This document shows positions 1 through 64,000 of a stretch of DNA of 64,000 nucleotides, piece by piece. The position numbers and the translations under genes are program-made. The notes beneath the pieces were generated by a model. That model searched no databases. It saw only the letters and a list, made by a program, of their open reading frames with translations, and had not been told where the DNA came from. Location of the stretch: NCBI RefSeq assembly GCF_017569205.1, contig NZ_CP071870.1, positions 3,286,001 through 3,350,000 on the forward strand, in the 5' to 3' direction. This DNA is from Propioniciclava sp. MC1595. Its GTDB lineage: Bacteria; Actinomycetota; Actinomycetes; Propionibacteriales; Propionibacteriaceae. Position 1 is the first letter of the stretch. Every line of letters starts with the position of its first letter.

Positions 1-52
1 AGCCCTCGTCGTTGACGTCGATCGGACGCCCTCCGATGCGGCAGGTGGGCAT
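1..52 (-). CDS. TusE/DsrC-family sulfur carrier, N-terminal fragment
   Basis: Only the first 17 codons lie in the window; the gene runs off the left edge. The reverse strand reads ATG after a good ribosome site (AAGGAG, 7 bases upstream) and translates as MPTCRIGGRPIDVNDEG. That matches the opening of TusE/DsrC proteins, which begin with a short strand and then a 'dxeGfL' stretch. Members carry persulfide sulfur on C-terminal cysteines, which cannot be checked here. The gene lies 16 bases downstream of the sulfide:quinone oxidoreductase gene on the same strand, so the two are probably one operon. The assignment rests on a short fragment plus context and is moderate. Confidence 0.5.
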   Translation of the reverse strand, partial: MPTCRIGGRPIDVNDEG

Positions 53-68
53 GGTTGTACTCCTTGTC

Positions 69-1355
69 TCAGTGCGAACGGCGCAGGCCGACCAGGCCCT
101 TGATGAGGTCGGGGGTGGAGGTGCCGGACGCCTCGTCCTCGACGTTCTTGCCCATGAGGTACATGTCGGTGGTGAACGGCAGCGGGCGACCCTTGAGCAG
201 GAACTCCCAGTAGATGCCCCGGAAGGCGAGCTTCGCGAGGTGGTTGGCGCGGTTCTCCTTCAGCAGGGCCATCGGCCCCACGCCCGGCAACGGGAACGAC
301 CCCGTGTACGGCTGGGTCTTGTAGTTGAAGTCGAGCAGCAGTCCCTTGCCGTGGCCCGTCTCGATGAAGCAGTTCGCGTGCCCGTCGAACGAGTGCGTCA
401 GGGGCTCGCCGGCGAGGTAGTGCGGCCAGTTCTCCATGAAGATGTCGACCGCGAAGTGGGCCACCGAGCCCGCCTTCGACGTCTGCAGCGTGCCGCCGTC
501 GCCCAGGACGAAGACGTCGGGGTGCGCGAGGCTCTGCATGGTCTGCTGGTTGCACGGCACGAGGTTCATCTCGTCGCCGAGGCCCGAGCGCGCGATGTAG
601 TCGGGGCCCATGTTCAGCGGGATCGACACCAGCAGGTCGTACGGGATGCGCCGCTCGTCGTAGGAGACCAGCTCCTGGTTCTCGGTGTCGACGCTCTCGA
701 CGGCGAAGTCGGTCTCCATGTGGATGTCGCGCTTGCCGAACATGCCGCCCAGTTCGCGGGACGCCACGGGCTTGGTGAACGCGCCGTCCAGCGGGGTGAC
801 GTAGACGATCTCGACCTTGCGCCGGGTGCCGCGCTCGCGGAACCACGCGTCGGCCAGGAACGTGAACTCCAGCGGCGCGACCGGGCACTTGATCGGCATC
901 TCGGTGATGTGGACCACCAGGCGCCCGCCCGGGAACTCCCGCAGCGCCTCCTTCAGGCGCAGCGACGCCTCGAGGTCGTAGAAGTGGTGGACGCCCGGGC
1001 CGTCGGCCCCCGGCGTCTGGTCGGGGCGCGGCTGGACGCCGGTCGCGATGATCAGCGTGTCGTACTCCAGCGTGCGCTCGCCGGCGAGGTGGACGGCCTT
1101 GGCGTCGGCGTCCACCTTCTCGATCTCGGCCAGGACGAGGTCGATTCCCGGGCGCAGGAACCGGCGCCGCGGCTTCACCACCTGGTCGCGGGTGTAGGTG
1201 CCGAACGGGATGAACAGGTACCCCGGCTGGTAGTGGTGCTCGTCGTCGCGGTCGACGACGGTGATCTGCAGGGCGGAGGGCGGTTCGGTGGCTCGCAGCT
1301 TGTTGGCGACCATCGTGCCGGCGGTACCGCCACCCAGGATGACGATTCTCCTCAT
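69..1355 (-). CDS. Sulfide:quinone oxidoreductase-like flavoprotein
   Basis: This 428-residue FAD protein probably oxidises sulfide at the membrane face and passes electrons to quinone, leaving sulfane sulfur. The N-terminus has a dinucleotide-binding loop (GGGTAG, residues 8-13) and the second FAD region reads VFVLGDGG (281-288). Three cysteines are present: Cys157 in KCPVAPLEF, Cys268, and Cys329 in HANCFIE. Cys157 and Cys329 fall where SQR-type enzymes keep their redox-active pair. The C-terminus is amphipathic, as in monotopic SQRs. A GAGGAG ribosome site precedes the ATG. The TusE/DsrC-like gene follows on the same strand and a CsoR/CstR-like operator lies in the promoter. A flavocytochrome-c-like reductase of the same superfamily is the alternative. 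Confidence 0.8.
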   Translation of the reverse strand: MRRIVILGGGTAGTMVANKLRATEPPSALQITVVDRDDEHHYQPGYLFIPFGTYTRDQVVKPRRRFLRPGIDLVLAEIEKVDADAKAVHLAGERTLEYDTLIIATGVQPRPDQTPGADGPGVHHFYDLEASLRLKEALREFPGGRLVVHITEMPIKCPVAPLEFTFLADAWFRERGTRRKVEIVYVTPLDGAFTKPVASRELGGMFGKRDIHMETDFAVESVDTENQELVSYDERRIPYDLLVSIPLNMGPDYIARSGLGDEMNLVPCNQQTMQSLAHPDVFVLGDGGTLQTSKAGSVAHFAVDIFMENWPHYLAGEPLTHSFDGHANCFIETGHGKGLLLDFNYKTQPYTGSFPLPGVGPMALLKENRANHLAKLAFRGIYWEFLLKGRPLPFTTDMYLMGKNVEDEASGTSTPDLIKGLVGLRRSH

Positions 1356-1389
1356 CGAGGCTCCTCGGGTGCGAGTTTTCGGTGATTCG

Positions 1390-1419
1390 AATATACCCCC
1401 AGGGGTACTTCCACTACAA
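1390..1419 (-). promoter_or_regulatory. Promoter of the sulfide-oxidation operon
   Basis: Read on the reverse strand, TTGTAG (1419-1414) and TATATT (1395-1390) are separated by 18 bases. They give a sigma-70-like promoter about 35 bases upstream of the SQR start codon. The inverted repeat at 1394-1407 covers part of the spacer and touches the -10 box, so a bound repressor would block polymerase. The prediction is from sequence only. Confidence 0.5.
1394..1407. promoter_or_regulatory. CsoR/CstR-type operator
   Basis: A perfect inverted repeat, TACCCC-CA-GGGGTA, overlaps the spacer and -10 box of the SQR promoter. C-tract/G-tract palindromes of this form are bound by CsoR-family repressors, a family that includes the copper sensor CsoR and the persulfide sensor CstR. 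The controlled genes suggest the persulfide-sensing branch. No csoR/cstR gene is visible in this window, so the regulator must be encoded elsewhere. Confidence 0.55.
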
Positions 1420-1525
1420 GTGGTAAATCACACGCATGTAGTTTTCCCCAGCTGTGCACAATCCTGTGGACAGCGCTCCTCCCGAACAGGCGCCTGACAG
1501 CGGCCGACGCCCTAGGGTGGAGGTC

Positions 1526-2314
1526 ATGCGCCAGCAGGTGGTCGACGACGTCCTCGTCAGCAAGCACCCCGCCGGCACCGTCGCCGCCGACCTCGCCGCA
1601 CGGCTCGCCGCGGCGTCCACCGACCCGATCCGGCACCTCTACGCTCCCCCGCTGAGCGCCACCCCCGTGCCGGCGCCCGACGGCCGCCTCATCACGCTCT
1701 CCCCCGTCACCGACCCCCTGCCCGAGGACCAGCCCGCGCCCTGGCACGAGGCCGGCGCGCTCCTGGCCCGCCTGCACGCGGTGGCGGTCCCCGACGACCT
1801 TCCCGAGCACGGCGGACGCCTTCAGTTCGAGGCCGCCGTCGCCGAGGCCGACGCGCTCCACCCGGGCGGTTCCACCGACATCCTGCGCGAACTGGGGCTG
1901 CACCTGCTGCAGTCCTGGCCCGTACCCACCCGGGTGGCCGTCGTGCACGGCACCTTCGACCTCGGCCGGCTCGGCCGCCTCCCCGGCACCGAGACCTGGC
2001 TGCTCACCGGAGCCCACACGCTCGGGCTCGGCGACCCGGCCTGGGACCTCGCCGGCCCGGCCGCACTCTGGGGCACAGGCCTGCTCGATGACGCCAGCTG
2101 GTTCGCCTTCGTCGGCGGCTATGCGGCGGCCGGTGGGCGCACGCCCACGGAGGGCCAGCCCTGGCCCGGCCTCGACCACCCCGCCCGGTGCGCGCTGCTC
2201 ATGGCCACGGTCGCCGAGCTGCGCCGCTGTCCCGGCTACCCGCAGCCCGAGCTCAGCCCCGCCGCCGAGGCCCTGCTCGCCGCGTGCGTCAAGGCGAACG
2301 GACGCCGCTGGTGA
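1526..2314 (+). CDS. Degenerate aminoglycoside-phosphotransferase-like protein
   Basis: A 262-residue protein with the outline of the APH/choline-kinase fold. VVHGTFDLGRLGRL occupies the place of the catalytic loop and GLGDPAWDLAG that of the metal-binding segment. The usual HxDxxxxN loop is degraded: the expected Asn is missing, so ordinary kinase activity is doubtful. I start at 1526 because TAGGGT lies just upstream with the ATG about where transcription should begin, and because the frame further upstream is Pro/Arg-rich and unlike the family. The stop overlaps the GTG of the next gene (GTGA), so translation is probably coupled to the small zinc-ribbon-like gene and the aldo/keto reductase. 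The substrate is unknown. Confidence 0.6.
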   Translation: MRQQVVDDVLVSKHPAGTVAADLAARLAAASTDPIRHLYAPPLSATPVPAPDGRLITLSPVTDPLPEDQPAPWHEAGALLARLHAVAVPDDLPEHGGRLQFEAAVAEADALHPGGSTDILRELGLHLLQSWPVPTRVAVVHGTFDLGRLGRLPGTETWLLTGAHTLGLGDPAWDLAGPAALWGTGLLDDASWFAFVGGYAAAGGRTPTEGQPWPGLDHPARCALLMATVAELRRCPGYPQPELSPAAEALLAACVKANGRRW

Positions 2315-2589
2315 CCGACCCCGACCCCCCGGTGCCCGCGCCCGCGTGCCCCCACTGCCAGCACCCGCTCCCGGGCTGGACCCCTCCTTCCGCCCCCGGG
2401 CCGATCCCCCCGCGCGAGCCCGGGTACGCCGAGCACCACCCGCAGGAGGCTGCGGGCCACGTGTCCGGCCGCGCCCAGCCCCCGTTCGCGCCCGGCTGGC
2501 TGGCCGGGCCCACGGCGTCCGACCCCGACGCGCACGGTCTGCTGCGCGGCATGATGAACTCCTTCACGAGAGAAGAGGAAGCACGATGA
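2311..2589 (+). CDS. Small protein with N-terminal CxxC zinc-ribbon-like motif
   Basis: A 92-residue open frame wedged between two genes, sharing GTGA with the gene before it and ATGA with the gene after it. That strongly suggests a real, translationally coupled gene. The only recognisable element is CPHCQHPLPGW near the N-terminus, half of a zinc ribbon. The rest is Pro/Gly-rich and the C-terminus is charged (TREEEAR). No second CxxC is present, so a full zinc ribbon would need dimerisation. I do not recognise the family. The overlaps at both ends are the main evidence, and the function is unknown. Confidence 0.5.
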   Translation: MTDPDPPVPAPACPHCQHPLPGWTPPSAPGPIPPREPGYAEHHPQEAAGHVSGRAQPPFAPGWLAGPTASDPDAHGLLRGMMNSFTREEEAR

Positions 2590-3410
2590 CCCTGGTCCCC
2601 GAGATCACGCTCCACGACGGCACGACGATCCCGCAGCTCGCCTTCGGCACGTGGCAGGTGCCCGACGCCGACGTCACGCCCGCCGTCCTGCACGCGCTCG
2701 AGACCGGCTACCGGCACATCGACACCGCCGCCATCTACGGCAACGAGGCGGGCGTGGGCCGTGCCATCGCGCAGGGCAGCGTCGCCCGCGAGGACCTCTA
2801 CGTCACCACCAAGCTGTGGAACGACGCCCACCAGAAGGCCGACGCCCGCCGCGCCATCGAGACCAGCCTCGAGAAGCTCGGCCTCGACCACGTGGACCTC
2901 TACCTCATCCACTGGCCGTCGACCGTCAAGTACGGCGACGCCTACCTCGAGGCTTGGGACGCCCTGCAGGAGTTCAAGGCCGAGGGCCTGGCCACCAGCA
3001 TCGGCGTGAGCAACTTCCACGCCCACCACCTCGACGCGATCTCGGGCGAGGTGCCCGTGGTCAACCAGGTCGAGGTGCACCCGACGTTCACGCAGGTCCC
3101 GCTGCGCACGCTGTGCGAGGAGAAGGGCATCAAGGTCGAGTCGTGGAGCCCGCTCGGCTCCGGCGCCGACCTCGGCAACGGCGAGCTCGCGGACATCGCC
3201 GCGTCGTTCGGCAGGTCCGTGGCGCAGGTGATCATCCGCTGGCACCTCCAGCACGGCCTGATCGTGCTGCCCAAGTCGGTGACCCCGGCCCGCATCGAGG
3301 AGAACTTCGCCGTGTTCGACTTCGAACTCGACGCCGACACGATGGCCCGCATCGACGGCCTCGACGCCGGCAACCGCGTCGGCTCGAACCCGGACACCGC
3401 CGGCTTCTGA
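2586..3410 (+). CDS. Aldo/keto reductase (2,5-diketo-D-gluconate reductase type)
   Basis: A 274-residue NADPH-dependent carbonyl reductase of the AKR5-like group; family length is about 275. The catalytic tetrad is visible: Asp46 (in HIDTA), Tyr51, Lys76 (in VTTKLW) and His109 (in YLIHWP). The C-terminal cofactor segment VLPKSVTPARIEEN, with the phosphate-binding Lys-Ser, is intact. An AGGAAG ribosome site precedes the ATG, which overlaps the stop of the small upstream gene. The likely substrates are small aldehydes or keto sugars, which the sequence alone cannot define. A long inverted repeat begins at its stop codon and probably ends the transcript. Confidence 0.88.
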   Translation: MTLVPEITLHDGTTIPQLAFGTWQVPDADVTPAVLHALETGYRHIDTAAIYGNEAGVGRAIAQGSVAREDLYVTTKLWNDAHQKADARRAIETSLEKLGLDHVDLYLIHWPSTVKYGDAYLEAWDALQEFKAEGLATSIGVSNFHAHHLDAISGEVPVVNQVEVHPTFTQVPLRTLCEEKGIKVESWSPLGSGADLGNGELADIAASFGRSVAQVIIRWHLQHGLIVLPKSVTPARIEENFAVFDFELDADTMARIDGLDAGNRVGSNPDTAGF

Positions 3411-3498
3411 CGGTTTTCCTCCACGGGATCGCAAGGCGCCCCCCATCGCACCGCTCAGCCGGGGGCCACGACGCCGATCCTGTGGAGAGAAACCGTCA
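3408..3498. repeat. Long imperfect hairpin between the reductase and lhr genes
   Basis: Arms of 24 bases (3408-3431 and 3475-3498) pair with only three mismatches, starting with TGACGGTTT and ending with AAACCGTCA. The left arm includes the stop codon of the aldo/keto reductase. The loop holds a second C-run/G-run pairing. It would work as a strong terminator, but the length and terminal symmetry also fit a small non-autonomous mobile repeat. No T-tract follows. Confidence 0.55.
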
Positions 3499-3524
3499 GT
3501 TCCGCGTGGCACAGTGGCCCCACC

Positions 3525-8198
<4,674 letters not shown>

Positions 8199-8201
8199 GC
8201 G

Positions 8202-9524
8202 CTACCCGCCGATCGCCTTGCGAACCGCCTCGGCCAACACGCCCGGCTGCTGCTCGCGCAGCTCGTAGCGCGCCCGGGTCATGGGCTTGTTCACCGACAG
8301 CACGCGGGTGAGATCGATGGGCGTGCCCGAGACGACCACGTCGGCGTCGGCCGCGTCGATGGTCGCCTCCAGGTCGCGGATCTGCGCGTCGCCGTAGCCC
8401 ATCGCGGGCAGGATCCCGCGGGCGTTGGGGTACTTCGCGTAGGTCGCCGCCAGCGACGCCACGGCGTACGGGCTCGGGTCCACGATCTCGGCGACCCCGG
8501 CCGCCTTCGCCCCGACCACGCCCGCGCCGAACGACATCGACCCGTGGGTGAGCGTGGGTCCGTCCTCGATCACGAGGGCGCGCTTGCCGCGGACCAGCTC
8601 GGGGTCCTCGACGGTGACGGGCGAGTCGCAGCGGATCACGGTCGCGTCGGGGTTCAGCCCGCGCACGGACGCCTCGACCTGGGCGATCGCGTCCTCCGAC
8701 GCCACGTCGCACTTGTTGATGATGACCAGGTCGGCCATGCGCACGTTCGCCTCGCCGGGGTGGTAGCCGGCCTCGTCGCCGGGGCGCAGCGGGTCGGCGA
8801 GCACGATGTGCAGGTCGGGGCGGTAGAACGGCAGGTCGTTGTTGCCGCCGTCCCACATGATGACGTCGGCCTCCTCCTCGGCACGGCGCAGGATCGCCTC
8901 GTAGTCGACGCCCGCGTAGATGACGAAGCCGGCGTCGATGTGCGGCTCGTACTCCTCGCGCTCCTCGATGGTGCACTCGTGCGCGTCGAGGTCGGCGTAC
9001 GACGCGAAGCGCTGCACGGCCTGCTTGGCGAGGTCTCCGTAGGGCATCGGGTGCCGCACCGAGACGACCTTCTTGCCCAGCTCCTGCAGGATCCTCACCA
9101 GGTAGCGCGAGGTCTGCGACTTGCCCACGCCGGTGCGCACCGCGCAGACGCTGATGACCGGCTTGGTCGAGGTGATCATGGACGGCGCCCCGCCGGGCAG
9201 CACGAAGTCGGCGCCGGCGGCGATACAGCGGCTGGCCAGGTGCATGACGTCGGCGTGCGCGATGTCGGAGTAGGAGAACACGCACTCGTCGACGTTCTCG
9301 CGGGCGATCAGGTCCTCGAGGTCGGCCTCGTCCACGATCGGGATGCCGCCCGGGTACCGCTCGCCGGCCAGCTCGGCCGGGTAGCGGCGCCCGGCGATGT
9401 CGGGGATCTGGGTGGCCGTGAACGCCACCACCTCGCGGGTCGCGTCGTCGCGGTACAGCACGTTGAAGTTGTGGAAGTCGCGGCCCGCCGCGCCCAGGAT
9501 CACGGTCCTGCGCACATCACTCAT
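8202..9524 (-). CDS. COG2403 P-loop GTPase (cyclic 2,3-diphosphoglycerate synthetase-like)
   Basis: A 440-residue cytosolic protein with two regions. The N-terminus (about 1-125) is a Rossmann-like domain starting VILGAAGRDFHNFN. A P-loop NTPase domain follows, with AVRTGVGKSQTS near residues 128-139, an IMWDGGNND segment, and IINKCD resembling the NKxD base-recognition motif. This pattern belongs to the COG2403 family, named after archaeal cyclic 2,3-diphosphoglycerate synthetase. Bacterial members are widespread and their real substrate is unsettled. A GGGGA ribosome site precedes the ATG. It converges on lhr with three bases between stops. I am confident of the family but not of the reaction. 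Confidence 0.75.
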   Translation of the reverse strand: MSDVRRTVILGAAGRDFHNFNVLYRDDATREVVAFTATQIPDIAGRRYPAELAGERYPGGIPIVDEADLEDLIARENVDECVFSYSDIAHADVMHLASRCIAAGADFVLPGGAPSMITSTKPVISVCAVRTGVGKSQTSRYLVRILQELGKKVVSVRHPMPYGDLAKQAVQRFASYADLDAHECTIEEREEYEPHIDAGFVIYAGVDYEAILRRAEEEADVIMWDGGNNDLPFYRPDLHIVLADPLRPGDEAGYHPGEANVRMADLVIINKCDVASEDAIAQVEASVRGLNPDATVIRCDSPVTVEDPELVRGKRALVIEDGPTLTHGSMSFGAGVVGAKAAGVAEIVDPSPYAVASLAATYAKYPNARGILPAMGYGDAQIRDLEATIDAADADVVVSGTPIDLTRVLSVNKPMTRARYELREQQPGVLAEAVRKAIGG

Positions 9525-9670
9525 GAGGTCCCCCCGTGGTCGGGCCGGGCGGCGTCGCTGCCCCCGGTCACCTCCACGCTAGCCAGCTCCCGCCTCGTCC
9601 GTGACGGGTGCGCCGGATCGCTTCTGGCTTCAGTTCAACAGCGGGCGCCCAGCGGTGGCAGCATGCACCC

Positions 9671-10249
9671 ATGCACGGCATCGACACCCTCGAACGGCTG
9701 CTGGCGCGTACGTGGCCCGGCCTCGAGCAGGATCACCTCGGCGACTGGCTGCTGCGCGCCGGCCACGGCTGGACCGGCCGGGCCAACTCGGCGCTCGCGG
9801 TGGGCGACCCGGGACCATCCCGGGAGGAGGCCCTCGACCGGGTCGCCGCCTGGTACGCGGCGCGGGGCTTGCCGCCGCGGGTGCACGTCCCGCTCCCCCT
9901 CAGCGGTTCGGACGCCGCGGGCGAGGCCCTGCTGGCCGCCTGCGCGGCGCGCGGTTGGGCCGCCGGTCCGTGGACGTGGGTGATGACCCGGGACGTGGGC
10001 GCCGGGCCGGCGGACCGGCCGGGGCCCGCGGCGTCCGGGCTGGACCTGGAGTGGGACGACGCCCCGGGCGACGACTGGGTGTCGCTGGTGCGGGGCGGGT
10101 CGCTGCCCGAGCACGGGCGGGCGATCCTGGCGGCGGCGGGGGCGAGCCGGGTCGCGCTGCAGGTGGAGGTGGCCAACAAGGGTGCGGTGGCCCTGTACCG
10201 GAAGCTCGGGTACGCCGAGCACCACCGCTACACCTACTGCGCGGGGTGA
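9671..10249 (+). CDS. GNAT-family acetyltransferase lacking its core, probably inactive
   Basis: The C-terminus, QVEVANKGAVALYRKLGY, is the classic final GNAT segment, so the family is clear. The protein is only 192 residues. The stretch that should hold the acetyl-CoA pyrophosphate loop (Q/RxxGxG/A) is missing: residues just after DWVSLVRGG jump almost directly to AGASRVALQVE. This looks like an in-frame internal deletion of roughly 50-60 residues. The start is placed at the second nearby ATG (MHGIDTLERLL) because it opens the recognisable N-terminal helix. The gene may be a pseudogene that has kept its reading frame. Confidence 0.6.
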   Translation: MHGIDTLERLLARTWPGLEQDHLGDWLLRAGHGWTGRANSALAVGDPGPSREEALDRVAAWYAARGLPPRVHVPLPLSGSDAAGEALLAACAARGWAAGPWTWVMTRDVGAGPADRPGPAASGLDLEWDDAPGDDWVSLVRGGSLPEHGRAILAAAGASRVALQVEVANKGAVALYRKLGYAEHHRYTYCAG

Positions 10250-10250
10250 C

Positions 10251-10337
10251 TCAGGCGTCGGCGAAGATCGGCGTGAAGGTCATGGCGATGAAGACGAGGG
10301 CGATGAGCAGGACGGCGGTGTGAGCGAGGAAGATCAT
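10251..10337 (-). CDS. 28-residue single-span membrane peptide
   Basis: A very short reverse-strand frame encodes MIFLAHTAVLLIALVFIAMT followed by FTPIFADA, almost entirely one transmembrane helix. A CTGGAG ribosome site lies a few bases before the ATG. It sits between the truncated acetyltransferase and the serine dehydratase gene, on the opposite strand from both. Membrane peptides of this size are often genuine, but nothing else supports this one and its role is unknown. Confidence 0.35.
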   Translation of the reverse strand: MIFLAHTAVLLIALVFIAMTFTPIFADA

Positions 10338-10467
10338 GGCTCCAGCCTGCCCGCGGGCACCGACATTCCACATCGGTCGGCCGTTCGGTTCGGCCTCCGA
10401 CCAGCGGTCTAGGGGTTTGACCCCGAGGGGGTGCCCCGGGTGGAGGCGGCCCAGTACTGTCGCCACC

Positions 10468-11841
10468 ATGGCTCTGAGCGTGTTCGACCTGTTCTCCATC
10501 GGGATCGGGCCCTCGTCGTCCCACACGGTGGGGCCGATGCGTGCTGCGGCGATGTTCCTCGACGAGGTCGGCGACCGGCTGGGGGACGTGGCCCGCGTGC
10601 ACTGTGACCTCTACGGCTCGCTGGGCGCCACCGGCCGTGGCCACGGCACCGACAACGCGGTCATCCTCGGCCTGCTGGGCGAGCGGCCCGAGTCGGTCGA
10701 CCCGCGGGCGGTGGCCGGCAAGGTCCGCGGCGCCTGGGACGCCCACGAACTCACCCTCGGCGGCCGCCACACCATCGCGTTCGACCCGGCCGCCGACCTC
10801 GTCCTCGACGGCTCGGTCGAACTGCCGACCCACCCCAACGGCATGGTCCTCACCGCGCGCGACGCCGCCGGCGAGGTCGTCCACGAGGCGACCTACTACT
10901 CGGTCGGCGGCGGCTTCGTCGTACGGGGGGACGCCGACGCCTCCGACCCCGTCGTGCCCGAGGCGGGGCCCGCGATCCCCTACAAGTTCCACACCGCGGC
11001 CGAGCTGATGGAGATCAGCGAGCACACCGGACTCTCCATCGCCAGCATCGCGCTGGAGAACGAGGTCGCCATGGGCCGCACCAAGGAGCAGGTCGAGCAC
11101 GGCCTGCTCGAGATCTGGGCGGTCATGCAGGAGTGCGTGGCCCACGGCGCCGAGACCGAGGGACGCCTCCCCGGCGGCCTGCGCGTCCTGCGGCGGGCGC
11201 CCGCCCTGCACACCAAGCTGGTCACCGAGGGTGCCTCGGAGGACCCGCTGCGCGGCATGGACTGGATCACCTTCTACGCCCTGGCCGTCAACGAGGAGAA
11301 CGCTGCCGGCGGCCGGGTCGTGACCGCCCCCACCAACGGGGCGGCCGGCATCATCCCGGCGGTGCTGCACTACTACTGGGACTTCGTGCCGGGCGCGAAC
11401 AAGGCGGGCGTGGTGAAGTTCCTGCTCACCGCGGGCGCGATCGGGATGATCTTCAAGAACACGGCGTCCATCTCGGGGGCCGAGGTGGGCTGCCAGGGCG
11501 AGGTCGGTTCGGCCTGCTCGATGGCGGCGGCCGGCCTGGCCGCCGTGCTGGGCGGGACGCCGGAGCAGGTCGAGAACGCCGCCGAGATCGGGATGGAGCA
11601 CAACCTCGGGCTCACCTGCGACCCCGTCGGCGGGCTCGTCCAGGTGCCGTGCATCGAGCGGAACGCGATCGCGTCGGTCAAGGCCGTGGCCGCCGCACGC
11701 ACCGCCCTGCGCGGCGACGGGACGCACATCGTCAGCCTCGACAGCGTGATCAAGACCATGCGCGACACGGGCGCCGACATGAAGGCGAAGTACAAGGAGA
11801 CCGCCCTCGGCGGTCTCGCGGTGAACGTCATCGAGTGCTGA
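10468..11841 (+). CDS. sdaA: L-serine ammonia-lyase, single-chain iron-sulfur type
   Basis: A 457-residue enzyme that deaminates L-serine to pyruvate and ammonia in the cytosol, using an oxygen-sensitive [4Fe-4S] cluster. The beta domain comes first ([17 protein letters not shown], the family signature) and the alpha domain follows in the same chain. Cysteine ligands are seen in [14 protein letters not shown], in GLTCDPVGG and in VQVPCIERN. The start follows TACTGT by seven bases, so the mRNA is probably leaderless. An earlier in-frame start exists but lacks family similarity. A nested hairpin terminator lies 25 bases after the stop. The product feeds the pyruvate pool that pyruvate carboxylase, also in this window, draws on. 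Confidence 0.93.
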
Positions 11842-11865
11842 CGCCGGCCCGCCCCGGCCCTTCCC

Positions 11866-11914
11866 GGACGCCCTCGGGGGAGGTCTCCCCCGGGTCAGGG
11901 GGGACTGGGCGTCC
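11866..11914 (+). terminator. Nested hairpin terminator after sdaA
   Basis: Outer arms GGACGCCC (11866-11873) and GGGCGTCC (11907-11914) enclose a perfect inner hairpin CGGGGGAG-GT-CTCCCCCG (11875-11892). It lies just after the serine dehydratase stop and before the next start. There is no T-run, as is common for high-GC actinobacterial terminators. Confidence 0.6.
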
Positions 11915-11922
11915 CCGAAAGT

Positions 11923-12861
11923 GTGAAAGTACGGCAACATGGACTTGTGGAACGGCTGATCGAGGGCACCCCCGGCGAGGAGGCGGCCGTCTGGGTGCAG
12001 GACCGTGGCGGAGGTCCCCTCCGCCTGCGTGGGCACATCATGATCGAGGACCTGGACGGCGTCCTGACGTCGATCTCGTCGCGCAGCGGGGCGAACGGCC
12101 CCCTGAACCCGGTCACCCAGTACATGCTGGCGCGGGCCGCGAACCACCTGGCCGACCGGCTGATCGACGACGCCCCGCCCGGCCGGGACGGGCGCGACTC
12201 GGTGCCGCGCATCCTGTCCAGCTCGCTGGGGCACCAACCCTTCGTCGAGTCCGTGCTGGAGATGAGCCAGCACCAGATGCTGCGCCGCTGGCCGCTGGCG
12301 ACCGACTGGTACAACGACGTCATCAACTACGCCATGCGGCCCGCCCGCTTCGAACCCAAGTACGACCGCCTGCTGGCGAACGCCATCAAGGCCTCGACGG
12401 GCACACTGGGCGAGTTCGTCCGCACGTTCGCCTACGAGGCGTTCACCTACGCCGACAGCACCAAGGTCATCCGCGTCGCCGAGGCCCTGCAGGCGCTGTG
12501 GCCGGACTACCCCCCGGTCCGCAACGCGATGGGCCAGTACCGGGCGCACGTCATGGAGCGGTACGTCCCGCTCTACCGGGCCGCCATGCACGCCTACGGC
12601 CTCACCGCCCGCCCGGGTTCGGACCTCAAGCACCTGGGCTGGGCGTTCAACGCGCTCCACGCCCGCGAGGCGCTCGAGCACCTCGCCGGCCAGAACACCA
12701 CCTACACGACCACCGACGGCCAGGACTGGTCGCTGACCGGCTGGACGATCATGGTGCTCATCGCCGGCGCGGGCATGACCGAGGAGGGCGAGCGGCTGGA
12801 CGCGGTCGACCTGATGAACCGCCTCCCCGTCCGGCCGCTCGCGCTGCCCGACGGCCCCTAG
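11923..12861 (+). CDS. Conserved-looking cytosolic protein of unknown function
   Basis: A 312-residue soluble protein with no signal peptide or membrane span. I do not recognise the family. It appears mostly helical, with repeated aromatic-rich segments (DWYNDVINYAM, FVRTFAYEAFTYAD, WPDYPPVRNAM) that recall the helical ligand-binding halves of TetR-type regulators. No helix-turn-helix region is evident at the N-terminus. The start could be GTG 11923 or GTG 11947 (VERLIEG); neither has a clear ribosome site. The stop overlaps that of the convergent M3 peptidase gene by four bases. The serine dehydratase terminator lies directly upstream, so it probably has its own promoter. Confidence 0.6.
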   Translation: MKVRQHGLVERLIEGTPGEEAAVWVQDRGGGPLRLRGHIMIEDLDGVLTSISSRSGANGPLNPVTQYMLARAANHLADRLIDDAPPGRDGRDSVPRILSSSLGHQPFVESVLEMSQHQMLRRWPLATDWYNDVINYAMRPARFEPKYDRLLANAIKASTGTLGEFVRTFAYEAFTYADSTKVIRVAEALQALWPDYPPVRNAMGQYRAHVMERYVPLYRAAMHAYGLTARPGSDLKHLGWAFNALHAREALEHLAGQNTTYTTTDGQDWSLTGWTIMVLIAGAGMTEEGERLDAVDLMNRLPVRPLALPDGP

Positions 12862-14840
12862 ATCTCCAGGCCGAGCCGCTCCAGCAGCGGCTCGACGTGG
12901 GGGTCGCGTCCTCGGAAGCTGCGGTAGGTGTCCAGCGCGTCCACCGACCCGCCGGGCGCCAGCAGCGTGCGCCGGAAGTGGTCGCCGTTCTCGCGGGTGC
13001 CGCCGCCGTTCTCCTCGAACCAGGCCACGGCGTCGGCGTCCATGACCTCGGCCCACTTGTAGCCGTAGTACCCGGCCGCGTAGCCGCCGCCGAAGATGTG
13101 GCTGAAGTAGGTCGAGCGGTAGCGTGGGGGCACGAGGTCGGAGGCGACGCCCCAGAACTCCAGCGCGCGGCGCTCGAAGTCCTCGACCTCGTCGCCCGAG
13201 CGGGGCAGGGCGTCCAGCGGGGTCTGGTGCCACGCCTGGTCGAGCAGGGTGGCGGCCATGATCTCGAGGGAGCCGAAGCCCTGGTTGAACGACCGGGCGT
13301 CCTTGAGCTTGTCGAGCAGCTCGGCCGGCAGCACGCGGTCCGGCTGCCAGGCCCAGTGCTCGTTGACCTGGCTGGGGAACTCGACGAAGTCCCGCGGCGT
13401 GGCCGTGCCCGACCGCGAGGGGTACTTCGAGTCGGCGAACAGCGCGTGCAGCGCGTGGCCGAACTCGTGGAACATCGTGATCACGCCGTCCCAGCTGATC
13501 GCCGAGCTGCCCTTGGTGTAGTTGCAGTTGTTGGTGACCACGGGCAGCTGCTTGGTGAGGTGGTTCTGCCGCACGATCGAGGTCATCCAGGCGCCGCCGT
13601 CCTTGGTGGGGCGCGCCCAGAAGTCCATCAGGAACAGCCCCAGCGGCGAGCCGTCGGCGTTGTGGATCTCGTACACGTCCGCCTCGGCGGTGTGCCCGAC
13701 GAGGTCCTCGCGGCGGGTGAAGGTGATGCCGTACAGGTCGTGCGCGGCGGCGTAGGTCGCGTCGAGCACCTTGGCGACGTCGAGGTGCGGCTCGACGTCG
13801 GCGTCGGAGAACGCGAACGTCTCGGTGCGGACGATCTCGGCCACGTACTCCCAGTCCCAGGCGGCGAAGTCCTCGCCCTGGCCCAGCTGGGCGAACCGCT
13901 CGGCGAAGGCCGCGGCGTCCGTCTCGGCCTGCTTGAGGGCCGCCCGGCCGAGCGGGCCCATGAGGTTGTTGACGGCCTCGGTGGTCTTCGCGCAGCCCGA
14001 CTCGGCCGACAGTGCGGCGTGGTGCTCGTAGCCGAGCAGGTTCGCGCGCTCGGCGCGGGCGCGGGCGATGTCGACGATGGTCTGGCGGGTGTCGTTCTCG
14101 CCGCCCAGCCCGCGGGCGACGGACGCCTCGAACACGCGTCGGCGCAGGCCCCGGTCGTGGAGCCGGGTCAGGATCGGCTGCTGGGTGGTGTTGACCAGCT
14201 CGATGGTCCACTCGCCGTCGCCGGTGGCCAGCGCCTCGACCTCGGCGTCGGTCAGGCCGTCGAGCTCGGCGCGGTCTGTGACCACGACCTTGCCGGCCAC
14301 GCGGGCCTCGCGGTTGGCCTTGACGAAGGACGCCTGCAGCTCGGCCAGGCGGGTGTTCAGCTCCCGGAGCCGGGCCTGCCCCTCCTCGTCGAGGGCGACG
14401 CCGGCGCGGGTGAAGCGGCGGATGGTGTCCTCGAGCAGCCAGGCGTCCTCGGCGTCGAGGGCGACCTCGCCGGCCTGGGCGCGCGTGGCGAGCTCGGTGA
14501 AGCGGTCGAAGAGGCGGCGGTCGAGCCAGATGGCGTCGTTGTGCTGCGCCAGGCGGGGGGCGAGCTCCTCGTAGAGGGCGTCGAGCTCGGGCGTGGTGTC
14601 GGCGGCCTTCACCGCGTAGAACACCATCGAGGTGCGGGCGAGCAGGTCGCCGGAGGTGTCCCAGACGTGGAGGACGTTCTCGACGGTGGCCGGCTCGGGG
14701 TCGGTGGCGAGGGCGTCCAGCGCCGCGAGCTGCTGCGCGGTGCCGGTCTCGAAGGCCTCGCGGTAGTGCTCGGGGGTCAGCGCCGCGAAGTCGGGCAGCT
14801 GGTAGGGCAGGTGCGAGCGTTCGAGCAGCGGGTTCGTCAT
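12858..14840 (-). CDS. dcp: M3-family zinc metallopeptidase (peptidyl-dipeptidase Dcp type)
   Basis: A 660-residue cytosolic oligopeptidase that cleaves short peptides. The thimet/Dcp zinc motif is intact: FHEFGHALH, where two histidines and a downstream glutamate bind zinc and the first Glu is catalytic. The preceding region has the family signature around the YTKGSSAISWDGVITM segment, and the C-terminus (FGGGYAAGYYGYKWAEV) carries the substrate-binding Tyr/Gly motif. The start is the ATG that follows TAGGTT by seven bases on the reverse strand, giving a leaderless mRNA. A TTG three codons upstream is unlikely. There is no signal peptide. Oligopeptidase A is the nearest alternative name. Confidence 0.9.
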   Translation of the reverse strand: MTNPLLERSHLPYQLPDFAALTPEHYREAFETGTAQQLAALDALATDPEPATVENVLHVWDTSGDLLARTSMVFYAVKAADTTPELDALYEELAPRLAQHNDAIWLDRRLFDRFTELATRAQAGEVALDAEDAWLLEDTIRRFTRAGVALDEEGQARLRELNTRLAELQASFVKANREARVAGKVVVTDRAELDGLTDAEVEALATGDGEWTIELVNTTQQPILTRLHDRGLRRRVFEASVARGLGGENDTRQTIVDIARARAERANLLGYEHHAALSAESGCAKTTEAVNNLMGPLGRAALKQAETDAAAFAERFAQLGQGEDFAAWDWEYVAEIVRTETFAFSDADVEPHLDVAKVLDATYAAAHDLYGITFTRREDLVGHTAEADVYEIHNADGSPLGLFLMDFWARPTKDGGAWMTSIVRQNHLTKQLPVVTNNCNYTKGSSAISWDGVITMFHEFGHALHALFADSKYPSRSGTATPRDFVEFPSQVNEHWAWQPDRVLPAELLDKLKDARSFNQGFGSLEIMAATLLDQAWHQTPLDALPRSGDEVEDFERRALEFWGVASDLVPPRYRSTYFSHIFGGGYAAGYYGYKWAEVMDADAVAWFEENGGGTRENGDHFRRTLLAPGGSVDALDTYRSFRGRDPHVEPLLERLGLEI

Positions 14841-14873
14841 GCGCCCCAACCTAGTGGGGGCGACAAGGCCCCG

Positions 14874-16436
<1,563 letters not shown>

Positions 16437-16522
16437 GCGATCCATCGTAGATAGGGCCCATGAGGAACAGATGAGACGACGGGTGGAGGTTCGTCATGCT
16501 CCGGGTGTGGCAGGCTGCGGCC

Positions 16523-17149
16523 ATGTCGTCGCCGTCGGGACCTCCCCCCGGAGCCCCCGGGCCCGCCGAGGAGCGCGCCCGGACGCGCCGCGTGGCCCTG
16601 CTCGTGGGGTCCGTGATCGTGGTGCTGACCCTGCTCGCCACGATCGTCCCGCACCTGCTGCGCCCGCCGGTGCCGGCCGGTGCCGGCGTGCCGGGTGGGC
16701 CGTCGGTCGAGGCCGTCCCGCTGCCCGAGGAGTCGTTCTACCCGCCGGAGGAGTACCCCGAACTGGTGCTGCCCCCGGTGCCCGACGGCTGCCCGAAGCC
16801 GCTGGTCGAGCTGGGCGTGCACGTCCAGGCCGACTGGTTCCCGGTCGTCGTGGCGAACGGGCAGGATTACCAGATGCAGGAGACCTACCGCCCCCTCACC
16901 CCTGGGCCCGCGGTGGTCACGATCCGGTGCGACATCATCGACATCAGCGGCGGCGGGCAGGCGGTGGTCCCGAAGCCCTGGCCCGACGGCACCTCGAGCG
17001 GGTTGCCGGTCGACACGGTGGTGACCGAGGTGGCCGGCGCTTCGCCGGCGTGCTTCCTGATGGCGCGGCAGGACATCACGTGGCTGCTCCGTGCGGTCGA
17101 CGAGCGCGGCCGCACACCTGCCGCATGCGTCGGCGTCCCCGACCCGTAA
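16523..17149 (+). CDS. Membrane-anchored extracytoplasmic protein, unknown function
   Basis: About 208 residues: a short Pro-rich cytosolic N-terminus, then one membrane helix (VALLVGSVIVVLTLLATIV), then an exported domain of about 160 residues. Three cysteines in the exported part (in DGCPKPL, IRCDI and PACFLM) and a fourth near the C-terminus (AACVGV) could form two disulfides. The start follows CAGGCT by seven bases, fitting a leaderless mRNA. An ATG 27 bases upstream is possible. The gene is divergent from the Ser/Thr kinase, whose extracellular domain it might contact; that link is inference from position. I do not recognise the domain. Confidence 0.6.
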   Translation: MSSPSGPPPGAPGPAEERARTRRVALLVGSVIVVLTLLATIVPHLLRPPVPAGAGVPGGPSVEAVPLPEESFYPPEEYPELVLPPVPDGCPKPLVELGVHVQADWFPVVVANGQDYQMQETYRPLTPGPAVVTIRCDIIDISGGGQAVVPKPWPDGTSSGLPVDTVVTEVAGASPACFLMARQDITWLLRAVDERGRTPAACVGVPDP

Positions 17150-17165
17150 TTGTTAGGCTGGCCGC

Positions 17166-17906
17166 ATGGTCAAGCCGGAGAAGCCGCTCGAGGGCGGTCA
17201 CATGACCGAAGTGGCCCGCCTCGGCGACCAGGTGCTCCGCGAGGCCGGCCCGTGGACGCCGACCATCCAGCGGCTGCTGGCCCACCTGTCCGAGCAGGGC
17301 CTGGAGTGGGTGCCCGAGCCGCAGGGGTGGACGAAGGACGGCCGCGAGGCCCTCACCTACCTGAAGGGCAAGGTGCCGACCTACCCGCTGCCCGAGTGGG
17401 TCTACGACGACGCGGCCCTCAAGCGCGCGGCGAAGTGGCTGCGGCAGCTGCACGACGCGACCGTCGGGTACACCGACCCTGACCCGCACTGGCGCTCGGC
17501 CCCCCGCAAGCCCGCCGAGGTGATCTGCCACAACGACTTCGCGCCCTACAACATGGTGTTCCGCGACCACGAGCTCGTCGGCGTCATCGACTGGGACTTC
17601 GCGGCCCCCGGCCCGCGCCTGTGGGACCTCGGCTACCTCTGCTACCGGATGGTCCCCCTGATGCGGCCCTCCAACCCCGACGCACCCGACCTGCCGATCG
17701 ACCTCTCCGCGCGCCTGGAACTGGCGCTGCGCGCCTACGGCTCCGACGCCACGGTGCCCCAGCTGCTCGAGGTGATCGTCGAGCGGCTGGAGGACCTGGC
17801 GTCCTTCACCCACAGCCACGGCCTGGCGCGCAAGAACGACAAGCTGCTGCTGGACGCCGAGAACTACTCCAAGGACGCGGCGTTCCTGGCGGGCCTGCTG
17901 CGCTGA
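17166..17906 (+). CDS. Aminoglycoside-phosphotransferase-family small-molecule kinase
   Basis: A 246-residue cytosolic kinase of the APH/choline-kinase fold. The catalytic loop is intact (CHNDFAPYNMVF, matching HxDxxxxN) and so is the metal-binding segment GVIDWDFAAPGPRLWDLG. The N-terminal lobe is short and shows no clear glycine loop, as in many uncharacterised members. The start follows TAGGCT by six bases (leaderless). The natural substrate is unknown; most chromosomal members are not antibiotic-resistance enzymes, and nothing nearby suggests resistance. It is separated by ten bases from the convergent CPBP gene. Unlike the degenerate relative at 1526-2314, its active site looks functional. 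Confidence 0.8.
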   Translation: MVKPEKPLEGGHMTEVARLGDQVLREAGPWTPTIQRLLAHLSEQGLEWVPEPQGWTKDGREALTYLKGKVPTYPLPEWVYDDAALKRAAKWLRQLHDATVGYTDPDPHWRSAPRKPAEVICHNDFAPYNMVFRDHELVGVIDWDFAAPGPRLWDLGYLCYRMVPLMRPSNPDAPDLPIDLSARLELALRAYGSDATVPQLLEVIVERLEDLASFTHSHGLARKNDKLLLDAENYSKDAAFLAGLLR

Positions 17907-17916
17907 GCCCGCGCCC

Positions 17917-18729
17917 TCAGTAGAGGAAGAACGGGAAGAACGAGCGGTCGTGCGCGTGCACGATCGCGAGGAACACGATCGCGTCGAACAGCAGGTGCAC
18001 GATCACGACGTAGGTGAGCGACCGCGTCTTGGTGAAGATGTAGCCCTGCAGCAGCGCGAACGGGAACGTCAGGAGCGGCCCCCAGCGCTGGTAGCCGAGC
18101 TCCCACAGGAACGAGACGAAGATCACCGCCTGCAGCAAGTTGGCCTGCCACATCGGGAAGTGCCGGCGCAGCAGCACGAAGCAGGTGCAGATGAAGAACA
18201 GCTCGTCCCACGTGCCGACGGCGTTGACGCCGACGAAGAAGCGCGCGTACTCGCTGGGCTCGTGGATGGCGGGCCAGTTCTCGTAGGCGCCCGAGGTGAT
18301 GAAGTAGAACGGCAGGATCAGCCAGGCGAGGAACGGCACCAGGAACAGGTAGGACTTCTGCAGGTTGGTCCACGTCCGTCCGCCCCGCCACGGGAACCGG
18401 ATCACCTCGCGCTGGTAGACGAAGCGGTCCATGAGGAAGGGCAGCGCGACAGCCGCGGCGAGGGCGAACCCGATCGCGAAGAAGCGCGGCCAGCTGATGT
18501 CGGCCTTCACCGAGGTGGTCGCGACCGCGCACAGGCCGATGCCGATCAGGATCAGGTCCTGCGCGAGCGGCTTGCTCACGACCCACGCGTAGGCGATGGA
18601 CGCCACCAGCACGGCCAGGCCGACGGGCGTCCACATCAACCCGAAGAGGAAGAAGGCGCTCAGCGAGACGCCGATGGCGGCGGGCAGGCCGGCCCAGGAG
18701 TCGAAGACCTGGTCGACCTCGGACGCCAT
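17917..18729 (-). CDS. CPBP/Abi-family multi-span membrane protein
   Basis: A 270-residue integral membrane protein with about eight hydrophobic segments. The last third has the outline of CPBP (Abi) intramembrane proteases: WDELFFICTCFVLLRR stands where the EExxxR motif belongs, and VIVHLLFDAIVF resembles the C-terminal His-containing motif. The first Glu of the pair is replaced by Asp, so protease activity is uncertain. The gene starts four bases after the stop of the ACT-domain gene and is probably cotranscribed with it. The ending HAHDRSFFPFFLY is cytosolic or at the membrane edge. Family members process or shield membrane peptides. No specific target is indicated. Confidence 0.65.
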   Translation of the reverse strand: MASEVDQVFDSWAGLPAAIGVSLSAFFLFGLMWTPVGLAVLVASIAYAWVVSKPLAQDLILIGIGLCAVATTSVKADISWPRFFAIGFALAAAVALPFLMDRFVYQREVIRFPWRGGRTWTNLQKSYLFLVPFLAWLILPFYFITSGAYENWPAIHEPSEYARFFVGVNAVGTWDELFFICTCFVLLRRHFPMWQANLLQAVIFVSFLWELGYQRWGPLLTFPFALLQGYIFTKTRSLTYVVIVHLLFDAIVFLAIVHAHDRSFFPFFLY

Positions 18730-18733
18730 GCGC

Positions 18734-19258
18734 TCAGTTCTCGTCGCCGAGGTCGCCGACGGTGATGTCCACCATCAGCTCCATGGCGAGCTTCTCGAGG
18801 TCGGCGCGGAGGGCGTCCGCGTCGGTGCCCTTCGGGACCGGGACCACGAGCAGCGCCTCGAACAGGCGTCCGCCGGCCATGGGGGCCTCGTAGGAGCCGG
18901 TCTCGATCTCCTCGATCGACAGGCCGTGCTCGGCGAACACGGCGGTGAGCTCGCGGACGAGCCCGGGCCGGTCGTTGCCGAGCAGTTCGACGGTGATGCG
19001 GGAGTCGGGCTCCTCGGCCTCCGCGGCGTCCACGTCGTGCACGACGATCGTGAGGTCGGGCAGCGCCTGGACGGCCGCGGTGAAGTCGGCGGCCCGGCCC
19101 TCGGGGAGCGTGACGACGACGATGCCCGCGAAGGCGCCGGCCAGCTCGGACATCGAGCTGCGCTCCCAGTTGCCGTCGTGGGACGCCACGACCTCGGCGA
19201 GCGTGTTGACGATGCCGGAACGGTCATCACCGATGACGGTGAGCACGAGGGTGGTCAT
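18734..19258 (-). CDS. Tandem ACT-domain protein (GcvR-like)
   Basis: A 174-residue cytosolic protein made of two ACT domains: the first opens LVLTVIGDDRSGIVNTL and the second ITVELLGNDRPGLVREL. The 'DRxGI/GL' turns are the amino-acid-binding corner of ACT folds. The layout matches GcvR, an accessory regulator of glycine cleavage in enterobacteria, but no glycine-cleavage genes are nearby, so that role should not be assumed. The ATG follows TAGCGT by six bases (leaderless). It probably heads a two-gene operon with the CPBP protein, an odd pairing. A general amino-acid-sensing role is the safest statement. Confidence 0.75.
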   Translation of the reverse strand: MTTLVLTVIGDDRSGIVNTLAEVVASHDGNWERSSMSELAGAFAGIVVVTLPEGRAADFTAAVQALPDLTIVVHDVDAAEAEEPDSRITVELLGNDRPGLVRELTAVFAEHGLSIEEIETGSYEAPMAGGRLFEALLVVPVPKGTDADALRADLEKLAMELMVDITVGDLGDEN

Positions 19259-19291
19259 GCCGCCACGCTACCGTGGCCGTAAGCTGCACGG

Positions 19292-19468
19292 GTGGATCTC
19301 GTGGTGCTGTGGGGTTGGGCCTGGGCGTGGGCCGTCGGCGACCTCTCCATGCTGATCTGCGCAACCGTCATCGGGGTGATGTGCTCGGTCAACGTGGTGC
19401 TCTGGGTGCTCCGCAGCACCGGGCGCCTGCGGCCCCGGGTGCCCACCGAGGTGGTCAAGGCCGCATGA
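19292..19468 (+). CDS. 58-residue membrane protein coupled to an MFS transporter
   Basis: A small frame starting at GTG encodes a Trp-rich N-terminus (VLWGWAWAWAVG), one membrane span (MLICATVIGVMCSVNVVLWV) and a basic tail ending TEVVKAA. Its stop overlaps the ATG of the MFS gene as ATGA, and TAAGCT lies seven bases before the GTG, a typical leaderless arrangement here. The overlap, promoter and hydrophobic design together make a real gene likely. It may be an accessory subunit of the transporter; that is inference. The family is not recognised. Confidence 0.55.
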   Translation: MDLVVLWGWAWAWAVGDLSMLICATVIGVMCSVNVVLWVLRSTGRLRPRVPTEVVKAA

Positions 19469-20649
19469 GCCAGGCCCCCGCCCGCGTGCCGGTCCCCCGG
19501 GAGATCTGGGTCCTGGTCGTCGCCGCGTTCGTGATCGCCCTCGGCTTCGGCATCATCGCGCCGATCCTGCCCCAGTACGCGGCGAGCTTCGACGTGGGGG
19601 TGGCCGCGGCGTCCGCAATCGTGACGGTGTTCGCGCTCACCCGGATGGTGTTCGCGCCGGGGGCCGGCGTCCTGATCTCGCGGTTCGGCGAGCGCTGGAT
19701 GTACATCGCGGGCCTGGCCGTGGTGGCGGCGAGCTCGTTCCTGTGCGCGGTCGCCGTCGGCTACTGGGACCTGCTGCTGTGGCGCGGCCTGGGCGGCATC
19801 GGTTCGGTGACGTTCACCGTCTCGTCGATGGGCCTGATCGTGCGGCTGGCGCCGCCGACCGCGCGCGGCCGCACGTCGGCGCTGTACGGGTCGGCGTTCC
19901 TGCTGGGCAACATCATCGGGCCGATCCTGGGCACCTTCCTGGCCGTGCTGGGCTACCGCGTCGCCTTCGCGATCTACGGCGGCACGGTGGTGCTCGCGCT
20001 GCTGGTGGTGCTGCTGTTCCTGCGCGAGGCGCCCCGCGACGCCGCCGTCGAGGACGCCCGCCCCCGTATGAAGCTCGCCGAGGCCATGGCGCTGCCCCAC
20101 TACCGGGCTCTGCTGGTGTCGGGGTTCGCGAACGGCTGGGCCACCTTCGGGGTGCGGATCGCGCTGGTGCCGCTGCTGGCCGCGCACGTGCCCACGATCG
20201 GCGCGCCCATGGCCGGCATCGCGCTGACCCTGATGGCCGTCGGCAACGTGATCGCGCAGCAGTTCACCGGGCGGATGGTGGACGCGCTGGGCCGGCGTCC
20301 GGTGCTGATGGTCGGGTTGCTCGTGACGGGCGTGACCACGCTGGTGTTCGGCTGGTCTGAGTCGCTGCCGGTGTTCCTGGGGTTGTCGGTCCTGACCGGC
20401 GTGGGGGCGTCGATGATCCAGCCGGCGTCGCAGGCCATGCTCGCCGACATCATCGGGGCCGACCGCAACGGCGGCCAGGCCCTGTCGACGTTCTCGATGT
20501 CGACCGACCTGGGTTCCATCGCCGGCACCCTGCTCGCCGGACTGATCGCCGACGTCTTCGGCTTCGGCTGGGCCTTCTTCCTCACCGGCTGCATGCTGCT
20601 GGTCGCCCTGTTCCCCTGGTGGCGCGTCGGCCGCACCGCCGCCGCTTGA
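19465..20649 (+). CDS. Major facilitator superfamily exporter (DHA1-like)
   Basis: A 394-residue 12-span transporter of the inner membrane, typical length for drug:H+ antiporters with 12 spans. Between spans 2 and 3 it has GVLISRFGERWMYIAG, a variant of the MFS motif A (GxxxDRxGR), and the second half repeats it as GRMVDALGRRPVLMVG. Motif C-like glycines occur in GSAFLLGNIIGPILGTFL, supporting the antiporter group. The substrate cannot be told from sequence. Translation is coupled to the small membrane protein upstream by ATGA. About 100 bases separate it from the GntR operon, and that gap holds one copy of the dispersed repeat. Confidence 0.85.
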   Translation: MSQAPARVPVPREIWVLVVAAFVIALGFGIIAPILPQYAASFDVGVAAASAIVTVFALTRMVFAPGAGVLISRFGERWMYIAGLAVVAASSFLCAVAVGYWDLLLWRGLGGIGSVTFTVSSMGLIVRLAPPTARGRTSALYGSAFLLGNIIGPILGTFLAVLGYRVAFAIYGGTVVLALLVVLLFLREAPRDAAVEDARPRMKLAEAMALPHYRALLVSGFANGWATFGVRIALVPLLAAHVPTIGAPMAGIALTLMAVGNVIAQQFTGRMVDALGRRPVLMVGLLVTGVTTLVFGWSESLPVFLGLSVLTGVGASMIQPASQAMLADIIGADRNGGQALSTFSMSTDLGSIAGTLLAGLIADVFGFGWAFFLTGCMLLVALFPWWRVGRTAAA

Positions 20650-20718
20650 CCGCCGCGGTGACTGCGCCGACAGCCCGCCTTCCTGCCGCCGACAGCCTGC
20701 CTTGCCTGTGTCGAGGGC

Positions 20719-20774
20719 TTGACTTCTCCCTGACGCCAGGCGCACACTGGTTGCATGGTTAGTTACTCCACTAA
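20719..20774 (+). promoter_or_regulatory. Leaderless promoter and overlapping GntR operator
   Basis: TTGACT (20719-20724) and CACACT (20743-20748), 18 bases apart, would start transcription at or next to the ATG at 20755. Directly inside the coding sequence is the inverted repeat TTAGT-TACTCC-ACTAA (20759-20774), an operator shape expected for a YtrA-type GntR regulator. The site would let the regulator repress its own operon from within codons 2-7. A copy of the dispersed TCGAGGGCTTGA repeat overlaps the -35 box. Confidence 0.5.
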
Positions 20775-21150
20775 TGCACCCATCGGGCAGGCCGATGGCG
20801 TGGAGCTGCCGCTGTTCCTGCAGATCGCCCGCGCGATCGAGAACGACATCGTCGACGGCCTCCTCGCCGAGGAGGACCAGGCCCCCTCGACCAACGAGAT
20901 CGCCGCGTTCCACCGCATCAACCCGGCCACTGCGCTGAAGGGCGTCAACGAGCTGGTCGCCGGGGGCGTCCTGTACAAGAAGCGCGGCATCGGCATGTTC
21001 GTGGCCACCGGCGCCCGCGACGCCCTCCTGCGCCGGCGCCGCACCGACTTCGCCGCCCGCTTCCTCGCCCCCGCGCTCGCCGAGGCCCGCCGCCTCGGGC
21101 TCACCGACGCCGACGTCATCGCCCTGATCCAGGAGGCCCACCATGGCTGA
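20755..21150 (+). CDS. GntR-family regulator, YtrA type
   Basis: A 131-residue DNA-binding protein. The N-terminal winged helix begins ELPLFLQIARAIENDIVDGLL, has recognition-helix text around APSTNEIAAFHRINPATALK, and ends with the wing ILYKKRGIGMFV; the rest is a short dimerisation helix. This layout is the YtrA subgroup, which typically controls a linked ABC transporter, and an ATP-binding protein gene overlaps its stop by eight bases. The ATG start has no ribosome site but fits a leaderless mRNA. A start near codon 16 would still keep the whole domain. The inducer is unknown; family members often respond to cell-envelope stress or peptide antibiotics. Confidence 0.88.
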   Translation: MVSYSTNAPIGQADGVELPLFLQIARAIENDIVDGLLAEEDQAPSTNEIAAFHRINPATALKGVNELVAGGVLYKKRGIGMFVATGARDALLRRRRTDFAARFLAPALAEARRLGLTDADVIALIQEAHHG

Positions 21151-22009
21151 CAGCCCCGCCATCGCCCTCACCGGACTCTCGGTCACCTACCGGTCCCCGG
21201 GCCGCGACGTCGCCGCGCTGGCCGACCTCCACGCGATCATCCCCGCCGCCAGCATCGTCGGGCTCGTCGGCCGCAACGGCGCCGGCAAGACCACCCTGCT
21301 GCGGGTCCTGGCCGGGCGCGAACCCCGGTTCACCGGCGACGCCCACGTCCACCGCGTCCCCCTCGCCGACCTCGGCCGGACGCCGGGGTTGGTCCACCTC
21401 GCCGGCGCAGGTTGGCCGGGGGCTGGGGACCGCACGCTGGCGTCCCTCATCGCCGGGCTGGGACGAGCGCGGCCCCACTTCGACCGCACCCGCGCGCTCG
21501 CCCTGCTGGAGGGGTTCGGCATCCACCCGTCCGCCCACCCCCGGCGCCTCAGCGCGGGGAAGCAGACCGCAGCGCAGGCGTCCCTCGCGTTGGCGAGCCG
21601 TGCGCCACTCACCCTGCTCGACGAGCCGCAAACGGGGTTGGACGCCCCCTCCCGCGACCTGCTCACGCGGGCGATCATCGAGGAACAGGCGCTCCGCCCG
21701 CGCACGTGGGTGATCTCGACCCACCTGATCGACGAGACCGCGCCGCTCTTCGAGCGCGTGCTCGTGCTGGACGCCGGCCGGCTCGTCACCGACGCCGACG
21801 TCGACGAACTCCTGACCCGCTGGGTCCGCGTCGAGGCGGATCCTGCCGTGATCGAAGCCCTGCCCCGCCTGGGCGAGCTCGAGCGCCTGGGCGGTCGCGG
21901 GAGCGCGATCGTCGCCGCGTCCGACGTGCCTGCGGGATTCGCCGGACGCACCCACCCCCTCACGCTGCAGGCGCTCGCGGGCGTGCTGCCGCTGGCATCG
22001 AAGGAGTAG
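21143..22009 (+). CDS. ABC transporter ATP-binding protein
   Basis: A 288-residue nucleotide-binding subunit. Walker A is VGRNGAGKTTLLRVLAGR (near 45-62), and Walker B with the D-loop is LTLLDEPQTGLDAP. The signature motif is divergent, RLSAGKQTAAQ in place of LSGGQ, which may lower ATPase activity. The segment after Walker B ends with the switch histidine in WVISTHLIDE. The C-terminal 60 residues are an added regulatory-like tail. It overlaps the GntR gene and is followed after two bases by a membrane protein, giving the regulator-ATPase-permease order typical of YtrA operons. It probably exports or senses an envelope-active compound; the substrate is unknown. Confidence 0.87.
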   Translation: MADSPAIALTGLSVTYRSPGRDVAALADLHAIIPAASIVGLVGRNGAGKTTLLRVLAGREPRFTGDAHVHRVPLADLGRTPGLVHLAGAGWPGAGDRTLASLIAGLGRARPHFDRTRALALLEGFGIHPSAHPRRLSAGKQTAAQASLALASRAPLTLLDEPQTGLDAPSRDLLTRAIIEEQALRPRTWVISTHLIDETAPLFERVLVLDAGRLVTDADVDELLTRWVRVEADPAVIEALPRLGELERLGGRGSAIVAASDVPAGFAGRTHPLTLQALAGVLPLASKE

Positions 22010-22011
22010 CC

Positions 22012-22743
22012 ATGTCTGCTGTTCTCGAACTCCCCGTCCCGACCCGTTCACGCTGGAGTCAGGTGCCCGCGGTCCTCGCCGCCGTCGCCGGGCCGTTGGC
22101 CTGGCGGTTGCTGTGGCCGCTGGCCGTCTGGTTGGTGGCCGCCGGGGTGGCGTGGGTCTCGCTGGCCGGCCGCAACCCCTACGACGGCGGGCACGTCGAT
22201 ACGTTCGGCCGTTGGAGCACGCTGCCCTCGGGGATCCTGCTGCTGGCGGGCTTCGCGGCGATCCCGGTTCTGTGGGTCTGGGGCGCGCGCTACGCCGCCG
22301 GGCTGGGCCACGACCGCGGGGTCGTCTTCGCCGTGACGACCGCTGCGAGCGTGTTGCTGCAGGCGGCGTTGCACGTGGTGTCGCTGGCCGCCGGTCTGCT
22401 CGAGCTGCGGGCGCTGGGCACGGGTGGGATCCACGTGTTCGCGCTGGAGACGTCGAACATCATGGGCACGCACGACGGCCTGTGGAACGGCTCCTGGGTG
22501 TTCGCGCTGTGGTACCTGACGCCCGTGATCCTCACCGTGTTGCTCACCAGCGTGGGGTTCCTGCGTTGGGGACCTCTCGGGCTGTTGCTGGTCCTGGCCA
22601 TCCCGGCCGTGCTCATCGGGGCGGCCTTCGTCACGGTGCTGGTCGACACCGGGTTCACCTGGTTCGGGGTGCTGCTCTACTTGGGGGTGTTGGCGGGTTC
22701 GATCGCCGGCGCTTGGGCGATGTTCCGGTGCGTGGCCCTCTGA
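22012..22743 (+). CDS. Putative ABC permease subunit (six-span membrane protein)
   Basis: A 243-residue protein with about six membrane helices and a short cytosolic N-terminus; no enzymatic motif is visible. The AGGAG ribosome site lies inside the end of the preceding ATP-binding protein gene, and the gap between the two is two bases. It is therefore the natural membrane partner in this three-gene operon. Sequence similarity to known permeases is weak, so the call leans on context. The stop is followed within ten bases by the convergent serB gene. Confidence 0.65.
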   Translation: MSAVLELPVPTRSRWSQVPAVLAAVAGPLAWRLLWPLAVWLVAAGVAWVSLAGRNPYDGGHVDTFGRWSTLPSGILLLAGFAAIPVLWVWGARYAAGLGHDRGVVFAVTTAASVLLQAALHVVSLAAGLLELRALGTGGIHVFALETSNIMGTHDGLWNGSWVFALWYLTPVILTVLLTSVGFLRWGPLGLLLVLAIPAVLIGAAFVTVLVDTGFTWFGVLLYLGVLAGSIAGAWAMFRCVAL

Positions 22744-22750
22744 CGGCCCG

Positions 22751-23944
22751 TCAGGGGCGCGGCGGGCGGTTGGCCGCGGCGTCCTCGACCTCTTCGCGGC
22801 TGAAGCCGAGCAGGTAGAGCACGGCGTCCAGGTAGGGGAAGTTCAGCGCCGTGTCGGCCGAGGCCCGCACCGCCGGCTTGGCGTTGAACGCGATGCCCAG
22901 CCCGGCGGCGGCGAGCATGTCGAGGTCGTTGGCGCCGTCGCCCACCGCGACCGTGCGCGACAGGGGCAAGCCCTCGGCGGCGGCGAACTTCTTCAGCATG
23001 GTGGCCTTCATCGCCCGGTCGACGACCTCGCCCTTCACCTTTCCGGTCAGGACGCCGTCGCTCACCTCCAAGCGGTTCGCGGCGACGTGCTTGATGCCGA
23101 GCGACTTCGCCAGCGGCTTCACGACCTCGACGAAACCACCCGACACCAAGGCGACGGCGAAGCCGAGGTCCTGCAGCGTGGCGACAAGGGTGCGGGCGCC
23201 GGGGGTAAGACGCACCGCCTCGATCACGTCGTCGAACACCGACACCGGCAACCCGGCCAGGGTCGCCACGCGGGCGTGGAGCGACTCGGCGAAGTCGAGT
23301 TCCCCACGCATGGCCCGCTCGGTGACTGCGGCCACCTCGGCCTCCCGCCCGGCGTGGCGGGCGAGCAGTTCGATCACCTCATCGCGGATCAGGGTGGAGT
23401 CGACGTCCATGACCACCAACCGCCGACCCTGACGGGCCAGACCGGCCGGCGACACCGACACGTCGAACCCGGTCTCGGCTGCGGTCGCGGCCAGTGCCGG
23501 GCGCAGGGCAGCGACCTCGGCGTTCGACACCATGAACTCCAGCGTCGTCATCGGGGTGCGCGAGAGACGTCGGACGCGGTCGATGTTCCCGCCGTGCTCG
23601 CTGACCACCCGCCCGACTGCAGCGAGGTGGGTGGCCCTGAGGGGGCGTCCGAGGATGGTCACGACCACGCGGCGCGGCCGGGGCGGGTTGTCGCCCAGGC
23701 CCTCCTCGATGGTGAGCCGGTAGCCCAGGCGGGCGGCGGTGCCGGCGAGGCGGTCCTCGAGCCGGTCGAGATCATCAGGCAGCGAGCCCAGCAACAGCGC
23801 GATCGTCACCTGGCCGCGCACGACGACCTGCTCGAGGTCGAGCACCTCGGTCCCCAGCCCGGCGACGGCGCTCATGAGGGCGTGCGTGATGCCGGGCCGG
23901 TCGGGACCAGAGAGGGTGGCGGCGAGTGTCTGCAGGTCTGCCAT
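22751..23944 (-). CDS. serB: Phosphoserine phosphatase with N-terminal ACT domains
   Basis: A 397-residue HAD-superfamily enzyme catalysing the last step of serine synthesis, phosphoserine to serine. Residues 1-175 form two ACT-like domains (ATLSGPDRPGITHAL; VVTILGRPLRATHL) for amino-acid feedback. The catalytic domain has motif I VMDVDSTLI, motif II LVSGGF and motif III/IV VGDGANDLDML, all intact, plus the cap segment ELLARHAGREAEVAAVT. The length matches mycobacterial-type SerB. The start ATG is in good family context, though the ribosome site is weak. The gene stands alone, convergent with the ABC operon. It makes the serine that the L-serine dehydratase in this window degrades. Confidence 0.93.
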   Translation of the reverse strand: MADLQTLAATLSGPDRPGITHALMSAVAGLGTEVLDLEQVVVRGQVTIALLLGSLPDDLDRLEDRLAGTAARLGYRLTIEEGLGDNPPRPRRVVVTILGRPLRATHLAAVGRVVSEHGGNIDRVRRLSRTPMTTLEFMVSNAEVAALRPALAATAAETGFDVSVSPAGLARQGRRLVVMDVDSTLIRDEVIELLARHAGREAEVAAVTERAMRGELDFAESLHARVATLAGLPVSVFDDVIEAVRLTPGARTLVATLQDLGFAVALVSGGFVEVVKPLAKSLGIKHVAANRLEVSDGVLTGKVKGEVVDRAMKATMLKKFAAAEGLPLSRTVAVGDGANDLDMLAAAGLGIAFNAKPAVRASADTALNFPYLDAVLYLLGFSREEVEDAAANRPPRP

Positions 23945-24056
23945 GCCGTCATCTTTTCATCCCTACTCGACCCTTGACTGCGTCCTCCAATTCAGCTACC
24001 TTACGAGCCCCCCCCCAGCTCGGAGATTGCACCATGAAGCCTGTTCGCCGCACTGG

Positions 24057-24842
24057 ATGGATATTGGCCCCGTGAGGACCCACCCCCACGCAGAAGCGGT
24101 GTCAACCCAGTTCACCCCGTGGCCGATGGTCCCCGGTGCATCCGGCCAACTGCTCGCGGCAGGATTAATCTCGGTCGCCGTCGTGGAAACCTCGAGCTTC
24201 CGGACCATCCACGCCTGGTTCGACCCGGCGACCGGCATCACCGTGCCCGTCCGGCGCGGGCACGCCGATCCGCAGATCCTTATCCAGCCCGACGGCGACC
24301 AGGCGCGCGTGACGATCACCCAGATCCGGTTCGACCAGGACGATGACCTGCTCGCGGACGTATGGCTGCCCCGCGACCTGCCGCTGCCGAGCCCCACCGG
24401 GCAGCCGTTCCTCGAAGCCACCACCCTCGGCATCGTGGACGCCGTGGCCTCGGCGCTCTCCGCCGACCACGCCGTCTTGGGGGACGAGGTCGTCGCGATG
24501 TCGTCCGATGTCGCGCAACTGCTCCCGCCCAACACCGAGCACCCGTGGCCCGACCTGTCCGTGAACTCGTGGCACATCGCGCTCGACGGGCGGACGACCC
24601 GGGCCGTCGAGGCGTCCGCGCTCTTCGATGCCGACATCGAGCACGTGCGAGCACGGGTGCTGACGGTGCACCGTGGCGGGGCCCGCGAGCCCGACCTGCT
24701 GGTCTGCCCGCTCGACGGCCCCGCGCGCTACTGGCCCCTCGGCACCCACCCGCATCTGGACGCCCCGCGCACGGGCAAGGACCTGCCACCCGACGTGACC
24801 GCCATCGCGACCGCGGCCGCACCACAAGCGCCGAGGGCTTGA
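24057..24842 (+). CDS. Hypothetical protein, about 261 residues
   Basis: A soluble protein without signal peptide, membrane span or recognised motif. Composition is acidic, with alternating hydrophobic residues (ISVAVVETSSFRTIHAWF; QARVTITQIRF) that suggest a beta-rich fold, and a helical stretch in the middle. GTG 24072 is an alternative start fifteen bases downstream. The last codons (PQAPRA) run straight into the dispersed repeat cluster, whose first copy overlaps the stop codon, so the original 3' end may have been altered by the repeat. The function is unknown. Confidence 0.5.
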   Translation: MDIGPVRTHPHAEAVSTQFTPWPMVPGASGQLLAAGLISVAVVETSSFRTIHAWFDPATGITVPVRRGHADPQILIQPDGDQARVTITQIRFDQDDDLLADVWLPRDLPLPSPTGQPFLEATTLGIVDAVASALSADHAVLGDEVVAMSSDVAQLLPPNTEHPWPDLSVNSWHIALDGRTTRAVEASALFDADIEHVRARVLTVHRGGAREPDLLVCPLDGPARYWPLGTHPHLDAPRTGKDLPPDVTAIATAAAPQAPRA

Positions 24843-24916
24843 GTTTCAAGGGTCGAGGGCTTGAGTTCCCTGGTGGAACCCAAGCCCTCGGCGCTGAAAA
24901 CTCAAGCCCTCGGCGC
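24828..24916. repeat. Cluster of four copies of a 14-16 bp dispersed repeat
   Basis: Two copies run as GCGCCGAGGGCTTGAG (24828-24843) and TCGAGGGCTTGAG (24853-24865). Two run inverted, as CCCAAGCCCTCGGCGC (24879-24894) and CTCAAGCCCTCGGCGC (24901-24916). Facing copies can fold into a strong hairpin between two convergent genes, so a bidirectional terminator function is plausible. Related copies occur at about 20710-20722 and 28889-28900 and inside lhr at 4468-4526. The behaviour is REP-like. Confidence 0.75.
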
Positions 24917-24924
24917 AATGCGCG

Positions 24925-26625
24925 TCAGCGCTTGGCCTCCCACAGGCCGCCGCACCAGACGAGCTCGTTGGGCGTGCCCTTGAACTCCGACTCGCCCATG
25001 ATCTTCTGAATCGTCTGGCGCACCACCTCACGGGTGTTCTTGTACGAGTTGATGAAGGTCTTCACCATCGGGACGTCGTAGAGGTGCGTCGTCCAGTTCA
25101 TGCCGATGAACACGACCGGCTTCTCCCAGACCTGCCACGGGATGTCGGCCGACATCGGGTTCGCCCAGCGGATGCGGTAGGCGTTCTCCGACGCGTAGCC
25201 GCGCAGGTCGCAGAAGGTGAACGTGGCGTCGAAGTCACGCACGTAGTCGGACACCTTGCCGCCGATGCGCATGTTGCCCGGCGCATAGGTGATCTGGAAG
25301 CCGACGGCCTCGAGCTCCTCCTTGATCATGTCGAGCGCCCCACCGGCCGCGTAGATGCCGCCCGCCTCCTCCATCGAGAGGTAGCGCAGCTCGATGCGCG
25401 GGTGGGTCTTCGGCGTGATCGGCAGCTGGTCCTGCGTGTTCTTGACCAGCGTGATCGCCTTGTCGGCCGCGTCGCGCGCGATCTCGAGGTGCTTCTCCGA
25501 GCCGATGACCGACAGGCCCTCCTCGGTCGGCACGTGCTCGCCCTTGTGCAGGCCGATGGACGCCTTGACGCCCAGGATGCGCCGCAGCGCGTCGTGCAGG
25601 CGCTCGTCGGTGATGACGCCGTCCTTGTAGCCCTGCAACATCGACTCGTAGTCCTCGTCCTCGTCGCGGAAGAAGAGGAGCATGTCGCAGCCGGCGGCGA
25701 TGCAGCCGGGCACGGCGTCCTTGCGCTTCATGGCGGCGGCGAAGCCGATCATGTGCGAGGCGTCGGTGATGGTCAGGCCGTTCCAGCCCAGCTGGCCCTT
25801 CAGCAGGTCGGTGAGCAGCTCGGGCGCCAGGGTCGCCGGCATGATGTCGTCGTCGGTGAACTCGGGCCGCAGCTTCTTGGAGTACTCCGGCAGCGCGATG
25901 TGGCCGACCATGATCGAGTGCAGGCCGTCGTCGATCAGCGTCCGGTAGACCTTGCCGAAGGACTCCTCCCACTCCTCGACCGAGAGCTCGTTGACGCCCA
26001 GGATCAGGTGCTGGTCGCGCTCCTCGGTGCCGTCACCGGGGAAGTGCTTCACGCAGGTGGCCAGGCCGTTCTCGGTGATGCCGCGCAGGTAGGCGCGCGT
26101 GTGCTTGAGGACGGTGTCGGCGTCGGTGCCGTAGGCGCGCGTGTTCACGATGGTGTTGCGCCAGTTGTAGAGGATGTCGACGCAGGGGTCGAAGTTCCAG
26201 TTCACGCCGATGGCGCGACAGGTCTCGCCCGCGACCAGCCCGGCGCCGTAGCTCACGTTCTCGTCACCGGACGCCTCGCACGCGGCCCCGGACGCCACGT
26301 AGACGCCCTCCTCGCAGGCGCCGTCGCCGCCGTTGTCGCAGTTGGCCGCGACGAGCATCGGGATCTTGGCGACCTCGCGCAGTCCGGTGGTGAAGTCGAA
26401 CACGTCACGCGCGGCGGAGCCGGCGTCCTTGTAGCGCTGGCCGCCGTAGTGGTACTTCGAGATCTTCTCCTGCGCCTCGTCGACGTCGAGGTTGCGGTTG
26501 TGGCTGATGAACAGCTGGCCGATCTTCTCCTCGATCGACATGCCGGCGATGGTGTCTTCGACCCACGCGACGTCCTCGTCGGAGAGGTTGTACGGCTTGG
26601 CCTTGAGGTCAACGAATTCGCCCAC
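24925..26625 (-). CDS. Glycoside hydrolase family 3 (beta-N-acetylhexosaminidase-like)
   Basis: A 566-residue enzyme of the NagZ/GH3 group. The family hallmark KHFPGDGTEERDQH is present, and the catalytic nucleophile is expected in LTITDASHMIGF. The N-terminus starts with the conserved SIEEKIGQLF helix. A C-terminal extension of about 200 residues (after RILGVKASIGLH) resembles the second GH3 domain rather than the short NagZ form, so the substrate may be another beta-hexoside. No signal peptide is visible, implying cytosolic action on imported sugars or muropeptides. Translation starts at GTG with a GGAG ribosome site. Its stop lies next to the repeat cluster at 24828-24916. Confidence 0.85.
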   Translation of the reverse strand: MGEFVDLKAKPYNLSDEDVAWVEDTIAGMSIEEKIGQLFISHNRNLDVDEAQEKISKYHYGGQRYKDAGSAARDVFDFTTGLREVAKIPMLVAANCDNGGDGACEEGVYVASGAACEASGDENVSYGAGLVAGETCRAIGVNWNFDPCVDILYNWRNTIVNTRAYGTDADTVLKHTRAYLRGITENGLATCVKHFPGDGTEERDQHLILGVNELSVEEWEESFGKVYRTLIDDGLHSIMVGHIALPEYSKKLRPEFTDDDIMPATLAPELLTDLLKGQLGWNGLTITDASHMIGFAAAMKRKDAVPGCIAAGCDMLLFFRDEDEDYESMLQGYKDGVITDERLHDALRRILGVKASIGLHKGEHVPTEEGLSVIGSEKHLEIARDAADKAITLVKNTQDQLPITPKTHPRIELRYLSMEEAGGIYAAGGALDMIKEELEAVGFQITYAPGNMRIGGKVSDYVRDFDATFTFCDLRGYASENAYRIRWANPMSADIPWQVWEKPVVFIGMNWTTHLYDVPMVKTFINSYKNTREVVRQTIQKIMGESEFKGTPNELVWCGGLWEAKR

Positions 26626-26762
26626 GTTGGCTCCCTTCGTCCCCGGGGCCCTGGGCCGCCGGAAAGGTGGTTGGACGCCTCGAATCTAACGGCGATCCGC
26701 GCGGCCCACCGGGGATTCACCGTAGTTGCCACCGAAGTTGGCACCCGGTCCCGGGCGCGGCT

Positions 26763-27899
26763 TCAGAAGTCGAAGCCCCCGAAGTCACCGCCGCCGAAGT
26801 CGCCCCCACCGAAGTCCCCGCCGCCGCCGAAGTCGGCCCCGCCGCCGTCCCCGAAGTCACCGGGGGCGTCGCCGGAGCCCAGCTCGCCCAGGCCCGTGGC
26901 GTCCCCCACGTCGCTGCCGAAGTCACCGAGTTCGCCCAGGGCGTCGAAGCCGCCCATGTTGAGGAACGTCGACCACAGGATGATGTCGGTCGCCACGTCG
27001 AGCGCGAGCCAGCCGGGCGCGTACTCGGCCTCGGCGTAGCTGTGCTTCACGACCTCCGACCACTGCGGCAGGATCCCGAACAGCACCGCGTACGGCAGCA
27101 GACGCTCGTGGAGCTTGGCGATCTCGCCCTTGTCGGTGCCGTCGGGGCCGGCCAGGGCGGGCACGCGCTCGGCCGTGTCGGGCGCCTGCAGCACCTTGAG
27201 GCGGTCGGCCTCGGCCATGGTCATGTAGAGCTTGAGCCCGTCGAGCTCGTCGTTGATGCGCCGGCCCTCGGGGGTCAGCCGCCACGGCTTGGGCTTGATG
27301 AACATCGTCGCCATGCCGCCGACGACGGTGAACCCGAGCAGCGGGACCGCCCCCGCGGGAGCCCCCCAGGCCAGCGTGATGAAGCCGAGCAGGGCCAGCC
27401 CGATGCCGGCCCACCCCGCCCACAGGAAGGGCGCCGGGACGCCGTGGCGCACCCAGCCGCGTCGCACGACCGTGTCGTGGGCGATGGGGATCGCCTGCCG
27501 CAGCAGGCGCGTGCGCTCGGGGTCGGGCCGCAGCTCGACCCGGGTCAGGCCCGACCCGGACGGGAAGATCGCGCGGTACACCGCGAGCGGCACCTCGGGC
27601 AGCTCGGGCTCGCGGATGTCGTCGCGCTGGACGAACCACACCTTGTCGCGGCCCTCGCCGACGACCCCGACCTGCCAGACGCCGCGCACCGCGAGGTCGA
27701 GGATCTCGGCCGGGATGATCGTCGAGCCCGACACCTCGCGGCGCAGGGCCGCGGACAGGCCGGGCGTGACGACGCGCGGCGGGGCGAAGGCGACGGCGAC
27801 GGTCTGGTTGCCGATGGCGTCCCGCTCGCGCCGGGCGAGCACGACGCGCGCGACGACGGCGACGACCGTCGCGATGGCGAGGAGGGCGGCCCAGATCAT
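26763..27899 (-). CDS. DUF2207-like membrane protein with Gly-Asp-Phe repeat tail
   Basis: A 378-residue membrane protein. One N-terminal helix ([20 protein letters not shown]) is followed by a cytosolic winged-helix-like region ([15 protein letters not shown]), a pair of helices near 160-205, and a conserved helical part ([31 protein letters not shown]). This is the C-terminal layout of DUF2207 proteins. The tail holds tandem [10 protein letters not shown]-type repeats, low complexity and probably disordered or sticky. Its ATG overlaps the stop of the upstream paralogue by four bases, and TAGGCT six bases upstream may allow extra leaderless initiation. The function is unknown. Confidence 0.65.
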
Positions 27900-28858
27900 G
27901 CACCCAGCCTACGGAGGCCCCCAACCCCCGCCAGGCTGGCGTAGACGGACGCCGTGGCCGCGGCGTCCTGCCCCCCACCCTCGACCCACGCCGGGGACGT
28001 CCCGGCGCGGGAGTGGTCGGCGCGGAGCACCTCGACCCAGTCCGGCATGATCCCGAACAGGGCGGCGTAGGGCAGCAGGCGCTCGTGTGCCTTCACGCGG
28101 GAGACGGCGTCGGTGTCGAGGACGCGGCTGCGCTCGTCGTCGGGCAGCGTCATGTAGGCGCGCAGCCCCTCGACCTCGTCGACCAGACGGCGACCCTCGG
28201 GGGTGAGGGTCCAGGGCTTCACGCCGAGGAACTGGCTGAAGAAGCCTGCCGAGCCGCCGTAGATGATGAGGGGCAGGCCCTCCGGCCCACCCGGGTCGAC
28301 CAGGCTGCCGGCCTTGTTCATCGCCGCCGCGATCGGGATCGCCAGCGACCCCGCGAGCAGCGCCTGCCCGACCAGGTTGAGCACCAGGTAGTGCCCGCGG
28401 TGGCGACGCACCCACCCCTTCGCCACGACGAGGTCCTCGGCGCGGGTGCGGGCCTCCTTGGCGTGGGCGGCACGGGTGTCGCTGGGGACCAGGGTGCGGG
28501 CCACGGTCATGTCCGCCCGGTTGAAGACCCCGCGGTAGACCGCCTCGGGCACCTGGTCGAGGATCGGGCCGTAGGGGCTGGGCCGGAGCAGGACCCACGT
28601 CCCCGCCCCGTCGACCTCGCGGACGCCCAGCTGCCAGGCGCCCTTCACGGCCAGGTCGAGCACCTCCGCGACGACGCCCTCGGCGTCGTTGACGTCCCGC
28701 AGCAGCCTCGCCGCGACGCCCGGCGTCAGCTCCGGGGGTGGCGTGTAGGTCGGTCGGATCGGTCGCACGCGCGGCGCGTCCCGGGCCCTCAGGGTCATCA
28801 CGACCCGCACGACGAGGTACACGGTGGCCGCCACGGCGAGGAGGGTGGGCCACAGCAT
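27896..28858 (-). CDS. DUF2207-like membrane protein, paralogue
   Basis: A 320-residue paralogue of its downstream neighbour, sharing the N-terminal helix, the winged-helix-like [18 protein letters not shown], the paired membrane helices, and the segments [20 protein letters not shown] and [17 protein letters not shown]. It lacks the Gly-Asp-Phe tail. The start is the ATG ([17 protein letters not shown]) that follows TAGGGT by seven bases on the reverse strand; a longer frame upstream is not supported. The two genes form an operon from tandem duplication and may form a hetero-oligomer at the membrane. The role is unknown. Confidence 0.65.
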
Positions 28859-29029
28859 GCGCCCGACCCTAGCGGGCCTCCTCGACAAGGGCCCAAGCCC
28901 TCATCCGAAAGGACGACATCCGCCCGGAACCCTCCTGCGGAGGACCGAGCGGGGCGGGTGGGCGGACGCCCGGCCACGCCCGCGGCGTCCAGCACTAATC
29001 TGGGCAGGAACGTCGCACCAGGAGGACCC

Positions 29030-30886
29030 ATGCCTCAGCTCCGCTCCCGCACCACCACCCACGGCCGCAACATGGCCGGCGCCCGCGCGCTCTGGCGCGC
29101 GACCGGCATGACCGACAGCGACTTCGGCAAGCCGATCGTGGCGATCGCGAACTCCTTCACGCAGTTCGTGCCGGGGCACGTGCACCTCAAGGACATGGGC
29201 CAGCTCGTCGCCGGCGCCGTTGCCGAGGCGGGCGGCGTGGGCCGCGAGTTCAACACCATCGCCGTCGACGACGGCATCGCGATGGGCCACTCGGGCATGC
29301 TCTACAGCCTGCCCAGCCGCGAGGTCATCGCCGACGCGGTCGAGTACATGGTCAACGCCCACCAGGCCGACGCGCTGGTCTGCATCAGCAACTGCGACAA
29401 GATCACCCCGGGCATGCTGCTGGCGGCGCTGCGGCTGAACATCCCGACCGTGTTCGTGTCGGGCGGCCCGATGGAGGCCGGGCGCATCCTCGGCGACCGC
29501 GTGGTCTCCGGCGCCCCCGACGAGCAGGACCGCTACGACCTCATCGACGCCATGTACAAGGCGGTCGACGAGAACGTCTCCGACGACCAGCTGCTCGCCA
29601 TCGAGCAGAGCGCGTGCCCGACGTGCGGCTCGTGCTCGGGCATGTTCACCGCGAACTCCATGAACTGCCTCACCGAGGCGCTCGGGCTGTCGCTGCCGGG
29701 CAACGGCTCGACGCTGGCCACGGCGTCCGCGCGCCGCGACCTGTTCCTGCGGGCCGGACGCCTCGCGGTCGAGCTGGCCAACCGCTACTACGGGGGCGAC
29801 GACGACTCGGTGCTGCCGCGCAACATCGCGACCCGCGAGGCGTTCAGCAACGCCATGCGCCTGGACATCGCCATGGGCGGTTCGACCAACACCGTGCTGC
29901 ACATCCTGGCCGCCGCGATCGAGGCCGGCGTCGACTTCACCATGGACGACATCGACGCCCTCTCCCGGGCCACGCCCTGCCTGAGCAAGGTCGCCCCGAA
30001 CACGACCGACTACTACATGGAGGACGTGCACCGGGCCGGCGGCATGCCGGCCATCCTCGGCGAGCTGCACCGCGGCGGGCTGCTGGACGCCAACGTGCAC
30101 GCCGTGCACTCCCCCAGCCTGCAGGCGTGGCTGGACGAGTGGGACATCCGCGGCGGCAAGGTGTCGGCCGAGGCCCTCGACCTCTGGTACGCCGCGCCCG
30201 GCGGGGTGCGCACCACCGAGGCGTTCTCCTCCACCAAGCGCTGGGTCGACCTCGACACCGACGCCGAGAACGGCTGCATCCGCTCGGTCGAGCACGCCTA
30301 CACCGCCGACGGCGGCCTGGGCGTCCTGAAGGGCAACATCGCCCCCGACGGCGCGATCGTGAAGACCGCGGGCGTCCCCGAGCACCAGTGGGTGTTCTCC
30401 GGCCCGGCGAAGGTCGCCGAATCGCAGGAGGAGGCGGTCGAGATGATCCTCGGCGGGAAGATCGTCGAGGGCGACGTCGTGGTCGTGCGCTACGAGGGCC
30501 CCAAGGGCGGCCCCGGCATGCAGGAGATGCTGTACCCGACCTCCTACCTCAAGGGCATCGGCCTGGGGCCCAAGTGCGCGCTGATCACCGACGGCCGCTT
30601 CTCGGGCGGCTCGTCCGGGCTGTCGCTGGGGCACATCTCCCCCGAGGCGGCGTCCGGTGGGCCGATCGGGCTGATCCGCGACGGCGACATCATCTCGATC
30701 AACATCCCCGAGCGGTCGATCGACGTCGAGCTGTCCGACGAGGAGCTGGCCACCCGCCGCGCCGAGCAGGACGAGCGCGGCTGGCGTCCGGTCGCCCGGG
30801 AGCGCCAGGTCAGCAACGCGCTGAAGATCTACGCGTCGCTGGCGCTGTCGGCCGACAAGGGGGCCGCGCGCCGCGAGCTGGACTGA
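29030..30886 (+). CDS. ilvD: Dihydroxy-acid dehydratase
   Basis: A 618-residue iron-sulfur enzyme of valine/isoleucine synthesis, converting dihydroxy-acids to 2-keto acids in the cytosol. Cluster and active-site residues are in place: Cys122 in NCDKITPGM and Cys196/199/202 in [12 protein letters not shown]. The conserved GRFSGGSSG near the C-terminus is present. The length is standard. A strong AGGAGG ribosome site lies six bases before the ATG, unlike the many leaderless genes nearby, and TAATCT about 30 bases upstream is a candidate -10 box. One copy of the dispersed repeat sits in the upstream gap. No other ilv genes are adjacent. Confidence 0.95.
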
Positions 30887-30965
30887 GACCGCACCCGCAC
30901 GAATCATCCCCGGTGCTGAGCGGCAACCACCCGCGAGCCGATCCCCGGCGGCGTAACGTGGGGCC

Positions 30966-31724
30966 ATGCTCGACGACATGAGCACCACCTCCTCCGCCCC
31001 CACAGCGACCGCCCGCCCGACAGGGTGGACCGTCCCCCGGTCCGTGGCGTGGTTCCGCTACGCCCTGCTCGCCCTCTGCGCCACGGTGGGCATCGGCATG
31101 CTGGCCTTCGGCACCCGTCCGGCCGACTTCAACGAGCTCGGCCGGGCGATCAACGCCGGCCGGGTCACCCAGGTGGTCATCGCCAACGCCCTCCCCGAGA
31201 ACGCCACCGGCACGGCGAGCGCCGAGATCCGCTGGCACGACGGCTTCCTGCCCCGGTTCACCACCGTCCGGCAGGAGATCCCCGGTGACGAGCCCGCCGG
31301 TCAGGTCGTGATCAACACCACGAGCCCCTCCTACCCGATCACGGGACGTATCGAGGACCGCCTGCAGGAGTACGCCGGCCAGCCGCTCGACGTGACCCAC
31401 ATCCAGGACTACCGCAACACCACGTGGTGGCTGTACGGCTGGAAGGTCCCGGCGTGGGTCGGCATCGGCGGGCTGCTCGGCGCGCTGCTGACCCTCGGCC
31501 TGCTCGTCTCGGGTCCCCAGACCCTGCGCGCGACCCGCTGGGCGTGGTTCTGGGCGATCTCGAGCCCGCTGTCACCCGTGACGATCCCGCTGTTCCTGCT
31601 GTTCGGGGTGCCGCGGACGGGCGCGATCGAGCAGCCCTACACGAAGGCCGGACGCCTCACCGGCGGGTGGTCGTTCCTGCTGTTCTGCGTACTGGGTGCC
31701 AGCATCGTGCAGAACCTCCTCTGA
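30966..31724 (+). CDS. Membrane protein of unknown function, 252 residues
   Basis: One helix near residue 30 (FRYALLALCATVGIGMLAF) leads into an extracytoplasmic or cytosolic domain of about 95 residues with a beta-rich look (RVTQVVIANALPENATG; TGRIEDRLQEY). Two or three helices follow in the C-terminal third. The ATG follows TAACGT by six bases (leaderless). A compact hairpin terminator lies seven bases after the stop. I see no enzymatic motif and do not recognise the family. Confidence 0.6.
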   Translation: MLDDMSTTSSAPTATARPTGWTVPRSVAWFRYALLALCATVGIGMLAFGTRPADFNELGRAINAGRVTQVVIANALPENATGTASAEIRWHDGFLPRFTTVRQEIPGDEPAGQVVINTTSPSYPITGRIEDRLQEYAGQPLDVTHIQDYRNTTWWLYGWKVPAWVGIGGLLGALLTLGLLVSGPQTLRATRWAWFWAISSPLSPVTIPLFLLFGVPRTGAIEQPYTKAGRLTGGWSFLLFCVLGASIVQNLL

Positions 31725-31730
31725 TCCTCC

Positions 31731-31748
31731 GACCCCAACCCTGGGGTC
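31731..31748. terminator. Bidirectional hairpin terminator
   Basis: A perfect hairpin, GACCCCA-ACCC-TGGGGTC, lies in the 27-base gap between two convergent genes and can serve both. No T-run is present. Confidence 0.6.
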
Positions 31749-31751
31749 AGG

Positions 31752-32618
31752 TCAGCGCCCCTTGCGCCGCCGCTCGCGCAGCGCCTCGAGCTCCTTGCGC
31801 TCGGCGGGGGTCAGGCTGTGGATGCCCTGCTCGGAGATCTTCTCCAGCAGGGCGTCCATGCGTTCGTGGTCGGACGCCTGCCGGGCGGCCGCCTTCTGCT
31901 CCGCGCGCGCGGCGCGGGGCGTGCGGGGCGCAGCAGCCTGGGGTGCGCGGACGCCCCCACCCTGGCGGATGCGCGGGGCGGACCCGCGGCGTCCGGGCAA
32001 CCAGGACAGGTCGGACAGCAGGCCGAAGCGACGGGCCACGACCGCGGCCACGAAGAAGGTCACGACGAGGCTGGCCAGGCCGGCCAGGTCACGGATGGCG
32101 ATGTAGCTGAGCACCTGCAGGGCCACGAGCACCGCGCCGACGATCCAGGCGGGGATGCCGAAGAAGAACGGGCGCCGCGGGTACTCGGCGATCCACAGCA
32201 GCAGGACGATGAACTGGATGCTGCGCAGGCCCGCCATCGCGCCGCCGCCCATGGCCAGCCCGACGACGAAGGCGACGACGGTGAGGATCGCCCACAGCGC
32301 GACGTAGAGCGACATCATCGGCCGCCGGCCGACCTGGTTCTCCAGGTCGCGGCCGAAGTACCAGAGCAGGACGAGGGTCAGGATGGTCCACAGCGAGATG
32401 CCGTCGACGAACGGCCAGGTGACCGCGCGCCAGACCTGCCCCTGCAGGACCTCGGCCGGCACGAACCGCCCGACCTGGTACAGCACGGGCGCGAACGCCG
32501 AGGCGACGACGCCCACGGCGCCGATGAGGACGACCAGCATGGTGCTGGTGACGTCCAGCTTCCCGAGGCGGAACCAGGCGTCACCGGAGTGGTCGCGGGA
32601 CACGTTGAAAGGCGGCAC
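31752..32618 (-). CDS. Rhomboid-fold membrane protein, catalytically degenerate
   Basis: A 288-residue protein with six predicted helices and the rhomboid layout: a conserved VWRAVTWPFVDG before helix 2, a Gly-rich helix 4, and a cytosolic tail (SLTPAERKELEALRERR) that often accompanies actinobacterial rhomboids. The catalytic pair is missing. GGGAMAGLR stands where GxSG should supply the Ser, and no His is found in the last helices (DLAGLASLVV). It is therefore probably a pseudoprotease, comparable in idea to derlins or iRhoms, which bind clients without cutting. The tail is basic and Ala/Arg-rich. The start is the ATG with family-like N-terminus. Confidence 0.7.
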   Translation of the reverse strand: MPPFNVSRDHSGDAWFRLGKLDVTSTMLVVLIGAVGVVASAFAPVLYQVGRFVPAEVLQGQVWRAVTWPFVDGISLWTILTLVLLWYFGRDLENQVGRRPMMSLYVALWAILTVVAFVVGLAMGGGAMAGLRSIQFIVLLLWIAEYPRRPFFFGIPAWIVGAVLVALQVLSYIAIRDLAGLASLVVTFFVAAVVARRFGLLSDLSWLPGRRGSAPRIRQGGGVRAPQAAAPRTPRAARAEQKAAARQASDHERMDALLEKISEQGIHSLTPAERKELEALRERRRKGR

Positions 32619-32636
32619 GACTCCAAGGGTGCCAGA

Positions 32637-33071
32637 TCAGCCCTGCGGGTCGACGTCGGGTCGGGACACGGACGCCGCCCGCCGGCCCGTGTAGACCACC
32701 GGCTGGGAGAGCGAGCGGACGAAGAGCATGCCCGCGGCCAGCACGATCAGGAAGCCGAGCAGCATGTGCGGCCACGTGACCGCCATCTCGCCCAGGCCGT
32801 ACTGCACGACGCCGAGGCCGAAGACGACGAAGCCCAGCAGCGCCAGGCCCTTGGTGTTGGACTGCTTGCCGTAGCGCATGCCCGACAGCGCCGACACCAG
32901 CGAGGTGCCCAGGAAGACGATCGCCAGCACCGCGTGCACGGCGCGTAGGTCTGGGTTGCCGCCCAACAGGGTGCCGAGGACGCCGAGGGCGAGCGCGATC
33001 AGCGCGTTGACGCCCGACGCCCCGCGGAACACCTTCTGGGACAGCAGCGGTTCGAGTCGCGAGGTTGCCAC
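32637..33071 (-). CDS. Four-helix membrane protein with paired histidines
   Basis: A 144-residue four-span protein. Two histidines sit at matching membrane-edge positions (LRAVHAVLAI; VTWPHMLLGF), with a VQYGLGEM motif before the second. The same pattern occurs in the protein encoded at 33915-34304 (LNALHGMVG; MVHIILGF; IQIALGQM), so the two are paralogues. The layout recalls half of a CtaA/COX15 heme-binding bundle or DUF6220 proteins, so heme binding is a reasonable guess. Translation probably starts at GTG six bases after TAGGGT (leaderless). The function is unknown. Confidence 0.6.
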   Translation of the reverse strand: MATSRLEPLLSQKVFRGASGVNALIALALGVLGTLLGGNPDLRAVHAVLAIVFLGTSLVSALSGMRYGKQSNTKGLALLGFVVFGLGVVQYGLGEMAVTWPHMLLGFLIVLAAGMLFVRSLSQPVVYTGRRAASVSRPDVDPQG

Positions 33072-33119
33072 GGCGCCACCCTAGGGCGGGGCGTCGGGCA
33101 GGTAAAGGCGCAGTGCGGC

Positions 33120-33842
33120 TCAGAGCTCGAGGTACTCGGCGATCTCGTCGCCGCGGACGGTCCACAGCGCGTCGATCAGGGCGACCCGGAAGGACGCCGG
33201 CCCGCGGCCGTGCTCCTCGGCACGTTCGGACGCCAGGGCGAGCCAGGCGGCACCGGCCAGCGCGGCCTCGAGCGGGCCCGTGACGGCGGAGCAGGCGGCC
33301 ATCAGCGCCGACACCGCGGCCCGGACGCCGGCCACTTGGGCCAGCATCGACGAGCCGGTCAGGACGGCCACCTCGCGGCCGTTGTGGACGACGTGCTCGG
33401 CCGACTCACCCAGGGCCAGCGCGCCCTCGGCGGCGTCGAGGCGGACGCCGTCGAGCTCGGAGTCGGAGGCGCGCACGACCGTGGGCCGGTGGCCGAGGAG
33501 GGCGCGGACGCGGTCGACGCGGAGCGGGGCGCGACCCAGGGGGGTGGCGTCCAGGACCCACGGCGTCCCGGCCGAGCGGAGCTGGGCGACGACCGGGTTC
33601 ACGGCGTCGGACCACTCGGCGACCAGGGTGCCCAGGTCGAGCATGACGGCGTCGGCGGTCTGGGCCGCGGCGAGCGCGTCGGGGCTCGTGCCGGTGACGA
33701 CCGAACGGGCGCCGGCGCCGTGCAGCACGTCGGCGACGAACGAGGTCGCGGCGCGGGGCGCCACGCAGTGGACGAGGGGTGCGCTCTCGCGAACGGCTTC
33801 GGCGGCGAAACCGACGGTCAGGGCGAGTCCGGAACGAGGCAT
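33120..33842 (-). CDS. ThiM-like (hydroxyethylthiazole kinase fold) protein
   Basis: A 240-residue soluble protein with the ribokinase-type pattern of ThiM: PLVHCVAPRAATSFVADVL at the N-terminus, VMLDLGTL, a DATPLG segment, and ASERAEEHGRGPASFRVALI at the C-terminus. ThiM phosphorylates the thiazole alcohol in thiamine salvage. This copy is divergent: the GTGC anion-hole/cysteine loop is replaced by GVRAAVSALMAACSAV, so activity on thiazole is unproven. The start follows CATACT by seven bases (leaderless). It lies between the two paralogous four-helix proteins, a grouping I cannot explain. No other thi genes are present. Confidence 0.6.
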   Translation of the reverse strand: MPRSGLALTVGFAAEAVRESAPLVHCVAPRAATSFVADVLHGAGARSVVTGTSPDALAAAQTADAVMLDLGTLVAEWSDAVNPVVAQLRSAGTPWVLDATPLGRAPLRVDRVRALLGHRPTVVRASDSELDGVRLDAAEGALALGESAEHVVHNGREVAVLTGSSMLAQVAGVRAAVSALMAACSAVTGPLEAALAGAAWLALASERAEEHGRGPASFRVALIDALWTVRGDEIAEYLEL

Positions 33843-33855
33843 GGGTTCAGTATGA

Positions 33856-33897
33856 CGAACCCGGGGCGTCCTCGCTGGTGAGGACGCCCCGGGTTCG
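33856..33897 (-). terminator. Strong hairpin terminator
   Basis: A perfect 18-base stem (33856-33873 with 33880-33897) closes a six-base loop. It lies just after the stop of the reverse-strand four-helix protein gene (33915-34304) and before the ThiM-like start, so it most likely ends that transcript. Each arm contains the GGACGCC/GGCGTCC heptamer. Confidence 0.7.
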
Positions 33898-33914
33898 GGT
33901 GGTTCGGCGGTCGG

Positions 33915-34304
33915 TCAGGCGGCGGTGCCGGGCTTGCGCAGCGCCAGCGTGAACAGCGCGACGGCGGCCAGCAGGTAGGCGAAGCCGAGGATGATGTGCA
34001 CCATCGTGAGGTGCATCTGGCCCAGGGCGATCTGGATGACGGCCAGCACGGGCAGGGAGAGCGCGTGGAACATCAGGCCCTTGTTGCCGCTCGCGCGGCC
34101 CCACAGGACGCCGCCGACGCCCGCGAGGATCGCGAACACGAAGTTCATGTTGCCGACCATGCCGTGCAGGGCGTTCAGCGGGCCGGTGCCGCTGAGGGGG
34201 CCGGTGGCCAGGAGCGGGGAGATGATCGAGCCGATCGCGGCCAGGAGGGCCGCGACGCGCAGGAAGGTGAGCTTGCCGTTCGAGGTCGTTGCAGTGTTCG
34301 TCAC
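33915..34304 (-). CDS. Four-helix membrane protein, second paralogue
   Basis: A 129-residue four-span protein related to the one encoded at 32637-33071, with the shared His positions and the IQIALGQM motif before the second histidine. I start at GTG (VTNTATTSNGKL) because TATGCT lies seven bases upstream on the reverse strand, fitting the leaderless pattern. A longer frame beginning MAMLSG would overlap the promoter. A strong hairpin follows the stop. A heme- or quinone-linked role is possible by resemblance to half-CtaA bundles, but this is not shown. Confidence 0.6.
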   Translation of the reverse strand: MTNTATTSNGKLTFLRVAALLAAIGSIISPLLATGPLSGTGPLNALHGMVGNMNFVFAILAGVGGVLWGRASGNKGLMFHALSLPVLAVIQIALGQMHLTMVHIILGFAYLLAAVALFTLALRKPGTAA

Positions 34305-34411
34305 GCCCGACAGCATAGCCACTATTCAAGGACTGAACTTCTCGACGTCGCGCGACCTGCGCCGACGGCCCGTGTTTGGTCCGCCGCGGGCCCGCCCACG
34401 AAGATGGGCGC

Positions 34412-35815
34412 ATGACCACCGAGGGCCAGCACACGCACTTCGCGGACGCCTTCACCTCCTTCCGCATCCCCGCCACCGACCGCCTCGAGCGGGTCAACCA
34501 CGGGAAGTCGCTGCGCGCGGGCGTCCCGCACGAGGCGCTGGGCGAATGGGCGGCCACCGACGACCGCCCCGGCGTCGTGGACATCATCGAGCGCTCGCAC
34601 GAGGGCCGGCTGGACTGGCTGCTGGGCGTCCGGACCGCACGCATGGCGGCGTCCCCCTTCGGCTTTCTCCGCGGCACCGCCAACCTGATGGCACACGACG
34701 TGGCGCACCTGCCGGCGACGGGGGTCCAGACGACGGCGTGCGGGGACGCCCACATCGGCAACATCGGCTTCTACCGCTCGCCCGAGGGCCAGCTCGTGAT
34801 CGACCTCAACGACTTCGACGAGGCCCACACCGGCGCCTGGGAGTGGGACCTGCGCCGGCTCACGGCGTCCATCTGGGTGCTGGGCCGCGACAACGGCGCC
34901 AGCGAGGAACAGTGCGCCGACGCGATCCGCGCGTGCGTGGCCGCGTACCGCGACGAGGTCAGTTTCCTGTCCAAGACGCCGCTGCTGTGGCGCGCGTACA
35001 ACCACCTCGACGTGAACGCCCTCCACGAGACGGCGACCGAGTCGAGCCTGCGCGACGAGATCCACCGGGCGGCCAAGGCGGCCCGCAAGCGGACATCCGA
35101 CCGCAAGCTGCCCAAGTTGGCCGGCGGCTCCACCGACGCGGCGCGCATCGTCGACGACCCGCCGCTCGTCACGCACCCCTCCGACGCCGAGTACGAGGCC
35201 CTCGCCGCCGGACTGGACGCCTACCTGCCCACGCTGACCCCCCAGTGGCGCCGCATCGTCGGCGGCTACTCGCTGGTCGACATCGCCCACAAGGTGGTCG
35301 GCGTGGGATCGGTCGGCATGCGCGCCTGGGTCGCGCTGCTGGTCGGCTCGCGGCCCGACGACGTGCTGTTCCTGCAGCTGAAGCAGGCACAGCGCTCGGT
35401 GCTGGCCCCGTTCGTGCACGGCGAGACCGCCTGGCACGCCCACCAGGGCCAGCGGGTGGTCGAGTACCAGCAGCAGCTCCAGACCGTGTCCGACCCCCTC
35501 CTCGGGTACACGACGGTCGGGGAGCACCAGTACTACGTGCGCCAGTACCGCAACATGAAGGGCGGCGTCCCGCTCGACGCGATGACGCCGGGCGCACTGG
35601 TCGACTACTCCGGCATCGTCGGCCACCTGCTCGCCAAGGGGCACGCGCGCACGTCGGGGGCGTCGATCATCTCGGGGTACCTGGGCAAGAAGGAGTCGGC
35701 CGTCGAGGCCTTCGTGCACTGGGCCCGCGCCTACGCCGACCAGACCGAGCGCGACCACGCCGTGCTGGTGGCGGCGGTCAAGGCCGGGCGCCTGCCCTAC
35801 GAGCCGGGGGTCTAG
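34412..35815 (+). CDS. DUF2252 family protein
   Basis: A 467-residue cytosolic protein of the DUF2252 family, common in actinobacteria and with a remote kinase-like fold. The hallmark segments are visible: VNHGKSLR near the N-terminus, [12 protein letters not shown] (equivalent to HxDxxxxN loops of APH kinases) and [10 protein letters not shown] (metal-binding Asp). The C-terminal part [12 protein letters not shown] is also typical. The family function is undetermined; a phosphotransferase role is only suggested by the fold. The stop overlaps the convergent pdxH stop by four bases. Confidence 0.85.
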
Positions 35816-36444
35816 GGCGCCAGCCGCTCCCGCACCCAGTCGACGCCGTCGAGGCGGTAGCGCAGCCGGTCGTGCAGGCGCGAGGTCCGGCCCTGCCAGA
35901 ACTCCCAGACCTCGGGCACGAGGCGGTAGCCACCCCAGTGGTCCGGACGCCGCGGGTGCAGCCCGTGCTCTGCCGCGGCCTTGGCCGCGTTGGCGACCAG
36001 CACGCCCCGGTTGGCGATCACCTGCGACTGGGGCGAGGCCCACGCGCCGATGCGGCTGTCGAGCGGGCGCACCGCGTAGTAGGCGTCCGACTCCTCGGGC
36101 GTGACCTTCTCCACGCGCCCCTCCACGCGCACCTGGCGCTCCAGCGGCGCCCAGAAGAACAGCAGGGAGGCGACGGGGTTGGCGTCCAATTCGGCGCCCT
36201 TGCGCGAGTCGTAGTTCGTGTACCAGACCAGCCCGGACGCATCGAACTCCTTCAGCAGCACCACCCGGGCCGACGGCCGCCCGTCGGCCGACGCCGTGGC
36301 CAGGGTCATCGCGTTCGGCTCGAGCCCCTTGATGCGGCGTGCGTCGGCGAACCAGGCCGCGAACTGCTCCAGCGGCTTGTTGGTGGCGGCTTCCTCGTCC
36401 AGTTCGCCCTGCTCGTAGCTCTTGCGGAGTCCGTGGAGGTCCAT
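35812..36444 (-). CDS. pdxH: Pyridoxine/pyridoxamine 5'-phosphate oxidase
   Basis: A 210-residue FMN enzyme that makes pyridoxal 5'-phosphate. Conserved parts are present: [21 protein letters not shown] (FMN contact, here starting at Ala), FYTN-type [21 protein letters not shown], and the C-terminal [14 protein letters not shown] with the PLP-binding Arg/His. The length is normal. The ATG follows TAGGGT by seven bases on the reverse strand (leaderless). The mRNA start lies about 150 bases from that of the divergent phosphotransferase-like gene. PLP supports many amino-acid enzymes, though not the iron-sulfur serine dehydratase here. Confidence 0.94.
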
Positions 36445-36595
36445 GCGATCCACCCTAATCCTCGGGAACCCAACGGGCCCCTCGCTCGCAGGTGGCGAAC
36501 TAGCCGTCCGGGGCCGGAGGACGGTGCCTCGTACGGGACTGTACGACGGACGCCGCGGCACGCGATCCGTCGGCGCCCGGTGGGATACTGGGCCG

Positions 36596-39169
36596 GTGAC
36601 CACGGAAGCGGAACTGGGCGCCCTCGGCGGCAAGGGAGCCAACCTCGTGCGGCTGCGCGAGGCCGGCCTGCCCGTGCCCCCCTTCGTGGTGCTCGCCCCC
36701 GCCCTGTACGAGGACTTCCTGGCCCAGTCCCAGCTGCGTCCGGTGCTCGAGGCCGCGTGGCAGCAGCCCGCGGCCGAGGCGTCGAAGTTGATCCGGGCCG
36801 CGTTCCGCTCGGCGGGCCTCGCCGGCGACCTGGCGGCGCGCATCATCGCCGAACTGGCCCCGCTGCTCACCGGCGGCGAGCTGGCCGCCCCGGTCGCGGT
36901 GCGCTCGTCGGCCACGGCCGAGGACCTGCCGGGCCTGTCGTTCGCCGGCCAGCAGGACACGTTCCTCGACGTGGCCACCCTCGACGACGTGCTGCGCCGC
37001 GTCGTCGACTGCTGGGCCTCGCTGTGGACCGAACGGGCCATCACCTACCGCGACCGCAACCACGTCGACCACGACCTCGTCTCGATCGCGGTCGTCGTGC
37101 AGAGGATGGTGCCGGCCGAGGCGTCAGGGGTGCTGTTCACCGTCAACCCGCGCACCGGACGCCGCGACGAGATGGTCGTCGACGCCGCGCCGGGCCTCGG
37201 CGAGGACCTGGTCTCCGGGCGCGTCACGCCCGACTCGTTCACCCTCGACGCCGCCACCGGCGACGTGCGGTCCCAGCAGCTGGCCGGGCCCACGGCGTCC
37301 GTGACGGTCGGGCAGCTGCGCGACCTGGCCGCCCTCGGCCGCCGCATCGGCGAGCTCTACGGCGAGCCGATGGACATCGAGTGGGCGCGCGCCGGCGGCG
37401 AGCTGTTCGTCGTGCAGGCCCGCCCGATCACGTCTCTGTTCCCGCTGCCGGCGCCCAACCCGGGCGCGCACGCCCAGCCCGAGGTGTGGTTCAGCTTCGG
37501 CGCCTTCCAGGGCGTCCTCGGCCCGCTGACCCCGCTGGGCCAGGAGACGATCCGCATCGCGCTCGCCGGCGCGGCCCGGCTCGTCGGCCGCCGCGTCGAC
37601 TGGCGCACGAACCGCTTCGTCCAGCCCGCCGGAGAACGGCTGTGGCTGCGCTTCGACGACCTCCTGCGTATCCGGGCGACGCGCAGGCTGGTCCTGGAGT
37701 TCCTGCCGATGGTCGAGCCGGGCACGGCGGCCATCCTGCGCGACCTCGGCACCGAGCCCGGCCTGCGCGCCACCCGCACCGCGCCGAACCCCGGCGTGGC
37801 CGCGGGCTTCCTCGCGCTGCTGCCGCGGATCGGGCCGCGCATCCGGGCGGCCTCGACGAACCCCGCCGGCACGCGGAAGGCCCTGGACCGGGCCGCGGGC
37901 GGGCTGGTCCGCCATGTCGAGCAGGCGATGGCCCGGGCGGCCGGGCGGTCCACGCCCCAGGAACGCCTGACCGCCCGCGTCGACGTGATCGACGACCTCG
38001 GACGCCGCGCGTTCCCGACCCTGCTGCCCGCCTTCGCGCCGGTCATGGGCCCCACGATGCTGACGCTGAAGCAGCTGCGCGAGCTCGCGCTCCAGACCAA
38101 GCTGCCCGACGCCGACGCGCTCGCGCTCAACGTCATGCGGGCCCTGCCCGGCAACGTCACCACCGAGATGGACCTCGCGCTGTCCGACGTGGCGCTGACG
38201 ATCCGCGGCGACGCGACCGCGTGGGGCTGGGTGGCCGAGACGCCGGCGTCCGACCTCGCCCGCCAGTTCCTGGCCGGGCGGCTGCCGCGCGTGGCCCAGA
38301 CGGTGATCGGCACGTTCCTCGAGCGCTACGGCATGCGCGGGGTCGCCGAGATCGACCTGGGCGCACCGCGCTGGCGCGACGACCCGACGCCGGTCATGCA
38401 CACGATCAAGGCCTACCTCGGCATGCCCACGCACACGCAGCCGCGCGCGCTGCACAAGGCCGGCCAGCACGAGGCCGGCCGCTCGATCCGGGCGTTGATG
38501 GACGCCTCGACCCCCGCCCGCGCGGCCAAGGTGCGCAAGGCGGCCAAGCTGATCCGCGGGATGGCGGGCGCCCGCGAGACCCCCAAGTTCACGCTGGTGC
38601 AGTGCCTCGGGTCGATCCGCTCCGGGCTGGACGCCTCGGCCGCCGAGCTCGTGGAGCAGGGTCGGCTGGGGGCCGTGGCCGACCTGGCGTTCCTGCGGAC
38701 CGACGAGCTGCGCCGCGCCTTCAGCGCGGAGTGGCAGGACGTCGTCGCGCAGCGGCGCGCGGTGTTCGACGCCGAGGCCCGCCGCGGGCAGGTGCCCCGG
38801 GTGCTGGTCGAGGACGGCCGTACGTTCTACGAGGGCCTGTCCGCCGACGCGGCCGACCTGTCCGGCGCCGGTGTCTCACCGGGCGTGGCCGAGGGTGTCG
38901 TGCGGGTGGTGCACGACCCGGCGGCCCAACAGCTGCGGGCCGGCGAGATCCTGGTCTGCCGCGGCACCGACCCCGCTTGGACACCCCTGTTCATCGCCGC
39001 CGCAGGGCTCGTGACCGAGGTGGGCGGGCTGATGACGCACGGGTCGGTGGTCGCCCGCGAGTACGGGATCCCCGCCGTCGTGGGCGTGCACGACGCCACC
39101 CGCCGGCTGGTCGACGGGCAGCGGGTCCGCATCGACGGCAGCTCGGGCGCGATCGAGCTGCTGGGCTGA
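36596..39169 (+). CDS. PEP-synthase-related phosphotransferase, rifampin-phosphotransferase architecture
   Basis: An 857-residue protein with three regions. A PPDK-type ATP-grasp domain (about 1-320) starts with [18 protein letters not shown] and includes [21 protein letters not shown] large helical middle (about 330-750) follows. A C-terminal swivelling domain carries the phospho-histidine in [18 protein letters not shown]. There is no PEP/pyruvate TIM barrel, and both length and order match rifampin phosphotransferases, which transfer the beta-phosphate of ATP to an acceptor held by the middle domain. Whether the acceptor is rifampin cannot be seen. Translation starts at GTG just after GATACT (leaderless). 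It is divergent from pdxH. Confidence 0.75.
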
Positions 39170-39208
39170 CCCCGGACGCTCGTCGGGCTTCGACGGGCCC
39201 CGCCGCGC

Positions 39209-40285
39209 TCAGTCGGCGACCAGGTCGGGCCACCCCTTCGCGAAGTAGGTCACGAACGCCTCGCCGACGTGCTCGGCGCGCAGGTGGTCGCGGGTGACCG
39301 GGAACTGCGGCCCCGCGTAGGCCGGGTCGGCCAGCGCGTGGCCCGCGAAGGCGTGGTCGACGACGGCGGCGCGCCCGACGCAGACGAGGTCGCCGCCGCG
39401 GTCGAGGGCGCCCTGGGCGTCGGCGGCCGTGCGCACCCCACCGCTGAGCGCGAGGGCGGTGCCATGGCGGGGCAGGTCGAGGAAGGCGTCGACCAGTGGC
39501 GGCCCGGACGGGTCGTCCTCGGGGGACTTGCCGATCTGCCACAGGGAGAGGTCGAGGTGGTCGAGGCGTCCGGAGGCCAGGAGGTCGCCGGCAAGTGTCA
39601 CGGCCTCGGCCCGGTCGAGCCCGAAACGCTCCACGGAGAGCCGCAGGCCCACCTGGAAGTCGGGCCCGGTCACCGCGCGGATGGCCTCGACCACCTCGTG
39701 CAGCACGCGGGCGCGGCCGGCGGCGTCCCCGCCGTAGCGGTCGGTGCGGTCGTTGCGCACCACGTCGAGGAACTGCCCGAGGACGTACCCGTGCGCCCCG
39801 TGCACCTGGACGCCGTCGAAACCCGCCCGCTCGCACCGCGCCGCCGCCGCGGCGAAGTCGGCGACCAGCTGTTCGACCTCGCCGGTGGTGAGGGCGCGCG
39901 CACCCGAGCGGGCGTCGTCGAACGGGGCGACCGCCGGCTCACCCGAGGCCGCGGCGTCCGCCCGGATGCCGCCGTGGTGCAGCTGTACCGCCGAGACCGC
40001 CCCGCCGGCGCGCAGGCCGTCGGCCAGGCGGGTCAGGCCGGGCAGGTGGTCGTCGGACGCCACCCCGAGCTGGCCGGCCCAGGCCAGCCCCGAGCGCTGC
40101 ACGTAGGCCGCCGCGGTGACGACCAGGCCGAAGCCGCCGCGGGCGCGGGCGGTCAGCCAGCCGATCTCGTCGTCGGAGAGCGTGCCGTCGGCGTGGCTCT
40201 GGGTGTTGGTCAGGGGCGCCAGCGCGAGGCGGTTGCGCAGGGCGGGCCCGCGGCGCAGGGCGAGCGGTTCGTGGAGAGAGGTCAC
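39209..40285 (-). CDS. NADH:flavin oxidoreductase (old yellow enzyme family)
   Basis: A 358-residue FMN-dependent TIM-barrel enzyme that reduces activated C=C bonds or related xenobiotics. It has PLTNTQSHADGTLSDDE at the front, the QLHHGG motif, the substrate-binding pair in VQVHGAHGYVLGQFLD, the RNDRTDRYGG signature and a C-terminal phosphate-binding GRAAVVD. Translation probably starts at GTG (VTSLHEPLAL), seven bases after TATCAA on the reverse strand. A longer upstream frame lacks similarity. The C-terminal region AEHVGEAFVTYFAKGW is family-like. It stands alone, and its physiological substrate is unknown. Confidence 0.88.
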   Translation of the reverse strand: MTSLHEPLALRRGPALRNRLALAPLTNTQSHADGTLSDDEIGWLTARARGGFGLVVTAAAYVQRSGLAWAGQLGVASDDHLPGLTRLADGLRAGGAVSAVQLHHGGIRADAAASGEPAVAPFDDARSGARALTTGEVEQLVADFAAAAARCERAGFDGVQVHGAHGYVLGQFLDVVRNDRTDRYGGDAAGRARVLHEVVEAIRAVTGPDFQVGLRLSVERFGLDRAEAVTLAGDLLASGRLDHLDLSLWQIGKSPEDDPSGPPLVDAFLDLPRHGTALALSGGVRTAADAQGALDRGGDLVCVGRAAVVDHAFAGHALADPAYAGPQFPVTRDHLRAEHVGEAFVTYFAKGWPDLVAD

Positions 40286-40349
40286 GCCTTGATTGATACC
40301 ACCGCGTGCATCACGGCCGACGGGTTGACCCGGAACACCCGAGGTGGGC

Positions 40350-40417
40350 CGACACTCACCCTTGTCACTCGTGAGGGGGTTCGCCACCCCACTCGAAGGT
40401 GACGAAGGTGAGTGTCG
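40350..40417. repeat. Long imperfect hairpin downstream of the MFS gene
   Basis: Two arms of about 31 bases (40350-40380 and 40386-40417) pair around a five-base loop. The outermost 11 bases are perfect (CGACACTCACC with GGTGAGTGTCG) and the inner part is imperfect. It begins 12 bases after the reverse-strand MFS stop and could end that transcript, or be a short mobile palindrome like the one at 3408-3498. The two do not share sequence. Confidence 0.55.
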
Positions 40418-40429
40418 CGCCCCCGGGGC

Positions 40430-41665
40430 TCAGCGGGCGACCGGGACGTCCGCGCGCAGCATGGCCGCGATGGCGCCGGCTACCGCGCAGGCGACACCGA
40501 GGGCGATGGGCAGGCCCAAGGCCACCGGGGCCCCGAAGCCGTCGACCACGAACCCGGCGGCCGCAGCACCCGCGCCCACGCCGGCGACGTTCGCGGCGCT
40601 GAGCAGGGTGAGGACGAGGGTGTTCCCGGCGGACGGGAGGCGCTCCGCGCCGGTGAACGCGGCCACCAGCAGCGGGGCGACGCACAGGCCGATGCCGGCG
40701 CACGCCGCCATGAGCAGCGCGAGCTGACCGGCGCCGAGCAGGCCGACGGCCATCACGGCGAGCGCCAGCCCGAACACGACGGCCCGACGCGGCAACGGCC
40801 AGCGGTGCAGCAGGTGGGTGAGCATGCCCGACACGGCCGACCCCAGCCCGACGAACGCGTAGACGACGCCCGTCAGCGGGGCGTGCTCGGTCGGGGCCAG
40901 GGCCGCGGTCAGGCTGGTCTGCACGGTGCCGAACACCCCGCCGACCAGGAACGACAGGGCGACCCACACGGCGAGCCGGGGGGAGACGGGGCCGCGCCCG
41001 CGGCGTCCGGACGCCAGGGAGTGGCGGCCCAGCAGCACCGCCAAGCTGACCTGGGCGAGCACCAGCACGGCGAGGGCGGCGCCGATCGCGGCGACCGGGC
41101 TGACGACGGTGGCGAGGGTGGCGCCGATCACCGGTCCGACCACGAAGGACACCTCGTCGACGACCGTCTCGTAGCCCATCGCCACCTCGACCTTGCGGGC
41201 GCCGTGCGGCTGGGAGGAGAAGCGCGTCGACCAGCCCGAGCGAGCGATCGCGCCCACCTGCGCGTTGGACGCCCCGACCAGCAGCGCGGTGCCCACGGGC
41301 ACGGCCACGGGCAGGGCCGGGAGCCACGCGAAGGACGCCAGGGCGCTGATCGTCAGCGCGGCGACGACGGTCATGGTGGCGACGGTGCGGCGGGGTCCCC
41401 AGCGGTCGGCGAGGGCGCCGACGAGCGGGGCGCCCAGCGCGGCGCCGAGGCTCATCGCGGCGAGCATGAGGCCGGCGACGGCGAACGAGCCGGTCAGGTG
41501 CTGGCCGTGCAGGAGCACCGCCAACGGCAGCATCGCCACGGGCAGGCGGGCGGCGAAGGACGCCACCAGGTAGGGCAGGCCGGCCGCGTCGCTGAGCAGC
41601 GGGAAGGGGCGCAGGCGCGGCTCGGCCGGGGCGTGCGTGGGTGTGGGTGTGGTCAGGGTCTCCAT
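40430..41665 (-). CDS. Major facilitator superfamily transporter
   Basis: A 411-residue 12-span inner-membrane transporter. Motif A is seen in GALADRWGPRRTVATM, and acidic or histidine residues in spans (ETVVDEVSFVVGP; LTHLLHRWPLP) suggest proton coupling. The start is placed at METLTTPTP because GGAGA lies five bases upstream; an ATG eleven codons earlier is weaker. The N-terminal 30 residues are cytosolic and Pro-rich. The substrate is unknown; the family resembles actinobacterial drug or metabolite exporters with the SxxVGPxxG-type span 5. A long hairpin follows the stop. Confidence 0.82.
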   Translation of the reverse strand: METLTTPTPTHAPAEPRLRPFPLLSDAAGLPYLVASFAARLPVAMLPLAVLLHGQHLTGSFAVAGLMLAAMSLGAALGAPLVGALADRWGPRRTVATMTVVAALTISALASFAWLPALPVAVPVGTALLVGASNAQVGAIARSGWSTRFSSQPHGARKVEVAMGYETVVDEVSFVVGPVIGATLATVVSPVAAIGAALAVLVLAQVSLAVLLGRHSLASGRRGRGPVSPRLAVWVALSFLVGGVFGTVQTSLTAALAPTEHAPLTGVVYAFVGLGSAVSGMLTHLLHRWPLPRRAVVFGLALAVMAVGLLGAGQLALLMAACAGIGLCVAPLLVAAFTGAERLPSAGNTLVLTLLSAANVAGVGAGAAAAGFVVDGFGAPVALGLPIALGVACAVAGAIAAMLRADVPVAR

Positions 41666-41756
41666 CAGGTCTCCGGGGAGTGCACGAAACGTGCGCATCC
41701 CCCCACCCTGATGCGCGGTTGCCTGTGAGTCCGTCTGCCATCATCGCAAATCGGGC

Positions 41757-41868
41757 ATGACAAGCACAAGGGTTTGGTGCAACCCGGGGCAGGTGCTGGC
41801 CGACAACGACGGCTGGGCGTCGGCCGAGGGTGGCACGACCGGTGGGGCGGCCGCGACGGGGGGGCCGA
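41757..41868 (+). pseudogene. Pectate lyase gene, 5' remnant before the IS256-family insertion
   Basis: The frame reads DNDGWASAEGGTTGGAAATG, the typical start of the mature part of family 1 pectate lyases, and stops making sense at a run of seven Gs (41858-41864) next to the IS end. No signal peptide is visible upstream, although these enzymes are exported, so more of the 5' end has been lost or altered. The continuation lies at 43361-44519 beyond the insertion element. Joining the two gives the expected 'ATGADNVF'-like text only if the G-run is shortened, so a small indel has probably accompanied the insertion. Confidence 0.65.
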
Positions 41869-43360
41869 GGTGCTGTCAGATGGTTTGTGTAAGCGGTCCT
41901 TCTACCGGAAGGAACCATGATGAGTGTTGTGACCGATACGACGAATCATTCGAACAGGCTGTCTGCTGCCGAGCGACGTGCTTTGCGGGCTGAGGCTCCG
42001 GGATCGAAGGCTGCCGCTGACCTGGTGGCTTCGGGCGCTCTGGACGGTTTGTTCGCCCGCATCGATGCCGGCGAGATCGATCTGGCCGGGGATGGCGGGT
42101 TCATCCCGGGTTTGATCAAGGCCGCCCTCGAGCGCGGCACGCAGGTCGAACTCACCGACCACCTCGGCTACGAGAAGGGTGACCCGCACGCCTCGGCGTT
42201 CCCGAACTCGCGTAACGGGACGACTCCGAAGACGGTCGCGACCCAGGTCGGGGACGTCGACTTGGACCTCCCGCGGGACCGGCTGGGCACGTTCGAGCCA
42301 CGCCTGGTACCGAAAGGGACGCGCCGGTTGAACGAGCTCGATGAGATGATCATCGCCTTGTACGCCGGCGGGATGACGGTGCGTGACATCGAGTACTTCC
42401 TGCGGTCCACGCTGGGTACGGAGTTGTCACACGAGACGATCAGCAAGATCACCGACACCGTCGCCGATGAGGTCCTCGCGTGGCAGCAACGCGCTCTGGA
42501 CGCCTTGTACCCGGTCATCTACTTGGACGCGATCATGGTCAAGGTCCGTGACGGCGCGCACGTGACGAACAAGGCCGCCCACCTGGCCGTCGGGGTGGAC
42601 ATGGACGGCATCAAGCACGTGCTCGGCATCTGGCTGCAAACCACCGAAGGAGCGAAGTTCTGGGCCGGCGTGTGCGCCGACCTGGCCAACCGCGGCATCC
42701 GCGATGTCCTCATCGTGTGCTGCGACGGCCTGGTCGGGCTGCCGGAGGCGATCGAGGCGACCTGGAACGAAGCGACCGTGCAAACCTGTGTCGTCCATTT
42801 GATCCGGGCTGCGATGCGGTTCGTCGGCTACCAGGACCGCAAGGCCGTGGCGGCGGCGTTGAAGCCGATCTACACCGCCTCAGACGCGAAGGCCGCGCGC
42901 AGCGAGCTGGACGCGTTCGCTGACGGCCAGTGGGGCAAGAAGTACCCCCACGCGGTCAAGACGTGGGAGAACGCGTGGGAACGCTTCATCCCGTTCCTGG
43001 CCTTTCCGCCGGCCCTGCGGAAGGTGATCTACACCACCAACAGCATCGAGAGCCTGAACTACCAACTACGGAAGGTGTCGAAGAACCGCGGGCACTTCCC
43101 CAACGACACTGCGGTGGTCAAACTCTTGTGGCTAGCGATCTGCACCATCGAGGACAAACGCGCTCGTGACCGCGCCAAGGAAGCCGGCCAACCCGCCGGC
43201 AAACGCAAGGCCCCCGGCCGGCTCGTCGAGGGACAGATCGTGACGAACTGGAAACAAGCTCTGGCCCAACTCGCCCTCGTCTACCCCGAACGCATCAACC
43301 GCTACCTCTAGATTCGAACAACAACAAGAGGATCCCTTACACAGAAATCTTGACAAGCTC
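41869..43360 (+). mobile_element. IS256-family insertion sequence
   Basis: About 1492 bases carrying one transposase gene. The ends are imperfect inverted repeats of about 35 bases: the left end begins GGTGCTGTCAGATGG and continues TTTGTGTAAGCGGTCCT; the right end, reversed, begins GAGCTTGTCAAGATTTC and continues TGTGTAAGGGATCCT. Flanks are GGGGGCCGA on the left and ACGGCCCGA on the right, which match at six of nine positions and may be a decayed 8-9 base target duplication. The element sits inside a pectate lyase gene. Exact ends should be set by comparison with other copies. Confidence 0.8.
41917..43311 (+). CDS. IS256-family (mutator-type) transposase
   Basis: A 464-residue full-length DDE transposase. 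The catalytic parts are visible: first Asp in VIYLDAIMVKVR, second in VCCDGLVGLPEAI, and Glu in YTTNSIESLNYQLRK, the last being a mutator-family signature. The N-terminal DNA-binding region is intact (YEKGDPHASAFPNSRNGTTP). No frameshift or stop interrupts it, so the element may still be active. A GGAAGGA ribosome site lies just before two tandem ATGs at 41917 and 41920. The transposase reads in the same direction as the interrupted pectate lyase. Confidence 0.93.
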   Translation: MMSVVTDTTNHSNRLSAAERRALRAEAPGSKAAADLVASGALDGLFARIDAGEIDLAGDGGFIPGLIKAALERGTQVELTDHLGYEKGDPHASAFPNSRNGTTPKTVATQVGDVDLDLPRDRLGTFEPRLVPKGTRRLNELDEMIIALYAGGMTVRDIEYFLRSTLGTELSHETISKITDTVADEVLAWQQRALDALYPVIYLDAIMVKVRDGAHVTNKAAHLAVGVDMDGIKHVLGIWLQTTEGAKFWAGVCADLANRGIRDVLIVCCDGLVGLPEAIEATWNEATVQTCVVHLIRAAMRFVGYQDRKAVAAALKPIYTASDAKAARSELDAFADGQWGKKYPHAVKTWENAWERFIPFLAFPPALRKVIYTTNSIESLNYQLRKVSKNRGHFPNDTAVVKLLWLAICTIEDKRARDRAKEAGQPAGKRKAPGRLVEGQIVTNWKQALAQLALVYPERINRYL

Positions 43361-44519
43361 ACGGCCCGACAACGTGTTCCACGTCAGCACCTGGCAGGAG
43401 TTCCGCACGGCGCTGGGTGGCGGGGGCAACGCGGCCCGCACCAACACCGAGCCGCGGATCATCTACGTCCACGGCGAGCTGAACGCCTTCGAGGCCGCGG
43501 ACGGCACGATGACCACCTGCGCGACGTTCGAGGAGGAGACCGGCTTCAGCCAGGCCGCCTACATCGAGGCGTTCGACCCCTACGGCCCGTGGGGCTGGAA
43601 GGACCCGGAGGGCGAGCTCGTCGACCTCCAGGCCGCGGCGGCCAACGCCCAGGCCCTGCAGACGCAGCAGCACATCGGCTCCAACAAGACGATCATCGGG
43701 GTCGGCGACGACGCGCGCATCGTGGGCGCGAACCTGCGCATCCGGGACGCCGACAACGTCATCGTGCGCAACCTCACCGTCTCCGACTCCACCGACTGCT
43801 TCCCGGAGTGGGATCCCGGCGACACGGCGTCCGGGAACTGGAACAGCCGCTACGACAACATCTCGGTGTGGACCTCCACCCACGTGTGGATCGACCACAA
43901 CACGCTCGACTCCGGCGACCTGCCGCCCGACGCCCTGGCGTCCGTGTACGGCCGCCCCTACGAGGTGCACGACGGGCTGCTCGACATCACGCACAGCTCC
44001 GACCTCGTGACGGTGTCGTACAACCGCTTCGAGCCGCACGACAAGACGATGCTGATCGGCTCCTCGGACGGCCGGACCGCCGACCGCGGCACCCTGCGCG
44101 TGACCCTGCACCACAACAAGTGGACCGACATCGGCCAGCGCGCCCCGCGCGTCCGGTACGGCCAGGTCGACCTGTACAACAACTACTACGTGCAGACCGG
44201 CCCGTACGACTGGTACTCCTACTACTGGGGCGTCGGACGTGAGTCGGCCCTGTACGCCGAGAACAACTACATCCAGCTCGACCCGGCCAACGACGCCTCC
44301 ACCATCATCGCCAAGTGGGGTGGTGTGGCCATGACCGAGATCGGGACCCGGGTCAACGGGAAGAAGGTGTCCGCGCTGGACGCCTACAACGCCGCGAACC
44401 CGACCGACACGATCGGTGACGACGCCGGGTGGACCCCCCAGTACCGCCTCAAGGTCGACCCGACGATGTCGGTGCCTGCCCAGGTGGAGCTGCGCGCGGG
44501 CGCGGGAACGCTCCGCTGA
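43361..44519 (+). pseudogene. Pectate lyase family 1, 3' portion cut off by the insertion element
   Basis: About 385 residues of a family 1 polysaccharide lyase, beginning NVFHVSTWQEFRTALGGGG. Core features are intact: the vWiDH motif (HVWIDHNTLDSGD), the calcium-site DITHSSD, and the catalytic Arg in TLHHNKWTDIGQRAPRVRYG. The enzyme would cleave pectate outside the cell by beta-elimination. The first codons now derive from the IS right end, and the signal peptide is lost, so even if translated from an internal start the product should not be exported. A strong hairpin terminator follows the stop. The catalytic domain itself shows no stop or frameshift, which implies a recent disruption. Confidence 0.85.
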
Positions 44520-44523
44520 CGGC

Positions 44524-44556
44524 GGGGGCCGCCCGGTCCCCGACCGGGCGGCCCCC
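44524..44556. terminator. Perfect 14-bp hairpin terminator
   Basis: GGGGGCCGCCCGGT and its exact complement flank a five-base loop, directly after the pectate lyase stop and before the reverse-strand pyc pseudogene ends. It can stop both transcripts. No T-run is present. Confidence 0.75.
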
Positions 44557-44562
44557 CACCAG

Positions 44563-45228
44563 CTAACCGACCACCAGCAGCAGGTCGCCACCTTCCACCG
44601 TCTGGGAGTGCTGCGGCGCCACCCGCTGCACCGTGCCCGCGACGGGCGAGGTGATGGACGCCTCCATCTTCATCGCCTCGATGGTCGCCACCTGGTCGCC
44701 GACCGCAACGGTGTCACCCGCCGCGACGGTCAGCGTGACCACGCCCGAGAACGGCGCGGGCACCTCGCCCGGGTTCGCCGGGTTGGCCAGATCGGCGGCG
44801 ACGACGTTGCTCTCGACCGAGGCGTCCCGCACCATGACCTGGCCACGGCTTGTTAATCGTGCGCTCGGCGAGGAACTGCAACAGCTTGGTCGCCCGGTCG
44901 GCCGACTCGTGCGGGCGCAGCAGTTCGGGATGCTCGTCGATGAACGACGTCGTGGCCCGCCCCGCGAGGAAGTCCGTGTCGGCGAGCACGCCGCGCAGGA
45001 AGCCGATGTTGGTGCTGACGCCGCGGATGCGGAACTCCGCCAGCGCCCGCTGCGCCCGGCGTACCGCGCGTGGGCCTCCTTGGCCGCGCGCACGATCCCC
45101 TCGATGTCGAGGTAGGCGCGCACCGGGTGGCCGCGCTCCCCGATCTCGTAGCTCTCGTCGGCCTTCAGGCGATACTCGGCCAAGCGATCCTCGTAGGGGA
45201 AGACGGCGACGGTCTTGATGCCGAGCTG
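44563..45228 (-). pseudogene. Pyruvate carboxylase pseudogene with two large deletions
   Basis: Three blocks closely match the intact pyc in this window (51266-54649). Block 1 (from 45228) is residues about 24-76 (LGIKTVAVFPYEDRLAEYRL and on). Block 2 is about 404-474 (RALAEFRIRGVSTNIGFLRG and on), in a different frame. Block 3 is about 1032-1127, the biotinyl domain with EAMKMEAS. The residues between the blocks, including the biotin carboxylase active site and all of the carboxyltransferase domain, are gone, as are the first 23 residues. It cannot be functional. Substitutions relative to the intact gene are scattered, suggesting a duplicate or acquired homologue that decayed in place. Confidence 0.9.
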
Positions 45229-45340
45229 GGTGCAGGTTCCCCATGACTGCCCGCGGCGATGGTCGGCGCCGCCAGACGACGATGTGCCGGTTCCCGAGGT
45301 GGAACCACAACTCGTGGATTCTGTGCGACGTAGCGCCGGT

Positions 45341-45435
45341 TGGACTACCAATCTCGGGGTCGCATCGCGAGGCGTGAGACGAAAGGCCTTGTCAGAGGCT
45401 TTGGGGTGCCGACGGGCGATCTCCTTGGTAGTCCA
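45341..45435. repeat. Widely spaced 11-bp inverted repeat, possible paired operators
   Basis: TGGACTACCAA (45341-45351) and TTGGTAGTCCA (45425-45435) are exact complements 73 bases apart. Each half is also close to a TTGG-N4-CCAA palindrome. They lie 134-228 bases upstream of the kinase-phosphorylase start. A looping repressor site or the ends of a tiny mobile repeat are both possible. Confidence 0.5.
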
Positions 45436-45510
45436 CATGGCGCTACGCGTCGCCCGTGAACCCGCGACAATGCCCGTGTGGGAACGCAAGCCGTTCGTAC
45501 GGGTCCTGTA

Positions 45511-45538
45511 CCCACCGTGACACCCCCGGTGGGATAAT
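45511..45538 (+). promoter_or_regulatory. Promoter region and palindrome of the kinase-phosphorylase gene
   Basis: The inverted repeat CCCACCG-N9-CGGTGGG (45511-45533) abuts a -10-like GATAAT (45533-45538), 30 bases upstream of the GTG start. The position suits a repressor site. The -35 box is unclear. An AAGGAG ribosome site lies at 45558-45563. Confidence 0.45.
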
Positions 45539-45568
45539 GGGCGCGGTTCCCCAGACGAAGGAGTCCCC

Positions 45569-48148
45569 GTGCCCTTGTTCTCCGCGCTCACCGATCCCAG
45601 CTCGATCCCCACCGGGGACATGCCGGGGGACAAGGTGCACATCACCGATTGGCATCTGGCGGCTGCGGCCACGCTGTACCCCGCCCTGCGCGAGCAGCTC
45701 GACCCCGTCCTGGCCGCGGGACGCGCCGTGGTGGCCGTCTACGGCGGCTCGGGCGTGGGCAAATCCGAGCTGGGATCGCTGCTCGGCTACGCGCTCAACG
45801 CGGACGGCATCGGCGCCTACATCCTGTCGGGCGACAACTACCCGCGCCGGATCCCCTCCGTCAACGACGCCGAACGCCTGCGCGTCTTCCGCCACGCGGG
45901 CGTCCGCGGGCTGGTGGACGCCGGGGCCTACGACGCGTCCGTCCGGGACGCCCTCTCCTCCCTCCAGGCTGCGGGGATGGACGCCGACCCGGCGGCCGCC
46001 GCCGAGCACCCTTGGCTCCCGACCTACCTCCGCGCGGGCTCCACGGCGCTCGCCGCGTACCTCGGGACACCGAACGAGATCGACTTCGCCGAGGTGAACG
46101 CGATCATCGCCGCCTTCAAGGGCGGCGCCGACACCCTGACCCTCAAGCGCATGGGGCGCACCGAGGCCGACCAGTGGTATGACCAGGTCGACGTCTCGGG
46201 CACCCGCGTGCTCGTCATCGAGTGGACCCACGGCAACAGCGACTTCGTCGAGGGCGTGGACGTGCCCATCCTGCTCAACAGCACCCCGGCGCAGACGCTG
46301 GCGCACCGCCGCGCTCGCGCCCGTGACGGGGCGGTCGACAGTCCCTTCACGACGCTCGTCTTGGGATTGGAGCAGGCCAAGCTGGACGCGCAGGCACCCA
46401 AGGCGTCCCTGATCCTGTCGAAAGAGGGCGAACTGCTCACCTACGACGCCTACCTGAAGGCGATGGGGCGCCACCTCCCCCGCGATGGCGTCATGCTGAA
46501 CGCCTACCCCGACAGCCTGGACGGCACCCTGGCAGGCCTGGCGGCGTTCGTGCAGCGTCCCGAGGTCGCCGGCGCGTTCAGGTCGCTGTACCTGCTCCCC
46601 AGCGTGTTCAACAGCGACCTCGACCGCGGCTTCAGCGTGATCGACTACGGGCTGAACGACCTTCTGGCGAAGCCCGCCGACCTCGAGGCGCTGGCCGCTG
46701 CGGGGCTCGACCTGAAGTTCGACTTCATCCTCAACCACGCCTCGGTGCTGTCGCCCCAGTTCCAAGACATCCTGGCCCGCGGCGAGAGGTCGCCCTACAA
46801 CGACTTCTTCATCGACTGGAACGCCTTCTGGGCCGGTCACGGCGAGATGACGCCGGAGGGCTACATCCAGCCACGCGCGGACCTGATCGAGCACATGTTC
46901 TTCCGCAAGCCGGGCCTGCCGCTGTTGATGGTGCGTCTGCCCGACGGGTCGGAGAAGCCGTTCTGGAACACCTTCTACCAGGAGGTCCGCTACCCCCGCG
47001 TGGACGCCCAGGACCTGATGGCGGCCGGCTTGCAGTACGCCTCGGCGGACGAGTTGGCCACCCGGGTCAACGCCACCATCGCGGACGGCGGACGACCCGG
47101 GGATGCGGACTTCACCGGCTTCGAGGCGTGGCGGGACGCCGTGGTCGACCTGGTGGAGTCGCGGCGCACCTACCTGGGCCAGATGGACCTCAACATCAAG
47201 TCGCACCTGGTGTGGACGTTCTACGCCGACACCTTGGCCAGGCTCGCGGGCTACGGCGCCGAGATCGTCCGGCTGGACGCTTTCGCCTACGCCCCCAAGG
47301 AGCCAGGCGAGAAGAACTTCCTGAACGACCCCGGTACGTGGGATCTGCTCGACCAGGTGAAGGCGTTGGCCGACCGGCACGGGGTGAAGCTGCTGCCCGA
47401 GATCCACGCCCGCTACGAGGAGGGCATCCACGAGACGATTGCGGCCAAGGGGTTCCTCACCTACGACTTCTTCCTGCCCGGGCTGCTGATCCACGCGTTC
47501 GAGACGCACTCCGCCGAGCGCCTGCTCGCGTGGATCGGCGACATCCAGGCCAAGGGCATCAAGACGGTGTCGATGCTGGGCTGCCACGACGGCATCCCGC
47601 TGCTCGACCTCAAGGGCCTGCTCAGCGACGACGAGATCGAGTCGGTGATCGCCACGGTGCGCGGACGCGGCGGCTACGTGAAGGATCTCCACGGCCAGAA
47701 GGCGACCTACTATCAGGTCAACGCCACGTACTACAGCGCTCTGGGCTGCGACGACGCATCGATGCTGCTGGCCCGGGCGATCCACCTGTTCATGCCGGGC
47801 AAGCCGCAGGTGTGGTACCTCGACCTCTTCGCCGGCGAGAACAACCTGGCCGCCGTCGAGCGTGCGGGGTCGGGCGGGCACAAGGAGATCAACCGCACCA
47901 ACCTGTCGGCCGACGACCTCGAAGCCGGCCTCGCGAGGCCCGTTGTGCAGCGCCAGATCGACCTGCTGCGGTTCCGCAACACCCACCCGGCGTTCGGGTG
48001 GGATGCCGAGCTGACGGCGTCCGGAGAAGGCTCGGTGTTGATCTTGGAGTGGTCGCGCGAGGGCCACACCGCACGGTTGGAGGCCGACCTCGCGACCCGG
48101 GCGTTCCGGATCACCGCGGACGGCACGGACCTCGACAGCCAAGGCTGA
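45569..48148 (+). CDS. P-loop kinase fused to GH13_18-type sugar phosphorylase
   Basis: An 859-residue two-domain protein. Residues about 50-290 form a uridine-kinase/phosphoribulokinase-like P-loop domain with Walker A GGSGVGKS (59-66), ILSGDNYPRR (near 85-94, like the kinase acidic/acceptor loop), VLVIEWTHG (Walker B-like, 214-222) and an arginine-rich lid (AHRRARARDG). Residues about 300-859 form a GH13 barrel of the sucrose-phosphorylase subfamily: nucleophile Asp570 in IVRLDAFAYA, acid/base Glu611 in LLPEIHARY, and transition-state Asp674 in LGCHDGIP. Such enzymes split disaccharides with phosphate. The kinase half might phosphorylate a sugar before or after cleavage; that is inference. 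A sucrose/maltose-type MFS gene is convergent. No signal peptide is present. Confidence 0.82.
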   Translation: MPLFSALTDPSSIPTGDMPGDKVHITDWHLAAAATLYPALREQLDPVLAAGRAVVAVYGGSGVGKSELGSLLGYALNADGIGAYILSGDNYPRRIPSVNDAERLRVFRHAGVRGLVDAGAYDASVRDALSSLQAAGMDADPAAAAEHPWLPTYLRAGSTALAAYLGTPNEIDFAEVNAIIAAFKGGADTLTLKRMGRTEADQWYDQVDVSGTRVLVIEWTHGNSDFVEGVDVPILLNSTPAQTLAHRRARARDGAVDSPFTTLVLGLEQAKLDAQAPKASLILSKEGELLTYDAYLKAMGRHLPRDGVMLNAYPDSLDGTLAGLAAFVQRPEVAGAFRSLYLLPSVFNSDLDRGFSVIDYGLNDLLAKPADLEALAAAGLDLKFDFILNHASVLSPQFQDILARGERSPYNDFFIDWNAFWAGHGEMTPEGYIQPRADLIEHMFFRKPGLPLLMVRLPDGSEKPFWNTFYQEVRYPRVDAQDLMAAGLQYASADELATRVNATIADGGRPGDADFTGFEAWRDAVVDLVESRRTYLGQMDLNIKSHLVWTFYADTLARLAGYGAEIVRLDAFAYAPKEPGEKNFLNDPGTWDLLDQVKALADRHGVKLLPEIHARYEEGIHETIAAKGFLTYDFFLPGLLIHAFETHSAERLLAWIGDIQAKGIKTVSMLGCHDGIPLLDLKGLLSDDEIESVIATVRGRGGYVKDLHGQKATYYQVNATYYSALGCDDASMLLARAIHLFMPGKPQVWYLDLFAGENNLAAVERAGSGGHKEINRTNLSADDLEAGLARPVVQRQIDLLRFRNTHPAFGWDAELTASGEGSVLILEWSREGHTARLEADLATRAFRITADGTDLDSQG

Positions 48149-48197
48149 CCCTGCGTTCGGCGCCCCGGCCGGCGGGCAGGGTGCGCCGTCGCAGCGC

Positions 48198-48704
48198 TCA
48201 GACGTCCTCGGGCACCTCGATCTCGGTCACGTCACCCCACGCCGCCGGGGGACGCACCACCAGGACCTCGCACGGGGCTTCACGCACGACGGCAGACGCG
48301 ACCGTGCCGAGCAGGCGTCCGGCGAGACTGGTGTCTCGGATCGCCCCGATCACGATGAGGTCCGCCTCGTGCTGCTGCGCGGCCCTCAGGAGGGCGGAGG
48401 CAGCCTCGCCCTCCACCAGCAGCGACGCCTTGACCTGCGCGCCCAGGCCGGACGCCGTGGATGTCGCGGTCGCCAACGCGTTGCTGGCCGCTTCGCGTCC
48501 CAACACAACGGAGGTCCGGGTGTCACCGAGGGTGGCCGTCGCCTTCGCACCCTCGCGCATCGTCATGCCCGAATAGGCGCAGACGATGACGAGGTCGGCC
48601 TCCTCGGCAGCGGCCAAGAACGAGGCCCTCGCGACGGTCGGGTCGGACAAGGCAGAGCCATCGGTGCCGACGACGATGCATCCGTACGGAGTCATGCTTG
48701 CCAT
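48198..48704 (-). CDS. Universal stress protein
   Basis: A 168-residue single UspA domain. It begins IVVGTDGSALSDPTVARA and ends with the ATP-binding pattern DLIVIGAIRDTSLAGRLLG followed by TVASAVVREAPCEVLVVRP, which keeps the Gly-x2-Gly-x9-Gly(Ser/Thr) spacing only approximately. It probably binds ATP and acts in stress or growth-arrest responses in the cytosol. The start is the first ATG, with GGGAG upstream; it begins one base after the MFS stop, so it is cotranscribed with the transporter. A later ATG (MTPYGCIVVG) would also give a full domain. Confidence 0.88.
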   Translation of the reverse strand: MASMTPYGCIVVGTDGSALSDPTVARASFLAAAEEADLVIVCAYSGMTMREGAKATATLGDTRTSVVLGREAASNALATATSTASGLGAQVKASLLVEGEAASALLRAAQQHEADLIVIGAIRDTSLAGRLLGTVASAVVREAPCEVLVVRPPAAWGDVTEIEVPEDV

Positions 48705-48705
48705 C

Positions 48706-50103
48706 TCAGGCTCCCTTCGTGGTGACGGTCTCGTCGCCAGAGCCGACCGGCTCGATGTCGCGCACGATCGGGGGCTCCTTGACCCAGAGCATGACCAAGC
48801 CGGCGATGCCCAGCAGGATGCCGGCGGCCATGATCGCGTTGTTGGGGTTGTCCCCCAGCAGGTTCTTGTAGATCGCGCCGAACGTGAGCGTCTGGATGAG
48901 CATCGGGATGACGATCATCATGTTGACGATGCCCATGTAGACGCCGTAGCGGGTCGAGGGAACCATGCGCACGATCATGATGTAGGGCACGCCCATGATG
49001 GACGCCCACGCGATGCCCAGGCCCACGATCGCGACGACCTTGAGCGGCAGGGTCGGCATTTGCGGGAACAAGAGCAGACCCACCGTGGCGCACCACAGGG
49101 CGATGGCGTGCACCCACTTCGCGCCCAGGCGGCGGGCCAGGGCAACCAGCCCGAACGCGACACAGAAGGTCACGATGTTGTAGGCACCGTTGATGACGCC
49201 TGTGTTCGCGACGGCGAGCTGATAGCCCTCGGAGCGGGCGTCCGTCGTGCCGTACAGCGACTGGGACACCGACAGCGACACGTATTGCCAATAGATGTTC
49301 ATGGCGTACCACTGGAAGAGGTACACCAACGCCAGCTTCCGCATCTCGATCGGCATGTCGATGATGGCGTCCTTGATCTCGGCGATGAAGTGGCCGGGGC
49401 CACCCTTGCTGGCGCGGAGCTCGGCGAGTTCTTTCTCCGTCGGCTCGAGCTCGGGCGTTGACAGCACCGAGATCAGCACCGTGGCGATCGAGCAGACCGA
49501 GCCGAGGAGGAACGCCGGGTAGACCCACAGCGGGATGCCGACGGACTGACCCAGGCCGAAGACGCCCTGGAAGAACATCAGGCTCAAGTTGGCCAGCGTG
49601 ATCCCCAGGCCGGTGAAGAACGACTGGGCGAGGAAGCCCTTGCCGAGTTGGGCCGGGGGGAGCCGGTCGGCGATGAACGCGCGGTAGGGCTCCATCGCGG
49701 TGTTGTTGGAGGCGTCCAGGAGCCACAGCAGGAGAACCGCCATCCAGACCGCCCACACGAACGGGAACAGCGCCAGGCAGATCGCGCAGCCGATGGCACC
49801 GATGAGGAAGAAGGGGCGTCGGCGCCCGCGGAAGAAGCCCTTCTCCACCCATGTTCGGTCTGAGAGGGCCCCGATGATGGGTTGGATGAGCAGGCCCGTG
49901 ACCGGACCGGCCAGGTTGAGCAGCGGCAATTGGTCGTGTGACGCGCCCAGGAACGTGTAGATCGGATTGATGGCCGTCTGCTGCATGCCGAAGCTGTACT
50001 GGATGCCGAAGAACCCGAGGTTCATCAGGAGGATCTGCGGCATGGTCATGATGGGCTTCGTGCGGACGACCGCCGACGTCGTGGGGGCTCCTGCGGTATT
50101 CAT
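48706..50103 (-). CDS. MFS sugar symporter (sucrose/maltose type, SLC45-like)
   Basis: A 465-residue 12-span transporter. The front half has the pattern of sucrose/maltose carriers related to SLC45 and plant SUC proteins: a long run from INPIYTFLGASHDQLPLLNL to IQPIIGALSDRTW, then RGRRRPFFLIGAIG and LLDASNNTAMEPYRAFI. It would import a disaccharide with protons. The neighbour on the other strand, a GH13_18-type phosphorylase fused to a kinase, is the likely intracellular user of that sugar. Its ATG overlaps the SRPBCC stop as ATGA, and the stress protein follows after one base, so the three genes form one operon. Confidence 0.85.
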   Translation of the reverse strand: MNTAGAPTTSAVVRTKPIMTMPQILLMNLGFFGIQYSFGMQQTAINPIYTFLGASHDQLPLLNLAGPVTGLLIQPIIGALSDRTWVEKGFFRGRRRPFFLIGAIGCAICLALFPFVWAVWMAVLLLWLLDASNNTAMEPYRAFIADRLPPAQLGKGFLAQSFFTGLGITLANLSLMFFQGVFGLGQSVGIPLWVYPAFLLGSVCSIATVLISVLSTPELEPTEKELAELRASKGGPGHFIAEIKDAIIDMPIEMRKLALVYLFQWYAMNIYWQYVSLSVSQSLYGTTDARSEGYQLAVANTGVINGAYNIVTFCVAFGLVALARRLGAKWVHAIALWCATVGLLLFPQMPTLPLKVVAIVGLGIAWASIMGVPYIMIVRMVPSTRYGVYMGIVNMMIVIPMLIQTLTFGAIYKNLLGDNPNNAIMAAGILLGIAGLVMLWVKEPPIVRDIEPVGSGDETVTTKGA

Positions 50104-50564
50104 GCCTGTCCTCCATCCAGATAGGTGCCCAAGCGGGCCAATTCCTTCTCCCAGCCGGCGGCGTGATACTGCGCCACGGCCGGGTCGTACGGCCCCTGGA
50201 CGATGCGCACGAGCGTGCTGTCGCCGCCCATGGCGGTGAACTCGACGCGCAGTTCGAGGGACTCGTTCGGGTCGATGCCGGAGTCGCCCGTGATGCGCTG
50301 ACGCGCGACGAACACGTCCGGGTCGAAGTACTCGGTGAAGACGGCGTCCGTGGTCACGCGGACGCTCGGGTCGTCGTCGCGCACCTTCACGTGATGGTGC
50401 TTGCCGCCGGTCCGCAGGTCCGACGTGACGCTCTCCCGTTCGACGTGCCACCCAGGGCTGCCCCGCCACTGGGACATCTCCTCGGGTGCGGTCCAGGCGC
50501 GAAACACGCGGGGCCGCGGGTGGGCGAACTCCTGCTCGACCACGACGATGACATTTGCTGACAT
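50100..50564 (-). CDS. SRPBCC (AHSA1-like) ligand-binding protein
   Basis: A 154-residue Bet v1-fold protein of the AHSA1/START group. It opens VVVEQEFAHPRPRVFRAWTA and has the typical WxxPEEMSQW-like helix and a C-terminal helix, YHAAGWEKELARLGTYL. Such proteins bind hydrophobic ligands; some stand-alone members act in toxin or stress responses. A GGAGG ribosome site precedes the ATG. It is the first gene of a three-gene operon with the MFS sugar symporter and the universal stress protein, an unusual partner for sugar uptake. A 12-bp palindrome lies about 50 bases upstream. The role is unknown. Confidence 0.78.
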   Translation of the reverse strand: MSANVIVVVEQEFAHPRPRVFRAWTAPEEMSQWRGSPGWHVERESVTSDLRTGGKHHHVKVRDDDPSVRVTTDAVFTEYFDPDVFVARQRITGDSGIDPNESLELRVEFTAMGGDSTLVRIVQGPYDPAVAQYHAAGWEKELARLGTYLDGGQA

Positions 50565-50612
50565 GCGTCCTCCAAGTGGGGGTTGACTCGGCGCTCGGGG
50601 GCCACCCGAGGC

Positions 50613-50624
50613 GGTTGCGCAACC
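50613..50624. promoter_or_regulatory. LacI-type operator-like palindrome
   Basis: GGTTGCGCAACC is a perfect 12-bp palindrome with the central CG step typical of LacI-family operators. It lies 49-60 bases upstream of the SRPBCC-MFS-USP operon start, where a sugar-responsive repressor would act. A related half site (TGTGCAACGG) lies about 70 bases further upstream. No LacI gene is in the window. Confidence 0.45.
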
Positions 50625-50753
50625 CGCGTTGGCTGCCAGCACCGGGGTATCCCGTTCCGCATCATGGCACCCCATCCGGAGCCTGTGCAACGGTCAGGAA
50701 CGACAATTCTCACCAGGGCGTCGAGAGTCGCTCATCACCTGGGCTCGGCATTC

Positions 50754-51092
50754 ATGGAGGCCGGCAGCTACCGTGAGAACATCGCCAACCGGACGGCGAC
50801 CCGCCGGGTGGTCGTCACCATGACGCGCCTCTTGGGTGGAGCCACCCTGGTGGGTGGGGTCACGCTGGCTCGCGTCAGCGGCTTATCCGGCGGCGCTCAT
50901 CATCGGCAGCGTCCTCGTGGTCGCCTCCCTCGTCCTCATTCGGGACGCCGTCGTGCTAGGCCGCGATCTGCGCCGTGAGCCGCTGGACTTCGCGTTCGAG
51001 CCCGCCCCCAGCCGCGGGCTCCTCTCCCCCGGCACCGTGTTCGGCTTGGCTGGCGGCGTCGGGACGCGCCCCGCAAACGCTCCTCGAAAATG
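50754..51092 (+). pseudogene. Frameshifted, truncated copy of the pyc-linked membrane protein
   Basis: This stretch closely follows the start of the intact gene at 54726: MEAGSYRENIANRTATRRVV here against MEARSYLENIANRTTMRSVI there. After about 43 codons the frame shifts (near 50885), and similarity continues in another frame as YPAALIIGSVLVVASLVLIR, then DFAFEPAPSRGLLSPGTVFG, before ending near 51060. The C-terminal half is absent. It is the partner of the pyc pseudogene at 44563-45228: in the intact locus the two genes are divergent neighbours 76 bases apart, whereas here the sugar cassette separates them. Confidence 0.88.
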
Positions 51093-51120
51093 AATCTGCG
51101 CCCCCTCCAGCAGGTGCGAA

Positions 51121-51258
51121 TCACGTTTCGAGGTGCATCTGGCTCGCCTCGGCCACGGCGTCCAGCCGCCTCTGGTCGTACTGGCCGTTCACGATCGTCA
51201 CCGTGCAGCCGAGTCCGGACAGCTGATCCACCGACGCCGACTCCAGTTCGGACGCCAT
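51121..51258 (-). CDS. Possible 45-residue peptide after pyc
   Basis: The frame begins seven bases after the pyc stop on the same strand and encodes MASELESASVDQLSGLGCTV, then TIVNGQYDQRRLDAVAEASQ, then MHLET. It is acidic with a plausible strand-helix arrangement. No ribosome site is obvious, but coupling to pyc termination is possible. It could be the tail of an older gene cut off when the duplication formed. I do not recognise it. Confidence 0.3.
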   Translation of the reverse strand: MASELESASVDQLSGLGCTVTIVNGQYDQRRLDAVAEASQMHLET

Positions 51259-51265
51259 CAGGTCA

Positions 51266-54200
51266 TCACGCCGGCGTGACCACCAGCAGCAGGTCGCCAC
51301 CTTCCACCGTCTGGGAGTGCTGCAGCGCCACCCGCTGCACCGTGCCCGCGACGGGCGAGGTGATGGACGCCTCCATCTTCATCGCCTCGATCGTCGCGAC
51401 CTGGTCGCCCACCTCGATCGCATCACCCGGGGCAACGGTCAGCGTGACCACGCCCGAGAACGGCGCCGGCACCTCGCCCGGCACCGACGGGTTCGCCCGC
51501 TCGGCCGCCACGACGTTGCTCTCCACCGCCTCGTCGCGCACCATGACCTGGCGCATCTGGCCGTTGATCGTGGCCAGCACCGGGCGCAGCCCGCGCTCGT
51601 CGGGCTCGCCGATGGCCTGCAGGCTCATCAGCAGCGTCTTGCCCCGCTCGATCGGCACGTCGTGCTCGCGCCCCGGCTCGAGCCCGTGCAGGAACTGGCG
51701 GGTGGTCAGCACCGACAGGTCGGAGTACTCCCCCGTGGCCTCCTCGTAGTCCTTCGTCGGGCCGGGGAACAGCAGCCGGTTCAGCGTGCGCCGGGGCTCG
51801 GACGCCAGCGCCGCGGTGTCCTCCTCCGACAACTCCGTCTCGACCGGGCGCACCCGGCGGCCCTCCAGGGCCTTGGTGCGGAACGGCTCGGGCCACCCGC
51901 CGGGCGGGTCACCGAGGTCGCCGTTGAGGAAGCCGATCACCGAGTCGGGGATGTCGTACTTCTGGGGGTCTGCCTCGAACGCCACCGGGTCGATGTTCTG
52001 GCCCACCAGCGCCAGCGCGAGGTCGCCGACGACCTTCGACGACGGCGTCACCTTGACGATGTTGCCGAGCATCGTGTTGGCCGCGGCGTACATGTCCTCG
52101 ATGGCCTCGAACCGATCGCCCAGTCCCAGCGCCATCGCCTGCTGGCGCAGGTTCGACAGCTGGCCGCCGGGGATCTCGTGGGTGTACACGCGCCCCGTCG
52201 GCCCGGGCAGGCCCGACTCGAACTCGCCGTACAGCACGCGCACGGCCTCGAAGTAGGGCTCGAGGTCCTCGGCCGCAGCCAGCGACAGCCCGGTCGCGCG
52301 CTCGGTGTCGTCGGTCGCGGCGATCAGCGCCGACATCGACACCTGGCTCGTCGTGCCGGCCCAGGCGGCGTTGGCGACGTCCACGGCGTCCACCCCCGCG
52401 TCGATCGCGGCGAGCAGGGTGCCCAGCTGGCCGCCGGCGGTGTCGTGGGTGTGCAGGTGGACCGGCAGGTCGAAGTTCTCCCGCAGCGCGGCCACCAGCT
52501 TGGACGCCGCGGGCGCGCGCAGCAGCCCCGCCATGTCCTTGATCGCCAGGATGTGCGCGCCGGCCTCGACGAACTGCTCAGCCAGGCGCAGGTAGTAGTC
52601 GAGCGTGTAGAGCTTCTCGCCGGGCGAGGTCATGTTGCCCGTGTAGCAGAGGGCGGCCTCGGCGACGGCGTGGTCGGTCTTGAGCACGGCCTCGATCGCG
52701 GGGCGGATCTGGTCGACGTTGTTGAGGGCGTCGAAGATCCGGAAGATGTCGACGCCGGTGGCGGCGGCCTCGGCGACGAAGGCGTCGGTGACCGCCAGCG
52801 GGTAGGGCGTGTAGCCGACGGTGTTGCGGCCGCGCAGGAGCATCTGGATCGGCAGGTTCGGCAGCGCCTCGTGCAGGGTGGCCAGGCGGGCCCACGGGTC
52901 CTCCTTGAGGAACCGCAGCGCCACGTCGTAGGTGGCCCCGCCCCACGCCTCGACCGAGAACAGCTCGGGCAGGGTGCGCGCGATCCACGGAGCGACGTTC
53001 ATCAGGTCGCGGGTGCGTACGCGGGTGGCGAGCAGCGACTGGTGGGCGTCCCGGAAGGTGGTGTCGGTGACCGCCACGGCCGTCTGCTCGCGCAGCGCCC
53101 GCGCGAACCCGACCGGGCCCAGCTCGAGCAGCTTCTGCCGCGAGCCGTCCGGCGGGGTGGCCTTGAGGTCGATCGGCGGCAGTTTGGTGCGGGCGACGAC
53201 GGGCGTCCGGGGCTCGCCGTAGGGCTTGTTGATCGTGCGCTCGGCCAGGAACTGCAGCAGCTTGGTCGCGCGGTCGGCCGACTCGTGCGGGCGCAGCAGC
53301 TCGGGGCGCTGGTCGATGAACGACGTGGTGGCCCGGCCGGCGAGGAAGTCGGGGTCGGCAAGCACGCCGCGCAGGAAGCCGATGTTGGTGCTGACCCCGC
53401 GGATGCGGAACTCGGCCAGCGCCCGCTGCGCCCGGCGCACCGCGGTGGCGAAGTCGCGGCCGCGGCAGGTGAGCTTGACCATCATCGAGTCGAAGTGGGC
53501 GCCGATCTCGGCGCCGGCGAACACCGTGCCGCCGTCGAGGCGGATGCCCGCGCCGCCCGGCGTCCGGTACACCGACACCTTGCCCGTGTCGGGGCGGAAC
53601 CCGTTGGCCGGGTCCTCGGTGGTGACGCGGCACTGCAGGGCGGCGCCGCGCAGGTGGATGGCGTCCTGGCTCAGGCCGAGCTCGGCGAGGGTTCGGCCGG
53701 CGGCGATGCGCATCTGGGAGGAGACCAGGTCGACGTCGGTGACCTCCTCGGTGACCGTGTGTTCGACCTGGATGCGCGGGTTCATCTCGATGAACACGTA
53801 GCGGCCGTCCTGGCCGAGCAGGAACTCCACCGTGCCGGCGTTGACGTAGCCGATGTGGCGGGCGAAGCGCACGGCGTCGGCACAGATCTGGTCGCGCAGC
53901 GCGGGGTCGAGGTTGGGGGCCGGCGCCAGCTCGATGACCTTCTGGTGGCGGCGCTGCACCGAGCAGTCGCGCTCGTAGAGGTGGATGACCTCGCCGGTGG
54001 CGTCGGCCAGCACCTGGACCTCGATGTGGCGGGGCTGGTCGACGGCCTCTTCGAGGTAGACCCGCGCGTCACCGAACGCGGCGTCGGCCTCACGCATCGC
54101 CTCCTCGAGCGCGGCGGGCAGCTTGGCGGGGTCGTCGACGCGGCGCATGCCCCGGCCGCCGCCGCCGGCCACGGCCTTGACGAACACCGGGTAACCGATC

Positions 54201-54649
54201 TCGGACGCCGCGGCCTGCAGCTGGGCGACGTCCTCCGACGGCTCGGCGCCGCGCAGTACCGGCAGGCCGGCCTCGCGGGCGGCCGCGATGGCGGTGGCCT
54301 TGTTGCCGGTGAGGTCGAGCACCTCGGCCGAGGGGCCGATGAAGGTGATCCCCTCCTCGCGGCAGCGCCGGGCCAGGCCGGCGTTCTCGCTGAGGAACCC
54401 GTAGCCGGGGTAGATCGCGTCGGCGTGGGCCTCCTTGGCGGCGCGGATGATCCCCTCGACGTCGAGGTAGGCGCGCACCGGGTGGCCGCGTTCACCGATC
54501 TCGTAGCTCTCGTCGGCCTTCAGCCGGTACTCGGCGAGGCGGTCCTCGTAGGGGAAGACGGCGACGGTCTTGATGCCGAGCTCGGTCGCGGCGCGGAACG
54601 CCCGGACGGCGATCTCGCCGCGGTTGGCGACCAGGATCTTGGTGAACAT
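51266..54649 (-). CDS. pyc: Pyruvate carboxylase
   Basis: An 1127-residue biotin enzyme that carboxylates pyruvate to oxaloacetate, an anaplerotic step. The biotin carboxylase part comes first (KILVANRGEIAVRAFRAA; VAGGGGRGMR for ATP; FIEMNPRIQVEHTVTEEVT). The carboxyltransferase follows (DTTFRDAHQSLLATRVRT; metal-site HLHTHDTAGGQ). The biotinyl domain is last, with the lysine in EAMKMEAS near residue 1090. All parts are intact. The ATG follows TAGGGT by six bases on the reverse strand (leaderless). A divergent membrane-protein gene starts 76 bases away. A shrunken pseudogene copy lies at 44563-45228. Confidence 0.97.
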   Translation of the reverse strand: MFTKILVANRGEIAVRAFRAATELGIKTVAVFPYEDRLAEYRLKADESYEIGERGHPVRAYLDVEGIIRAAKEAHADAIYPGYGFLSENAGLARRCREEGITFIGPSAEVLDLTGNKATAIAAAREAGLPVLRGAEPSEDVAQLQAAASEIGYPVFVKAVAGGGGRGMRRVDDPAKLPAALEEAMREADAAFGDARVYLEEAVDQPRHIEVQVLADATGEVIHLYERDCSVQRRHQKVIELAPAPNLDPALRDQICADAVRFARHIGYVNAGTVEFLLGQDGRYVFIEMNPRIQVEHTVTEEVTDVDLVSSQMRIAAGRTLAELGLSQDAIHLRGAALQCRVTTEDPANGFRPDTGKVSVYRTPGGAGIRLDGGTVFAGAEIGAHFDSMMVKLTCRGRDFATAVRRAQRALAEFRIRGVSTNIGFLRGVLADPDFLAGRATTSFIDQRPELLRPHESADRATKLLQFLAERTINKPYGEPRTPVVARTKLPPIDLKATPPDGSRQKLLELGPVGFARALREQTAVAVTDTTFRDAHQSLLATRVRTRDLMNVAPWIARTLPELFSVEAWGGATYDVALRFLKEDPWARLATLHEALPNLPIQMLLRGRNTVGYTPYPLAVTDAFVAEAAATGVDIFRIFDALNNVDQIRPAIEAVLKTDHAVAEAALCYTGNMTSPGEKLYTLDYYLRLAEQFVEAGAHILAIKDMAGLLRAPAASKLVAALRENFDLPVHLHTHDTAGGQLGTLLAAIDAGVDAVDVANAAWAGTTSQVSMSALIAATDDTERATGLSLAAAEDLEPYFEAVRVLYGEFESGLPGPTGRVYTHEIPGGQLSNLRQQAMALGLGDRFEAIEDMYAAANTMLGNIVKVTPSSKVVGDLALALVGQNIDPVAFEADPQKYDIPDSVIGFLNGDLGDPPGGWPEPFRTKALEGRRVRPVETELSEEDTAALASEPRRTLNRLLFPGPTKDYEEATGEYSDLSVLTTRQFLHGLEPGREHDVPIERGKTLLMSLQAIGEPDERGLRPVLATINGQMRQVMVRDEAVESNVVAAERANPSVPGEVPAPFSGVVTLTVAPGDAIEVGDQVATIEAMKMEASITSPVAGTVQRVALQHSQTVEGGDLLLVVTPA

Positions 54650-54725
54650 GGCGTCACCCTAGTGAGGCGTGGCAACGGCTGCCCAGTGCCCGTCCCAGCG
54701 CGACCCCGCCGGTAGGGTGAGGCGC
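54650..54725. promoter_or_regulatory. Divergent leaderless promoters of pyc and the membrane protein
   Basis: The 76-base gap has TAGGGTGA boxes at both edges in opposite orientation, each ending six or seven bases from an ATG. Both transcripts are therefore expected to begin at or next to their start codons. Only about 40 bases remain for two -35 regions, so the two polymerases must compete or share regulation. Confidence 0.55.
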
Positions 54726-55304
54726 ATGGAGGCACGCAGCTACCTCGAGAACATCGCCAACCGCACCACGATGCGCTCGGTGATCGCGACGATGACGAAG
54801 CTGCTGCTGGTGGCCGCCCTGGTCGGCGGCGTGCTCCTCATCATCGTCTCCGGCGGGCACCCGGCCGCGCTGATCATCGGCGCGGTCCTGTTCGTGGGGT
54901 CGCTGGTGCTGGCCCGCGACGTGGTCGTCGTCACCCGGGAGGCTCGCCAGAACCCGCTCGACCTCGCCTTCGAGCCGGCCCCCGACCGCGGCCTCGTCAC
55001 GCCCGGCACCGTCTTCGGCCTCGCCCTGGCCCTGGCGTTGTTCGGCGGCGTGCTGGCCGCGGTCACCGGGTTCGGCGACGGCACGGTCTCGGCCTTCGCC
55101 TGGGGCCTGCTCGGCGTGGGGGCCGCGCTCGCGCTCATGGGCATCCCGACGCTCGGCGTCCAGGACCGCAAGTGGAAGGTCCTCTCCGACGCCCTGGCCG
55201 CCCACCCGAACCTCGTCGGTTACCTGCAGGACGCCCGCGCCCGCTTCCCGAAGGACGCCCCGTTCCCGTTCCAGGCTTCGACGGACGAGGTGTCGATCCC
55301 CTAG
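54726..55304 (+). CDS. Two- to four-span membrane protein divergent from pyc
   Basis: A 192-residue protein. An N-terminal amphipathic stretch (MEARSYLENIANRTTMRSVI) leads to a helix pair (LLLVAALVGGVLLIIVSG; ALIIGAVLFVGSLVLA), a loop with LAFEPAPDRGLVTPGTVFG, another helix pair, and a short cytosolic C-terminus. The start follows TAGGGT by eight bases (leaderless). I do not recognise the family. Being divergent from pyc and duplicated together with it suggests the pair has travelled as a unit. A truncated copy lies at 50754-51092. Confidence 0.7.
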   Translation: MEARSYLENIANRTTMRSVIATMTKLLLVAALVGGVLLIIVSGGHPAALIIGAVLFVGSLVLARDVVVVTREARQNPLDLAFEPAPDRGLVTPGTVFGLALALALFGGVLAAVTGFGDGTVSAFAWGLLGVGAALALMGIPTLGVQDRKWKVLSDALAAHPNLVGYLQDARARFPKDAPFPFQASTDEVSIP

Positions 55305-55322
55305 CCTGTCGCCCGTAGGCCC

Positions 55323-55559
55323 AACCTCGACGCCTCCCGCGCCGTCCGCTCGTTCGTCGCGAACTGGGCCTACGGCAAGCGGGGCAAGCCCTACAACTGG
55401 AACTCCCTTGACACCGCCACCCGCGCGAAGTCCTACTGCTCGCAACTGGTGTGAGCCGCATTCAAGGACAACTTCGGCATCAACATGGACACCTTGGCCT
55501 ACCCCGGTGCCGTCCACCCCATGGAGCTGGTCTACGCCTCCGAGACCTACCGCATCTGA
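55323..55559 (+). pseudogene. Papain-like amidase (YiiX/NlpC-type) fragment with in-frame stop
   Basis: A 79-codon fragment reads VRSFVANWAYGKRGKPYNWN, then a YCSQLV motif, then AAFKDNFGINMDT and HPMELVYASETYRI. The Cys after Tyr and the PYNWN start match the C-terminal half of permuted NlpC/P60-type amidases, where YCSQLVWAAF is expected. The Trp codon is now TGA at 55452-55454. The N-terminal half is missing and no start is present. It is a relic next to the duplicated pyc region. Confidence 0.7.
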
Positions 55560-55616
55560 CGCAAGGCCTGACCAGCAACCCTCCCCCGACCCAACCAACG
55601 GAGAGGAGCGCCCACC

Positions 55617-56603
55617 ATGATGAATATGCTTCGGCTCCTCACCGCATCCACTGCCGTCCTGCTCGTCGGGTGCGGCGCGCCTTCCCTGGGTCCCACCGTG
55701 GCCTCGACCTCAGGCTGCCCCACCGACGGGTGGGACGCCGCGGTGATCTGGTCCTCGGAATCGGCCCCCAGCCAACTAGACTACGTGCGCGGGGACGCCG
55801 TGGTCGACAGCCGGGCGCTCCCCTACCAGGGTCTGGAACCCGCCCCCGCAGAGGCCCCGTTCCGCCAAGGGCCCGACGCGTGGCTCGTCGCGAACGGCAA
55901 CACGACCCAAAACAGCACCCATGTCTTGCGTTGGTCGCAGGCCGACTGGTCCACCACCGCCCACCGGGTCGACGAACAGGTCATCTGGAGCGTCGTCGCG
56001 GATGACGACGCGTTCTACAGACCAACACCGTGAACGCCGAAGCCCAGGTGCGGCGCCGCACACCGGACGGCCAGCTCACCGGTGAGGCGCGCATCCCGTC
56101 CACCGTCTTCTCGAGCCTCGCCCTCGACGGGGACCGCCTGCACGCCGTCGGGTCCACCGGTGAACCCGGGACGGAGCAGACCGTCCTCATCACGTTCGAC
56201 GCCACGACGCTGGCCGAGGAGAACCGGGTCATCCTGGGGCCGAGCAGCTTCCCCGTGTCGACGCTCGTCCACGAGGTCGTGGCCGAGTCCACGAACTACC
56301 TGACCTTCGCCCACACGCTCCTGAACCCGGCCTTCCGGGCCATGGATGAATACCGCGCAGTCACACTGTTCGACCCAGATTCGCGAGACCCTGCGCACGG
56401 TTGTCGTGGGCAACGGACTCCGGCAGATCGCCGTCTCGGGCGACGACCTCCTCGTCCTCACGCAGCAGGGCGAGGACGGCCCGGCACGCCTGACCCGCTA
56501 CGCGCTGGCCGACATGAGCGAGCGCTCCGCGGTCTACATCACGCCCCCCTCCGGCGGTCAGCACTATCTCAGCGGGATCTTGACGAACCTTCCCGCACCG
56601 TGA
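55617..56603 (+). pseudogene. Lipoprotein gene broken by two frameshifts
   Basis: The first frame starts MMNMLRLLTASTAVLLVGCG, a lipoprotein signal with lipobox VGC, and runs to about 56020. The sense then passes to a second frame (from about 56020, TVNAEAQVRRRTPDGQLTGE onwards) and, near 56370, to a third (TQIRETLRTVVVGNGLRQIA onwards) that ends at 56603. Together they would give an exported protein of about 328 residues with beta-propeller-like strand repeats (DGDRLHAVGS; VSGDDLLVLTQ). A GGAGAGGAG ribosome site is present. The function is unknown. Sequencing error is possible but less likely given the other broken genes beside it. Confidence 0.7.
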
Positions 56604-56726
56604 CCTCGGGCGCACGTCGATCCGGCGACGAGGTCGTCGCGCCCTGCCCTTGACCGACGTCAAGGGACGCGAGTCACGAGGCCGTTAGCGTGGATCCCGA
56701 CAACCTCCCGAAAGGGACGCTGCACC

Positions 56727-57029
56727 ATGACCAACCCGATGGCCACCGCCCTGGAACTCGCCCCGCTGATCGAGCGGGTGCACGGCCCGAACCACCCCGA
56801 GCTGACCCGCGTGCGCGAGCTGACGTTCGCCATCGACGGCGAGACCGGCCCCGCCCGCGTGGGTGAGCTGTTCACGGAGCTGCGCGAGGTGACCGGCAAC
56901 TACACCCTGTTGGACGTCCGAGCAAGCGGCCAAGCGGCCCTCATCCCCTTGGGCGCCCATCGGTGTGCTCGACTCTGCCGACGGGCGTGTGGTTACTCAA
57001 CTGCCCATGGGCGTACGTCCCGCGCCTGA
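56727..57029 (+). CDS. Small protein, probably 3'-truncated
   Basis: The first 66 residues look like a normal helical domain (MATALELAPLIERVHGPNHP; ELFTELREVTGNY) with an AAAGGGA ribosome site. The remaining 34 residues are Cys/Arg-rich and unlike the rest. A frameshift or junction near position 56925, with loss of the true C-terminus, is the simplest explanation. It lies at the border between the pseudogene stretch and the low-GC region. I do not recognise the family with confidence; the HPELxRVRELT style recalls iron-sulfur cluster repair (RIC-like) helices. Confidence 0.45.
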   Translation: MTNPMATALELAPLIERVHGPNHPELTRVRELTFAIDGETGPARVGELFTELREVTGNYTLLDVRASGQAALIPLGAHRCARLCRRACGYSTAHGRTSRA

Positions 57030-57325
57030 CGCGGGCGAGGGAAGGAGCACAAGACCTTCATGTCGTCACCTCCCTCTCCGGGGGCAGGGACACAGCGCAC
57101 ATCGACTGTCCGACAAGCCATGCTGAGTGAGGCGGCCAATATCCGACCCACTTTCCACTACGGGGGTCAGCGACTGCCGGCAGCGACTAACCTCGGACCC
57201 GGCGGCAAGGCAGACGTCCACGCGCTGCGCAGGGCATCTTCTGCCAATGACCAAAGGGGTTGATCACATTCAGGGGGTGGTGTGCTTTGAGTGTTGAATT
57301 GGGCGTCCCGGGCTACACCAGCAAT
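57030..57325 (+). other. Gap of about 296 bases at the start of the low-GC region
   Basis: No convincing gene. One short forward frame (57060-57263) has a composition unlike proteins and no ribosome site. The base composition falls visibly near 57250, marking the probable left border of the acquired segment. The promoter of the two-gene unknown operon should lie here, but I cannot point to clear boxes. Confidence 0.5.
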
Positions 57326-57877
57326 ATGGACGATCGACAGAAACGCATCTTTGAAGCCCTACTAGAGAAAGAACGTGCTGATCTGGCGAACACGTACCGC
57401 TCTGCACTAGACCTGCTTGCGTTGGTGCCGCCGGAGGGCACACAGCGAACACGAATCGCGTTCATATGTCACTCGATGCGCGAGGTCATGAACCGTGTGC
57501 TCGGGGTCATGGGCAGCAGCGCCAGCCCCAGAATCAAGCCTCCGACGACGATTCAGGTTCAGGCCCTTCCAAATATTATCGCGCAATACCCAGATCTAGC
57601 GCTCGACGGGGAAGGTGAATCGATTCCGGTCCCGAAGAGCGTAGCCGAGGTGTTTGATAAGCTGATCAAGACAGCCATCCAGGAGAAGCGGCGAAGCCGG
57701 GATGACGTCGCCGCCCTGCTCACGGATGACGGCAACAGTGGTCATGTCGTCGTAACGCGCTGGATCGATGCACGTTCATTTTTCGTAAAGTGGGCCCATT
57801 TGCACGACACGGACCCCGACCTGTCCGAACTCCCTAACCTGAGTTGGGTCACCGTTCGGCGATTCTTGCATCGGTAG
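57326..57877 (+). pseudogene. Unknown-system gene A, 5' part, interrupted by an IS1634-type element
   Basis: Native codons run from MDDRQKRIFEALLEKERADL to LSELPN (171 residues), after which the frame enters the insertion element at 57838 and ends at a false stop. The protein is soluble and helical, with VTRWIDARSFFVKWAHLHDT as its most conserved-looking part. The start at 57326 is a choice; TTG 57260 and TTG 57287 upstream are possible. The remaining 46 codons lie at 59611-59751. Removing the element plus one CCTAA copy joins LPN to DDMIRDQIKVFDELF in frame, giving 217 residues. The family is not recognised. It overlaps the next large gene, so the pair is an operon. Confidence 0.75.
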
Positions 57878-59604
57878 GGGCCGTGACTTGCGGTGATGCC
57901 GTGGCTTGGTGCTTCGTTTAGGCACTAAGCGGGACTCTAGGATCGGGGCATGGCGTGGATTCGGCGGGTGCGGACGGCCTCGGGGGCGACCGCGGTGCAG
58001 ATCGCTGAGTCGGTGGGTGGTCGACGTCGCATCGTGCGGCACGTGGGGTCGGCGCACGATGAGGCCGAGCTTGGGCTGCTGATGGCCCAGGCCAGCAAGC
58101 TGCTCCAGGACGATGCCCAGGGGCAGTTGGATCTGGGGCTGTCGCTGCCAGTTCCTTGGGCCGCGATGGTGCCGGCCCCGGCCGAGACGCTGTTCGGGGA
58201 GCAGGTCAAGGGCCCGGTGCGGCGCCCGGTGGTGGCCGCGCCTCGTGTGCTGCGAACGTCCTCGGCGTTGCTGTATGAGGCGTTGGCCGGGGTGTACACC
58301 GACCTGGGTTTCGACGTCCTGGACGATGAGGTGTTCCGCGACCTGGTCATCGCGCGGGTGGTGGAGCCGACCAGCCTGCTGGACGTGGACCGGGTGCTGG
58401 CAGACCTGGGTCGGACCGCGGCCAGCCTGTCGACGCGCAAGCGCACGTTGGGCCGATGCCAGGACGGGGCCTACCGCGACCAGGTCGCCAAACTGTGCTT
58501 CGAGCAGGCCCGGGCCAGCGGGGATGTGTCGTTGTGCCTGTACGACGTGACCACGCTGCACTTCGAAGCCGCTGAGGAAGATGCCCTGCGCAAGGTCGGC
58601 TACTCCAAGGAACGCCGGGTCGACCCGCAGATCATCGTCGGTCTGCTGGTCGACCGGCACGGTTTCCCGTTGGAGATCGGGTGCTGGGAGGGCAACAAGG
58701 CCGAGACGCACACGATCGTGCCGATCATCGAGGCCTTCGCCGCCCGGCACGAGATCGAGGACTTGGTCGTGGTCGCTGACGCCGGGATGCTGTCGGCTGC
58801 CAATTTGAAGGCCCTGGATCAGGCCGGGCACACCTTCATCGTCGGGTCCAAGACCACCAAGGCCCCGATCGACCTGGCCTCCCACTTCCGCTGGCACGGG
58901 GATGTGTTCACCGACGGCCAGGTCATCGACACCCTGACCCCCAAGGTCGGCAAGAACACCGACAACGACACCGCCAAGCGTCGCGAGCCGGTCTGGGACC
59001 CCGAGCAGCACCGCAACTCGTGGCGGGCGGTGTGGTCCTACTCGGCCAAGCGGTTCGCCCGGGACAACAAGACCCTCACCGCCCAGGAGAACCGGGCCCG
59101 GGCAGCGATCGAGGGGGACAAACCAGCCCGGACGCCCAGGTTCGTCAAGACACAGACCGACGGACTGGTCCTGGACGAAGCCGCGCTGGCCCGAGCCCGG
59201 CGGTTGGCAGGACTCAAAGGCCTGGTCACCAACATCCCGGCCACGGTGCTGCCCGCTGCCGAGGTGATCAGCTCCTATGCCGACCTGTGGCACGTGGAGC
59301 ACTCCTTCAGGATGTCCAAGAGTGACCTGAGGGCCCGCCCACTGTTCGCCAGACGACGCGACTCCATCGAGGCGCACCTGACCATCGTGTTCACCGCCCT
59401 AGCCATCGGCCGCACCGTCCAGGACCGGACCGGCCTGTCGCTACGTCGAGTCCTGCGCCAACTCCGTCCGCTGCGTTCAGCAACGATCCAGGCCAACGGC
59501 GCTATCCAGACCCTGCCACCAGCCCTCGGCGACGACGAGCAGGCCGTCCTTGACGACCTCAAACAAGCCAGCTCAAGGCACTAAGCCGCTTGACCCAACT
59601 CAGG
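57838..59604 (+). mobile_element. IS1634-type (IS4 group) insertion sequence with intact target duplication
   Basis: The 1767-base element ends in perfect 14-bp inverted repeats, CCTGAGTTGGGTCA (57838-57851) and TGACCCAACTCAGG (59591-59604). The flanks carry an exact five-base direct repeat, CCTAA (57833-57837 and 59605-59609). It holds one intact transposase gene. Perfect ends, a perfect target duplication and an undamaged host gene on both sides indicate a recent insertion. Confidence 0.92.
57950..59584 (+). CDS. IS1634-family transposase
   Basis: A 544-residue DDE transposase without frameshift. The catalytic residues are in YDVTTLHFE (first Asp), VVVADAGM (second Asp) and WHVEHSFRMSKSDL (Glu, in the Y-R-E-K-type signature of the IS4/IS1634 group). 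The N-terminal domain (GATAVQIAESVGGRRRIVRH) is typical of actinobacterial members. The ATG has a weak ribosome site, and the gene fills most of the element. Base composition is that of a high-GC host, unlike the genes it landed in. Confidence 0.93.
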   Translation: MAWIRRVRTASGATAVQIAESVGGRRRIVRHVGSAHDEAELGLLMAQASKLLQDDAQGQLDLGLSLPVPWAAMVPAPAETLFGEQVKGPVRRPVVAAPRVLRTSSALLYEALAGVYTDLGFDVLDDEVFRDLVIARVVEPTSLLDVDRVLADLGRTAASLSTRKRTLGRCQDGAYRDQVAKLCFEQARASGDVSLCLYDVTTLHFEAAEEDALRKVGYSKERRVDPQIIVGLLVDRHGFPLEIGCWEGNKAETHTIVPIIEAFAARHEIEDLVVVADAGMLSAANLKALDQAGHTFIVGSKTTKAPIDLASHFRWHGDVFTDGQVIDTLTPKVGKNTDNDTAKRREPVWDPEQHRNSWRAVWSYSAKRFARDNKTLTAQENRARAAIEGDKPARTPRFVKTQTDGLVLDEAALARARRLAGLKGLVTNIPATVLPAAEVISSYADLWHVEHSFRMSKSDLRARPLFARRRDSIEAHLTIVFTALAIGRTVQDRTGLSLRRVLRQLRPLRSATIQANGAIQTLPPALGDDEQAVLDDLKQASSRH

Positions 59605-59751
59605 CCTAACGATGACATGATCAGAGATCAGATCAAAGTATTCGATGAGTTGTTCGACGGTGTAATAGCTAGCTTCTTCGCCCTCGCACATTCGATCGAG
59701 GACTTGCTCGCTGAGATTAATGCTCCACTGATGGAGGGTGACGATGAGTAG
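59605..59751 (+). pseudogene. Unknown-system gene A, 3' part after the insertion element
   Basis: Begins with the right copy of the CCTAA target duplication and continues DDMIRDQIKVFDELFDGVIA, then SFFALAHSIEDLLAEINAPL, then MEGDDE and the stop. The helix-rich, acidic tail would be lost from gene A because of the insertion. The stop at 59749-59751 overlaps the start of the next large gene by eight bases, so translation of that gene was originally coupled to gene A. Confidence 0.75.
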
Positions 59752-62614
59752 GTTCAAAAAGCCGACTCCGGCAGATGTCCGCGCCGTGCTGCTGAAGGTT
59801 CCGACTCTTCAACTCCGCAGAGTGTTCTACTCGGGCCTACAGAATCCCCATTGGGTTCAGCCCTTGTCCGAGGCCGGCGCGTTCTCATCGCCACCCGAGC
59901 CGCAAATGACTGCTGACGGCTACGTTCGTGATCTCTATTGGCCCGAGCTTTCATATTTGATTCGGATGGCGACCGTGGTGCCGACGGACGTAGTGGACGT
60001 ACTACTTGGCCTTAAACACAGCAACAACGCGTGGGTGCGACGAGCCGTCTTCGAGATCGGCGCAAGAATTCCAGCCCGAGAGGCGGCGCGACTTCGACCG
60101 CTATTGGAGGCTTGGGAGACGACAGGATTTGGCTGGCGGACTGATCCGCGCGAACTGGTCTCGTTCGCAGTCACGCTTCTCGAGGGTGGGGAAACGAAGA
60201 CCGGGCGATGGGTTGCCAACCTGCTCTTCGAGCCTCGAGCGCCGAAGGTGGAGGGCATGTTCAAGAAGCCACACACGGAGCTCGAGGACTACTGGTATCA
60301 AGAGGAACTGCCGCGAGTGCTTGAGGCGCTCGGAGAGGATGCGTTGAAAGCGGTCACAGGCTGGCTCGCGAAATATGCCATCTTGGCTGGCCACTCAGGG
60401 CAGCACGATTTCAGCGGCATGATGCGCCCGTCAATCCGAGATCGTGGCGATCTTCATCCAGACGCTGAGCAAGCGCTCGTTGACGCGGTGCGCGACCTGG
60501 CCGTTACCGCGATGCCGAGCGACCCTGAGGCCACTGTGGAGACGCTGCTGCGCCCCAGAGTGCAGTTGCTGAGAAAGATCGCCTTGTTCGCGGCTGGTGA
60601 GGCGCTTCGGAAACGGGTTGGCGAACCTCGTGGCTCCACCGAGATTTTCGGAGTCGCCGAGCGCCTCCTCGGCGATATCGGGTCCCATGACATGTATCTG
60701 CGTGTTGAATATGCTGAGTTAGCACAGGCAGTGGCCAAGGTGAAACCTGAATCACTGAGTGTCATCAACGATTTTATCGATACGGCTTATGCCGAAGACC
60801 TCGAGTCGATGAGGGAGCGACTGACTGAAGGCCATGCCGCAGAAGGCGATTCTGAAGCACAGATCACGGAGCGTGCAGATCGATACAAGCACAACTGGTT
60901 GTCTGCCATTGGTGCCGAGGCGCTCCCTCCGCAGGCGCGTGACGCACTGTGGTCATTGGATGCGAGGTTTGGCGTCATTGAAGAACCGATGACTCCTTTG
61001 GGAATGGTCACGAGTTGGATCGGTCCGAACCCCTACCTATCTCAAGATGAGATGGCTCTGGTTGGCGCTCAAGAGCTGGTTGCTCTCTTGTCCAGTTGGC
61101 GTCAATCCGGGAACCGATGGGGTCCGGAGCCATCCCATGAAGGACAGGGCAGAGAACTGTCCGCATTTCTTACAACGAACCCCCTAGCTCTTTCGGGCGA
61201 ACATGACCTCACATTCCGACTCAGGCCGACATACCTCCGAGCGATTCTCCGGGGATGGGAGGCGGCGCTTAAGGCTGACCTTGAGCTTGACTGGGAGCAG
61301 GTTGCCGATCTGGTTCGGGACGTTCTCGAACACGAGAATGACTCGGCGTTCCCCGTTGAGGGGAGCGAGTTTGACGACGACAGGGACTTTCGTGGGGCTA
61401 AGCGTGCAGCCGTCGGACTGCTTAATGAACTTGTGAAGGTCCGCAAAGCCACTGCAGTTCCACCCGAGTCGATGCAACGCTTCGCAGAGCTCCTGATTGT
61501 GCAAGCGGACGATGAGGACGCATGGGCCGAATATGATTCTCATGAACAGGGGGAGGACCCTTGGGACCCGCTCACCATGTCAATCAACTGGCAGTGGCCT
61601 GAACGCCTTCGCGGCCTCTTTCATCTCGCCCTGCGCGAAGAGGCCTATCATTGGAGAGGGAGAGCATTTTCGGCCCTGGAGCGCGAATTGGGTCGCCCGG
61701 ATAGGCATGGGGCGAGTGCTGCAGTCATCGGAGAGAGCTTCGGTAGGATTTACAATCACGCGCCTGAATGGCTGGATTCCCACCTTGAGGAGTTCTTTGG
61801 GTCAGCAGAGGGGCTAAGTGTTCAGCAACAGATCGCTCTCACGACAGCAATGGCGATGCACTACTACCATCGAGAATTGTACAACCTGCTAACCCCATCA
61901 CTCCTAGCTGCGATCGAGCTTGGTGACGGGTTAGTAAGTGGATGGCGCACGGACATGGACCCGCGACAGCGAATCGGTGAATGGGTGATCGATGCGATCA
62001 TCCTCGGCCATCAGACGATTGACGACCCTGTCGCGCACTCGTTTTTCACGGCCACGCCCCCGAGTGTACGCGGGGAGGCTATCGGAAAGATTGCGTGGTC
62101 TTTCTTCCGCGCGGAGACGGTGGACGATGCGGTACGTGACCGCTTTGCCAGCTTCCTAGACGATCGTATTGCTCACGTGGCCGCCCACCATGGGGACGGA
62201 GGGGAACTCTCGGGCATGTATTGGATTGCTAAGGGGGGTAAGTTTCCAGTCGAATGGTGGCTTCCTCGACTGCGGCAAGCGCTGGAGTTCGAGCCAAGCA
62301 TTGCGACGGAGCGCTACATGATCGGAAGTGAACTTGCGGAGGCCGCGACCGTGGACCCGAAAAATGCGTTAGCAGTGCTGCAATCGCTCCTTTCACGACG
62401 AGACCAGGAAGGGATGGTTAGTTTCGACCTCATGCGAAAGGCGGTGCCAACGGTTATAGCCGCTGCCATCCGGTCTGGGGACGATGACTTACGGAAAGAA
62501 GCGGATCGATACATGAACGAACTGGGGGCCGCAGGCAATTTGGGTCTCGAAGCTGAGGTACACGCGATTCTTCAGGGAAAGGCGGCCGGTGGGGCCTGGG
62601 TTGAAGAGGTTTGA
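59744..62614 (+). CDS. Large helical-repeat protein of unknown function (system gene B)
   Basis: A 956-residue soluble protein (958 if GTG 59738 is used). It has no membrane span, signal peptide, P-loop or nuclease motif that I can find. The N-terminus has a distinctive RRVFYSGLQNPHWVQPL motif and then WPELSYLIRMA and helix pairs (NNAWVRRAVFEIGARIPARE) suggesting HEAT-like repeats, which continue through much of the length. Codon use and base composition are clearly less GC-rich than the flanking chromosome. Its start overlaps gene A. Large repeat proteins paired with a small helical protein are common in defence islands as sensors or scaffolds, but that role is inference here. The gene is intact, although it may now be poorly expressed behind the insertion. 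Confidence 0.6.
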   Translation: MSRFKKPTPADVRAVLLKVPTLQLRRVFYSGLQNPHWVQPLSEAGAFSSPPEPQMTADGYVRDLYWPELSYLIRMATVVPTDVVDVLLGLKHSNNAWVRRAVFEIGARIPAREAARLRPLLEAWETTGFGWRTDPRELVSFAVTLLEGGETKTGRWVANLLFEPRAPKVEGMFKKPHTELEDYWYQEELPRVLEALGEDALKAVTGWLAKYAILAGHSGQHDFSGMMRPSIRDRGDLHPDAEQALVDAVRDLAVTAMPSDPEATVETLLRPRVQLLRKIALFAAGEALRKRVGEPRGSTEIFGVAERLLGDIGSHDMYLRVEYAELAQAVAKVKPESLSVINDFIDTAYAEDLESMRERLTEGHAAEGDSEAQITERADRYKHNWLSAIGAEALPPQARDALWSLDARFGVIEEPMTPLGMVTSWIGPNPYLSQDEMALVGAQELVALLSSWRQSGNRWGPEPSHEGQGRELSAFLTTNPLALSGEHDLTFRLRPTYLRAILRGWEAALKADLELDWEQVADLVRDVLEHENDSAFPVEGSEFDDDRDFRGAKRAAVGLLNELVKVRKATAVPPESMQRFAELLIVQADDEDAWAEYDSHEQGEDPWDPLTMSINWQWPERLRGLFHLALREEAYHWRGRAFSALERELGRPDRHGASAAVIGESFGRIYNHAPEWLDSHLEEFFGSAEGLSVQQQIALTTAMAMHYYHRELYNLLTPSLLAAIELGDGLVSGWRTDMDPRQRIGEWVIDAIILGHQTIDDPVAHSFFTATPPSVRGEAIGKIAWSFFRAETVDDAVRDRFASFLDDRIAHVAAHHGDGGELSGMYWIAKGGKFPVEWWLPRLRQALEFEPSIATERYMIGSELAEAATVDPKNALAVLQSLLSRRDQEGMVSFDLMRKAVPTVIAAAIRSGDDDLRKEADRYMNELGAAGNLGLEAEVHAILQGKAAGGAWVEEV

Positions 62615-62964
62615 CCAAACCCGGTCCGCACGGTTCTCCTTGAGGTTGCGCGACCGTTCAGTGCGATTGGTCAAGGGCGAGGGGCTGGATGACGACAGAT
62701 CCTACTCCTGAGCGACCTTCGTCGTCGAAGCACCTCCGTGCGGTGGACCCAGCAGAACTGGCAGCTACCCACGGGAAGGAAGGAGCTCCGGCGGTCACGT
62801 GCCAGAATACATTGACTCCTTCGACATCGTTGGGGGCCGACCTATGCACACTGGACGTGCTGACCGAAAGCGCCTACGGGCAGTCGATGTCGCACAGTCC
62901 GGGAGTTCAATAGCCGCATCCAGCGGGTACGAACGAACACAACTGGCCGCGGGTGACGTTCGTG
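62615..62964 (+). other. Gap of about 350 bases after system gene B
   Basis: Two overlapping short forward frames (62689-62913 and 62799-63029) each hold partly protein-like text (LRAVDPAELAATHGKEGAPA; YIDSFDIVGGRPMHTGRADR), which might be pieces of one frameshifted small gene. Neither has a clear ribosome site. I see no terminator or repeat. Nothing here can be called with confidence. Confidence 0.4.
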
Positions 62965-63435
62965 CTATATATCCAGTTGACGCCGTCGGCGAAGATAGGC
63001 AGACCGGAGAGCTACCAGCGTTCGCCTAGCTTCTGAGCCTTGACCCGCCAGCTTGAAGGCTGCGATTGAGAATGCAGCCAAGATGGCGCAGACCGTGAGG
63101 CGGGCTGGACTCGCCGCGAACAGATCAATCCACCCTGTGAGTGTCACTAGAGATCCGGACCCCACCGAGTCAATGGCGTCCGCCAAGACTGCGAGCAAGG
63201 CCAAGAGGCCGCCGACTGCAAAAGGCCAGGAGATGGCCGTGACTCCGTTTCGTGCTTCGACAAGGGCCTGATCGACGGTCTCTAGCCAGTCGTCCAGCAC
63301 GGCGAGTTCGTCAATCTGCTTAGGGCCAGGGTACGACTCATCCCAAACCACGGTGTGCTGGTCCTCTGCAACAGCCAGTGGAGGACTGTCGATCCTATTC
63401 GGCCTCACCGGCGAGGGCATGTCTCCATCGGTCAC
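62965..63435 (-). CDS. Two-span membrane protein, unknown function
   Basis: A 156-residue protein. An acidic cytosolic N-terminus of about 60 residues ends in a helix (IDELAVLDDWLETVDQALVE). Two membrane helices follow (WPFAVGGLLALLAVLADAI; LTVCAILAAFSIAAFKLAG), then a basic tail (RSAYLRRRRQLDI). The layout resembles small two-span proteins found beside defence or conflict genes, including SLATT-type proteins, but I see no diagnostic motif. It converges with the system gene B region. The coding frame opposite to it is broken, which supports this strand. Confidence 0.5.
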   Translation of the reverse strand: MTDGDMPSPVRPNRIDSPPLAVAEDQHTVVWDESYPGPKQIDELAVLDDWLETVDQALVEARNGVTAISWPFAVGGLLALLAVLADAIDSVGSGSLVTLTGWIDLFAASPARLTVCAILAAFSIAAFKLAGQGSEARRTLVALRSAYLRRRRQLDI

Positions 63436-63599
63436 AGGGCAAGGTTACGAGGTTGCCCCAACATTCCAGCACTGTCGAGCCCGGGCCGGTCGGCGGCCCG
63501 ACCTAGATACATCCTCAACTGCCGCCGGCGGTGCGCTCATGTGATGCGCGCGATGGCCGTGAAGCGTCGATGACCGTCGCTGCGTCGTAGTCTTCGGGA

Positions 63600-63998
63600 A
63601 TGGCTTTCGGCAAGACACGCAAGGCCCGCGCGGACCGGCGCCGCAAACGCCGACTGGGCAGCAAGGTCCACGACCTCACCGACTTGCAGTGGGCAGCGTT
63701 GAAGGACGCGTGGGCCGGATGCGCGTACTGCGGGGTGACCGACACGCCACTGCAGCGCGACTGCGTCCTGCCGATCTCTCGCGGCGGGCGCTACACCCTC
63801 GACAACGTCGTCCCTGCCTGCCGCTCCTGCAACACCAGCAAATGCAATGACGAAGTCACCGGCTGGCTGCGCCGCAAGCGGCTCGACGAACGCACGTTCC
63901 TGCTCCGACACCTCGACATTCGCACCACCCTCGTGCAGCAGTCCCTGCGCCGCGGCGCCTGCGCAGTGGTCGCGGAAGTGTCCACACCCATGTCGTGA
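63600..63998 (+). CDS. HNH endonuclease-domain protein with altered first motif residue
   Basis: A 132-residue protein. After a basic N-terminus (KTRKARADRRRKRRLGSK) comes the HNH core: the zinc pair CAYC, then RDCVLPISRGGRYTLDNVVP, then the second zinc pair CRSC with NTSKCNDEV. In ordinary HNH proteins the first motif residue is His (DHVxPxSRGG); here it is Cys (DCVLPISRGG), while the central Asn and the rest remain. Nuclease activity may be lost or changed. The ATG has no clear ribosome site. HNH proteins of this size occur in mobile elements and restriction systems. The right neighbour lies outside the window. Confidence 0.72.
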   Translation: MAFGKTRKARADRRRKRRLGSKVHDLTDLQWAALKDAWAGCAYCGVTDTPLQRDCVLPISRGGRYTLDNVVPACRSCNTSKCNDEVTGWLRRKRLDERTFLLRHLDIRTTLVQQSLRRGACAVVAEVSTPMS

Positions 63999-64000
63999 CC

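Follow-up and report, generated by a model that had tools for sequence, protein, structure and literature searches.

The gene at 45569..48148 (+) of the window, a stretch of 64,000 nucleotides of the Propioniciclava sp. MC1595 genome (a single contig of 3.43 Mb), probably encodes a bifunctional enzyme, an ATP-dependent sucrose 6F-kinase joined to a sucrose 6F-phosphate phosphorylase (SPP). Its product of 859 amino acids consists of a P-loop kinase domain (aa 1-301) and a GH13_18 phosphorylase domain (aa 302-859). Sucrose would enter the cell unphosphorylated, here probably via a neighbouring MFS symporter, and the N-terminal domain would use the gamma-phosphate of ATP to phosphorylate it at the C6 hydroxyl of the fructosyl unit. 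In the C-terminal domain, this phosphate would be held by R446, K705 and K772, and phosphorolysis would be carried out by D570 and E611. The net conversion in one chain would be that of sucrose and ATP to sucrose 6F-phosphate, and of the latter with inorganic phosphate to glucose 1-phosphate and fructose 6-phosphate. In this way, the glucose and the fructose unit alike would reach glycolysis phosphorylated, at the expense of one ATP and one inorganic phosphate, with neither a phosphotransferase system (PTS) nor a separate fructokinase. The proposal draws on the identity of both domains, the fold of the kinase, conserved residues, genomic linkage and repeated changes of fusion state.

The fused gene and its phosphorylase domain

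The fusion is real and natural. The open reading frame starts with GTG, preceded by AAGGAG, ends in a stop codon and has the codon-position GC content typical of a genuine high-GC gene. An antisense frame (45443-48142, -) is a shadow of the high GC3, its first codon position mirroring the third position of the sense frame. As a single open reading frame, the fusion is kept in 19 of the 293 genomes of the order, its own genome counted, and an artefact or assembly join is ruled out because many independent genomes carry it. The natural fusion put forward in a preliminary description of this DNA is borne out. The same description knew of no enzyme with this pairing. For the exact kinase-SPP fusion, this holds among the literature matches listed, including the available parts of PMC8950772 and PMC11046441, in a search with most subscription journals outside its scope. 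Both halves belong to known kinds of enzyme; it is the pairing that was not found in the literature searched.

The C-terminal domain (46472..48145, +) is 50% identical to IcSPP, the SPP of I. coccineus, and its residues 302-851 match GH13_18 structures, with the IcSPP crystal structure (6S9U) as the top PDB entry (E 4.6e-173). IcSPP itself is encoded by one of the loci studied here (L084:7151-8719, genome G405), the protein being identical to 6S9U across 523 residues. Conservation was assessed in an alignment of 54 rows, that is, 56 loci minus L118, in which the phosphorylase is cut by a contig end, and L005, a near copy of the window. D570 (47276..47278) and D674 (47588..47590) occur in all rows and E611 (47399..47401) in 53, the remaining row having a gap. 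We take these three residues to be the GH13 nucleophile, transition-state stabiliser and acid/base, respectively. The barrel and its three acids had been recognized correctly beforehand.

The acceptor site is equally informative. Loop A (47681..47716) contains K705 and K711, equivalent to Lys364 and Lys373 of IcSPP, and YYQ at 714-716, together forming the KxxYYQ signature described in the accessible text of PMC7178133; YYQ is present in 54 of 54 rows and K711 in 50. According to the alignment with 6S9U, R446 (46904..46906), K705 and K772 (47882..47884) correspond to Arg152, Lys364 and Lys434 of IcSPP, and each of them is unchanged throughout the 54 rows. In IcSPP, these residues contact fructose 6-phosphate and single changes loosened the specificity, while the enzyme was active on sucrose 6F-phosphate and on no other compound tried (PMC6720575, available parts); a role in binding fructose 6-phosphate is accordingly predicted for R446, K705 and K772 here. 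The equivalog model of classical sucrose phosphorylase (TIGR03852) gives 313.4 bits, under the NCBIfam cut-off of 334.4.

By its sequence, the C-terminal half is thus a member of the strict SPP clade of GH13_18 and no ordinary sucrose phosphorylase, with a predicted specificity for sucrose 6F-phosphate. The substrates named for the barrel in the preliminary description (sucrose, glucosylglycerate and glucosylglycerol) are disfavoured by the active-site motifs, and a glucosylglycerate or glucosylglycerol phosphorylase was excluded in view of the closest PDB entry and the motif of loop A. With IcSPP and RgSPP (EC 2.4.1.329, GH13_18), the domain shares the KxxYYQ signature, the equivalents of R152, K364 and K434 and the catalytic triad. 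It differs from them in being fused to a kinase and in having about 50 extra residues after WNTFYQ, at about aa 475-525. The promiscuous TtSPP of Thermoanaerobacterium catalyses the same reaction, but belongs to another GH13_18 clade with different acceptor-site residues and is encoded, as far as the source parts available describe it, in a cluster with a PTS and a putative phosphofructokinase.

The kinase domain

The N-terminal domain (45569..46471, +) contains a Walker A motif, GGSGVGKS (aa 59-66; 45743..45766, +), and a second conserved segment at aa 89-100, DNYPRRIPSVND (45833..45868, +), in which D89, P96, N99 and D100 are found in 54 of 54 rows and Y91 in 53. Besides D89, the residues G59, G64, K65, E218, R247, R250 and R252 are invariant in the 54 rows. 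D89 presumably occupies the position of the catalytic base, by analogy with uridine kinases. In Pfam and NCBIfam, the domain search that had been suggested for this half reaches no cut-off, with sub-threshold P-loop matches only. The phosphoribulokinase/uridine kinase family PF00485 gives no match at E 1 or better and stays under its gathering cut-off, while 7 of 23 relatives match it at E 0.01 or better. The kinase fold that had been proposed is nevertheless recovered by structure prediction: the predicted fold (pLDDT 83.3, pTM 0.82, from an alignment of 10 sequences) falls in the pantothenate kinase / uridine kinase / phosphoribulokinase group. The top single PDB sequence match is 3c8u (E 0.0058), which is also the first Foldseek row.

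The closest informative relative is the kinase domain of AgaSK, the GH36 alpha-galactosidase-sucrose kinase of Ruminococcus gnavus. Locus L113 (genome G1125) encodes a GH36-kinase protein, followed directly by an SPP gene; its GH36 part and that of the R. gnavus AgaSK crystal structure (2YFN) are nearly identical. The kinase domain of this protein (its last 218 residues) matches the N-terminal half of the window protein with an E value of 4e-60 and 38% identity over 259 aligned columns, and it scores 244 bits against the kinase profile A1, built without L113. In both proteins, the kinase is fused to a neighbouring enzyme of sucrose or raffinose use, and in R. gnavus an SPP gene lies beside it. 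Unlike in the window protein, the kinase of AgaSK is C-terminal to GH36 and is without an insert of roughly 46 residues; in the window, it stands N-terminal to SPP, which is predicted to consume what the kinase makes. Since the partner is a GH13_18 domain and not GH36, the window protein is, on sequence grounds, a relative of the AgaSK kinase and not an AgaSK.

ATP-dependent phosphorylation of sucrose is documented for whole AgaSK and for its kinase domain alone, with a Km for sucrose of 3.1 mM and 1.0 mM, respectively (PMC7688924, available parts). By analogy with these assays, sucrose would be the substrate of the window kinase as well. Two mechanisms had been considered at the outset, phosphorylation of the disaccharide before cleavage and trapping of a freed sugar. 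The homology of the kinase to the sucrose-kinase domain of AgaSK argues for the first. The second, in which fructose set free by the barrel, through cleavage of sucrose or some other glucoside, would be phosphorylated by the kinase, seems very improbable. It could appeal to the name of 3c8u, a fructokinase or putative fructose-transport-system kinase. However, SPPs of this clade release fructose 6-phosphate, a product that is already phosphorylated (PMC6720575 and PMC6521584, available parts), and the narrow activity of IcSPP, the retention of all three specificity residues and the sub-threshold sucrose phosphorylase score speak against a barrel acting on unphosphorylated glucosides.

Just as improbable are two further roles for the domain, phosphorylation of a product of phosphorolysis (glucose 1-phosphate or fructose 6-phosphate) and regulation through ATP binding without catalysis. 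A putative phosphofructokinase gene does accompany TtSPP of the other clade (PMC7178133, available parts), but the domain is homologous to a kinase assayed on sucrose, and the invariance of G59, G64, K65, D89, E218, R247, R250 and R252 speaks for catalysis. We therefore retain the reading as a sucrose kinase. The predicted structure of the full-length protein (mean pLDDT 65.4, pTM 0.54, from an alignment of 11 sequences) has most of the barrel poorly modelled, and no claim is made on the relative placement of the domains because the model is too poor. That the intermediate might be channelled between them is conjecture.

Linkage, fusion and the position of the phosphate

A functional link between an SPP and a neighbouring kinase is already in print (PMC6521584, available parts). 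Among 391 Clostridia genomes searched with the kinase of Anaerofilum, 16 matched, 14 of them strongly and two at E 4.8e-4 and 8.7e-4. Profile A1, run against 200 genomes of one Clostridia family, matched 18 of them with E values no higher than 1e-8, two of which had already been seen. In all 30 Clostridia genomes with a strong match (a count that leaves out the weak matches of G800 and G945), SPP lies directly behind the kinase or is fused to it; the placement likewise leaves out weaker matches in G513, G517, G575, G595 and G623. All 56 loci chosen for a kinase or a fusion hold both domains: 28 fused, 26 separate, and two with a GH36-kinase plus SPP. This set includes L005, but neither the cut loci L030 and L031 nor other near copies (L004 and L023-L026 among them). 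In each of the 28 unfused loci, the kinase comes first on the same strand as SPP, with 5-182 bases between the domain ends. The separate Clostridia pairs (for example, L028 from an Anaerofilum MAG) have the same two proteins in the same order and on the same strand, with or without GH36, and differ from the window in being two genes instead of one.

As these loci had been selected by the kinase or the fusion, the converse was searched separately. With the SPP profile A2, 13 of 245 Clostridia genomes matched at E 1e-30. A strict-clade SPP (over 1000 bits) occurs in six of these, and the kinase is present in all six, although four (G687, G808, G871 and G883) are rows of A2 and score highly by construction, while G716 and G913 are not. 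No strict-clade SPP without a kinase was found among the 245 genomes. The other seven (299 bits or less; other GH13_18 or GH13 proteins), which by their numbering belong to the sample searched for the kinase, are absent from the kinase matches in the 391 genomes.

The state of fusion has changed repeatedly. In a tree of 54 SPP domains, the kinase-SPP fusion needs three changes, placed at the actinobacterial clade, at the clade of L080, L115 and L117, and at L116, and three are also forced by the starred branches alone; the fusion of GH36 and kinase is one further change. The tree was made by a quick method with SH-aLRT support and a midpoint root, and each change could be a gain or a loss. Fusion of the kinase with either the preceding enzyme (GH36, which releases sucrose from raffinose) or the following one (SPP) fits a middle step from sucrose to sucrose phosphate.

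Both domains of the window protein also contain inserts of roughly 45-50 residues (kinase aa 108-150, SPP aa 478-524), which are lacking from the AgaSK-type kinases of L113 and L114, from IcSPP and from the SPPs that go with these kinases. Both inserts are present in 36 of the 54 rows and neither in nine, with the kinase insert alone in seven and the SPP insert alone in two. Correlated evolution of the two was considered, but a paired test on the tree, with only two starred pairs, shows nothing. A clostridial fused copy (L117:5900-6893, -) has an extra insert of about 40 residues in the kinase, after the conserved EWTHAN motif.

The position of the phosphate is the point on which the proposal departs from the literature. 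Mass spectrometry is not known to distinguish the 6F from the 6G isomer readily. The product of AgaSK, identified by this technique, is reported as sucrose phosphorylated on C6 of glucose (6G), or as the result of glucose phosphorylation, so that in R. gnavus the kinase is reported to yield one isomer (6G), while the phosphorylase beside it uses the other (6F) (PMC7688924, available parts). If the assignment is right and holds for the window kinase, the product would not fit the attached phosphorylase. The two domains would then serve separate routes and the sucrose 6F-phosphate would come from elsewhere; in their accessible parts, Tauzin 2019 (PMC6521584) and the 2020 review (PMC7178133) leave its origin to a PTS or uptake. 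We consider this unlikely, if less so than the two alternatives above. The adjacency or fusion to a strict SPP in 56 of 56 kinase-chosen loci, together with three changes of fusion state, would make little sense if the product were unusable. The 6F position is therefore favoured for the window kinase because the attached phosphorylase is of the type that takes 6F and would have no use for a 6G product of its own kinase.

The wider kinase family is not in its entirety tied to SPP. Genome G400 has a kinase that shows 60% identity to the short kinase beside IcSPP and does not adjoin an SPP; kinases of this kind, in this genome and in three more, precede a protein of roughly 700 amino acids instead. 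This arrangement is seen in loci of the same phylum (L168:14709-17449, L169, L170:8917-11828 and L171:4957-7772; the partner is shown only in part in L169), and the partner is conserved at 68-72% identity. It has no Pfam or NCBIfam match, and the one tested has no PDB match. Seen by eye, it has motifs that resemble GH13 (FDFMRGDMSHV, for example), but homology to GH13_18 was rejected, a profile comparison of four close sequences giving a probability of 0.4%. A role can thus be assigned to the short kinase beside IcSPP with less certainty than to the AgaSK-like group, of which the window kinase is a member.

Neighbourhood, transport and significance

The fusion gene is followed by a gene for a universal stress protein (48198..48704, -; Usp 80.3 bits) and by an MFS transporter gene (48706..50103, -) that converges on it. 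The start codon of the latter is uncertain, so that its upper limit of 50103 is approximate; the piece scanned was 48706-50043. Its best NCBIfam model is GPH_sucrose, a sucrose/proton symporter, at 73.8 bits, far under the cut-off of 511. The nearby transporter of the preliminary description is supported, and it likely imports unphosphorylated sucrose, as judged from this match. No sucrose PTS scores above cut-off in the genome (best 250.9 bits against 559.3). A single GH32N match above the Pfam cut-off (67.8 bits, a frame of 330 amino acids), located beyond the window, some 24 kb further along than the fusion, was considered as a rival sink for sucrose phosphate.

Together with the fusion, the genes for the stress protein, the transporter and an AHSA1 protein form a block of 5.5 kb with about 98.3% DNA identity to G221, a genome of another genus. 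As the fusions of three genomes of the same genus are only about 70% identical, the near-identity of the block across genera points to recent horizontal transfer. Against L159, from a genome of another genus, window positions 45244-50737 are about 98.3% and 50894-51201 97.1% identical in DNA. The same near-identical block, at 98% protein identity, occurs in L024, a MAG labelled Corynebacterium sp., through transfer or an error of binning or naming. Upstream of the fusion (about 44563-45240, -) lies a remnant of pyruvate carboxylase, reduced to the gene start and the biotinyl end, with an apparently intact copy downstream (51266-54649, -); a similar remnant is present in L023 and L026. An IS256-family transposase lies beside a pectate lyase gene at 41917-44519 (+).

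The linkage of the MFS gene to the fusion is seen only within the near-identical block: by tblastn, the gene is beside none of 21 more divergent fusion copies, some of whose loci are short on one side. Ten neighbouring proteins from six of the divergent loci were scanned. An ABC sugar transporter adjoins the fusion in L148, together with a LacI regulator, and in L153, and a phosphoglucose isomerase gene lies just upstream in L152; the scanned neighbours in L144, L145 and L150 show no sugar link.

Fusion of a sucrose kinase to another enzyme, GH36, is known from AgaSK (PMC7688924, available parts), and the origin of sucrose 6F-phosphate is treated as an open matter in the 2020 review (PMC7178133, available parts). 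The present fusion bears on two points, namely this origin and the 6G regiochemistry reported for AgaSK. With both predicted activities in one natural chain, the question of 6F or 6G becomes testable in one tube. The protein would also be a convenient biocatalyst by which cheap sucrose could be turned into sucrose 6F-phosphate or into both hexose phosphates. For the family as a whole, we lean slightly towards the view that all AgaSK-type kinases are sucrose 6F-kinases and that the published 6G product of AgaSK is a misassignment. A PTS-free, ATP-driven route of sucrose use would then be widespread in Clostridia and Actinobacteria, and would have been compressed several times into one enzyme, possibly passing the intermediate from one domain to the other.
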